A stretch of 49,864 bases of DNA from positions 1-49,864 of the forward strand of contig JAJZHP010000004.1 in NCBI GenBank assembly GCA_021804355.1. The letters run 5' to 3'. This document shows positions 1 through 49,864 of the stretch, piece after piece. A program made the position numbers and the translations under genes. The notes below the pieces were generated by a model, which was not told the origin of the DNA, ran no database searches, and saw only the letters and a list, made by a program, of their open reading frames with translations. The DNA comes from Pseudomonadota bacterium (GTDB lineage Bacteria > Pseudomonadota > Gammaproteobacteria > Pseudomonadales > Moraxellaceae). Numbering within the stretch: position 1 is the first letter of the stretch; each line of letters begins with the position of its first letter.

Positions 1-1880
1 GGGCGTAAATGATCATCATCTTTATTGATGGGAGCACCATTTTCATCAACGGTGGGGCATGCCTTCGGATTACAGAGATAATCTAAGGGGTTGATGAGTG
101 TAGCCTGTGTGCTCTGCGCCAGATTTCTTACTTGTGATGATGCAGTGAGGCTTCTTTCCACCCAATGTCTAGGCATCTGCGTCATGGCGGGGGCTAGAAA
201 GGGGAGTCTGCGCACTTGATTTTGCGGGACAAAGTATCGACCCTTCGGGTTGGTCATGATGAGGTAGACGTGTATTCCTCGGGCCTGCCAGGTACGTATG
301 TCATTGGACAATGCCAGCATGGAGGTGTCGAACCCTGGCCAGTGCTGGTAACGCTCCCAATAATTGTCGATGACGATGCGTTTGACATGAGCAGAATTAG
401 CGTAGGCTCGTGCAGCCTGATAGAGCAGCGCACAACCTCCAGCAGGAAAATCAGGCGCCCCGGGTCGGTTGAGGCCAGGCAGGGAAGCACAGCCATCATA
501 GGTGGCAAAGCGCAGGGTATAGTAGCCACGAGCGTCATCATAGGCTGACTTGAGTCTGGGCCAGTACTGTTCCATATGACTATCGCCTAAGAATAAAACT
601 TCGTCTTGGCTAGTGCCGCGTAATACATTGCTACGCAGATGGTGGCCATCAAATCCAATGCCGGGGTAGTCCCAATCTCCCATGGCATTATCAACGGCAT
701 CATAGCGAAGGGCGATATGACGTTCGGGAAACCCATCGTTTTGGTCTATCCACCATGCACCTAGTCCGAGACTGGCCATGATAGCAACTAACAATAGCGA
801 TATCAGTTGCTTATGCGAAGAGCGACGTAGAGGTTGTTCGATAAAACGATAGCTGCACCATGCCAGTAGCACACTGGTGACGAGTGCAATAAGCCTGGCC
901 GTGGGGCTGATATAGCCATTACCTGCCTGTCGGGCAAAAACCAGCAGAGGCCAGTGCCATAAGTAAAGTGGGTAACTGATCAGGCCAATATTCACCATCA
1001 GAGGATGAGATAATACCCTACGATTGAACGGAGCTTGCGCTCCTGCGTCGATAAAAAGCCAGGCAGCGAGGACAGGTAGCAGAGCCCACCACCCAGGAAA
1101 TAAGGAGTCTGGGTTAATCAACACCAGGGGTGTTACCAGGCAGGCGCAGGCCAGCCAACCTTGCCAAAGTCCAGCGCGTGCGCCTAGTCGTTGGCGAAAG
1201 CTGAGCCAGGGGCTGTCAGGCTGGTGCAGCCAGGCAAGTAAACTGCCTGCCAGGAGTTCCCAAAATCGGCTAGGCAGGCTGTAAAAGGCATTCTCGGGAC
1301 TGTGATAGACCCACATGAGATTCAGTAAGAAGCTGCTGAATCCCAGTGCCAGAAGTCCTGCCAGCACATGACGATGCTGCTTGCCCCAGAGCAATGCAAG
1401 CAGGCCAGGCCAGAGTATGTAGTATTGCTCTTCAATGCCCAAAGACCACAGGTGCAAAAGTGGTTTGCTGGCGGCAGCTAGATCAAAATAACCGGTTTGT
1501 TGTCGCAAAACCTCATTGGCCATAAAAGCAGCCCCGCCGGCGGCCAAGGTTCCCAGCTGGGCATACTCACTGGCCAGCAAGGTATACCAGCCATAGATCA
1601 AGCAGAGTAATAAAACCAGGGTAAGTACCGGGAAGATTCTGAGTATGCGACGTTGATAGAAATCCAGCACACTGAAACGATGTTCACTAAAACGAGTGAG
1701 CAGCAAGCCGGTAATCAAGAATCCGGAGATGACAAAAAAAAGATCAACCCCGATAAAGCCACCGGGTAGCCAATGAGGAAAGGCATGATAAAGCAATACA
1801 CAGGCCACGGCGATGGCGCGCAAACCATCGATGTCTGATCGGTAATCGTGCTCATGCCTAAGCTGTGCAGCTGGGTTCAT
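1..1880 (-). CDS. OafA/YrhL-type membrane O-acyltransferase with C-terminal SGNH domain (cut by window edge)
   Basis: The minus strand stays open from an ATG at 1880 to the window edge (626 codons, no stop), so the 3' end is missing. The first ~370 residues form an acyltransferase-3 membrane domain: DGLRAIAV near residues 18-25, the active-site His in LLYHAF (H32), a GVDLFFVISGFLITG helix, and LLHLWSLGIEEQYY around 141-154. After the last helices there is an SGNH hydrolase-like domain with LGDSH (G432-H435) and, at the very edge, DDDHL (D621-L625), the family's Asp-x-x-His block. Only a short tail should therefore be lost. Relatives transfer acetyl groups from cytoplasm to periplasm onto LPS O-antigen, capsule or peptidoglycan; the substrate here cannot be told. 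It is divergent from the gene at 2017. Family certain, substrate unknown. Confidence 0.9.
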   Translation of the reverse strand, partial: MNPAAQLRHEHDYRSDIDGLRAIAVACVLLYHAFPHWLPGGFIGVDLFFVISGFLITGLLLTRFSEHRFSVLDFYQRRILRIFPVLTLVLLLCLIYGWYTLLASEYAQLGTLAAGGAAFMANEVLRQQTGYFDLAAASKPLLHLWSLGIEEQYYILWPGLLALLWGKQHRHVLAGLLALGFSSFLLNLMWVYHSPENAFYSLPSRFWELLAGSLLAWLHQPDSPWLSFRQRLGARAGLWQGWLACACLVTPLVLINPDSLFPGWWALLPVLAAWLFIDAGAQAPFNRRVLSHPLMVNIGLISYPLYLWHWPLLVFARQAGNGYISPTARLIALVTSVLLAWCSYRFIEQPLRRSSHKQLISLLLVAIMASLGLGAWWIDQNDGFPERHIALRYDAVDNAMGDWDYPGIGFDGHHLRSNVLRGTSQDEVLFLGDSHMEQYWPRLKSAYDDARGYYTLRFATYDGCASLPGLNRPGAPDFPAGGCALLYQAARAYANSAHVKRIVIDNYWERYQHWPGFDTSMLALSNDIRTWQARGIHVYLIMTNPKGRYFVPQNQVRRLPFLAPAMTQMPRHWVERSLTASSQVRNLAQSTQATLINPLDYLCNPKACPTVDENGAPINKDDDHLR

Positions 1881-1956
1881 GGGCAGTACAACTCTGATCC
1901 AGGAAAGTAATCGGTGACGATAGCATGTGACATGCGCTGCATCAAATCTACTCGGC

Positions 1957-1985
1957 TTTTAGAGTGTTCATAAGGCGCGTATAAT
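1957..1985 (+). promoter_or_regulatory. Possible sigma-70 promoter for the PP-loop/tusA pair
   Basis: A perfect TATAAT lies at 1980-1985, 31 bases before the ATG at 2017. The matching -35 position, 17 bases upstream at 1957-1962, reads TTTTAG and is weak, so only the -10 element is convincing. The site sits in the divergent gap 1881-2016, which otherwise holds nothing recognisable. Confidence 0.35.
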
Positions 1986-2016
1986 GCCTTGCCTGTTTTA
2001 TTGAAGACGAGTTCCC

Positions 2017-3069
2017 ATGCCGCGCAAGGCCATTGCACTGATTTCAGGAGGACTTGACTCTATGCTGGCTGCTCGGTTGATGCAGGCGCAGGGCATTAGG
2101 GTAGAAGGCGTTAATTTTTACACAGGTTTCTGTGTTGAAGGGCATACGCATGCTATACGCCAGCGCGATGGGGTCAGAAGGAATAATGCTTTGTGGGTGG
2201 CAGAGCAGCTGGATATTCCGCTACATATGATCGATGTCAGTGAAGAGTATCATGATGTCGTGCTTAATCCACGGTACGGGTATGGATCAGAACTGAATCC
2301 CTGTCTGGACTGTAAGGTATTTATGGTGCGCAAAACCACCGCTTTTTTAAAAGAGGCCACAGCACTGGCGGATGCTCATGAGGCAGATTTTATAGTCACT
2401 GGCGAAGTCATAGGTCAGCGCATGAAATCACAGCTCAAACGCACCATGCCGCTTATTGCCCGTGAATCTGGCGCGGATGACAGGTTGTTGCGTCCGCTAT
2501 GTGCCAAGTTACTGGAGCCGACCCTGCCAGAGAGGGAGGGATGGGTGGATCGCGAACAACTTTATGGATTTAATGGCCGGTCCAGACAGCCTCAAATTGA
2601 ATTGGCCCAGTCGCTGGGTTTGCGTGACTGGGCGCAGCCTGCAGGAGGTTGTTGTTTTTTGACGGATGCCAGTTATAGTCGCAAATTACGCGATTTATGG
2701 CAGTCACGGGGGCGACGAGAGTACTCTCTCGATGATATCCTGCTGCTCAAAGTTGGGCGTCATCTGCGCCCTGAACCACATTACAAGGTCATCATCAGTC
2801 GTGAAGAGGGTGAAAACCTCTTCCTTGAAGGCTATCGTAAACAGTTTCTGCATGTGCGAGTGTTAAGTCATGCAGGACCTTTGGCCTTGGTTGAGGGCGA
2901 GGTTAATAGTGTCGATCGCCATCAGATAGCCCGCCTGGTGGCAAGATATAGCCAGGGTCGGGATACGGAATGGGTGAGAGTGGGCCTGTTTGGTAGAGAC
3001 GGGCAGGTTGAAGAGATGCTGGTTCAACCGCTGGCGGCGAATGCGATACCGGAGCATTGGCATGTCTGA
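2017..3069 (+). CDS. PP-loop ATPase, MnmA/ThiI-like tRNA thiolation protein
   Basis: 350 residues. The N-terminus has the PP-loop signature SGGLDS (residues 10-15), which binds ATP to adenylate a tRNA base. A CxxC pair (C96, C99 in NPCLDCK) and a conserved PAGGCCFLTD segment (C212, C213) are candidate sulfur carriers. The C-terminal part, from about residue 240 (DDILLLKVGRHLRPEPHYK), resembles the NFACT-R-like RNA-binding module found in this MnmA-related family. Known MnmA and ThiI make 2-thiouridine and 4-thiouridine; which base this protein modifies cannot be read from sequence, and it is not canonical MnmA. The stop overlaps the start of a TusA gene by 8 bases, which suggests the two are translated together and that TusA supplies the sulfur. 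Family call firm, target uncertain. Confidence 0.8.
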   Translation: MPRKAIALISGGLDSMLAARLMQAQGIRVEGVNFYTGFCVEGHTHAIRQRDGVRRNNALWVAEQLDIPLHMIDVSEEYHDVVLNPRYGYGSELNPCLDCKVFMVRKTTAFLKEATALADAHEADFIVTGEVIGQRMKSQLKRTMPLIARESGADDRLLRPLCAKLLEPTLPEREGWVDREQLYGFNGRSRQPQIELAQSLGLRDWAQPAGGCCFLTDASYSRKLRDLWQSRGRREYSLDDILLLKVGRHLRPEPHYKVIISREEGENLFLEGYRKQFLHVRVLSHAGPLALVEGEVNSVDRHQIARLVARYSQGRDTEWVRVGLFGRDGQVEEMLVQPLAANAIPEHWHV

Positions 3070-3301
3070 GCTTAAACACCTGGATGTCAGGGGTATGCTA
3101 TGTCCGATGCCGGTGATACGTACGCAGCAGGCTGTGCGTTTGATGGGAGGCGGTGAGCGCTTGTGGATTGTGGCGACGGACCCAGGCGTGATGCACGATA
3201 TACCGGCGTGGTGTCGTGTCCATGGACATGTAGTGGTGGATCAGATAACGGAACGTCCTGATTACCGTGTACTTATTGAAGTGGGTCATCGAAAAGTTTG
3301 A
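3062..3301 (+). CDS. tusA: TusA-family sulfur carrier
   Basis: 79 residues starting at the ATG 3062, inside the last codons of the PP-loop gene. The motif MLCPMPVI places the persulfide-bearing cysteine at residue 14, as in TusA/SirA/YedF proteins. These small cytoplasmic proteins accept sulfur from a cysteine desulfurase or rhodanese and pass it on to tRNA thiolation, molybdenum cofactor synthesis or sulfur oxidation. The 8-base overlap with the upstream PP-loop ATPase is the best clue that this copy serves that enzyme. A longer reading from 2990 is possible but would add a non-homologous extension. Its stop codon overlaps the first putative NtrC site of the glnA control region. Confidence 0.85.
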   Translation: MSELKHLDVRGMLCPMPVIRTQQAVRLMGGGERLWIVATDPGVMHDIPAWCRVHGHVVVDQITERPDYRVLIEVGHRKV

Positions 3302-3346
3302 TATATTTTGGTGCACAAAAGATTCAATGTGCGCATTTTTGGTGCT
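3299..3346 (+). promoter_or_regulatory. Tandem NtrC-like enhancer sites upstream of glnA
   Basis: Two 17-base sites follow the NtrC pattern TGCRCY-N5-RGTGCA. The one at 3330-3346 (TGCGCATTTTTGGTGCT) is good in both halves. The one at 3299-3315 has a perfect right half (GGTGCA) but a weak left half. Their centres are 31 bases apart, three helical turns, and lie about 110 and 141 bases upstream of the predicted sigma-54 start. This is nearly the geometry of E. coli glnAp2 (-108 and -140). Confidence 0.7.
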
Positions 3347-3421
3347 TTATTTGTTCCCGGGGGGCGGGATAGATTTACCAACGCACTGAAAAATAAGTGT
3401 TTCATTCCTAAAGTTCAGGAA

Positions 3422-3436
3422 TGGTACGCATTTTGC
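3422..3436 (+). promoter_or_regulatory. Sigma-54 (RpoN) promoter of glnA
   Basis: TGGTACG-CATT-TTGC matches the -24/-12 consensus TGGCACG-N4-TTGC with one change. The invariant GG (3423-3424) and GC (3435-3436) have exactly ten bases between them. The predicted start is near 3448, giving a leader of about 90 bases before the glnA ATG. Confidence 0.85.
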
Positions 3437-3536
3437 CTCCCCGCTGTTTGGCGGTGCATCCTGAAAGCAGCTGACTTTTAAAGTTAGTGGTTGAAGTGTG
3501 GTGTACAGGTTTTTTCACTAGGTTCGGAGGACCAAC

Positions 3537-4946
3537 ATGTCCAACAAGACGTTAGATTTGATCAAGCAAAATGATGCGAAGTGGGTAGATTTTCGTTTCA
3601 CGGATACCCGCGGTAAGGAACAGCATGTGTCCTATCCGTCTGCAACTGTGGATGCTGATACTTTTGTTCATGGCAAAATGTTCGATGGTTCCTCCATCGC
3701 CGGGTGGAAAGGTATTGAAGCCTCAGACATGATCTTGATGCCTGAAGCGGATTCCGGTTTCATGGATCCTTTTTTTGATGAACCTACGGTGGTTGTTCGT
3801 TGCGATATCATTGAACCGTCCACCATGCAGGGTTATGAGCGTGATCCCCGTTCTTTAGCCAAGCGGGCTGAAGCCTATCTGAAGGCTACGGGTATTGCAG
3901 ATACTGCTTACTTTGGTCCTGAACCCGAATTTTTTGTTTTTGATGAAGTCAAGTTCTCCATCGATATGAGTGGCGCTCGTCATACCATTTATGCAGAGGA
4001 AGCTGCCTGGTCAACAGACAAGGACTATGAAAGTGGCAATACGGGACATCGCCCCCGCGTCAAGGGTGGTTACTTCCCTGTGCCCCCAGTTGATTCAGGG
4101 CAAGATCTGCGTGTTGCCATGTGTAATGCTATTGAATCGATGATGGGTCCGGGTCGCCTGGAAGTTCAGCATCATGAAGTGGCGTCCTGCCAGAGCGAAA
4201 TTGGTGTGTCTTTTAACACGCTGGTCAAGAAGGCTGACGAAGTTCAGATCCTGAAATACGCCGTCTGGAATACCGCGCATGCCTTTGGTAAAACAGCTAC
4301 CTTCATGCCCAAGCCTATTGTTGGTGACAATGGCTCGGGTATGCATGTGCATCAGTCATTATCCAAAGGTGGTGTGAATCTGTTTGCCGGCGACCTTTAC
4401 GGTGGATTGTCTGAAACTGCGCTTTACTATATAGGCGGTATCATTAAGCATGCTCGTGCTCTTAATGCGATTACCAACCCGCTGACTAACAGCTACAAGC
4501 GTTTGGTTCCGCATTATGAAGCACCAATCATGTTGGCATACTCGGCAAGAAACCGTTCCGCTTCCATCCGTATCCCTTACGTATCAAATCCTAAGGGACG
4601 TCGTATTGAAACCCGTTTCCCTGATCCAGGTGCAAATCCTTACCTGGCCTTTGCTGCTTTGATGATGGCGGGACTGGATGGCATCCAGAACAAGATTCAC
4701 CCTGGCGATGCCATGGACAAGAATTTGTATGATCTTCCACCGGAAGAAGAGGCTAAAGTACCTACCGTGGCTCATAGCCTCGAAATGGCCCTGGATGCTC
4801 TGGAAAATGATCATGAATTCCTGCTCAAGGGTGGCGTGTTTACCAAGGAGTTCCTCGATTCATATATCGAACTGAAGCAAGAAGAAGTTCGTCGTCTCAA
4901 TACCACCACGCATCCGGTGGAATTTGAAATGTACTACAGCCTCTAA
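3537..4946 (+). CDS. glnA: Type I glutamine synthetase
   Basis: 469 residues, the normal length for dodecameric GSI-beta. The enzyme makes glutamine from glutamate, ammonium and ATP in the cytoplasm. Visible family blocks include [17 protein letters not shown] in the metal site, [10 protein letters not shown] and [27 protein letters not shown] holds Tyr398, the residue that GlnE adenylylates, and glnE is encoded 6 kb downstream. The start has a strong Shine-Dalgarno (GGAGGACC). Expression should be nitrogen-controlled through the sigma-54/NtrC elements at 3299-3436. With gltBD in the same window the full GS-GOGAT ammonium assimilation route is present. Confidence 0.98.
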
Positions 4947-4955
4947 GCTGTTGCG

Positions 4956-4994
4956 TTCTGTAGCCAGTTGGGCAATTGACTCCTGGCTACAGAA
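4956..4994. terminator. Perfect 12-bp inverted repeat downstream of glnA
   Basis: TTCTGTAGCCAG (4956-4967) and CTGGCTACAGAA (4983-4994) are exact reverse complements around a 15-base loop, starting 10 bases after the glnA stop. There is no U-tract after the stem, so it is not a standard intrinsic terminator. It may stabilise the glnA 3' end or be a Rho-associated or attenuating hairpin. Confidence 0.5.
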
Positions 4995-5086
4995 TACTTC
5001 TGTCAACCCGATATGAAGGTATACGTTGATAACTGCGTATTTCTCAAAATTTACCTGAGTCGTCACGGGTTGGCTGGCTTAGGTGG

Positions 5087-7078
5087 ATGTGGTTGCCAAT
5101 GAATAGCATGGTCAGGATGACCAGAGGATGGGCAGGATTGAACAACAGCCAGTTGAATAAGCGGCAGGATACCGGTTTGCGTTTATGGCTGTTGGGGTTG
5201 CCACGCAATATCAAGCAAATGCTATTGTTGGTTACAGATACCTTCGTGTTGTTATGTGCTGCTGTATCATCGTACGTGATGCGTATGGGAGATATGTGGC
5301 GCCCCGGTTCTCTGCGAGAACTTTTACCTGCCACCCTGGCCGTTGCAACGGCTTTGATTATTTTTTCCTACCTTGGGCTTTATAAAACCGTTGTGCGTTA
5401 CATGAATGCCTCTGCAGTCAATATCATGTTGCTGGGTGTTAGTAGTGCTGCTGCGGTCTTTGCCTTGAGTATTCGGATAGAGGATTTATCACAGCCCCGT
5501 TCGGTTCCTCTGCTTTTTTGGTTCGTGGCCCTATCGCTGGTTGGCGGTGTCAGGCTTTTTGCTCAAGTCTATTTACGCCGTTTTGCGGCTGGTATTTCTG
5601 AGCCTATCTTGATCTATGGAGCGGGAGCGACGGGCACGCAACTTGGCAGCGCTCTGATTCAGGGCTATCAGCACTGCGTGATAGGTTATGTTGATGATAA
5701 TTTGCAACTTCAGAATATGGTGGTCCACGGCGTAAGGGTATATAGCCGCCATCATATTAAAGCGCTGGCTGCTTCTTATCAGATTAAACAGATATTTCTG
5801 GCGGTTCCCTCAGCAACCCGAGATCAACGACGTGAAATTTTATCCTTTCTCGAACCCTTGGCTTTGAGAGTCAGAACCCTGCCTGCCATGGATGAAGTGC
5901 TGACAGGAAAGGCCCGTATAGAGGATGTACGCGACGTTGAGGTGGATGAGCTGTTAGGGCGCGAAGCGGTGCCGCCGCAGCAAGATCTGCTCGATGCCTG
6001 TATCAAGCATAAAGCCGTCATGGTCACAGGGGCTGGCGGTAGCATTGGGTCAGAGTTATGTCGTCAGATTCTGGCTTCAAATCCGCGCTTACTGGTTTTA
6101 TACGAAATTCACGAATTTGCACTTTATCAAGTGCAGCTTGAGTTGGTTCCTTTGGCGAAAGCAGCAGGTATCAAACTTCATTTTATTCTCGGCAATATTC
6201 AGGATAAAACACATTTGCGTGAGGTATTGCGTCGCTATGCTGTGCAGACCATATACCATGCCGCAGCTTACAAGCATGTTCCCATGGTCGAGGGAAACGT
6301 GATTGAAGGTGTCCGTAATAATGTCATGGGCACTCAGGTGGTGGCTGAAGTAGCGGCCGAGTGTGGGGTGGATATTATGGTGCTGATCTCCACAGATAAG
6401 GCGGTACGGCCTGCCAACGTCATGGGGGCCAGCAAGAGGCTTGCCGAAATGGTATTGCAGTGTGCAGCCATGCGCAGTAGCCATACGCGCTACGTCATGG
6501 TGCGCTTTGGTAATGTATTGGGATCTTCAGGTTCCGTGGTTCCCTTGTTTATGGAGCAGATTCGACAGGGTGGGCCAGTGACCGTGACCCATCCTGAAGT
6601 TATTCGCTATTTTATGACCATACGGGAAGCGGCTCAGCTGGTCATACAGGCCGGATCCATGGCCTTGGGAGGTGATGTTTTTCTCCTGGATATGGGACCA
6701 GCTGTTCGGATTGCAGATCTGGCTAGAAAAATGATCCATTTAGCTGGGTTACATGTTCGTGAGATAGATTATCCTGAAGGTGATATTGATATTAAATTCA
6801 TCGGCTTACGTCCTGGAGAAAAACTCTACGAAGAGCTTTTAATTAGTGGAGAGGTATCGGGAACTCGTCACCCGCGCATTATGCGGGCGGATGAGCAACA
6901 CCCTTCAGAAGGAGAGCTGAGTCTGATGTTGGGACGTCTCCATGAACTGATGGCAAATGGAGATGAGCAACTGCTGGCGCGCTATATCCTCGAGTTAGCA
7001 TCAGGTCAGCGTACAGAAGTCATGTTTGAACGATCAGGCAGTACTCGGCAGGAATCAGACAACATGGTTTTGCAATAA
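5087..7078 (+). CDS. Membrane-bound nucleotide-sugar 4,6-dehydratase (WbpM/CapD/FlaA1-like), copy 1
   Basis: 663 residues from the ATG 5087; an ATG at 5099 has better spacing from the AGGTGG at 5081-5086 and is an equal alternative. Four membrane helices fill roughly residues 40-170. A first Rossmann fold follows with GAGATG (178-183), then the catalytic SDR domain with TGAGGSIG (314-321), the S-T-D-K block (435-438) and the M446-x3-K450 pair that replaces the usual Tyr-x3-Lys. This is the layout of WbpM-type UDP-GlcNAc 4,6-dehydratases, which feed O-antigen or exopolysaccharide synthesis at the inner membrane. A close paralogue lies at 7650 and a sugar-phosphate transferase at 9619. The exact sugar substrate is inferred only from the family. 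Confidence 0.9.
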   Translation: MWLPMNSMVRMTRGWAGLNNSQLNKRQDTGLRLWLLGLPRNIKQMLLLVTDTFVLLCAAVSSYVMRMGDMWRPGSLRELLPATLAVATALIIFSYLGLYKTVVRYMNASAVNIMLLGVSSAAAVFALSIRIEDLSQPRSVPLLFWFVALSLVGGVRLFAQVYLRRFAAGISEPILIYGAGATGTQLGSALIQGYQHCVIGYVDDNLQLQNMVVHGVRVYSRHHIKALAASYQIKQIFLAVPSATRDQRREILSFLEPLALRVRTLPAMDEVLTGKARIEDVRDVEVDELLGREAVPPQQDLLDACIKHKAVMVTGAGGSIGSELCRQILASNPRLLVLYEIHEFALYQVQLELVPLAKAAGIKLHFILGNIQDKTHLREVLRRYAVQTIYHAAAYKHVPMVEGNVIEGVRNNVMGTQVVAEVAAECGVDIMVLISTDKAVRPANVMGASKRLAEMVLQCAAMRSSHTRYVMVRFGNVLGSSGSVVPLFMEQIRQGGPVTVTHPEVIRYFMTIREAAQLVIQAGSMALGGDVFLLDMGPAVRIADLARKMIHLAGLHVREIDYPEGDIDIKFIGLRPGEKLYEELLISGEVSGTRHPRIMRADEQHPSEGELSLMLGRLHELMANGDEQLLARYILELASGQRTEVMFERSGSTRQESDNMVLQ

Positions 7079-7097
7079 CACGAGGTGATAAGTAGTC

Positions 7098-7604
7098 ATG
7101 TTAAAGCGACTGGAGCATGCTCTGGAATCGATACTATTTTCCAGTCGATGGATATTAGCGCCCTTCTTTTTGGGATTGGTATTAGCAATTTTTCTACTGC
7201 TGGCAAAATTTCTGGCGGTACTCTTTGGTCTCTTCGCACATGCCTGGGTCCTTTCGGGCAGTCAGATTCTTGTCGGTGTGCTGACCTTAGTTGATGTGAC
7301 GCTGATGGCTAATTTGTTGGTGATTATTGTGCTTGCCGGCTATGAGAGTTCAGTATCCCGCATGGATCATGCAGATCACAAGGATCGACTGGTCTGGATG
7401 GGACAAGTAGGATTTTCGGACCTGAAACTCAAGGTGATCGGATCGATTGTTGCTATTTCTGCCATCGAATTACTTAGATTGTTTCTTAGCATGGAGACCG
7501 TCAATGTACAATTACTGACTTGGAAACTGGCTATCCATGCAGCTTTTGTACTTTCGGGAGTTCTATTTGCTCTGATGGATAAATTGGCAACACGCCATCA
7601 ATAA
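7098..7604 (+). CDS. yqhA: UPF0114 family membrane protein YqhA
   Basis: 168 residues, close to the 164 of E. coli YqhA, and matching it along the whole length: SRWILAPFFLGLVLA, LVDVTLMANLLVIIVLAGYE, KVIGSIVAISAIELLRLF and HAAFVLSGVLFALMD all have direct counterparts. Three to four transmembrane helices are evident. The family has no established biochemical role. It lies 19 bases after copy 1 and 45 bases before copy 2 of the dehydratase paralogues, in the same direction, so it is probably co-transcribed. That position inside a glycan operon is unusual and does not by itself give a function. Confidence 0.88.
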   Translation: MLKRLEHALESILFSSRWILAPFFLGLVLAIFLLLAKFLAVLFGLFAHAWVLSGSQILVGVLTLVDVTLMANLLVIIVLAGYESSVSRMDHADHKDRLVWMGQVGFSDLKLKVIGSIVAISAIELLRLFLSMETVNVQLLTWKLAIHAAFVLSGVLFALMDKLATRHQ

Positions 7605-7649
7605 GGATGATGAGGGTGACAAGTTGTGTAGTCAAGGCGGTTGATATTT

Positions 7650-9593
7650 ATGGAGACTGATACTTCCCAAGTCGCGCTGCAGGCGGGTGTGCGCATATGG
7701 CTACTGGGACTGCCGAGAGCCGTCAAGCAGCTGTTGCTACTGATGTGTGACTCACTATTGTTGCCGGTGGCTGTTTGGCTGGCTTACAGTATACGCACAG
7801 GCGGTTTCTGGTGGCCATCTTCATTACTAGCCGTTATGCCAGCGGTGGTGGCAGTTTTAACGGCGCTAGCCGTATTTTTGCGCTCCGGACTCTATCTGAC
7901 CGTCGTTAGGTACATGAATGCATCCTCAGTCAATATCATGATGCTGGGGATCAGTCTGGCAACACTGACCTTTAGTCTAAGTCTCTATGTTTTTCATGAT
8001 TTCCCATTAAAATCAGTGCCTTTGCTGTTCTGGTTTATTGCTCTGGCCTTGATTGGGGGCGCGCGGTTATTTGCTCAACTTTATTTGCGACGATTTTCTG
8101 CTGGCATGGCTGAGCCTGTCATCATCTATGGTGCAGGATCAACAGGGACCCAGCTCAGAAGTGCCTTGATCCAGAGTTACCGCTATAACGTTGTTGCCTA
8201 CGTGGATGATAACCCGCAGCTTTGGAATATGGTGATTCAGGGTGTTAAGGTGCACGCACCTATACATTTGGCCCAGTTAGCGCATACCTTGCACGTGCGG
8301 CAGATATTTCTGGCTATACCCTCAGCCGGCCTGGATCGCCGTAGGGCTGTCATTGCTGAGTTAGAGCCTCTGGCCTTGAAGGTTAAAACCTTGCCTTCCA
8401 TGGGCGATGTGCTGATGGGCGCATTGACTATCGATGATATTCGTGATGTCGAAGTGCAAGACTTGCTAGGGCGAGAGCCTGTCCCACCTCGGGATGAATT
8501 ACTGACAGCTTGTGTTGATCAGAAGGTAGTCTTAGTCACGGGTGCGGGCGGTAGTATAGGTTCCGAGCTTTGTCGTCAGATACTCAGGCTCAAGCCAGCG
8601 CGGTTGGTTATGCTGGATATTAGTGAGTATTCACTCTATGTGCTTCAGCAAGAACTGACCCCTATGGCACTGGAGCATGGTGTTGAGCTGTTCTTCATGT
8701 TAGGTAATGTGACTGACCGGGAACGCATGCATCGTATTATGACAGTCTACAAGGTGCGTACCGTTTACCATGCAGCGGCTTATAAGCACGTTCCTATGGT
8801 GGAAAGCAACGTCATGGAAGGGGTGAGAAACAATGTGTGGGGTACTCTGATCACGGCTGAAGTTGCTGAGGCTGCTGGCGTAGAATCTTTGGTACTGATA
8901 TCGACCGATAAGGCGGTTCGGCCGACGAATGTTATGGGTGCTAGCAAACGATTAGCCGAAATGATCGTTCAGGCGAAGTCAGATCCCAACGCAAAAATGC
9001 GAAGTTCTATCGTGCGATTTGGCAATGTCCTGGGGTCTTCAGGTTCTGTCGTGCCGCTTTTTATGCAGCAAATACGTCAAGGTGGACCGGTTACCGTGAC
9101 GCATCCAGAGGCTTTCAGGTATTTCATGAGTTTGCAGGAGGCCGCTCAATTGGTCATACAAGCTGGTGCCTTGACGCGAGGTGGGGATGTATTCTTACTG
9201 GATATGGGCGAGCCAGTACGTATTGCTGATCTGGCGCGCAAGATGATACATCTGGCAGGGATGAGCGTACGCGAGGAAGGTAATTCCGAGGGTGATATCA
9301 TTTTGAATTTTATGGGATTGAGGCCGGGGGAAAAACTTCATGAAGAGCTGCTGATCAGTGGTGAAGTTACAGGGACAGTGCATCCTCGCATACTTCGGGC
9401 GCAAGAAAGTCATCCTAATGCCCAGGGCATGATCGAAATTTTGGCCCAGGTCCAATACTGGCTGGAGCGGGCTGATGAGGCTGCATTAGCTCAATACTTA
9501 TTGGCGCTTGCATGTCAAGGTGATGCTCTTGAAAGTCGATCAACGTCACCACGGATCGGTGAACCGGGTTATGAGTTCAAGCCGTGGCATTAA
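7650..9593 (+). CDS. Membrane-bound nucleotide-sugar 4,6-dehydratase (WbpM/CapD/FlaA1-like), copy 2
   Basis: 647 residues from the ATG 7650, preceded by AAGGCGG nine bases upstream; an in-frame TTG at 7641 is less likely. The domains are as in copy 1: N-terminal helices to about residue 150, GAGSTG (161-166), TGAGGSIG (297-304), then the S-T-D-K block and a catalytic Met-x3-Lys. The proteins are highly similar throughout, for example RLWLLGLPR/RIWLLGLPR and VRFGNVLGSSGSVVPLFM in both, so they arose by tandem duplication. Conservation of all motifs in both copies argues that both are active, perhaps on different sugars or making separate inputs for the transferase at 9619. Substrate not determinable. 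Confidence 0.9.
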   Translation: METDTSQVALQAGVRIWLLGLPRAVKQLLLLMCDSLLLPVAVWLAYSIRTGGFWWPSSLLAVMPAVVAVLTALAVFLRSGLYLTVVRYMNASSVNIMMLGISLATLTFSLSLYVFHDFPLKSVPLLFWFIALALIGGARLFAQLYLRRFSAGMAEPVIIYGAGSTGTQLRSALIQSYRYNVVAYVDDNPQLWNMVIQGVKVHAPIHLAQLAHTLHVRQIFLAIPSAGLDRRRAVIAELEPLALKVKTLPSMGDVLMGALTIDDIRDVEVQDLLGREPVPPRDELLTACVDQKVVLVTGAGGSIGSELCRQILRLKPARLVMLDISEYSLYVLQQELTPMALEHGVELFFMLGNVTDRERMHRIMTVYKVRTVYHAAAYKHVPMVESNVMEGVRNNVWGTLITAEVAEAAGVESLVLISTDKAVRPTNVMGASKRLAEMIVQAKSDPNAKMRSSIVRFGNVLGSSGSVVPLFMQQIRQGGPVTVTHPEAFRYFMSLQEAAQLVIQAGALTRGGDVFLLDMGEPVRIADLARKMIHLAGMSVREEGNSEGDIILNFMGLRPGEKLHEELLISGEVTGTVHPRILRAQESHPNAQGMIEILAQVQYWLERADEAALAQYLLALACQGDALESRSTSPRIGEPGYEFKPWH

Positions 9594-9618
9594 GCATACG
9601 GATATTCAAGGCGGTGCC

Positions 9619-10191
9619 ATGAGGCAGACCGTGAAACGGGCTTTGGATCTGCTCATAGCGGGGCCTGCCCTGCTGCTGGCGCTGCCACTGATGGCTGTGT
9701 TGGCTATCCTGATAAAATTGACGTCTCCGGGTCCTGTTTTTTACTGGTCTCGTCGTATAGGTCGACATAACTGTAATTTTCAGATGCCCAAATTTCGCAG
9801 CATGCGTATGGATGCTCCCCAGGTGGCGACACATTTGTTAGCGCAGCCAGAACATTGGTTGACCCCCTGTGGGGCATTTTTACGACGTAGTAGTCTGGAT
9901 GAATTACCCCAGCTCTGGTGTGTCATAACGGGCAGTATGAGTTTGGTGGGCCCTCGTCCTGCCTTGTTTAATCAGCAAGACTTAATAGCTCTGCGCACCC
10001 GGGATGGGGTGCATGAATTACAGCCAGGAATTACCGGGTGGGCGCAGGTCAATGGACGAGATGACTTGCCCATACCGGTAAAGGTGGCGTTTGACCGGGA
10101 GTATAGGGAACGTCAGAGCTTGGGCATGGATTTATATATTCTCGCTTTAACCTGCGTTCGCGTTCTGGGGCAGCGAGGTATCAGGCACTGA
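9619..10191 (+). CDS. Initiating sugar-phosphate transferase (bacterial sugar transferase family)
   Basis: 190 residues from the ATG 9619, which has AAGGCGG upstream; an earlier in-frame ATG at 9508 lies inside the previous gene and adds nothing recognisable. Features of the PglC/WcaJ/WbaP catalytic core are clear: an N-terminal reentrant hydrophobic segment (residues 8-33), TSPGPVFYWSRRIGR, the FRSMR block at 59-63, RRSSLDELPQL with the catalytic Asp94-Glu95, SLVGPRPAL and ITGWAQVNGRD. Its size fits the short PglC-like form. It would load a sugar-1-phosphate from a UDP-sugar onto undecaprenyl phosphate to start a glycan chain. The two upstream dehydratases may supply its substrate. No polymerase or flippase lies in the window. 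Confidence 0.9.
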   Translation: MRQTVKRALDLLIAGPALLLALPLMAVLAILIKLTSPGPVFYWSRRIGRHNCNFQMPKFRSMRMDAPQVATHLLAQPEHWLTPCGAFLRRSSLDELPQLWCVITGSMSLVGPRPALFNQQDLIALRTRDGVHELQPGITGWAQVNGRDDLPIPVKVAFDREYRERQSLGMDLYILALTCVRVLGQRGIRH

Positions 10192-10286
10192 GCTTTGCGA
10201 CAGGATCAGGATTAATGGTAGCTAGCCGTGTGATAGGCGCTGCACAGTGCTAAACTGAAAAGGAATAAGGACATGGGTTTTTGATT

Positions 10287-10784
10287 ATGCGTATCTTGAT
10301 GGTAATGCTTATGATGGGAATGATACTGCCCAGCTGTGCAGACATTTACCGCAAAATCGAGGATGGACAGGTGATCTTCTCTGATCATCCCTTTGACGGC
10401 GCAGAACGCATTGAAGAACGCCAGATCAATACCGTACCAGCTTATACAGGTAATCCTTCCACCGACTCAGACAGTCAGACGAAAAATCCTCACCCGGCAG
10501 CGTTCAAAATCACGTTGGCATCTCCGCAAGATGGGCAAACCTATGCCTACGGTACGCCCGTGCCCCTGGCCCTGACCATTGATCCATCCGTGCCTCCAGG
10601 AGATCATGTGGTCCTGATGTTAGACGGTCAGGCTTTAGATCCGCATACAGGCACACTCAATCAGCTTGATCGTGGCCAGCATAATCTGCAGGTCAATATT
10701 AGCAGCGCTAAAGGGCTAGTTATTGCTTCAAAAGCGGTTTCATTCACCGTTTATCAACACTCAGCGATGGGCCCCCATCCCTGA
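10287..10784 (+). CDS. Secreted DUF4124-domain protein
   Basis: 165 residues from ATG 10287, or 167 if the TTG at 10281 is used. An N-terminal hydrophobic segment ending near SCA is a likely signal peptide. DIYRKIEDGQVIFSDHPFDGAE is the DUF4124 motif (Tyr-Lys-x-x-Asp-Gly-x-x-x-x-Ser-Asp). A low-complexity linker leads into a C-terminal half of Ig-like beta character (ITLASPQDGQTY ... HNLQVNISSAKGLV). Such periplasmic proteins are common near glutamine synthetase and ntr genes in gammaproteobacteria, but their role is unknown. The stop TGA shares one base with an ATG of the glnE frame, implying a joint transcript. Confidence 0.75.
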   Translation: MRILMVMLMMGMILPSCADIYRKIEDGQVIFSDHPFDGAERIEERQINTVPAYTGNPSTDSDSQTKNPHPAAFKITLASPQDGQTYAYGTPVPLALTIDPSVPPGDHVVLMLDGQALDPHTGTLNQLDRGQHNLQVNISSAKGLVIASKAVSFTVYQHSAMGPHP

Positions 10785-10804
10785 TGCTGCATGGGGGTAA
10801 CGCC

Positions 10805-13489
10805 ATGCCTGGTGATCTAACTTCAGCTCTTGAACTATCTCCCTACCTCCGTAGCTTACAGCGTAATGACCATGTAGATCTGAATCAGGCCTGGGCCAGC
10901 CGGTCTGATGCTCGCTCCTATGAGGCATGGATGGATCGAGTGCGTGCAGTAGTCATGGGAGTTTCAGATGAAGCTGACCTGATGCAGCGTTTACGTTGGT
11001 TGCGCCAGCAGGAACAGGCCAGATTTATATTTCGCGAACTCTCTGAAGACTTTTCCAGCCATGAAAATTTTGCTGGCTTGAGTGCTTTTGCTGATGCCTG
11101 TATTAAAGCCGCCCTTGCCTGGTTAGAAATGGAGATGAAGGTTACGGGTCTCATCGTCCTGGCGCTAGGTAAGCTGGGAGGTGAAGAGCTGAATCTGTCA
11201 TCCGATATCGATCTTATATTTGCCTGCACAGATACCGCTGATGTGCAGATGCTACAACTGCAAGGCCAGCGCCTCATCCGTATTCTGGATGCCTTAACAG
11301 GTGATGGGCGAGTATTTCGAGTGGATATGCGACTACGCCCCTGGGGCGAGGGAAGTGCCCTGGTCTATCGTTGTTCGGCGATGGAAGCCTACTATGAACA
11401 GCATGGTCGAGACTGGGAACGCTATGCGCTCGTCAAGGCAAGACCGGTTGCTGGAGCGTGTCAGGCTGGAGAGGATTTACTTACCCAACTGCGCCCGTTC
11501 ATTTTTCGTCGTTATATCGATTTTGGTGCTTTGCAAGCCGTCCGCCAGATGAAAGCCTTGATAGAGCGCGAAGAGCGACGGCGCGGTGATGACAACATCA
11601 AATTGGGTGTGGGGGGGATACGTGAAATTGAATTTATTATACAGGTGTTTCAGCTATTGCGCGGCGGCCGTGACCGTGAATTACAGAGCCGGTCAACCCT
11701 GACAGCCTTGGCTGTATTGGAGAATCGGCAACTATTGCCAGCTGCGGATGCCCGGGATTTACGCTCGCATTATTTGTACTTACGGCATTTGGAACATATA
11801 TTACAGGCGCAGGATGATCGGCAGACTCAGGTGCTTCCGGTGGATCCCGTAAGCCGACAACGAGTTGCCCTTGCCATGGGCTACCTGAACTGGCAGGAGC
11901 TGGAAGTTGACTTGGTGCATTGCCGCCAGCGTGTTCAGAGTGTATTTAGAAATGTTGTGTCACCGCCCTCGTCAGAGTCAGATAATCAAGAATACACCGA
12001 ATTTAGGGATTGCTGGTCAGGCTTGTTGGATGCCCCGATAGCATGGTTAACGGAACAAGGCTATGCCGATGCGGCTTTGCTCTGGCAGCAGCTCAGTACC
12101 TTGGCTTCCAGTCGAAAACTGCGGGGGTTGAGTGCACTGGCACGCGAGCGACTCGATACCTTTATGCCGATGTTAATCAAGCGAGCATTGCAGGTCAGTG
12201 ATCCTGGTCTGGCAGTTATGCGCCTGCTTCCCCTGGTAGAGTCGGTTTTGCAACGTACGGTATATCTGGTCATGCTCATGGAGTCTCCCGAACGACTAAT
12301 GCGTTTACTTGAAATCGTCGTCGCCAGTCCCTGGATCGCTGAAGAGCTGGCGCGTTATCCCATATTATTGGATGAGTTACTGTCGACACCCACCCTGACC
12401 GAGCCACCTTCCCAGACTAATTACCGGGATGAACTGCAACAGATGTTATTGCGCTTGCCAGAGCAGGATCTGGAATCAAGCATGCAGGTGTTGCGATTGT
12501 TTCAGAAAGGCCGAGTGCTGCAGGTTGCCGCCGCCGATGTCAATGGACAGCTACCTCTCATGCAGGTTAGTGATGCCCTGACACATATTGCCGAGGCGGT
12601 TTTGGAGGTCGTCCTGAATCTTGCTTGGCGAGATCTAACGGCACGCCACGGACTCCCCGGGTTGCAGGAGGATAGACGTCACTTCATGGTGGTGGCCTAT
12701 GGCAAGTTGGGCGGGCTGGAATTGGGGTATGGCAGTGATCTGGATCTGGTATTTATTCATGATGGTGATGAGCAGGGCATGACTACCGGACCACTAGCTC
12801 TGGATCAGGCATCTTTCTTTGCCCGACTGGGACAGAAAATGATACATATTCTGACAGCATCCATGGCAGAAGGGCGTCTGTATGAAGTGGATATGCGGTT
12901 GCGCCCTTCGGGGCATTCAGGCTTGCTAGTCACGTCGATACATGCATTCCAGCGTTATCAGGAACAGGCAGCATGGTTGTGGGAACATCAGGCATTGGTC
13001 CGCGCACGTCCTGTGGTGGGGGATGAGCAACTTGCTGCAGCTTTTGCTGCGCTGCGTCAGGAAATACTCTGCCGCCCCAGGGACCTGCGAATGCTGGCGC
13101 AAGAGGTTGCGGGTATGCGTGAAAAGATGCATAAGTCGGGGCAACATGCGCAGCAGAAGATAAATCCGCAACAGTTTTATATCAAACATGATGCGGGAGG
13201 TATCGTCGATATCGAATTTATGGTGCAATATGGCGTACTCGCTTGGGCCCATAACTATCCAGAGCTTACCCGGTTCACGGATAATGTCCGCATCCTCGAG
13301 GGATTTGTCACCCAACATCTGCTTGCTGCAGAGGATGTGGATATACTGCGGCGAGCCTATATGGCCTACCGAAAACGTATGCATCGCCTGGCCCTGGCAC
13401 AGGAGCCGGATTGGGTCGATGTTGAGGAATTTGGTGATTTGCCTGACAAAGTGCGTCAGTTGTGGGCAAAGCTCATCGTTAGTGTCTGA
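10805..13489 (+). CDS. glnE: Bifunctional glutamine synthetase adenylyltransferase/deadenylase
   Basis: 894 residues from the ATG 10805, which has a GGGGG element just upstream; ATG 10784, overlapping the preceding stop, is the alternative. Two nucleotidyltransferase domains are present. The N-terminal adenylyl-removing half has GKLGGEELNLSSDIDL (D134, D136), and the C-terminal adenylyl-transferase half has GKLGGLELGYGSDLDL (D645, D647). VGGIREIEF and GGIVDIEF mark the linked helical regions. The enzyme attaches or removes AMP on Tyr398 of GlnA in response to PII and glutamine, so it directly controls the glnA product encoded upstream. Slightly shorter than E. coli GlnE (946). Confidence 0.97.
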   Translation: MPGDLTSALELSPYLRSLQRNDHVDLNQAWASRSDARSYEAWMDRVRAVVMGVSDEADLMQRLRWLRQQEQARFIFRELSEDFSSHENFAGLSAFADACIKAALAWLEMEMKVTGLIVLALGKLGGEELNLSSDIDLIFACTDTADVQMLQLQGQRLIRILDALTGDGRVFRVDMRLRPWGEGSALVYRCSAMEAYYEQHGRDWERYALVKARPVAGACQAGEDLLTQLRPFIFRRYIDFGALQAVRQMKALIEREERRRGDDNIKLGVGGIREIEFIIQVFQLLRGGRDRELQSRSTLTALAVLENRQLLPAADARDLRSHYLYLRHLEHILQAQDDRQTQVLPVDPVSRQRVALAMGYLNWQELEVDLVHCRQRVQSVFRNVVSPPSSESDNQEYTEFRDCWSGLLDAPIAWLTEQGYADAALLWQQLSTLASSRKLRGLSALARERLDTFMPMLIKRALQVSDPGLAVMRLLPLVESVLQRTVYLVMLMESPERLMRLLEIVVASPWIAEELARYPILLDELLSTPTLTEPPSQTNYRDELQQMLLRLPEQDLESSMQVLRLFQKGRVLQVAAADVNGQLPLMQVSDALTHIAEAVLEVVLNLAWRDLTARHGLPGLQEDRRHFMVVAYGKLGGLELGYGSDLDLVFIHDGDEQGMTTGPLALDQASFFARLGQKMIHILTASMAEGRLYEVDMRLRPSGHSGLLVTSIHAFQRYQEQAAWLWEHQALVRARPVVGDEQLAAAFAALRQEILCRPRDLRMLAQEVAGMREKMHKSGQHAQQKINPQQFYIKHDAGGIVDIEFMVQYGVLAWAHNYPELTRFTDNVRILEGFVTQHLLAAEDVDILRRAYMAYRKRMHRLALAQEPDWVDVEEFGDLPDKVRQLWAKLIVSV

Positions 13490-13506
13490 ATTGAGGAGTC
13501 AGCGTG

Positions 13507-14430
13507 ATGTCGATGTCCGATAGAAATGGAGTCATTTGGTACGATGGGCAATTGGTGCCCTGGCGTGAAGCAACGACCCATGTACTAACCCATACCCTGC
13601 ATTATGGGATGGGAGTTTTTGAAGGAGTACGTGCCTATGAGACTGATCAGGGTACCTCCATATTTCGTCTGGAAGATCATACCGGGCGATTATTTGACTC
13701 TGCACATATCATGGCCATGAAGATTCCTTACTCGCGCGAAGAAATCAATGAAGCGCAACGCGCAGCGGTACGTGAAAATAACCTACCAGCTGCCTATATA
13801 CGCCCCATGGTTTTTTACGGCAGTGAGGGTATGGGACTGCGGGCATCCAACCTGCAGGTTCATGTCATTGTGGCTGCCTGGGAATGGGGTGCGTATATGG
13901 GGGCTGAAGCTTTGGAACGAGGTATCAAGGTTCGCACCTCAAGCTATACCCGACACCACGTCAATATCTCCATGACCCGGGCTAAAGCTAATGGCCATTA
14001 CATCAACTCAATGCTTGCTTTACAGGAAGCACTGAGCGGCGGGGCTGATGAAGCCCTGTTGCTGGATCCTGAGGGTTATGTGGCTGAAGGTTCAGGAGAA
14101 AATGTTTTTCTGGTGCGTGATGGTGTGCTTTACACCCCGGAATTGACAGCATGCCTCAATGGCATAACACGCAAAACCGTTTTTGCCTTAGCCGCTGATT
14201 TGGGTCTGCCTGTGGTGGAAAAACGTATAACCCGTGATGAGGTCTATATTGCGGATGAGGCATTCTTTACTGGAACCGCCGCTGAAGTGACGCCTATACG
14301 TGAACTTGACGGACGTCAGATTGGCATAGGTAGGAGAGGCCCGGTCACTGAGAAACTTCAGGCTTTATATTTTGATACGGTCCATGGGCGGTTGCCCGGC
14401 CATAGGAGTTGGCTGACTCCGGTAGCATGA
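13507..14430 (+). CDS. ilvE: Branched-chain amino acid aminotransferase
   Basis: 307 residues from ATG 13507, eight bases after GAGGAG; the GTG at 13504 is less likely. It is a PLP fold type IV aminotransferase. Lys160 in TRAKANGHYINSML is the Schiff-base lysine. EGSGENVFLVRDG and FFTGTAAEVTPIRELDG are the usual cofactor and substrate blocks. It catalyses the last step of Leu, Ile and Val synthesis using glutamate as amino donor. It sits 17 bases after glnE and its TGA overlaps the waaF start (ATGA). Confidence 0.95.
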   Translation: MSMSDRNGVIWYDGQLVPWREATTHVLTHTLHYGMGVFEGVRAYETDQGTSIFRLEDHTGRLFDSAHIMAMKIPYSREEINEAQRAAVRENNLPAAYIRPMVFYGSEGMGLRASNLQVHVIVAAWEWGAYMGAEALERGIKVRTSSYTRHHVNISMTRAKANGHYINSMLALQEALSGGADEALLLDPEGYVAEGSGENVFLVRDGVLYTPELTACLNGITRKTVFALAADLGLPVVEKRITRDEVYIADEAFFTGTAAEVTPIRELDGRQIGIGRRGPVTEKLQALYFDTVHGRLPGHRSWLTPVA

Positions 14431-15470
14431 TGGCTGAACGTCGTATATTGATTGTCGGTGCTGCCTGGGTAGGTGACATGGTGATGAGTCAGCCGCTCTT
14501 CAGTTACCTGCATCAGGTGTATGGGGCGGCGACCTCTATTGATGTTCTGGCGCCGGCCTGGAGTCGTCCCGTGCTGTCTCGTATGGCAGAAGTTAGGCAT
14601 GTGCTGGATTTGCCCCTGGGCCATGGACGACTGGGGCTGGGGCAGCGCTGGCGATTGGGGCGGTCACTTCGGTCTGCCGCCTATGATCAGGCCATCGTGT
14701 TGCCTAATTCCTGGAAATCAGCGTGGATACCCTGGGCTGCCGCCATTGCACAACGTACCGGTTGGCGCGGCGAATGGCGTTATGGCTTGCTCAATGATCT
14801 GCGAATTCTTGATGCTCAGGCACTGCCCCGCATGGTAGACCGTTTCATGGCGCTGGCTGTTCCTGAAGGAGCAGATCTCCCTGTAGCTCAACCACCACGT
14901 TTGCAGACGGACGTGGCATCCTTGCAGCAGGCCTTGGTTGAACTGAATCTTGATGTTCAGAGTCCTCTGGTAGCCCTGTGTCCTGGGGCCGAATTCGGCC
15001 CCTCAAAGCAGTGGTCAGCTCGGCATTTTGCTTATCTGGCTCAGCAATTTCTGCGGCGTGGTTATCAGGTCTGGATCATGGGATCGTCAGCTGATGCAGA
15101 CATTGCCCAGCAGATTATGGCGATGATTCCTGAAGCCCTGCGTTCAGGCTGTCAGTCGCTAGCGGGTAAGACGCGTTTGGATCAGGCGATTGATCTGCTG
15201 AGTTGTCCAGATCTTGTCGTCAGTAATGATTCTGGGTTGATGCATATTGCGGCGGCTATTCGACCGGATCGCCCACTATGGGCACTTTATGGTTCCACCT
15301 CCCCAGTGTTCACACCACCGCTGGCTCCTGCTGCCCATATATTGCGCCGCGAACTGCCCTGCAGCCCTTGTTTTAAAAGGGTGTGTCCGTTAGGACACCA
15401 TGCCTGTATGGAAGAGCTAACGCCTGATACCGTGCTATCGCAGGCCCTCCTGCCAAGGCAGGGCCTATGA
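14427..15470 (+). CDS. waaF: ADP-heptose:LPS heptosyltransferase II
   Basis: About 347 residues from ATG 14427, overlapping the ilvE stop; ATG 14430 is equally possible. It is a GT-B glycosyltransferase of family 9. ILIVGAAWVGDMVMSQPLF is the N-terminal acceptor-side signature. The C-terminal half has LCPGAEFGPSKQWSARHFA and VSNDSGLMHIAAA for ADP-heptose binding, then the FTPPLAP and CSPCFKRVCPLGHHACM segments typical of WaaF. It adds the second heptose of the LPS inner core on the cytoplasmic face of the inner membrane. WaaC follows directly with a 4-base overlap. Confidence 0.95.
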   Translation: MMAERRILIVGAAWVGDMVMSQPLFSYLHQVYGAATSIDVLAPAWSRPVLSRMAEVRHVLDLPLGHGRLGLGQRWRLGRSLRSAAYDQAIVLPNSWKSAWIPWAAAIAQRTGWRGEWRYGLLNDLRILDAQALPRMVDRFMALAVPEGADLPVAQPPRLQTDVASLQQALVELNLDVQSPLVALCPGAEFGPSKQWSARHFAYLAQQFLRRGYQVWIMGSSADADIAQQIMAMIPEALRSGCQSLAGKTRLDQAIDLLSCPDLVVSNDSGLMHIAAAIRPDRPLWALYGSTSPVFTPPLAPAAHILRRELPCSPCFKRVCPLGHHACMEELTPDTVLSQALLPRQGL

Positions 15471-16471
15471 GAGTGTTGCTGATCAAAACCTCTTCCTTAG
15501 GCGATGTTGTGCATACCTATGCAGCACTTACAGATGCCGCACGAGCTTTGCCTGATTTGTATATTGACTGGGTTGTTGAAGAGGCTTATGCCGAATTACC
15601 TCGCCTGCATCCTCAGGTCCGTGAGGTCATCCCTGTCCAGCTAAGGCGCTGGCGCCGTACGCCCTGGGCTCGCAATACGCGCCAAGCCTGGGCAGCGTTA
15701 CGTCAGCGTTTGCAGCAACCCTATGATGTGGTGATCGATGCGCAGGGATTGCTCAAGAGTGCCTGGCTGATGCGCCAGACGCATGGCTTAAGCGTTGGTT
15801 TTGATCGTTCCAGTGCACGCGAGCCCCTGGCAGCGTGGTTTTATGATCATAAGGTATCCGTATCACGGTCTATGCATGCTGTTGAGCGCAGCCGTCAGTT
15901 AGTAGCAGCTGCCTTGGGTTATGAAGTGCAGGGCGCAGTTGATTACGGTTTGCAGGTAAGTCCTGATAGGGCCTGCCAGGGAAGTATCTGGCTTTTACAT
16001 GGCACGACCTGGCCTACAAAACATTGGCCTGAGGGGCAATGGCGAGCCCTGGCTGAACAGTTTGCTGCTCAGGGCATACAACAGATAGTACCTTATGGAA
16101 ATGCCCTGGAAAATGAGCGGGCACAACGCTTGATCCTGGGACTGCCTGGAGCCAGGCTTTGGCAACCTCAGGGTTTGGCCAAACTGGCGGCAGCCCTTGC
16201 CAGTGCCAGGGCTGTCGTGACTGTCGATAGTGGATTAGGGCATTTAGCTGCTGCCTTACATCGCCCGGTTTGGGGGCTATACGGACCTACGGATACGACG
16301 TTGACAGGGCTTTATGGTCCTACCGTCACTAATCTGGTGAGTCAGCATCCCTGTAGTCCTTGCCTGCAGCATCATTGTGCGCTACAAAAAAAACCTAGGC
16401 CGGCAGGGTGGCCCCCCTGTATGGCTGACCATCAGGTCGATGACTTGATGCATCGTATACCTGTGAGGTAG
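15467..16471 (+). CDS. waaC: ADP-heptose:LPS heptosyltransferase I
   Basis: 334 residues, with the start overlapping the waaF stop as ATGA. It is a GT-B family 9 enzyme with the WaaC signature MRVLLIKTSSLGDVVH (catalytic Asp13), DAQGLLKSAWL and the nucleotide-sugar blocks LLHGTTWPTKHWPEGQW and VTVDSGLGHLAAAL. It transfers the first L-glycero-D-manno-heptose to the Kdo region of lipid A. It is a little longer than E. coli WaaC (319), with a Cys-rich tail around CSPCLQHHC that resembles the WaaF tail. Confidence 0.94.
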   Translation: MRVLLIKTSSLGDVVHTYAALTDAARALPDLYIDWVVEEAYAELPRLHPQVREVIPVQLRRWRRTPWARNTRQAWAALRQRLQQPYDVVIDAQGLLKSAWLMRQTHGLSVGFDRSSAREPLAAWFYDHKVSVSRSMHAVERSRQLVAAALGYEVQGAVDYGLQVSPDRACQGSIWLLHGTTWPTKHWPEGQWRALAEQFAAQGIQQIVPYGNALENERAQRLILGLPGARLWQPQGLAKLAAALASARAVVTVDSGLGHLAAALHRPVWGLYGPTDTTLTGLYGPTVTNLVSQHPCSPCLQHHCALQKKPRPAGWPPCMADHQVDDLMHRIPVR

Positions 16472-16478
16472 TGTCGGT

Positions 16479-17231
16479 ATGACTCCCGTATCTGCTGTTA
16501 TCATCACCCTGAATGAAGTGCATCGTTTGCCAGCATGTCTGGCTAGTCTTGCATTTTGTGATGAAATACTGGTGGTGGATTCTGGTAGTCAAGACGGAAC
16601 CCAAGCCCTGGCCCAACAGCTAGGTGCGCGAGTTTTACACCAGGACTGGCTGGGATTTGGTGCCCAGAAACAATGGGCGGTAGAACATGCCAGTTTTGAC
16701 TGGGTGCTTTGTGTTGATGCTGATGAGATCGTCAGTGAAACTCTGGCCGCCTCCATACAGGCTGCCTTGCAACAACCTGTGGACCATGCGTATCGATTTG
16801 CGCGTTGTAACCGGTTCCTGGGTCGGCAGCTTCGACATGGAGAAGGTTACCCTGACTTGAGTTTGCGACTATTTAATCGACAATTTGGCGCTTGGAGTCA
16901 GGATACGGTGCATGAGAAAGTTGACGTCCGGGGCAAGGTGGCTAATCTCAACGGAGACCTGCTGCACGAGTCAGATGAAACTCTGGCCCGTTATGTAGCG
17001 AAACAGAATCGATATACCAGTTTGCAAGCGGAGGCTTTGGCAGCGCGAGGGGCAAAATTTTCTGCGACACGCATGCTGATGAGTCCAGTATTCAGATTCG
17101 TTCGATTTTATATTTTCCGATTAGGATTTCTGGATGGAAGAGAAGGTTTGATCCACATCTTGATTGGTTGCCAGAACAGTTTTTTCAAATATGCCAAACT
17201 CTATGAACAAAAAACCCGAAGATCACGCTGA
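16479..17231 (+). CDS. waaE: Family 2 glycosyltransferase, WaaE/KdtX-like LPS core glucosyltransferase
   Basis: 250 residues. It has a GT-A fold with SAVIITLNEVHRLPACLASL at the N-terminus, VVDSGSQDGT and a DxD metal site in CVDADE (D80, D82). VHEKVDV and the C-terminal FRFVRFYIFRLGFLDGREG are typical of WaaE/KdtX inner-core transferases, which add a glucose to heptose I. It starts 8 bases after waaC and overlaps the next gene by 29 bases or more, so it belongs to the LPS operon. The acceptor is inferred from family and context. Confidence 0.86.
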   Translation: MTPVSAVIITLNEVHRLPACLASLAFCDEILVVDSGSQDGTQALAQQLGARVLHQDWLGFGAQKQWAVEHASFDWVLCVDADEIVSETLAASIQAALQQPVDHAYRFARCNRFLGRQLRHGEGYPDLSLRLFNRQFGAWSQDTVHEKVDVRGKVANLNGDLLHESDETLARYVAKQNRYTSLQAEALAARGAKFSATRMLMSPVFRFVRFYIFRLGFLDGREGLIHILIGCQNSFFKYAKLYEQKTRRSR

Positions 17232-18135
17232 ATCCTCATCGGTTGGGTACAGCCATTATCGCCCCAGGCACCCCTTGACGATCCTGGTTGCCGTTATTTT
17301 GTGGTTGCTGCATGGACTGCCCTTCCGGGTGCTGGGGTGGCTAGGCTGGGTCATAGGGTCATTGCTCTATGCCTTGCCCACATCGCGACGGCGAATTGGC
17401 CTCATTAATCTGGAAAAATGCTTCCCGGAAATGACACCTCAGGAACGCCAACACATACTCAGGCAGCATGTCATTGATCTGGCTTGTATGACGCTTGAAT
17501 ACGGCTATTTATGGTTCTCTTCGGTCGAAAGCATACGTCGACTGATGCCCATCGAGGGGTTGGAGCATCTTCAGACTTTGGCGGGTAAACCCGTTATTTT
17601 ATGTATGCCGCATTTTACCGGGCTGGATTTTGCGGGGCTGAGGGTTTCTCTGGAAACCCCGGTGGTCAGTATCTACTCCAAACAGAAAAGTGCCGATTTT
17701 GATGCCTATGTGGAATCCAAGCGACTTCGATTCAACACAGGGATCATTCTGCCGCGGCAAGCTGGAATACGTCCAGCGCTGCGTGCACTTAAGCAAGGCT
17801 ACCGACTTTACTATCTTCCTGATCAGGACTTTGGTGCGCGCGATTCCGTGTTTGCTAATTTTTTTGGTATACCGGCAGCGACCATTACCGGGCTTTCCAG
17901 GTTAGCTAAGGCTTCGGGAGCCGCCGTACTGCCCTGCTACCCGCGACGTGAACGACACGGTTACACCTTGGTGATTGAGGCCCCCATGGTTAACTTTCCC
18001 AGCGGGGATATTCAACAGGATACCGAAATGATGAACCGACATGTGGAGTCGCAGATCAGGCGGCAACCTAGTCAGTATTTTTGGCTACACAAACGATTTA
18101 AAACCCGGCCACCGGGTGCACCGGGTTTTTACTAA
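17203..18135 (+). CDS. lpxL: Lipid A late acyltransferase (HtrB/LpxL-like)
   Basis: 310 residues from ATG 17203; ATG 17191 is the alternative, and both overlap the end of the waaE-like gene. An N-terminal membrane anchor (residues 24-58) is followed by LPLAT motif I, MPHFTGLD (H137-x4-D142). E. coli LpxL has Glu at the second position; Asp is usual in the wider family. LPDQDFG and a CYPRRERHGY block follow, with the conserved tail SQYFWLHKRFKTRPPG. The enzyme transfers a secondary acyl chain to Kdo2-lipid IVA. LpxL, LpxM or LpxP cannot be told apart with certainty. The last codons also encode a terminator hairpin. Confidence 0.87.
   Translation: MNKKPEDHAESSSVGYSHYRPRHPLTILVAVILWLLHGLPFRVLGWLGWVIGSLLYALPTSRRRIGLINLEKCFPEMTPQERQHILRQHVIDLACMTLEYGYLWFSSVESIRRLMPIEGLEHLQTLAGKPVILCMPHFTGLDFAGLRVSLETPVVSIYSKQKSADFDAYVESKRLRFNTGIILPRQAGIRPALRALKQGYRLYYLPDQDFGARDSVFANFFGIPAATITGLSRLAKASGAAVLPCYPRRERHGYTLVIEAPMVNFPSGDIQQDTEMMNRHVESQIRRQPSQYFWLHKRFKTRPPGAPGFY
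18100..18130. terminator. Bidirectional intrinsic terminator between lpxL-like and mrcA
   Basis: AAAACCCGG (18100-18108) pairs with CCGGGTTTT (18121-18129), a 9-bp stem with a 12-base loop. It has T-runs on the outside in both reading directions. It lies inside the last 36 bases of the lpxL-like gene and 16 bases beyond the stop of the convergent mrcA, so it can end both transcripts. Confidence 0.8.
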
Positions 18136-18145
18136 GCTAACCTCG

Positions 18146-20461
18146 TTAGAATAACTGATCATTGCTCGTACTCCCGGTGGCGGGCGTCGTAGGCGTGCTT
18201 TGAGGCGCCTGGTCAGCGGGGAGATACTCCATATAACCATCAGGGTCGGTACTGCTGGTAGGTTGGCCACTGACCTTGCTGGTCCATACGGCAGCCAACC
18301 CTGAAGGCATGCTCCAGCCCAGCACGGGTGTAGATGCCAAAGCGCGCTCCATGAAGCTGTTCCAAACAGGTACCGCAGCTACCCCACCAAATTCCCCTGA
18401 GCCGAGCGATGCGGGGTTGTCATACCCTACCCAGGTCACAGCGACTAACGTAGGGCTATAGCCATCAAACCAGGCATCACGTGCATCATTGGTGGTGCCG
18501 GTCTTGCCAGCCACATCATTACGCCCTAAAGCTAAGGCGCCACGACCCGTACCATGGACGATGACATCGCGCAGTATGCTGTTCATCTGAAAAGCGACCG
18601 TGGCAGGAATCACTCGGGGTGCATGTCCAGTCATCTGGGTTGCATCGCAGCCTGGGCATACACTCAGGGACTGTGAGCGGAACAAAGTCTTGCCATGAGC
18701 GTCGGAAATATGATCAATAAAATAAGGATTAATGCGATAGCCACCGTTGGCAAAGGTGGCATAACCGGTAGCCATTTGTAGCGGTAAGGCATCAACCGAT
18801 CCTAGGGCCAAAGTCAGATTATGCGGCATCTGATTCACAGGTAACCCAAACCTTCCCAGGTACCTGAGGACGGGATCTATCCCCTGGGCCTGGAGCAGGC
18901 GTATGGAAACCAGGTTGCGGGAAAGGTAGAGGGCTCGTCGTAGGGTAATGGGGCCCATGAATTCGCCATCATCATTCTGCGGATTCCAGACCTGATCACC
19001 ATAAGTAAAACTTAAGGGAGCATCATTGATCATGGATGCCGGGGTATAACCATGATCGAGCGCTGAGGCATAAATAAAGGGTTTGATGGATGAGCCGACT
19101 TGGCGTCCCCCCTGAATAACACGATTATATTTGCTGGCAAAGAAGTCAAAACCACCGACCAAAGCCTGTAGAGAGCCATCGCGTGGATCCAGCGCTACCA
19201 GTAAGCCTTGGACCTGAGGAAGTTCAGCGAGTTCCCATCCTTGCGCGGTATGCAGACAACGAATAATGTCGCCGGTTTTGACCAGTTCGGAGGCTAGGTG
19301 CGGGGGTAGACCTATACGACCTGACCCCAAGGATTTACGAGCCCACGATAGCCCTGACCAGGGAATGATAATGTTTTCACCATCACGCAAATTTACATGG
19401 ATGGACTGTTGATCGACTTGTTCCACTTCACCAGGCTCAAGGCCATTGATGGCATGAAAATCATTAATATCAGCATTATGTGCCTCAGGTCCACGGTAGC
19501 CATGACGGTGATCATAAGCGACCAGGCCATCACGAACTGCAAGGTTGGCGGCGTTCTGACGTTCTGCAGGTACGGTGGTATACACCTTCCAGCCTGAGGT
19601 ATAGATATCTTCGCCAAAGCGCTGGACCAGGGTGTCACGCACCATCTCGGCCAGATAGAGGCCATTAACCTCAGATACGGTGCCACGATAATTGAGACCT
19701 ACAGGGGCATGCACCGCTTGTTCATATTGTTTGTCTGAGATATAGCCCAGGGTATGCATACGTCCCAGTATCCAGTTACGTCGCTCCATGGCCCGAGGAG
19801 CATCATCCACCGGGTTATATCGTGAAGGTGCTTTAGGTAGCCCAGCAATCATGGCGAGCTGGGGCAAATTCAGATCACGGATATTTTTACCGAAATAGAC
19901 TTGTGCCGCAGCGGCTATGCCGTAAGCGCGATGGCCTAAAAATATCTTGTTGACATAGAGCGTCAGGATTTCCTGTTTGGTCAGGGACTGTTCGATTTCA
20001 TGCGCCAACAATATTTCAGTGAACTTGCGTGAGAATGTTTTTTCGCGGGAAAGAAAGTAGTTCTTCGCTACTTGCATGGTAATGGTGGATCCGCCGGATT
20101 GTATGCTCCCGGTAGTAACAAGCTCGAAAGCTGCGCGCGCAAGGCCGCGAGGGTCTATACCTTCATGGGAGAAGAAGCGGTCATCCTCGGCAGCTGTGAC
20201 AGCCTGTATGAACAGCGGTGGAATCTGACGGTAGGTGAGTGGGGTGGTATGTTCCTCACCATATTCGGCGATCAGGTGGCCGTCTTTACTGAGAATCTGC
20301 AGAGGCGTTTTAAATTCTATATGCTTAAGACTTTCCACGTCCGGCAATTGTGGCACGAGGTGCAAATAAATGCCGCTAAGTATGAGTAGCAGCCCACAAA
20401 CTGGGAAAAGTGCCGCCGCCAGACCCGTAAATATTGCGCTAGACTTGGATGCATTGTTCAT
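18146..20461 (-). CDS. mrcA: Class A penicillin-binding protein 1A
   Basis: 771 residues, anchored by one N-terminal helix (residues 13-33). The glycosyltransferase family 51 domain has catalytic Glu92 in AAEDDRFFSHEG, then SGGSTITMQVAKN and FLGHRAYGIAAAAQVYFGK. An OB-like insert (about 320-415) precedes the transpeptidase domain with the SxxK Ser457-Lys460 (GSSIKPF), SRN (514-516) and KTG (653-655). The enzyme polymerises and cross-links peptidoglycan in the periplasm. It is divergent from pilM, the usual mrcA/pilM junction of gammaproteobacteria, and converges on the lpxL-like gene. Confidence 0.96.
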   Translation of the reverse strand: MNNASKSSAIFTGLAAALFPVCGLLLILSGIYLHLVPQLPDVESLKHIEFKTPLQILSKDGHLIAEYGEEHTTPLTYRQIPPLFIQAVTAAEDDRFFSHEGIDPRGLARAAFELVTTGSIQSGGSTITMQVAKNYFLSREKTFSRKFTEILLAHEIEQSLTKQEILTLYVNKIFLGHRAYGIAAAAQVYFGKNIRDLNLPQLAMIAGLPKAPSRYNPVDDAPRAMERRNWILGRMHTLGYISDKQYEQAVHAPVGLNYRGTVSEVNGLYLAEMVRDTLVQRFGEDIYTSGWKVYTTVPAERQNAANLAVRDGLVAYDHRHGYRGPEAHNADINDFHAINGLEPGEVEQVDQQSIHVNLRDGENIIIPWSGLSWARKSLGSGRIGLPPHLASELVKTGDIIRCLHTAQGWELAELPQVQGLLVALDPRDGSLQALVGGFDFFASKYNRVIQGGRQVGSSIKPFIYASALDHGYTPASMINDAPLSFTYGDQVWNPQNDDGEFMGPITLRRALYLSRNLVSIRLLQAQGIDPVLRYLGRFGLPVNQMPHNLTLALGSVDALPLQMATGYATFANGGYRINPYFIDHISDAHGKTLFRSQSLSVCPGCDATQMTGHAPRVIPATVAFQMNSILRDVIVHGTGRGALALGRNDVAGKTGTTNDARDAWFDGYSPTLVAVTWVGYDNPASLGSGEFGGVAAVPVWNSFMERALASTPVLGWSMPSGLAAVWTSKVSGQPTSSTDPDGYMEYLPADQAPQSTPTTPATGSTSNDQLF

Positions 20462-20545
20462 TGGATTTTAGGGATTTGGCTCAGTTAGAAAAAAGGGGAT
20501 AGAGATGATAATCAATTATATGCTGAAAACATGCTTGAGATCTAA

Positions 20546-20574
20546 TTGCAATCGTGCTAGGACTAGTATTTAAT
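20546..20574 (+). promoter_or_regulatory. Probable sigma-70 promoter of the pilM operon
   Basis: TTGCAA (20546-20551), a 17-base spacer and TTTAAT (20569-20574) lie 65 bases before the pilM start, in the 178-base divergent gap with mrcA. The match is moderate but the spacing is ideal. Confidence 0.5.
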
Positions 20575-20588
20575 GTAGTAGTGCATGA

Positions 20589-21697
<1,109 letters not shown>

Positions 21698-21698
<1 letters not shown>

Positions 21699-22333
21699 TG
21701 GCCAAGATCAATCTACTTCCTCATCGACAAGAAAGGCGCCGTGAGCAGCGCAGCGCATTTGCCCTGGTATGTATTATGGCTGCAGGTCTGGCCATATTTC
21801 TGGTGATGGCTTGGAATAGCGAAGTAGGTAGCCAGCTGGATATGCAAAATCAGCGCAACGCCTATATCGATAGTGAAACATCGAAGCTAGATACGGACAT
21901 CAAGACCATCAATGATCTGCAAAAGCGTAAGGATGACTTGCTAAAACGCATGAAAGTGATTCAGGAACTGCAGGGGCGCAGACCTGTCATTGTGCGTATC
22001 TTTGATGAAATGGTACGAGTCATGCCGGACGGCGTGTACCTGACGGATTTTGAGCGACATGGCGATGGTTTCCATATCGAAGGCATAGCTAATGACAACA
22101 ACGATGTGTCGACATTGATGCGCAATATTCAAGCATCACCCTGGTTTAAAAATGCTGCCCTTAAAAAGGTGCAGGCGGTGCCTGACACCACATCGTCTAA
22201 TACGGATGGGTCGTCACATAAAAGCCAATTTAGCATGGATTTTGAGTTGCAGATCCCTGATCTGGTGGGAGTAGATAAGTCTGGAAGCCAGAAGTCTACC
22301 CAGTCAGCAACTGGCAAGGCAGGTGGAAAATGA
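21698..22333 (+). CDS. pilN: Type IV pilus alignment protein PilN
   Basis: 211 residues. The N-terminal INLLPHRQERR motif is the PilM-binding tail. One transmembrane helix follows (about residues 23-42), then a coiled coil (60-90) and a periplasmic ferredoxin-like domain (DGVYLTDFERHGDGFHIEGIA). The C-terminal ~30 residues are Ser/Lys-rich and low in complexity. PilN pairs with PilO to bridge the cytoplasmic motor and the outer-membrane secretin. Its ATG shares one base with the pilM stop. Confidence 0.95.
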
Positions 22334-23001
22334 ATCTGGATGCCCTAAAGAGTCTGGATCTGGAAAAGATCCAAGCCAGCTGGCGTAGCTTGGATCCAGA
22401 AAACATAGGCGGATGGCCACTGGCTTTTCGTGTTTTGATTTGGGCCTTGATTGTGGTGGCTATTCTTTTTGGCGGGTACATGCTGATGGTCTCTGACAAG
22501 CTAGACCAGTTGAAGAGCGCGCAGCAAGCCGAGGTGAGTAAAAAAGCTGATTTTGAAACCAAGGCATTTAAGGCATCTAACCTGGATGTTTACCGCAAGC
22601 AGTTAGCCGAGATGGAAGACTCTTTTGGTGCCTTGCTCAGGCAATTGCCTAAAGAAACCGAAGTTCCTGGCCTACTGGAGGACATCAATCAGACGGGCTT
22701 GGGTAGTGGCCTTGATTTTGAGTCCATTAATTTGCTCCCTGAAGTTACTCAGGAATTCTATGCAGAGGACCCCATCGATATCAAAGTCAAGGGTGACTAC
22801 CACGCTTTTGGCAGTTTTGTCAGTGGCATTGCAGCCCTGCCTCGTATCGTTACCTTGCATGATTTTAAAGTAGTTCCCGTAGGCACCCGTGCTGCAGGGG
22901 ATAATGCCCCCCCGTTGCTGTCTATGGATATTACCGCTAAAACCTACCGTTATCTGGATAAGAAGTCAGATAAGTCGGCGGCTGGAGACAAGAAAAAATG
23001 A
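22330..23001 (+). CDS. pilO: Type IV pilus alignment protein PilO
   Basis: 223 residues, starting within the pilN stop (ATGA overlap). A cytoplasmic N-terminus of about 35 residues is followed by one membrane helix (residues 36-56), a coiled coil and a periplasmic domain with LPKETEVPGLLEDINQTG and YHAFGSFVSGIAALPRIVTL, standard PilO features. It dimerises with PilN. The Lys/Ser-rich C-terminal tail is unremarkable. Confidence 0.95.
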   Translation: MNLDALKSLDLEKIQASWRSLDPENIGGWPLAFRVLIWALIVVAILFGGYMLMVSDKLDQLKSAQQAEVSKKADFETKAFKASNLDVYRKQLAEMEDSFGALLRQLPKETEVPGLLEDINQTGLGSGLDFESINLLPEVTQEFYAEDPIDIKVKGDYHAFGSFVSGIAALPRIVTLHDFKVVPVGTRAAGDNAPPLLSMDITAKTYRYLDKKSDKSAAGDKKK

Positions 23002-23531
23002 TCAGACCGTATCTGACAGTCCTGCTGATGATAAGCATGGCCTTGATGCTGGCGGCCTGTGGTCATTCCAGCATGGATGAATTGCAGGGCGAACTTACCG
23101 CTATCAAGCTTAAACCCAGAGGTAAGATTGATCCCGTGCCTGAGCCGGTGATTATGCCGACTTTTACCTATGCGGCGCATCAGCTACGCAGCCCGTTTAC
23201 GCCCTATACCAATGCACAGAATTTACAGCCTTTGGCTGGAAAAAAGGTTGAACCTGATCTGAACAGGCCCAAAGAGGCGCTGGAACAGTTCCCGCTGGAA
23301 GCTCTCCATATGCGCGGAACCTTGGACTGGGCTAAATCAGGAAAAATTGAGCAGGCGATCGTACAAGATCCTCTGGGTCAGGAACATTTTGTGAAGGTAG
23401 GCAATTACCTGGGCAAAAATCAGGGCAAAGTGAGTGCAATAACTTCAACGCGCATCAGCATTGTTGAAATTGTACCCGATGGTAAGGATGGTTGGGTGGA
23501 ACGTCCACGCAGCTTGGGTTTGAACGAATAA
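22998..23531 (+). CDS. pilP: Type IV pilus assembly lipoprotein PilP
   Basis: 177 residues with a lipoprotein signal: hydrophobic stretch then LMLAAC, lipidated Cys21. After an unstructured linker with RSPFTPY comes the beta-sandwich domain (PLEALHMRGTLDWA, VKVGNYLGKNQGKVSAI, ISIVEIVPDG). PilP connects PilNO to the N0 domain of the PilQ secretin. The start overlaps the pilO stop by four bases. Confidence 0.95.
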   Translation: MIRPYLTVLLMISMALMLAACGHSSMDELQGELTAIKLKPRGKIDPVPEPVIMPTFTYAAHQLRSPFTPYTNAQNLQPLAGKKVEPDLNRPKEALEQFPLEALHMRGTLDWAKSGKIEQAIVQDPLGQEHFVKVGNYLGKNQGKVSAITSTRISIVEIVPDGKDGWVERPRSLGLNE

Positions 23532-23557
23532 GCATGGATACACTGGAGACATGAATC

Positions 23558-25681
23558 ATGTATAGCTTGATCAACATACAGCGTCCGGTGTACCGGCAGG
23601 ATAAGAAGCCTATGCGAGGATGGTGCGTTGGTTTGTCCATGATGCTATTTTCACTGATAGCTGCAGCAGGTCAGCCGGTATTATTGCAAAAGGTGGATGT
23701 CACGACCTTGCCAGGCGATGAGACCCAGCTTTTGCTGACGTTTGATGGTACACCGCCAGAGCCGCAAACCTATGATATTGAACAGCCTGCCCGCATCAGT
23801 GTTGACCTGGGGGGAGTGCGTAGTGGACTTAGCTCTAAATACCTGACACTGGGTACTGGCAATGCACAAAGTATGACAGTGCTGGATACACCCAGGCGTA
23901 CTCGTTTGATTATTAAGCTGGCCTCCATGACGGGGCATGTTGAACAAGTTCAAGGTCATCAGCTCATTCTGCGTATAGGTGCTGCTGAACGCACCGCAAC
24001 GGCAGGACATGGACAGATTAACAAAGTGACGGCTCATCCCGCCGATCAAAGTGTAGAAAATATTGACTTTCATCGTGGCAAAGAGGGCGATGGCCAGCTT
24101 CAACTAGAGCTTTCTGATCCGGGTATGTCAGTGGATGTCAAGCAGGAAGGTAATCGTATCATTGCCAGGTTGCCAGGGGCGTCTTTACCTGATCGTCTCA
24201 AGCACAAACTGGATGTCACGGATTTCGCTACACCGGTAAGTTATATCAATGTGGCGTCGGATAAAACGGGCACCGTGATTACCGTGCAGCCGCATGGCGA
24301 ATACGAATATCTGGCGTTTCAGGCGGATAAGCACTTTACCATCAGCGTTAAACCCATGACGACTGAAGAAAAGCAGAAAAAGAACCAATTTGCTTACACC
24401 GGCCAGAAACTCTCACTGAACTTTCAGGATATCGATGTACGTTCCGTATTACAGTTAATCGCTGATTTTACCTCCTTGAATCTGGTTGCCAGTGATACCG
24501 TGACAGGAAAGATAACACTGCGTCTGCAGAATGTTCCCTGGGATCAGGCTCTGGACTTGATACTCAAAACCAAGGGTTTGGCCAAGCGCACGGTAGGCAA
24601 TGTCATGTTGGTGGCTCCTGCTGATGAAATTGCCCGCCGTGAAAAGGAGGAGTTGGAGTCCAATAAGCAGGTTGATGCCCTGGCTCCCCTGCATACGGAG
24701 TTCTTACAGGTCAGCTATGCTAAGGCTGCTGATATTGCCCTCCTGGCACAAAAGATCATTAGCCCTCGTGGGAGTCTGAGTACAGATTCTCGTACTAATA
24801 CGCTGATCATCAATGAAACCGCCAAGACGATTGATGATATTCGTGACTTGGTACGCCGTTTGGATGTTCCAGTTCGTCAAGTGATGATTGAAGCCAGGGT
24901 AGTGCTTGCCAATACCAGCACGGATAAGGAAATGGGTGTGAGCTGGGGCATAGACGGCTCCAAGATCGGCAGCAACTCGGCCATATTATACGGCGGGTCG
25001 AACCAGACCATGCTGGATTCTGCAAACTGGTACTCCAATGCTATGGCTAACCCGGGTACACCGCAGATACGTACGATTTCCTACCCACAGAATTTGGCTG
25101 TTGATATGAGTGCGCGTCAAACCGGGGGGTCATCTTTTGCCCTGGGCTTTGTCAATTCGCGTGGCGACTTGTTGAATCTTGAGCTATCAGCATTCCAGTC
25201 TGAGGGGCATGGAGAAGTGGTTGCCAGTCCAAGGGTGATGACAGCGGATAAGGCAACGGCTCGCATCGCCTCGGGTCAACAGATACCCTACCAGCAGGCA
25301 ACGTCCAGTGGTGCGACCTCGACTTCCTTTGTCAATGCCGTACTAGCTCTTGAAGTCACGCCCAGCATTACCCCGGATGGTCGCATACAGATGAGCCTTT
25401 TGGTTAATAAGGATTCGCCGAGTACTTCCGTGAGCAATAACCAGCTGCTGATTGATACCAATAGCATCAAAACCAGCGTTTTGGTCAATGACGGCGAGAC
25501 TGTGGTCTTGGGTGGGATCTATCAGACCTCGGTCACTAAAGGTGTCCTCAAGGTGCCTCTGTTGGGTGATATTCCCTACTTGGGAGCTCTGTTCCGCAAG
25601 GATACTACCGTGACATCCAAGCAAGAGTTGCTGATTTTTATCACTCCAACTATTTATAACGATGTCGTTGCCCAGCGTTGA
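23558..25681 (+). CDS. pilQ: Type IV pilus secretin PilQ
   Basis: 707 residues with an N-terminal signal sequence (residues 20-40; the start may be further in). AMIN domains lie around 45-130 and 155-260 (peptidoglycan binding). A secretin N0/STN domain starts near 290 ([22 protein letters not shown]) and an N1 repeat near 370-430. The C-terminal secretin barrel has [45 protein letters not shown] and [15 protein letters not shown]. It forms the outer-membrane pore for the pilus. The last 20 bases overlap aroK. Confidence 0.96.
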
Positions 25682-26186
25682 TCGGATATTTCTGGTCGGC
25701 CCCATGGGGGCCGGCAAGAGCACCATAGGCAGGCAGTTAGCTGATTTACTGGATCTGGAGTTTATCGATACCGATCAAGAAATTGAGCGGCGAACCGGTG
25801 CCGATATCCCCTGGATATTTGATGTTGAAGGTGAGCAGGGATTTCGTGATCGTGAAGAGTTGGTCATTGACTCCCTGACCCAACGCTCCCGTCTTGTATT
25901 GGCGACGGGCGGTGGAGCTGTCATGCGTCCAGCTAATCGAGAGCATCTGCATGGGCGTGGTTTTGTCATTTACCTGTGTACGACGGTAGCCCAGCAGTTG
26001 GAGCGGACGGCGCGCGATCGACACCGGCCCTTGCTACAGACACCCGACCCAGAAAAGACTTTACGTGATCTTCAAGCGGCAAGAGATCCCCTGTATCGTG
26101 AAGTAGCGCATGCTGTGGTGAGTACTGAAGGCGGCTTGGCGCGCGACGTCACGCAACGTATTATCAAGCTTTTACGTCTATCCTAG
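25662..26186 (+). CDS. aroK: Shikimate kinase
   Basis: 174 residues starting 20 bases inside pilQ. The Walker A loop GPMGAGKST (residues 13-21) and the shikimate-binding D-x-D (FIDTDQEIE), FRDREE and ATGGGAV blocks are all present, as is the lid RDRHRPLL. It phosphorylates shikimate in the chorismate pathway. The pilQ-aroK-aroB order is conserved in gammaproteobacteria. Confidence 0.97.
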
Positions 26187-26244
26187 CCCAAGGCTTGACC
26201 AACAAGCTACAATGCTGACCTTCTACCGTGACAGGATTGTTCCC

Positions 26245-27330
26245 ATGCTGACGGTCAACGTGCCCTTAAAGGATTATCCTTACCCCATCCATATCGGAGC
26301 AGGTACAGCTCGCCGTGCCGACTTGCTCAAGCCGCATCTACGCGGTCGACAAGTTTTAGTCGTGACGAACCCCACGGTGTCATCCCTCTATGGATCGACG
26401 CTTATTGAACTGCTGCAGGGCATGGATTTGATCGTAGCTGAGCATCGGTTGCCCGATGGCGAGGTCTACAAGGATCTGGAGCATGTCAGTACGATTTTTG
26501 ATACGCTGTTGCAGCAGGGCTACGATCGACGTTGTACCATATTGGCTCTGGGCGGTGGCGTGATCGGTGATATGGCGGGTTTTGCAGCCGCCTGTTATCA
26601 GCGCGGTGTCAATTTTATCCAAATGCCAACCACATTGCTGGCTCAGGTAGATTCCAGTGTGGGGGGAAAGACGGGCGTCAATCATCCCCGGGGAAAAAAT
26701 ATGATAGGGGCGTTTAAACAGCCCTCATTGGTGATGATAGACACGGATTTTCTGACTTCATTACCAGCCAGAGAGTTCTCTGCAGGACTGGCAGAAGTGA
26801 TCAAGTATGCGCTGATACGCGATGCAGGTTTCTTTAGCTGGCTAGAAAAGCATATGCCAGCCTTAATGGCACGTGAACCTAAGCCCTTGGCAGAGGCTAT
26901 TGCAAAAAGTTGTCAGCACAAGGCGGATGTGGTCGTAGCTGATGAGTTTGAGCAGGGAGAGCGGGCATTACTAAATTTAGGCCATACTTTTGGACATGCG
27001 ATAGAAACTCATACCGGATATAGTCAATGGTTGCACGGAGAAGCGGTTGCCGTAGGCTTGGTGATGGCTGCACGTCTCTCCTCGCATCGAGGAGGACTGC
27101 GGGTGGCCGAGGTGGGGCGGGTTAAGAGGCTCTTACAAGCAGCTAATTTGCCGCTCAGTCCTCCTAAAGATATGACAGCTGCCCATTTTCTGGCATGTAT
27201 GGGGCACGACAAAAAAATATTGGATGGGCAGCAGCGCTTGATCTTAATGGCAGAGTTTGGTCACTCCGAGATCGTTGTACTTTCCCAGGAAGAATTGGCG
27301 AGAGAAGTTGAGGTCTTGTTGCATGAATAA
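26245..27330 (+). CDS. aroB: 3-dehydroquinate synthase
   Basis: 361 residues from ATG 26245, matching the usual length (362 in E. coli) and the family start MLTVNVPLKDYPYPI; an in-frame ATG at 26212 would add 11 non-conserved residues. NAD-binding LGGGVIGDMAGFAAA, QMPTTLLAQVDSSVGGKTGVN and the metal ligands in ALLNLGHTFGHAIE and WLHGEAVAVG are visible. It makes 3-dehydroquinate from DAHP. The stop overlaps the following SPOR gene. Confidence 0.97.
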   Translation: MLTVNVPLKDYPYPIHIGAGTARRADLLKPHLRGRQVLVVTNPTVSSLYGSTLIELLQGMDLIVAEHRLPDGEVYKDLEHVSTIFDTLLQQGYDRRCTILALGGGVIGDMAGFAAACYQRGVNFIQMPTTLLAQVDSSVGGKTGVNHPRGKNMIGAFKQPSLVMIDTDFLTSLPAREFSAGLAEVIKYALIRDAGFFSWLEKHMPALMAREPKPLAEAIAKSCQHKADVVVADEFEQGERALLNLGHTFGHAIETHTGYSQWLHGEAVAVGLVMAARLSSHRGGLRVAEVGRVKRLLQAANLPLSPPKDMTAAHFLACMGHDKKILDGQQRLILMAEFGHSEIVVLSQEELAREVEVLLHE

Positions 27331-28009
27331 AACGCATACGGCCAGTGTATTGCTGTTTGCGATAAGTCTCGCTCTGGTAGTCCTTTATCTACGCTTGGCG
27401 GCCCCCTGGGCACAGGTACAGGAAGACCAGCCCTTGGATCTTGCTCCGGCCATTGATCCTGCTAAATTGATTGCCAGCAATCGCGATCTAGGGCAATTCC
27501 CGGCAGAGATGATTCCTCTGGTCAATCCGGTAGCCCAGGTGAGTCAGGCTGCTCCCGCCGTATCAAGCACGGGGGGGGATCATGCCGAGACGACCGTTGA
27601 AGCATCCCTGCGAGCTGATTACCGCCATGATGTGGGGTGGTGGCAGCATCAGGACCCCAGTCACTGGGTGGTTCAGGTGCTAGGCGCTAGTAGTGAAGCT
27701 GCTGTGGTGACCTATATCTCAGGGCAGCCTGATGCCAGCTTATTTTCCTATTACGAGATACAAAAACAGGGACAGCCCTGGTTTGTTGTTGTCTTTGGAG
27801 ACTTCTCCAGTCGTGAACTCGCTGCAGGTATTGCTGAAACGCATGATTTCGGCTCAGGTTCTCAGGCATTTGCTAAAAGTGTGACCAGCATAGTGGTTGA
27901 TTTGACGCCGCCGCCTACCGTGGTTGCTCCTGTCAGTTCTGAACCCGCTACGCTTGCTGCTCCAGCAGGGGGTGTGGTGCCTGAGCATGCTGTTCCTGCC
28001 CTTCCCTAA
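27323..28009 (+). CDS. Membrane-anchored SPOR-domain protein (DamX-like)
   Basis: 228 residues from ATG 27323, overlapping the aroB stop by 8 bases. One transmembrane helix (residues 7-27) is followed by a Pro/Ala-rich linker and a SPOR domain: HWVVQVLGASSEAAVVTYI, then YYEIQKQGQPWFVVVFGDF. SPOR domains bind denuded septal peptidoglycan. DamX holds the same place after aroB in E. coli, but there it has a long N-terminal part with an ATPase-like neighbour; this version is short and has a Val/Pro/Ala tail after the domain. A cell-division role is inferred from domain and place. Confidence 0.85.
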   Translation: MNKTHTASVLLFAISLALVVLYLRLAAPWAQVQEDQPLDLAPAIDPAKLIASNRDLGQFPAEMIPLVNPVAQVSQAAPAVSSTGGDHAETTVEASLRADYRHDVGWWQHQDPSHWVVQVLGASSEAAVVTYISGQPDASLFSYYEIQKQGQPWFVVVFGDFSSRELAAGIAETHDFGSGSQAFAKSVTSIVVDLTPPPTVVAPVSSEPATLAAPAGGVVPEHAVPALP

Positions 28010-28039
28010 GGAAAATATAGAGAGGGTGGACATCGGCGA

Positions 28040-28068
28040 TTGTTACTGACATCATAAATGTGTAAAAT
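28040..28068 (+). promoter_or_regulatory. Sigma-70 promoter upstream of gltB
   Basis: TTGTTA (28040-28045), a 17-base spacer and TAAAAT (28063-28068) give a strong match 80 bases before the gltB ATG. The leader then contains a small hairpin, TGCCCG-N7-CGGGCA, near 28092-28111 with no U-tract. Confidence 0.7.
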
Positions 28069-28147
28069 GGCTAGCCTTTTTTGTCGGTGTCGTGCCCGTT
28101 AAGTCCGGGCAGTTCCATTCAACTCTCAGCTTTCATGGGTGCCGCCA

Positions 28148-34067
<5,920 letters not shown>

Positions 34068-34070
34068 GTG

Positions 34071-34964
34071 ATGACCAGGGTGATGGGATTTCGCCTGCTG
34101 GTAACGGTGTGGTGTGCCTGCTGGCTAGCTGGCTGTGCGGATGGCTTATTTTTTTATCCTGACCAGCGAAACTATCTGAGTGCAGGGCCTCCGCCTCATC
34201 AGGATTTTTTTGTTCAGGAACAGCCGGACATCAAGCTGCATGGTTGGTTTTTGCCCGCTGAGCTACCAGGCCCTGTGAAGGGAACTATCATTCAGTTTCA
34301 TGGTAATGCCGAAAATCTCACCTCACATGTGGGGCAAGTGGATTGGCTCACGCATGAAGGTTATAACGTGGTGGCTTGGGATTACCGAGGTTATGGTGCA
34401 TCGACAGGACATCCCGATCGCAGCGGACTTTTTCACGATGCTATCACTATGGTGCACCAGATCCAGGCACGCCCCGATGTAAAGGGCTATCCGGTCTACC
34501 TGCTGGGACAAAGCCTGGGAGGAGCCCTGGTGTTGGCTGTAGCAGGTTCTGGGCAGATCCATGGTATCCGTGGTGTGGTGGCGGATTCAGCCTTTGCTTC
34601 CTGGCGTGGGGTCGCTCAAGAAAAACTGCGTTCAGCCGGCTGGATGGGATGGAGTTTGTCCTGGTTGGTACCTCTGGTGGTCAGTTCAGGGTATGATGCG
34701 CAACGTGCAGTGGCTCATATTGCCCCGGTCCCTCTGCTGTTGATTCAGGGTGATCAAGATGATGTGGTGCCACCTGATAATCTTGATCAACTTTATGAGC
34801 ATGCCCTGCCCCCGATATTTCGCTGGCAGATACGAGGTGCTGGTCATGTGGAAGCCTTGACACGGTATCGTGCACAATTGCGACGCCCCTTGCTCGATTT
34901 TTTTGCTTATTGTCTAGATGGCAACACCCGTGATCTGGCGGCCGACGGCCTGCTCAAACCCTAG
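34071..34964 (+). CDS. Alpha/beta-hydrolase lipoprotein (YfhR/BEM46-like)
   Basis: 297 residues from ATG 34071, three bases after the gltD stop (GTG 34068 is also in frame). The lipoprotein signal ends in WLAGC (Cys22), so the protein is probably lipidated and faces the periplasm. The catalytic triad is visible: Ser148 in LLGQSLGG, Asp230 in GDQDDVVP and His259 in GAGHVE. The FHGNAENLT block that forms the oxyanion site and WDYRGYGAS complete the BEM46/YfhR pattern. The substrate is unknown; esterase or thioesterase activity is likely. It is wedged between gltD and hemE with no functional link evident. Confidence 0.85.
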
Positions 34965-34975
34965 CTGGAGATGAT

Positions 34976-36049
34976 ATGCCCACGCTGAAGAATGATCGAT
35001 TCCTGCGCGCACTGCAGGGCCAGTCTGTGGATAGAACACCCGTGTGGCTGATGCGTCAGGCGGGGCGCTATTTGCCTGAATATCGTGCAACCCGTGCGCG
35101 TGCCGGAGATTTTCTCAGCTTATGCAAGAATCCTGATTTTGCTTGCGAAGTGACCCTACAGCCACTGGATCGTTTCCCTTTGGATGCGGCTATTTTATTC
35201 TCAGACATACTGACCATCCCTGATGCCATGGGATTAGGTTTGTATTTCGAAGAGGGTGAAGGACCGCGATTTCGTAAGCCTGTCAGCTGTGAGGCTGACA
35301 TCATGAGCCTACCTGTGCTGAAAGTGGCAACAGATCTGGATTATGTTATCAAAGCGGTGACCACCATTCGTCATGCCCTGGCAGGTCGCGTTCCGTTGAT
35401 TGGGTTCTCGGGTTCGCCGTGGACTCTGGCTTGCTATATGGTACAAGGCGGTTCATCCAAGGACTTCCGCCGCATCAAAACCATGTTGTACCAGACGCCA
35501 GAGTTATTGCATATCTTGCTGGATAAACTGGCTGATGCTGTAACAGCCTACCTGAATGCTCAGATTATGGCAGGCGCCCAAGCCGTACAGATATTTGATA
35601 CCTGGGGTGGTGTATTAGCGGACGGTACCTATCAAAGTTTTTCACTGCATTACATGCAAAAAATTATCAGCAATCTGGTTCGTGAACATGAGGGACGCCA
35701 TGTGCCTGTCATCCTTTTCACCAAAGGAGGCGGTTTATGGCTAGAGGATATGGTGCAAAGTGGCTGTGATGCACTAGGTCTGGATTGGACCATGAATCTG
35801 GGAAGAGCCAGAAGCCTGGTAGCAGGACGCTGTGCTCTGCAAGGCAATATGGACCCCTCGGTGCTCTACGGGGATGCTGCCACCATACGTCGTGAAGTGG
35901 CCAGATTGTTAGCGCAATATGGCTCAGGTGCAGGGCATGTGTTCAATCTCGGTCATGGTATTGAACAATGGGTAGATCCTGCCAGCGCCGGTATCTTTGT
36001 CGATGCGGTGCATGAATTGAGTGAGCCTTACCACTCCGCTGCAGCATAG
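34976..36049 (+). CDS. hemE: Uroporphyrinogen decarboxylase
   Basis: 357 residues with GGAG six bases before the ATG. The substrate-binding [10 protein letters not shown] (residues 27-36), [14 protein letters not shown] with the catalytic Asp, [13 protein letters not shown] and NLGHGI are all conserved. It removes the four acetate carboxyls of uroporphyrinogen III to give coproporphyrinogen III in haem synthesis. gltBD-hemE is a known gammaproteobacterial neighbourhood. Confidence 0.98.
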
Positions 36050-36059
36050 GTCATCGGCC

Positions 36060-37727
36060 ATGGCACCTTTGCAGGGTTTACGCGACTTCAGACGCCTTAA
36101 AGAACTGCTGGGCATACTGATTATTTATGGTTTTGATGATCTTTTACAATGGATGGGGCTGGGACGCCAGGCGGCCTTAATCAATCGGCTGCTACGACGT
36201 AGATTGCCTGCAGATGTTCAGCGCCTGCCTCCCCAGGCTCGAGCTCGCATGGCCATGGAGGAAATGGGCCCTACCTTCGTTAAACTGGGGCAGATTCTGG
36301 CGACACGAGTCGACTTACTGCCACCAGAATGGATTACCGAACTGGAAAAACTGCAAAGTCGGGTGGCGGCTGTACCCTTTAGCGATCTGTTGCCGGGTTT
36401 GGAAGCGAGTTTGGGTCGTCCCGTGACTGAAGTGTTTAGCGAGCTGGATGAACACCCTTTGGGTAGCGCCTCAATGGCCCAGGTGCATCGTGCCCGCTTA
36501 AAGTCCGGTGAGCGCGTTGTACTCAAGATTCGCAGGCCGGGCATACGCGCTATCATCGAAGCTGACATGCGATTGCTTGAACAGGTTGCGGCCGTGGCAG
36601 AGAGCCAATCGCCGGATTGGCGAAGGTTTCAACCGGTGGCCTTGCTGCGCGAGTTTCAGCGCTCCTTGTCCAGGGAGCTGGATTTTGCTGTAGAGGCCCG
36701 CGCCGCTGAACGCATAGCGAATAATTTGGCAGACTGGGACTACATGGTTATCCCCAAGGTGTATTGGGATTATACCTGTGAGGATCTCAATGTGCAGGAG
36801 GCCATGAATGGAACTCAAGCCAGTGATCTGGCTGAGCTGGACCGTCTAGGTGTTGATAGGCTGCGTCTAGCCCGCAGGGGTGCTGCCGTTGTTTGGAAGA
36901 TGATGCTGGAGGATGGTTTTTTTCATGCTGATCCTCATCCGGGCAATTTTATTATTCTGCCAGATGAGCGTATAGCACTGATTGATTTTGGTATGGTAGG
37001 ACGCTTGAGCGCTCAACGCCGCGATCAATTAGTAAGGCTGGTGCGCGGTATATTATTGCAGGAGCCTGAGATCACCACGCACGTGCTGGTAGAGTGGAGT
37101 GCAGGGTATGTTTTGCAGCGCGAGGCCTTGAACAGTGAAGTGGCCGCCTTCATGGAGCGGTTTGACGGAGTTCCGTTAGATCAGCTTGATATTGCAGGGG
37201 TATTGCAGGATGTCGCTGCTATTTTGCGCCACCATGCGGTTAGTCTACCGGCAGATATCGCCTTGATCGTCAAGGCTTGCCTCACCCTTGAAGGCTTTGG
37301 CCGATCGTTAGCGCCAAATTTTCAGCTGATGACGGAAGCAGCGCCCTTACTAAAAAAGACACTGCGTGGTCGGTATGCCCCGCAAAAACTGGCCAGGGCC
37401 ATGCGTATACGAGCTCTGGACATGGTGGAACGGGTATATAACCCCAATAGCTCGGCGGCACAGAGTCATCTATCCGGATCAGCACCACCGATTAATCCTA
37501 TGGATATGGAACGCTGGATAGGACGTCTGGAACGTGCTTCAGCGCGCCAGACGACAGCGTTGTTGATAACAGCTATGTATGTGGTGGGGGGATTGTTATC
37601 CCTATTGCCGCAAGGTCCGCACGTGATGGGTATGAATCTGCTGGGTATCCTGTTTATCTTTAGTGCCAGTGTTTATGGATTCTGGCTCTGGCTTTCTCAA
37701 TGGTGGACATTACGGGGTCGGGATTGA
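36060..37727 (+). CDS. ubiB: Ubiquinone biosynthesis protein UbiB (ABC1/ADCK atypical kinase)
   Basis: 555 residues from ATG 36060, 10 bases after hemE; an upstream in-frame GTG lies inside hemE. Marks of the UbiB/ADCK family are clear: the KxGQ motif (VKLGQ, K75-Q78) in the N-terminal extension, the Ala-rich loop GSASMAQVH replacing the Gly-rich loop (135-143), Lys156, HADPHPGNF and IDFGMVG. Two C-terminal transmembrane helices occupy about residues 500-550. It is an inner-membrane ATPase that promotes ubiquinone synthesis. The link with hemE (haem and quinone) suits an aerobic respiratory cell. Confidence 0.93.
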   Translation: MAPLQGLRDFRRLKELLGILIIYGFDDLLQWMGLGRQAALINRLLRRRLPADVQRLPPQARARMAMEEMGPTFVKLGQILATRVDLLPPEWITELEKLQSRVAAVPFSDLLPGLEASLGRPVTEVFSELDEHPLGSASMAQVHRARLKSGERVVLKIRRPGIRAIIEADMRLLEQVAAVAESQSPDWRRFQPVALLREFQRSLSRELDFAVEARAAERIANNLADWDYMVIPKVYWDYTCEDLNVQEAMNGTQASDLAELDRLGVDRLRLARRGAAVVWKMMLEDGFFHADPHPGNFIILPDERIALIDFGMVGRLSAQRRDQLVRLVRGILLQEPEITTHVLVEWSAGYVLQREALNSEVAAFMERFDGVPLDQLDIAGVLQDVAAILRHHAVSLPADIALIVKACLTLEGFGRSLAPNFQLMTEAAPLLKKTLRGRYAPQKLARAMRIRALDMVERVYNPNSSAAQSHLSGSAPPINPMDMERWIGRLERASARQTTALLITAMYVVGGLLSLLPQGPHVMGMNLLGILFIFSASVYGFWLWLSQWWTLRGRD

Positions 37728-37758
37728 TCTGGAGTGGAACGAGCTCTCTAGGCCCAAG

Positions 37759-40700
37759 TTAACTTGAGGGTACCTGCAGAGGGACACGTAGAATAAAACA
37801 GGTACCTTCATGTTCTATGCTGGTTACTCGTAGGCGTCCGCCTAAAATCACGGCAGCATTATGACTGATATGCAATCCTAGCCCAGAGCCACCGCGCCCT
37901 AAACGTGTGGTGAAGAAGGGTTCAAAGATATGAGACAGCTGATCTGCAGGAATTCCACGGCCATTATCACGTATGCTGATTTCAATCCATTCCTGGTCAA
38001 AAATTTCGGCGCTGATGTTTATCTGTTTGAGGCCCGTGTGCTCTTCGAAGGCATGATCCAGTGCATTGGTAATCAAATTGGTAATAATCTGTCCCATAGG
38101 GCCAGGGTAACTATCCATAACGATGGCTGGATCAATGTGCTCCTTGATCTCGATGCCCTGATTGCGTAAGCGCGGGAGCAGCAATACTAGCAAGTCGCGG
38201 AAAAGTTGATGCAGTTCAAAACGACGCCGACTGAGGATATTTTGATCCACGGCGACTTGCTTGAAACTTTGCACCAGATCAGCTGCACGCCGCAGATTGC
38301 GCACGACAATATCACAAGCCAGATTGGCCTGTTCCATAAAGTCCTCAAACTCGCGGCGTTTGATGCCTTGCTCATACCGAATTTGCAATTGCTCAAGTTG
38401 GCTGACAACCGTGGAAGCGGCTAACAGACCATTACCCAAGGGGGTATTGATTTCATGGGCAACACCTGCAACCAAATGACCCAGTGCTGATAGTTTTTCA
38501 ACCTCAACCAGTTGATCTTGAGTGGCTTCAAGTTCAATGATGCTGGCTTGCAGAGCTGAATTACTGTTTTCGAGATCCCGGGTACGCGCTAGAACGCGAT
38601 TCTCCAGATCACGGTTGAGGTCGCGGACCTCTGCTTCAATTCGACGTTGTTCGCTGATGTCTTCCGCTGTCATGATGAGGACATGGTGTTCGCCAACCGG
38701 TGTCGTAGCTGCGGTGATACGGCAAAGTACCGGGCGCCCATCCCGGGTCAGCAAAGGTACCTCCATACAGGGTATGCTGGTGCTTGCAGCCTCTATGAGC
38801 GATTGGAACTTTTCATTATCCAAAGCGCGAGACCAGATACCTGCCTCAAGAAGACTCTGTCCTGTGATGGACTCTGCAGAGCGATCCAACAAGTATTCCC
38901 AAGCTGTATTAACCGTTAAAATTTCAAATGTTACGGGGTTCAGTACAGCCATTGCTGTTGGTGAAGCATTAAAAATAGCGCGTTGCTGCTGCTCACTGCT
39001 AGCCAGGGCATCCTGGGCCAGCTTTTGCTCCGTCATGTCGAAGATAAATCCGTACCAGGCAATGTCCCCATTGGCCTCTTTTTCCGGCAGGGATGTGCCT
39101 GTACGCCATACCACACGGCCATCATGGAGTTGGAGGCGGCACTTGAATTGCCAGAGAGTCATATGAGCGGCAGAGGTATATATCGAATTAACCAGCTCGG
39201 GTAAATCATCAGGATGAGCTCGCTGAAATGCAGCGGTAGCATTATCTTTAATATCCTCAGGATGTACGCCTAACATTTCCTGCACAGCGCCTAGTGCTAT
39301 GGGAAAGCTCATGTGACCATCAGGGTGCAGGCAAAATTTATAGAGCATACCGGGTATACGTTCGGCATAGCGCAATAATTGGTCACGGTAGGCATTGCGT
39401 TCACGTTCGCGTTGCTCCCGTTCGCTGATATCTACCAAGGTCCAAATGGATAACTCACCTTCATGATCGTGCAGTATGCCAAATGACACCTCGCAGGGTA
39501 CGCTATGCCCTGATTTATGCAGTAGCCGGGTCTCAAAAAAAGCAGTTTCACCGTGAGCTTGCTGCGCATACAGATGGCCAATTTGGTCATATTCAACCTG
39601 AGATGGATAGATGATATGGGTAGACTGACCTGCCAACTCATCGGGAGAGGCATAACCTAGAATTTCGGCAAAGCGTTGATTAACTTGTACGAAATGACGG
39701 TTTCGCACCATGGTAATACCGACGCGGGTATTATTCAGCAAGTGTCTTTGTATCGCACTGACGTGTTGTTCGCGATGCATTTGGTCAAGCCGGTCGAGTC
39801 CCCGGGATAGGTTACGAGCCAGTTCTTCTAGTAAACTTTTGAGGGAGTTATCAAAAATATCTTCTTCAGAGTGTATGACGGTCAGAACTGCCCATATCTG
39901 ACCACCACGAAAGATGGGTAAGGTGGCATTGGATTTTAGCCCCCACTTATCAGCCCGATCCCTCCATAGGGCCTGTCGGGAGTTTTTCTTTAAAGATGCG
40001 CTGTAGAGGGGACAGGCCTGTCGCCAGGTGGTGCCGATATTGCCTCTTCCTTCGGGTAGGTCTTGGCGCGCGCTTACCGGGAGACCTTCAAGGTAACCGG
40101 TCACTCCAGCAGCAGCAAGAACTTCAAATTTTTGCTGGTCGCCTGGTCTGGAGATCCAAGCCAGGCTGAGGTGTCCATGTTGGATGATACAGGCACACAG
40201 TGCGTTAAGTAATTCATCTTGTGACGAGGATGAGGCCACTAAGGCATTGGCTTGCGCCAACATGCTTTGGAAATCGGCCAAACGCTGAAGGCCTCGTGAT
40301 TGATCCTGCTGATGTTTATATTGCTTGTCAAAACGCAGCAGCAGGCCAGCGATAGAGGCAATGAGGTTCAGCAGTTGTGCATCCTGTTCTGAGGGTTGAC
40401 TGCTTTTTTGTGAGGAGAGTGCAAAGGCACCCACCACAGTGTCACCATCCAGCACAGGATAAGACCAGTAAGACCAGTTGTCATGGCAACTTGACATGCA
40501 CTGCATCGAACAGCTTTTAGGAGTGAAGTCCTGATCAAGCACATGAGCATGATGACATTCGAGAACACTGCAGGGTTGACCTATAAGGGCTTGCCAGATC
40601 ATTTCGTGCAGTTTTTTTTGTTCATCAGATGCGGCAGTTGATGTGGCAAATATCTGTAACCGACCTTCCCCATCCATATTGAACAAGGCGGCTACGCGAT

Positions 40701-40848
40701 GTTCAGTGAGATTTTCAGCTTCATGGCATAAAAACACAGCTAGATTTTGCGCAGAATGGCCATCCACCAGATCGCGGAGTACGCGCGTGGAAAGTTGGAG
40801 CAGCGATTCTGCGTTGACAACTGTCATCATCATGATACATGCAAGCAT
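37759..40848 (-). CDS. Cytoplasmic multi-sensor histidine kinase (GAF-GAF-PAS-PAS-PAS-HisKA-HATPase)
   Basis: 1029 residues with no transmembrane segment. Approximate order: GAF 15-175, GAF 190-350, PAS 365-480, PAS 490-615 (PAC end WYGFIFDMTEQ), PAS 625-745, coiled coil, then the dimerisation domain with phosphoacceptor His798 (GVAHEINTPLGN) and an ATPase with NALDHAF, DNGRG from Asp961 and SGLGLHI. The first GAF carries a dense Cys/His run (C93, C98, C113, C117, C121, with H99, H100, H102, H122) that could hold a metal or redox group. The start is uncertain: ATG 40848 lacks a clear ribosome site, and ATGs at residues 6, 7 and 8 are alternatives. No response regulator is near. The signal is unknown. 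Confidence 0.9.
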   Translation of the reverse strand: MLACIMMMTVVNAESLLQLSTRVLRDLVDGHSAQNLAVFLCHEAENLTEHRVAALFNMDGEGRLQIFATSTAASDEQKKLHEMIWQALIGQPCSVLECHHAHVLDQDFTPKSCSMQCMSSCHDNWSYWSYPVLDGDTVVGAFALSSQKSSQPSEQDAQLLNLIASIAGLLLRFDKQYKHQQDQSRGLQRLADFQSMLAQANALVASSSSQDELLNALCACIIQHGHLSLAWISRPGDQQKFEVLAAAGVTGYLEGLPVSARQDLPEGRGNIGTTWRQACPLYSASLKKNSRQALWRDRADKWGLKSNATLPIFRGGQIWAVLTVIHSEEDIFDNSLKSLLEELARNLSRGLDRLDQMHREQHVSAIQRHLLNNTRVGITMVRNRHFVQVNQRFAEILGYASPDELAGQSTHIIYPSQVEYDQIGHLYAQQAHGETAFFETRLLHKSGHSVPCEVSFGILHDHEGELSIWTLVDISEREQRERERNAYRDQLLRYAERIPGMLYKFCLHPDGHMSFPIALGAVQEMLGVHPEDIKDNATAAFQRAHPDDLPELVNSIYTSAAHMTLWQFKCRLQLHDGRVVWRTGTSLPEKEANGDIAWYGFIFDMTEQKLAQDALASSEQQQRAIFNASPTAMAVLNPVTFEILTVNTAWEYLLDRSAESITGQSLLEAGIWSRALDNEKFQSLIEAASTSIPCMEVPLLTRDGRPVLCRITAATTPVGEHHVLIMTAEDISEQRRIEAEVRDLNRDLENRVLARTRDLENSNSALQASIIELEATQDQLVEVEKLSALGHLVAGVAHEINTPLGNGLLAASTVVSQLEQLQIRYEQGIKRREFEDFMEQANLACDIVVRNLRRAADLVQSFKQVAVDQNILSRRRFELHQLFRDLLVLLLPRLRNQGIEIKEHIDPAIVMDSYPGPMGQIITNLITNALDHAFEEHTGLKQINISAEIFDQEWIEISIRDNGRGIPADQLSHIFEPFFTTRLGRGGSGLGLHISHNAAVILGGRLRVTSIEHEGTCFILRVPLQVPSS

Positions 40849-40893
40849 ACGATGTCATTAGCATAGCAAATCTCACATTGAATGCCTGCCTGG

Positions 40894-41580
40894 TCAAGCA
40901 GTTTGCTGTACCGTCAGTCCGGTGGTGACTGGCGTAGCACCTTGTTGGTTAAGCTGCGCTTGCAAGTTCTGTAAAAAAGAAACCAGGGCAGTATTCGATG
41001 TCGCTGAAGTCGCTGTGTTGTTACTACCTAAGGCCCCGCTGAGGGATTGAAAACTGTTTTCCAGCGATGAAAGCGATGATCCACTGCTGCCATTGACGGT
41101 AGCTGTGGTGCCTGAAATCTGGGCAGTCAGGCTTTGCAGCTGAGTCTGAAAACTTCCATAGCCGGGTGTACTATGCTGGCTGTTCATACTATTTAGTGTA
41201 CTAAATAGAGACTGCAAAAATGTTGTCATGGCCTGTTGGGGATTTTGCGCTCCTGCGACTGAACTACGGGCAGCCGTTGAACTGCTATCGCCATCACTGT
41301 CAGAGCCTGTGCCTGGGGATCCAGAGGAAGCGCTGGGTGTTAAGGAGGATACGTTAAGTCCTGACTGGCTTAGCGCCTGTAAGATATTATTGAGCATGGC
41401 ACGACCACCACCATGGTGATGACCAGACGCGCCAGAAACGCCAGAGGGCGATGTCATGCTTTGGACGCTGGTTGTAGCGCCGGCGGCTTGTGTAGATTGC
41501 ACGAGAGGAGAGGATGTCGTGCTGGAGGCTTGCGCTAAGGGATTAAATAGCCAGCTAGTCATGGAGTTATTGATAGTCAT
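40894..41580 (-). CDS. Ser/Gln/Thr-rich low-complexity protein of unknown function
   Basis: 228 residues, not recognised as any named family. Composition is dominated by Ser, Thr, Gly, Gln and Asn with almost no charged residues. A HHHGGGR stretch near residue 54 is followed by short amphipathic helices (AMLNNILQALSQSGL, AMTTFLQSLFSTLNSM, ALVSFLQNLQAQLNQQ) separated by Ser/Gly linkers with SDSDGDSSS. There is no signal peptide or membrane helix. The repeated hydrophobic-x-x-LQ helices suggest a filament, secreted or surface-associated role, but that is a guess. It is 45 bases upstream of the big kinase in the same direction, so the two may be co-transcribed. Confidence 0.65.
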   Translation of the reverse strand: MTINNSMTSWLFNPLAQASSTTSSPLVQSTQAAGATTSVQSMTSPSGVSGASGHHHGGGRAMLNNILQALSQSGLNVSSLTPSASSGSPGTGSDSDGDSSSTAARSSVAGAQNPQQAMTTFLQSLFSTLNSMNSQHSTPGYGSFQTQLQSLTAQISGTTATVNGSSGSSLSSLENSFQSLSGALGSNNTATSATSNTALVSFLQNLQAQLNQQGATPVTTGLTVQQTA

Positions 41581-41992
41581 GGGTGCCCACCTCGCCGGGC
41601 TTTAGCAAAAAGTAAAGAACCAGAATAAATATGCCAGTTGTGTGCCAAGAGGTTGGAAATAGCCGTTATAGGCATCAGGGTTGAAGCCTGGGGTGTAGGT
41701 ATTTACGTTGGCATCCAGATGATTAAATTATAAATAATACAGATAAAACAATGGGTTGTTATGTATCATGTCATGAGTTTACTGGGCCTGGTAGCGTTTT
41801 GACAAAAGCAGGCACAGGGAGTTGCCAGCAGACGAGGCTGAGGTTAAAAAGTAGGCCCAAGGGTAAGTTGTTGCCGGTGATGCGGCGCGGTCCTGCCGCG
41901 CAAAAGTATTTTTTAGTCAGGTCAACCCCTTGCGAAGTAAAGCGTTACTGCAGGTTCTATGGCCTGTAGTCTTCATCTAAAGGGGATTTTAT
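41581..41992. other. 412-base intergenic region between divergent genes
   Basis: No convincing gene. It must hold promoters for the Ser-rich protein (minus) and the lipoprotein (plus). An AT-rich stretch at 41721-41750 contains TATAAT read on the minus strand, but no good -35 fits it. A hairpin GCGCGG-N5-CCGCGC lies near 41885-41901, followed a few bases later by a T-run; it could be a weak terminator on the plus strand. Confidence 0.5.
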
Positions 41993-42739
41993 ATGCGTTC
42001 AATGTTATGGGTGGTTGTCTCTTCGGCAGCCTTGGTTGCCTGCGGCTCAGGTGGACTTACCGCGATCACTTCAGCAGGAGCGATGACTTCGTCGGGAACC
42101 TCGGCCCCTGATAACCTCTTAGGCGTATATTCGGGTTCAGCCTTGCAGGGCTCAGTCAACAAAACGGTCTTTGGCGTTGTGCTGGCTTCAGGTGAGTATT
42201 ATTTTGCTGAGATGGCCCCAAACCAGGTGGTCGAATTGGTCCATGGTACTTCGGTAGCACAGGGAGGCACCTTGACCTCAACGGACATGATGGACTTTCC
42301 TTCGGCACAGAATCCTTTGACCGGGTCATTGGCAGGTACGTATGTTTTGGCCTCAAGCATCAGTGGTAATTTGAACTATACGAGTAATACGGTAACCCCA
42401 CAGAGTCTTAGCCTAACTTACCAGCTCAATAGCAATGCACCACAATTGCCGACTGCGGTGGCAAGATCCTGGAACTTTACCGACAATACCGGTGCCAGCG
42501 GGACCTTGACCGTGGATGGGTATGGCAATGTTAGTGGAAGTACTTCATCATCGGGCTGCACCCTGTCGGGCACGATGAGTCCTGGCAATGCGGCCTATAA
42601 CTTAACTCTGAACCTGACCAATTGCGTGGTATCAGGATCGCTGTCGGGGGTGGCTGTTCTCAATCCGGGGACTGGTGGCTTAGCCTTGATGGCCATGACC
42701 CCGACGCGTAATGGTGCATGGGTAGCCTCTGCGATGTAG
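41993..42739 (+). CDS. Secreted lipoprotein of unknown function
   Basis: 248 residues with an AAGGGGA ribosome site. The signal peptide ends in the lipobox LVAC (Cys17), followed by a Ser/Gly/Thr-rich linker. The rest looks all-beta, with alternating hydrophobic and polar strands and repeated NLTLNLTNC-like segments; two cysteines (in SSGCTLSG and LTNCVVSG) could form a disulfide. There are very few charged residues. No family is recognised. It converges with the GNAT gene, whose stop lies two bases away. Confidence 0.75.
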   Translation: MRSMLWVVVSSAALVACGSGGLTAITSAGAMTSSGTSAPDNLLGVYSGSALQGSVNKTVFGVVLASGEYYFAEMAPNQVVELVHGTSVAQGGTLTSTDMMDFPSAQNPLTGSLAGTYVLASSISGNLNYTSNTVTPQSLSLTYQLNSNAPQLPTAVARSWNFTDNTGASGTLTVDGYGNVSGSTSSSGCTLSGTMSPGNAAYNLTLNLTNCVVSGSLSGVAVLNPGTGGLALMAMTPTRNGAWVASAM

Positions 42740-42741
42740 GT

Positions 42742-43293
42742 TTACGGAGGGGAGGGGCGTAATAGCCCCATCAAAATGATGTCTGTCCATTGTCCGCGGA
42801 TATAAACAGCCTGACGTAATATTCCCTCGCGAACAAAGCCCAACTTGTCATAAATATGCAAAGCGGGTGTATTCGTAGCAAAGACAGAGATTGTAATACG
42901 GCGCAGATTAAGGTGCAGCCAGCAGTACTCGATAGCTAGCAGCAAGGCTTCTTGACCTAAACCTTGTCCGCGCTGGGTTGAGTCCCCGATGCGTATGCCT
43001 AGCATCACCGAGCGATTAACGGCATCAATATTCCAGAGTTGTACATAGCCTGAGATCAAGGGGTCGTTAATCTTGCGTATGGCGAAAAAAACCCGTGCAG
43101 GATCAGGGTTGGATGCGAACCAAAAAGACTCCTGATGTTTCCATAGCGGAGGGCGATAAGGCTCATTCAGCAGGGCAGCTTCGCTATCATCAGCCCACAG
43201 AAAAAGCGCGTTAAAGTCCTGGGGAAATACGGGCCCTAAGATTACCAGTTTGCCCTGCATCATGCCGAGTAGTCCTTTACCATATGGATTCAT
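42742..43293 (-). CDS. GNAT-family N-acetyltransferase (RimJ/SpeG-like)
   Basis: 183 residues. The acetyl-CoA loop QRGQGLG and the downstream NLRRITISVFATNTPALHIYDKLGFVREG segment are typical of the RimJ/RimL/SpeG branch. Candidate targets are ribosomal protein N-termini, polyamines or small amines; sequence does not decide. Inner methionines at residues 11 and 12 are possible starts. It is last in the minus-strand run acyltransferase-patatin-GNAT, 45 bases after the patatin gene. Confidence 0.85.
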   Translation of the reverse strand: MNPYGKGLLGMMQGKLVILGPVFPQDFNALFLWADDSEAALLNEPYRPPLWKHQESFWFASNPDPARVFFAIRKINDPLISGYVQLWNIDAVNRSVMLGIRIGDSTQRGQGLGQEALLLAIEYCWLHLNLRRITISVFATNTPALHIYDKLGFVREGILRQAVYIRGQWTDIILMGLLRPSPP

Positions 43294-43338
43294 CCATGAA
43301 CGATTAAAGGCAAGGTCGCGTTGACACAGGAAAAAAGT

Positions 43339-44841
43339 TTAAACAACGACATGATGTTTAGCGGCAGGTTGATCTCCGTTAGCCTTGACGTTCAAGACAT
43401 CCAGGACGCTGTCCAAGGTGTGCGAAATCATGGCGGCGTTGCGTATCATAGACATTTTAGGCCAGGTATGGCGCCTGCCAGCCTGGATCATGGCCTCCAC
43501 TTCACCAGGACGAAACTCAAATAAGGCGTTACGCCAACGAAAATCATGGCGCCCTATGAGGATGTTGATGTCACCCAGATAACTCTGGCCCAACATGGCC
43601 ACCAGATAGGCTAACTGAGCCGCCAGAGCCTTACCCTTTGCCCCGCGAGTGACCAGAATACGTTCGATAGCTGTCAGAACTTCCTTGGTGACGCGTACGC
43701 TGGATTCCGAAACTACATTAAATAGGCCTCGATTTTGTCGCGATTTGACGTCTTCTATGAAGGGCACCACCATCGGGTTGATTAAACTCACGATAAAGTG
43801 ATTGACGCCATAGAGCCGCGCCATACGTTTGGCAGGAAGATCATTGGACAAGGAGCCATCGACCCAGCGCCTGGTCTCTAGATAGGGCCGTGGTTTGCCG
43901 TCAAAGCCACGCGCGAAAAGGCGCTCCGAAGCCATCAGGCCAGGAATACCCATGGAGGCCGAAATGGCTGATCTGACGTAGACATTGGGTGAAGTGATGG
44001 CGTTCATCAACCGTGATGACTGATGCCGTTCAGCCGGAGATATGGAGATATTGATGTAACGACCGGTCTTCTCGAAGGCTTCCTGAAAGGTGATGTCACG
44101 AGGAATAATTTCATCCAGAAGATTTTCTCGGGCTACTTTGGCCGTTTGCGCATCCACCTTGCCACGGAACACATCCAGCATGCGTGTCCGTAAGGGTTCC
44201 TGGTAACGTTTCTTGATAAAATAGCCGTCGCGAAGTTCGTCATCACTCAGTGTACCCAGCTGAGCTGCCACAATAGCTCCAGCACTGGCCCCTGAAATGA
44301 CATTGGGCAGCAGATCATGATCAATGAGTTCCTGCACTACCCCATGGTGAAAGTATACCAGGCCGGCACCTCCACTAAGCAGCAGGGCTGAGCGGCCATA
44401 ACAATGACTGGCCCGTCGAAAGAAATCAGCTTTTTCAGTAGGTGTTATTTCAGATTCAGGGCATTGGTGTATATAGCGCAAGGATTTTGCAATGGTGGTT
44501 ACATAATCTTCAATCAGGTATTTGGTGCCGCATTGTGCCTGCGTATAAAGCACAGGTTTGCCCATGCCACCCATATTGCCATGCACACCTTCATTCAGGG
44601 CATAGAGCAGTTCTGAAGAAGCACCATGTTGTAAGGCATGTTGCAGTTTTTCAAGACGGTTGCTGATTTCCTGGTAGTCATACAGGGAGCTTTTCAAAGT
44701 CGAACGCCATGTTTCTGCCCCCGAGAGTTGATCATGCTGCCGGGCGAGTTCCAGCCAATCAGCGTAAGAGGTTGCCTCCGCCATACAGAATTCTAATTCG
44801 GTCAAACTTGGTGGCGGTGAAATCAAGGCAGCAGCCGTCAT
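43339..44841 (-). CDS. Patatin-like phospholipase with N-terminal DUF3336
   Basis: 500 residues. A helical N-terminal region (about 15-140, DUF3336-like) includes WLELARQHDQLSG and GNMGGMGKPVLY. The patatin domain follows with oxyanion loop LLLSGGAG (154-161), nucleophile elbow GASAG (Ser186) and the dyad Asp328 in WVDGS. This layout is shared with bacterial homologues of yeast triacylglycerol lipases (TGL3/4/5). It probably hydrolyses acyl esters of neutral lipids or phospholipids. No signal peptide, so it likely acts in the cytoplasm or at the inner membrane. Lies 108 bases after a PlsC-like acyltransferase in the same direction. Confidence 0.9.
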   Translation of the reverse strand: MTAAALISPPPSLTELEFCMAEATSYADWLELARQHDQLSGAETWRSTLKSSLYDYQEISNRLEKLQHALQHGASSELLYALNEGVHGNMGGMGKPVLYTQAQCGTKYLIEDYVTTIAKSLRYIHQCPESEITPTEKADFFRRASHCYGRSALLLSGGAGLVYFHHGVVQELIDHDLLPNVISGASAGAIVAAQLGTLSDDELRDGYFIKKRYQEPLRTRMLDVFRGKVDAQTAKVARENLLDEIIPRDITFQEAFEKTGRYINISISPAERHQSSRLMNAITSPNVYVRSAISASMGIPGLMASERLFARGFDGKPRPYLETRRWVDGSLSNDLPAKRMARLYGVNHFIVSLINPMVVPFIEDVKSRQNRGLFNVVSESSVRVTKEVLTAIERILVTRGAKGKALAAQLAYLVAMLGQSYLGDINILIGRHDFRWRNALFEFRPGEVEAMIQAGRRHTWPKMSMIRNAAMISHTLDSVLDVLNVKANGDQPAAKHHVVV

Positions 44842-44949
44842 AAGAGCCTCACGTAGTAAGCAAGTGAAATACGCCCCTGTACTTTAGGACAAAACTTTGG
44901 CAAACCAAGGCCAATAAGATCTTCATCCTATGGGCCCAGGTGCAAGAGG

Positions 44950-45873
44950 TCAACCCAATATTGGCCAGCGACGTTGCTGCGCCAAACGATCTATACCAGC
45001 TTGTATGCTGCGTTCAACCTCATCGAAGATACTTTTGACATAGTCTTTGTCATGCTCTCTTCGTGGGTCCACCTCAATGGCCGGCAGAAACTCATTGGTA
45101 ATTTTACTGGGAAGCGGAATATGGCTGGGTAAAATTTCAGGCCAGATGCCAAAGGGAAGTCCCGCCACCACAGGGACCATTTTACTACGCAGGAGCCGGC
45201 GCAGCTGAAGTTTATCAGCCAACCAGCGTCCTTCGGACAGTACAAATACCGTTTCAGATCCACCCACAGTCGCGACGGGAACGATGGGTACGCCGGAACG
45301 AATAGCCTGGCGTACAAACCCTAGACGGTTATCGAGCGTGACTTCATGACGTTTTTTCCAGGAGCGCATGGAGTCCACTTCTCCCCCTGGCCAGATAACC
45401 ACGCAGTGACCTGCTTGCAAGCAGGCTGAGACGGATTCTCGCGAAGAAGGTACGACCCCTACTTTTCGAAACAGATCACCCAGGCCAGGCATGGCCATCA
45501 GCACATCGTGAGCGGTGCCATGCAGGATGCGCTTGCCTTTGAAGCGAAACCACCAGTCATTCATCAACATCCAGGCATCCATGGTCAGCCAGGTGCCAGC
45601 ATGCACGCCGATGATCATACAGGCGCCCTCCGGGATATGTTCCCAGCCAGTCGTAGTGACCCGGAAGTACTTGGTGAGTAGAAACTCCCAGAAGGGTTCG
45701 GACTGAGCCATAAAATCGACATCCTGGCCAGCCACCGACCAACCACGCATCGCTCGTTTATTGATATAACGGCTTAACCAGGAGGGTGATTTTTTGCTAT
45801 GTAAACTAGACTGACTATGAGTAGCGGGCGCTATGACCGCACTGGGCGGCAAGGGTGTTTTTAGATCATCCAT
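44950..45873 (-). CDS. PlsC/DAGAT-like glycerolipid acyltransferase
   Basis: 307 residues; an AGGAG element lies five bases before the ATG. The acyltransferase core has GVHAGTWLTMDAW: the His91-to-Asp99 spacing is seven residues, not the usual four of PlsC, as in some divergent LPLAT or DAGAT relatives. VVIWPGGEVDSMRSWKKRHEV and VPIVPVATVGG are the other family blocks, and DNRLGFVRQAI matches lipid acyltransferases of neutral-lipid type. No clear membrane helix. It may acylate a lysolipid or glyceride, in line with the adjacent patatin lipase. Substrate uncertain. Confidence 0.8.
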   Translation of the reverse strand: MDDLKTPLPPSAVIAPATHSQSSLHSKKSPSWLSRYINKRAMRGWSVAGQDVDFMAQSEPFWEFLLTKYFRVTTTGWEHIPEGACMIIGVHAGTWLTMDAWMLMNDWWFRFKGKRILHGTAHDVLMAMPGLGDLFRKVGVVPSSRESVSACLQAGHCVVIWPGGEVDSMRSWKKRHEVTLDNRLGFVRQAIRSGVPIVPVATVGGSETVFVLSEGRWLADKLQLRRLLRSKMVPVVAGLPFGIWPEILPSHIPLPSKITNEFLPAIEVDPRREHDKDYVKSIFDEVERSIQAGIDRLAQQRRWPILG

Positions 45874-46195
45874 GATATCTCCTATAAGGCTTGATACTAG
45901 CCATGATGGTGCCCATGATTAATAGCTTTTAGCTGACAGGACGGCTTGTCCCCGCTACAAGTTGGTAGATAATAAGCCTCATGAAGGCCGTGTTCATACC
46001 TGATACAGCAGGTTTCAGATAAGAGGCTGTACTATACAGTACAAGTGTTCACTCAGACAGTGGTCATAAAAATTTCATCAATTCCTCAGCAAGCCATGAC
46101 TCACCGATGAGCGGGGAGGCAGATGTAGGTCGATGACTTGCGGTACACACTCCATGGGAGCTAGGATCTGGAGTACGAATTAAAGAGAAAAATGT
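45874..46195. other. 322-base divergent intergenic region
   Basis: It separates the PlsC-like gene (minus) from the ethylene-receptor-like kinase (plus). No gene is apparent. The only marked structure is the inverted repeat at 46028-46043. I found no well-spaced sigma-70 or sigma-54 promoter. Confidence 0.5.
46028..46043. promoter_or_regulatory. Inverted repeat, possible operator upstream of the kinase
   Basis: TGTACT-ATAC-AGTACA is a perfect 6-4-6 palindrome, 152 bases before the kinase start. The form fits a dimeric regulator. It is not a LexA box (the CTGT/ACAG spacing is 5, not 8). Confidence 0.4.
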
Positions 46196-47458
46196 ATGGA
46201 CAGCAGTATGGCTCACCCCATGGTATCGGGTGTCAGTTCAGTCGGATTTATGCCGCACGGCTTTTGTTTTTTATGGAATCCCGCCTTATTGTGGACCTTC
46301 GTACTCTCGGAAGGTGTCATTGCGTTGTCTTATTTTTCCATCCCCATCAGCCTGATATATTTTATCAGTCGTCGTAAGGACATCAGTTTTGGCGGTATAT
46401 TTCTTCTGTTTTCCTACTTTATTTTATTTTGTGGTCTGACGCATGTGATGGATGCCTGGGTGATCTGGCATCCCAACTATTGGTTGCAGGCATTGACCAA
46501 TGTTATCACCGCTGTATTTTCAGTAACGACGGCGGTATCCCTTTGGCTGGTCATTCCCAAAGCGATGAAAATTCCTAATGCTCAGGAGTTAGAAGAGGCT
46601 ATTAACCAACTGCAGGATGCTCTGATTGAACTTAAAGTGACTCAAGGCAGGCTGATCGAGTCGGAGAAGTTGTCAGCGCTAGGTGCTTTGGTGGCGGGAG
46701 TAGCCCATGAACTGAATACTCCGATGGGTAATGCTTTAACCTCTGCAACGACGTTAAAGGATGCCAATCATATGTTTGCGAAACAAAGTATTCAGGGCGT
46801 ACGTCGAGCTGACTTAGACGCGCTTCTCAGATTACATCATGAGGGTACGGATATCTTGCTGCGTAATCTGCACAAAGCTATCGCTATGATTTCAAGTTTC
46901 AAAGAATTATCGATAGATCGATTCATGGGACAACGTACAAGGTTTAGCCTGCAGCAGGTTGTTGATGATGCCTTGGTCATGTTCCAAGTTCGTTATTCGA
47001 ATCGAACATACAGCATTGATATGGATATAGAGTCGACTTTAGTGCTGGAAAGTTACCCCGCTGCTTTGGCGCGCGTGATCAGTAATCTCCTGGATTATAC
47101 CTTGGCACGGCAAAGCGTAAATGAGAGCACTCATCGTATTACCATTAAAGCTAGTCGGCAGGGTGCTGAGTGGATATATCTGATCTTTTCAGATCCCGCA
47201 TGTAATACCGATGCAGACCATGTTAAGCATTTATTTGAGCCTTTTTATACCCTCAAGCTAGGTGATCAAGAAGTGGGGTTGGGGTTGCATATCTGTTATA
47301 ACTTGGTGACGGGTCCGCTGGGAGGGTCCATACATGTTAGTTCTGAGGGCAATGAAGGCACGCATTTTCACCTGAAATTGCCACGCAGGGCGCCTGATAC
47401 GACTATTCAGCGTACTTTTCAAGCAGGAACAGGTATTCCAGATGCTGGCCTGTTTTAG
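46196..47458 (+). CDS. Histidine kinase with ethylene-receptor (ETR1)-like transmembrane copper-site domain
   Basis: 420 residues from ATG 46196. Three transmembrane helices (about 34-56, 66-90, 97-121) match plant ETR1: ALSYFSIPISLIYFI parallels the ETR1 helix with its YFSIP, and LFCGLTHVMDAW parallels LCGATHLINLW, keeping the copper ligands (here Cys79 and His83; ETR1 Cys65 and His69). ETR1 Asp25 is Glu39 here. A coiled coil (130-158) leads to the dimerisation domain with phosphoacceptor His171 (GVAHELNTPMGN). The ATPase region has VISNLLDY and EVGLGLHI, but the DNGxG block reads SDPACN, so ATP binding may be weakened. Ethylene or copper sensing is inferred, not proven. The last 56 bases overlap the antisense methyltransferase gene. 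Confidence 0.88.
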   Translation: MDSSMAHPMVSGVSSVGFMPHGFCFLWNPALLWTFVLSEGVIALSYFSIPISLIYFISRRKDISFGGIFLLFSYFILFCGLTHVMDAWVIWHPNYWLQALTNVITAVFSVTTAVSLWLVIPKAMKIPNAQELEEAINQLQDALIELKVTQGRLIESEKLSALGALVAGVAHELNTPMGNALTSATTLKDANHMFAKQSIQGVRRADLDALLRLHHEGTDILLRNLHKAIAMISSFKELSIDRFMGQRTRFSLQQVVDDALVMFQVRYSNRTYSIDMDIESTLVLESYPAALARVISNLLDYTLARQSVNESTHRITIKASRQGAEWIYLIFSDPACNTDADHVKHLFEPFYTLKLGDQEVGLGLHICYNLVTGPLGGSIHVSSEGNEGTHFHLKLPRRAPDTTIQRTFQAGTGIPDAGLF

Positions 47459-48497
47459 CTTGTGTCCATGCTTGCGTCCAGTGCATATGACTCATGACAT
47501 GTCGTTTATGGTCCAGAGTCATCACCTTCAGAATTTTGCCAGCTTGGGCCAGCTGCTCACTCAGCTCGTCCCAGGTGGCACGACCACCTGAGCTATAGGA
47601 CAGTAGAATATAGCGCGCTTGGGTTTCCTGGATCAGCCTGGTCAATGCTTGCAAGGCTAGTGAACGGCCCGACGCATCCAGGCGAAAGTCTTCAAACGGT
47701 GAGCCAGCTACCTGATCGCGACTGTCCTCACGGCGATTGGCCTTACCGAAGACAGCAGGCTGGTCATGCAGAACTAACGTGGTCCAAAGATGATAATAAG
47801 CGCTGTAGCGTACCCGACTTGGTGGCATTTTTTCATTATTGGATCCGTAGGGCGGATCAAAATAAGCCAGATCAAAGCGCTGATTCTGCAGGGTAGCAAA
47901 GATGTCCTCACGCACAACGGAATGTTGACCTGCAGAGGCGTAGAGTCTGGGTATACGCAAGCTAAGATCGCGGTAAGAGCGGGTTGACCATCCCGCCAGA
48001 TAGGAAACAAAATGCCCCAAGGTATTGTCGATGCTATCCAAAGCCAGCATCAGACTGGTCAGAATCACAGCGCGTTCAAGGTGGCTCAGTGAAAGTCGAT
48101 CTATCTCATCGCGTATGGCATCCAGCTTCCGCGTGTTCTTCCGCTGAAAAGGGCGTTTAACGGAATCACCCACATCACCACCATAATGCTCCGTAAACCA
48201 GCCGTCATAGCCAGGGAGGGTATTCAAATGCTGTAATATGGGAAGGTAGTGTTCAGCAGGATGGGTATTGAGCAGGTAACACTGGCCCAGGATCTCAGAC
48301 CATGCTGAGCGGTCGGAAGCGATGGTATCAAAGCCCATTTGCGAGAACAGCTGACTGACCCGTGTAGTTCCGCTGAAACCATCCAGCACGCGCGAGACTT
48401 CAAGCCCTGAGACCATCTGAGCAATGTAGGGCAATAGCTTGCGCTTGGAGCCAGCATACTTGATGCCTTCAGTCTCGGGGATTTGGCTGGGTAACAT
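47403..48497 (-). CDS. D12-class N6-adenine DNA methyltransferase
   Basis: 364 residues. IKYAGSKRKLLPYI (K13-I25) is the AdoMet-binding motif I of Dam/MboII-type enzymes and AYFDPPYGSN (DPPY, 214-217) is the catalytic motif IV. The order motif I to motif IV matches the D12 (alpha) class. The target sequence cannot be read. No restriction gene is next to it, so it is either solitary or part of a split system beyond the window. Its 3' end overlaps that of the convergent kinase by 56 bases. Confidence 0.9.
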   Translation of the reverse strand: MLPSQIPETEGIKYAGSKRKLLPYIAQMVSGLEVSRVLDGFSGTTRVSQLFSQMGFDTIASDRSAWSEILGQCYLLNTHPAEHYLPILQHLNTLPGYDGWFTEHYGGDVGDSVKRPFQRKNTRKLDAIRDEIDRLSLSHLERAVILTSLMLALDSIDNTLGHFVSYLAGWSTRSYRDLSLRIPRLYASAGQHSVVREDIFATLQNQRFDLAYFDPPYGSNNEKMPPSRVRYSAYYHLWTTLVLHDQPAVFGKANRREDSRDQVAGSPFEDFRLDASGRSLALQALTRLIQETQARYILLSYSSGGRATWDELSEQLAQAGKILKVMTLDHKRHVMSHMHWTQAWTQAKTGQHLEYLFLLEKYAE

Positions 48498-48625
48498 GAA
48501 AACTACGCCGATTAGAAAACTGCATTCAATACGTGGATCGTCAGGAAATCAACTTCATGACTTTAGCATCAAGACTGCCCGAGCTACCAGATCCCTGCAT
48601 GATTTTGCAAGGCTGGCCCCCTAAG

Positions 48626-49606
48626 TCATGGGGAAGGGTCAATGTTTTTATTGCGATAGGCTTGTTTACATGCGTACATGGCAGCATCAGCGTCGGCCAG
48701 CAAGACCGCTGTAGAAGTATGGCGGCTACGGTCATATTCGATATGGCCAACACTAAATCGGATGTCATAACCTCGCTGAGCACCTCGGTTGATTCTATCT
48801 ATCCACTCATGCATTCTTGAGATAATCAGGGAAGCTCGCTGTTGATCCGCATCCGTCAACAGGACGACAAACTCATCGCCACCTATCCGGCTGATGACAT
48901 CGCTACCTCTAAAAAGAGTAAGCAGCGTATCGGCAAAGACTTTGAGAACATGGTCGCCCTCGTGATGCCCAAAATTATCATTGATTTTTTTAAAGTCATT
49001 AAGATCAAAAAATAGCAGCGTCGCAGGTTTTCCCAAGCGCTCACAGGTTCTGATAGCCTGAAGGGAAAGCATTTCAAAACCACGTCGGTTAGAAAGCGAG
49101 GTTAACTCATCGGTGAGAGCCAGCTGCGTGGAGGCAAGCTCCATTTCAGCCATCTTGGCCAGATCCCTGAGCAGTTGGTAGTCCAAATCTTCAAAAACAC
49201 GCCCTTTGTCATCAATTAGGCACAAGGTTCCTAGTTTCATGTCACCCACTTTCAGCGGACAACCGGCATAGAAGCGTATATGAGGAGGACCTAACACCAG
49301 CGGGTTATCCGAGAATCGATCATCGAGTAAGGCGTTCTCTATCAGCAGGACATCATCTTCCAGAATGGCGTGTCCACAAAAAGATATCTCTCGTGCGGTT
49401 TCAGTTACTTCAAGGCCAATTCTGGATTTGAACCATTGACGATTGGAATCAATCAATGAAACCAGGGCGATAGGGACATTAAACATACGCTGTGCCATAC
49501 GCGTCAGCCGATCAAATCGTTCCTCAGGTGCAGTATCCAATACACAGAGTCCACGCAGCATGTTGAGACGCTGGTCTTCATCAGCGGGAGTCTGGGGGGC
49601 ACGCAT
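48626..49606 (-). CDS. GAF-GGDEF diguanylate cyclase
   Basis: 326 residues with AGGAGG nine bases before the ATG. A GAF domain (about 25-160; FCGHAI, GCPLKVGDMKLGTLCLID) is followed by a GGDEF domain. The active site is intact (GGDEF, 242-246) and the inhibitory I-site RxxD (Arg233-Asp236) lies five residues upstream, so product feedback is likely. It makes cyclic-di-GMP from two GTP in the cytoplasm. No EAL domain. It is divergent from the promoter at 49778. Confidence 0.95.
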   Translation of the reverse strand: MRAPQTPADEDQRLNMLRGLCVLDTAPEERFDRLTRMAQRMFNVPIALVSLIDSNRQWFKSRIGLEVTETAREISFCGHAILEDDVLLIENALLDDRFSDNPLVLGPPHIRFYAGCPLKVGDMKLGTLCLIDDKGRVFEDLDYQLLRDLAKMAEMELASTQLALTDELTSLSNRRGFEMLSLQAIRTCERLGKPATLLFFDLNDFKKINDNFGHHEGDHVLKVFADTLLTLFRGSDVISRIGGDEFVVLLTDADQQRASLIISRMHEWIDRINRGAQRGYDIRFSVGHIEYDRSRHTSTAVLLADADAAMYACKQAYRNKNIDPSP

Positions 49607-49746
49607 AGGATGATTCCTCCTTGATTCAGGTATGGCATCTGACGTATCAATATCATCATACTAGACAAACGCACTCATAAATCCAGATATTGACGCACAC
49701 CAGAGGTTAAAAACGGTGAGTACTTATCAGTTTGTGCGTAAAACCC

Positions 49747-49760
49747 CGCCATTCATGGCG
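49747..49760. repeat. Short perfect palindrome in the right-hand gap
   Basis: CGCCAT-TC-ATGGCG. On the minus strand it is followed by GGGGTTTT, but the loop is too tight for a typical terminator; an operator is equally possible. It lies 18 bases before the promoter at 49778. Confidence 0.3.
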
Positions 49761-49777
49761 AGGATATAAGCATGCCG

Positions 49778-49806
49778 TTGACTGCTTGTTTTGAGCTGCC
49801 TATAAT
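49778..49806 (+). promoter_or_regulatory. Strong sigma-70 promoter reading out of the window
   Basis: TTGACT (49778-49783), exactly 17 bases, then TATAAT (49801-49806). This is the best sigma-70 match in the window, with a start expected near 49813. The transcribed gene lies beyond the edge. Confidence 0.8.
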
Positions 49807-49808
49807 AA

Positions 49809-49864
49809 TGGGGTATCCCTTTAGCTCCAAAGATAGCGTAATATCTGGATGGAAAGCCCCAAGC
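49809..49864 (+). ncRNA. Start of a structured 5' leader or small RNA (cut by window edge)
   Basis: Just after the promoter, TGGGG (49809-49813) can pair with CCCCA (49857-49861). Inside that, TCCA (49826-49829) pairs with TGGA (49846-49849) and GATA (49832-49835) with TATC (49842-49845), leaving a two-A bulge and a GCGTAA loop. The segment GGATGGAAAGCC distantly recalls GEMM cyclic-di-GMP riboswitches (GGACGCAAAGCC), but the upstream GGC partner is absent. Class unknown. Confidence 0.35.

Follow-up and report, generated by a model that had tools for sequence, protein, structure and literature searches.

The gene at 46196-47458 of the window (the whole stretch of DNA that was analysed, 49,864 nucleotides) encodes a membrane protein in which an ethylene-receptor-like domain, with both copper ligands in place, is joined to a histidine kinase whose ATP-binding half is degenerate throughout its clade. 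As judged from the motifs, this kinase is probably dead, i.e. a pseudokinase. On balance we favour the explanation that an ETR1_N membrane receptor has been turned into a ligand-sensing pseudokinase, which would work through a paralogous kinase that is itself intact, or else act as a phosphatase. The features on which this is based are the following.

46196..47458, + strand: ethylene-receptor-like gene, 420 residues (open reading frame); ETR1_N membrane domain, coiled coil, DHp and degenerate CA
46253..46276, + strand: PHGFCFLW, residues 20-27, PHGxCxxW motif immediately before TM1 (common to 70 of 83 ETR1_N proteins)
46286..46573, + strand: ETR1_N domain, residues 31-126, with three transmembrane helices (PF25487, 121 bits; modelled helices)
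46310..46312, + strand: E39, at the ETR1 D25 position (Asp in 73 of 84 sampled domains)
46331..46345, + strand: Y46-P50, YFSIP, equivalent to ETR1 Y32-P36 (alignment with ETR1)
46430..46444, + strand: C79-H83, CGLTH, equivalent to the ETR1 copper ligands C65 and H69 (alignment with ETR1)
46499..46501, + strand: N102, at the ETR1 K91 position (Lys in 68 of 84 sampled domains)
46706..46720, + strand: H171-T175, phosphoacceptor His and intact ExxT (kinase alignment)
47096..47098, + strand: Y301, replacing the N-box Asn (kinase alignment)
47192..47206, + strand: D333-N337, DPACN, broken G1 box, canonically DxGxG (kinase alignment)
47276..47287, + strand: G361-L364, GLGL, G2 box kept within the genus (kinase alignment)
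37759..40848, - strand: paralogous GAF/PAS histidine kinase, 1029 residues, CA motifs intact (motif alignment); comparator and possible partner

The PF25487 (ETR1_N) profile matched residues 31-126 with an E-value of 2.5e-35 and 121 bits, for a curated cut-off of 27. This E-value rules out a chance match, and a search of 14 control genomes with the same profile gave zero matches. The initial annotation, which had read this open reading frame as an ETR1-like domain of three N-terminal helices joined directly to a histidine kinase without a GAF domain, is borne out on these points. Three helices are present in both AlphaFold2 models, one of the whole protein (mean pLDDT 61) and one of the membrane domain (pLDDT 68), at low to moderate confidence and from input alignments of four and three sequences. 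No GAF or PAS domain was found between ETR1_N and the kinase in a Pfam domain search; only a coiled coil is predicted there, and such a direct join without GAF is common among relatives. HATPase_c matches residues 289-398 with 59 bits, and the HisKA score is slightly under its cut-off. Promoter and terminator scans gave nothing above about chance level.

Alignment with ETR1 places D25, Y32, I35, P36, I62, C65 and H69 at E39, Y46, I49, P50, I76, C79 and H83. The copper ligands C79 and H83 are retained, together with Y46, I49 and P50. The YFSIP and Cys/His patterns and the replacement of Asp25 by Glu39 had thus been read correctly from the sequence; the change of K91 to N102 had been missed, as had the broken ATP-binding motifs of the kinase. 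In both models C79 and H83 lie one turn apart on helix 2, with E39 on helix 1 and N102 on helix 3. The earlier criterion that C79 and H83 face each other in one bundle is a weak test: along a single helix, positions spaced by four invariably share a face. Built from few-sequence alignments, the models uphold the topology only. A sequence search found no solved structure of an ETR1_N domain. The work on AzoEtr1 gives the positioning of H69 and a polar bond with K91 as predicted roles of ETR1 D25, and states that ethylene binding is lost when ETR1 C65 or D25 is mutated (PMC11819568). In a 2025 paper the copper-binding site is made up of Asp25, Cys65 and His69 (PMC12643061), and in simulations the contact of copper with D25 is infrequent (PMC6586836). 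The PHGxCxxW motif before TM1 is common to most ETR1_N proteins and mostly absent where the copper Cys/His pair is broken: allowing GHGxC, it occurs with 70 of 75 intact copper sites versus 1 of 8 broken ones. Its His and Cys could assist copper loading.

ETR1_N domains are known in cyanobacteria and proteobacteria, and finding one in a proteobacterium is not new, since AzoEtr1 of Azospirillum brasilense binds ethylene (PMC11819568). The domain is also not as puzzling in a non-photosynthetic proteobacterium as the initial annotation had held, given this demonstrated receptor and matches above the curated cut-off in 36 of the 294 genomes sampled from the order; the corresponding counts are 12 of 369 for the class and 28 of 398 for the phylum. 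Within the window's own family it was found in only 7 of 349 genomes, belonging to three genera, and a sequence search of genome contigs gave matches only in a congener and a Nostoc protein. Two short frames (L027 and L031, about 155-163 residues from the domain start) are seemingly ETR1_N without an output domain. Positions 25 and 91 were compared in AtETR1 and 83 locus hits, 84 domains in all: 67 have D/K, six D without K, one K without D, and ten neither. Every member from the window's family, seven in number, is among these ten (two with E/N, four with E/L and one with N/D), and the seven form a single clade in the tree (support 99/98). A Fisher test of the co-loss on nearly the same table gave p about 7e-7, a value that is descriptive only because the sequences are kin. 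At sequence level, the coupled change agrees with the published D25-K91 contact. L089, which lies outside the clade, also has N/D at these positions and a PAS-GGDEF output.

In an alignment of the protein with seven kinases of the same genome, H171, E172, T175, the F-box and G2 are kept, the N-box Asn is replaced by Y301, and G1 reads DPACN (333-337). The seven paralogs aligned are intact, and ten related kinases of this genome have all motifs present. The loss extends to the whole clade: in the five full-length members the N-box Asn position holds Y, Y, F, R and F, and the G1 box of the other four reads DHAYS, LPRQQ, DNGAP and APSVC (L070 and L071, incomplete at contig ends, were excluded from this tally). 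The phosphoacceptor His, ExxT and the F-box Phe pair are retained in all five. Part of G2, its first Gly, is lost in two relatives; two of the three lineages still have the box, and some weak binding of nucleotide may therefore persist. HATPase_c scores follow the same trend, with 90 bits in the intact neighbour kinase versus 59, 52, 45, 29 and 24 in the five clade members. Since five species share the losses, these are inherited within the clade, and sequencing error as their source was rejected on the same ground. The earlier description as a bacterial kinase is doubtful, since the ATP site is degenerate across the clade. We found no report of a bacterial ETR1_N pseudokinase among the open-access papers searched, which is not proof of novelty.

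Between the two congeners, dN is 0.066 for the membrane domain, 0.094 for DHp and 0.162 for CA, and the CA of the intact neighbour kinase (37759-40848) gives 0.177 for the same pair, in which synonymous sites are saturated or nearly so. The degenerate CA changes at no higher rate than its intact counterpart, which disfavours obvious decay. As far as two congeners can tell, the gene is under purifying selection, and the motif losses are conserved across three genera.

The closest paralog is G000:C20:1135-2745 (L110), with a kinase module 42% identical to that of the 46196-47458 protein. The linker and helix 1 are 63% identical versus 38% for CA, which makes the dimerisation region the better-kept part, and helix 1 of this paralog is joint most similar among those aligned. 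Orthologs of this paralog were found in each of the seven genomes that carry the gene and in one further congener, whereas the remaining 91 genomes sampled from the family gave none. This co-occurrence is weak evidence, since both genes mark the same three genera and shared ancestry may be the cause. Related kinases of the HELNTP/HDLNTP type, with 31-42% identity, are found on G000 contigs C20, C120, C90, C169, C171 and C28. No response regulator adjoins the 46196-47458 gene within the neighbourhoods read, and none was seen beside the C20 or C120 kinase when both neighbourhoods were read. No conserved partner gene emerged from synteny, since the block is shared by the two congeners and not by the other genera, and no copper-homeostasis gene was recognised adjoining the gene.

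In the favoured explanation, the three-helix domain would bind Cu(I) and a small ligand, with ethylene, some other small olefin or gas and Cu(I) itself as candidates; a conformational change would then run through the coiled coil to DHp. Action through a partner kinase is proposed because normal ATP binding is probably impossible: the protein would form a heterodimer with an intact paralogous kinase or be phosphorylated in trans by such a kinase, for which G000:C20:1135-2745 is the best candidate. There is a precedent in the ChrS pseudokinase, which works with the paralogous HrrS through heterodimers (PMC9491836). Alternatively, the protein could be a ligand-controlled phosphatase acting on the partner kinase's response regulator, a role that is conceivable because ExxT is intact. 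Taken separately, output through a partner kinase is a tentative proposal, somewhat short of an even chance, and the phosphatase role is unlikely.

An ordinary ethylene-receptor histidine kinase, in which ethylene on Cu(I) governs autophosphorylation and the phosphotransfer to a response regulator, would be like AzoEtr1 and SynEtr1, both demonstrated receptors, and it agrees with the strong ETR1_N match and the conserved C, H, Y, I and P residues. We regard it as improbable, however, given that the N-box Asn and the G1 glycines are gone clade-wide, that Glu replaces D25, which in ETR1 cannot be mutated without loss of ethylene binding, and that K91, the predicted partner of D25, is lost. Ethylene sensing, which the initial annotation had put forward, keeps the support of the retained copper ligands and is less likely than was implied, with D25 and K91 both substituted; as the sequence reads, ethylene binding by this protein is doubtful. 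The remodelled 25/91 pair could rather mean that Cu(I) itself or a small molecule other than ethylene is sensed, with a pseudokinase output and hence compatible with the favoured explanation. The E/N, E/L or N/D pairs throughout a clade that keeps the Cys and His ligands, and the same N/D pair in a GGDEF-type protein outside it, argue for such a change, whereas the lack of a recognised copper-homeostasis gene next to the gene and the chance that Glu still places the His as Asp does speak against it; we hold it for possible, if somewhat unlikely.

Two further explanations concern the kinase half. The protein could be an active kinase with a non-canonical nucleotide site, as HATPase_c still scores 59 bits and G2 is kept in the genus. 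The losses include, however, the magnesium-coordinating Asn and both G1 glycines, and two relatives score only 24-29 bits for HATPase_c, so that activity in spite of these motifs is hardly to be expected. The gene could also be decaying, its function being lost without a conserved role, in keeping with its presence in only 7 of 349 family genomes and a G+C content a little below that of the neighbouring genes. Against this, the frame is full-length in five species, all of which show losses of the same classes, and dN between congeners is low (rounded, 0.07 for the membrane domain, 0.09 for DHp and 0.16 for CA) and similar to that of intact neighbours, which makes decay very improbable. The ligand-sensing pseudokinase with a partner kinase or a phosphatase role is the explanation that we favour.

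Kinase damage is also found in other bacterial ETR1_N proteins. In family f24, 7 of 12 ETR1_N kinases (L005, L007, L009, L010, L011, L017 and L019) are without the phosphoacceptor His, which is replaced by Arg, Tyr or Glu, the ATP site being intact. As controls we used 60 other kinases from four of those f24 genomes, hand-picked from HATPase_c hits, a choice that biases towards an intact CA and should not bias the His. The His is missing in 2 of the 58 controls with a readable site (Fisher, p about 2e-5, uncorrected for relatedness). In L106 (family f7) Asn stands in place of the phosphoacceptor His, with N-box and G1 intact. L091 keeps D/K at positions 25 and 91, and its C-terminal part has no recognisable His or ATP-site motifs; both kinase halves seem to be lost. 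From these motif readings one kinase half appears to have been lost several times among bacterial ETR1_N proteins, in counts that are not corrected for relatedness. A broader and frankly speculative proposal is that bacterial ethylene-receptor-type sensors repeatedly become kinase-dead controllers of partner kinases, mirroring plants, and that in the present clade the copper-site neighbourhood was remodelled simultaneously for a different ligand.

The ethylene receptors of plants contain a GAF domain and act through CTR1, and those of subfamily 2 have degenerate histidine kinase domains. The 46196-47458 protein shares ETR1_N with Arabidopsis ETR1 and a degenerate kinase with subfamily 2; its loss sits within a bacterial clade and is presumably independent of that in plants. 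It has long been asked why these plant receptors lost their histidine kinase activity. The bacterial clade, which has the same sensor domain and has inherited a probably dead kinase, would open this question to tests in simple bacteria, and family f24, where the phosphoacceptor His became three different residues, would add a second case. The naturally occurring pairs at positions 25 and 91 (E/N, E/L and N/D) offer ready variants for studying the roles of both residues towards copper and ethylene. Like AzoEtr1, the protein is a proteobacterial ETR1_N protein with the copper Cys and His and a histidine kinase module (PMC11819568). AzoEtr1 has Asp35 and Lys98 where ETR1 has D25 and K91, contains a PAS domain and is encoded next to a response regulator, whereas the present protein has Glu and Asn, neither a PAS domain nor such a neighbour, and a broken ATP site. 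With ChrS of Corynebacterium glutamicum, which heterodimerises with a paralogous kinase, it shares an inactivated CA; ChrS, however, is a heme sensor inactivated by a lab-evolved frameshift, while the motif loss here has been inherited by a natural clade whose sensor is of another type (PMC9491836). Finally, G000:C20:1135-2745 has the same HELNTPxGN helix as the 46196-47458 protein and differs from it in its N-terminal sensor and its intact CA motifs.
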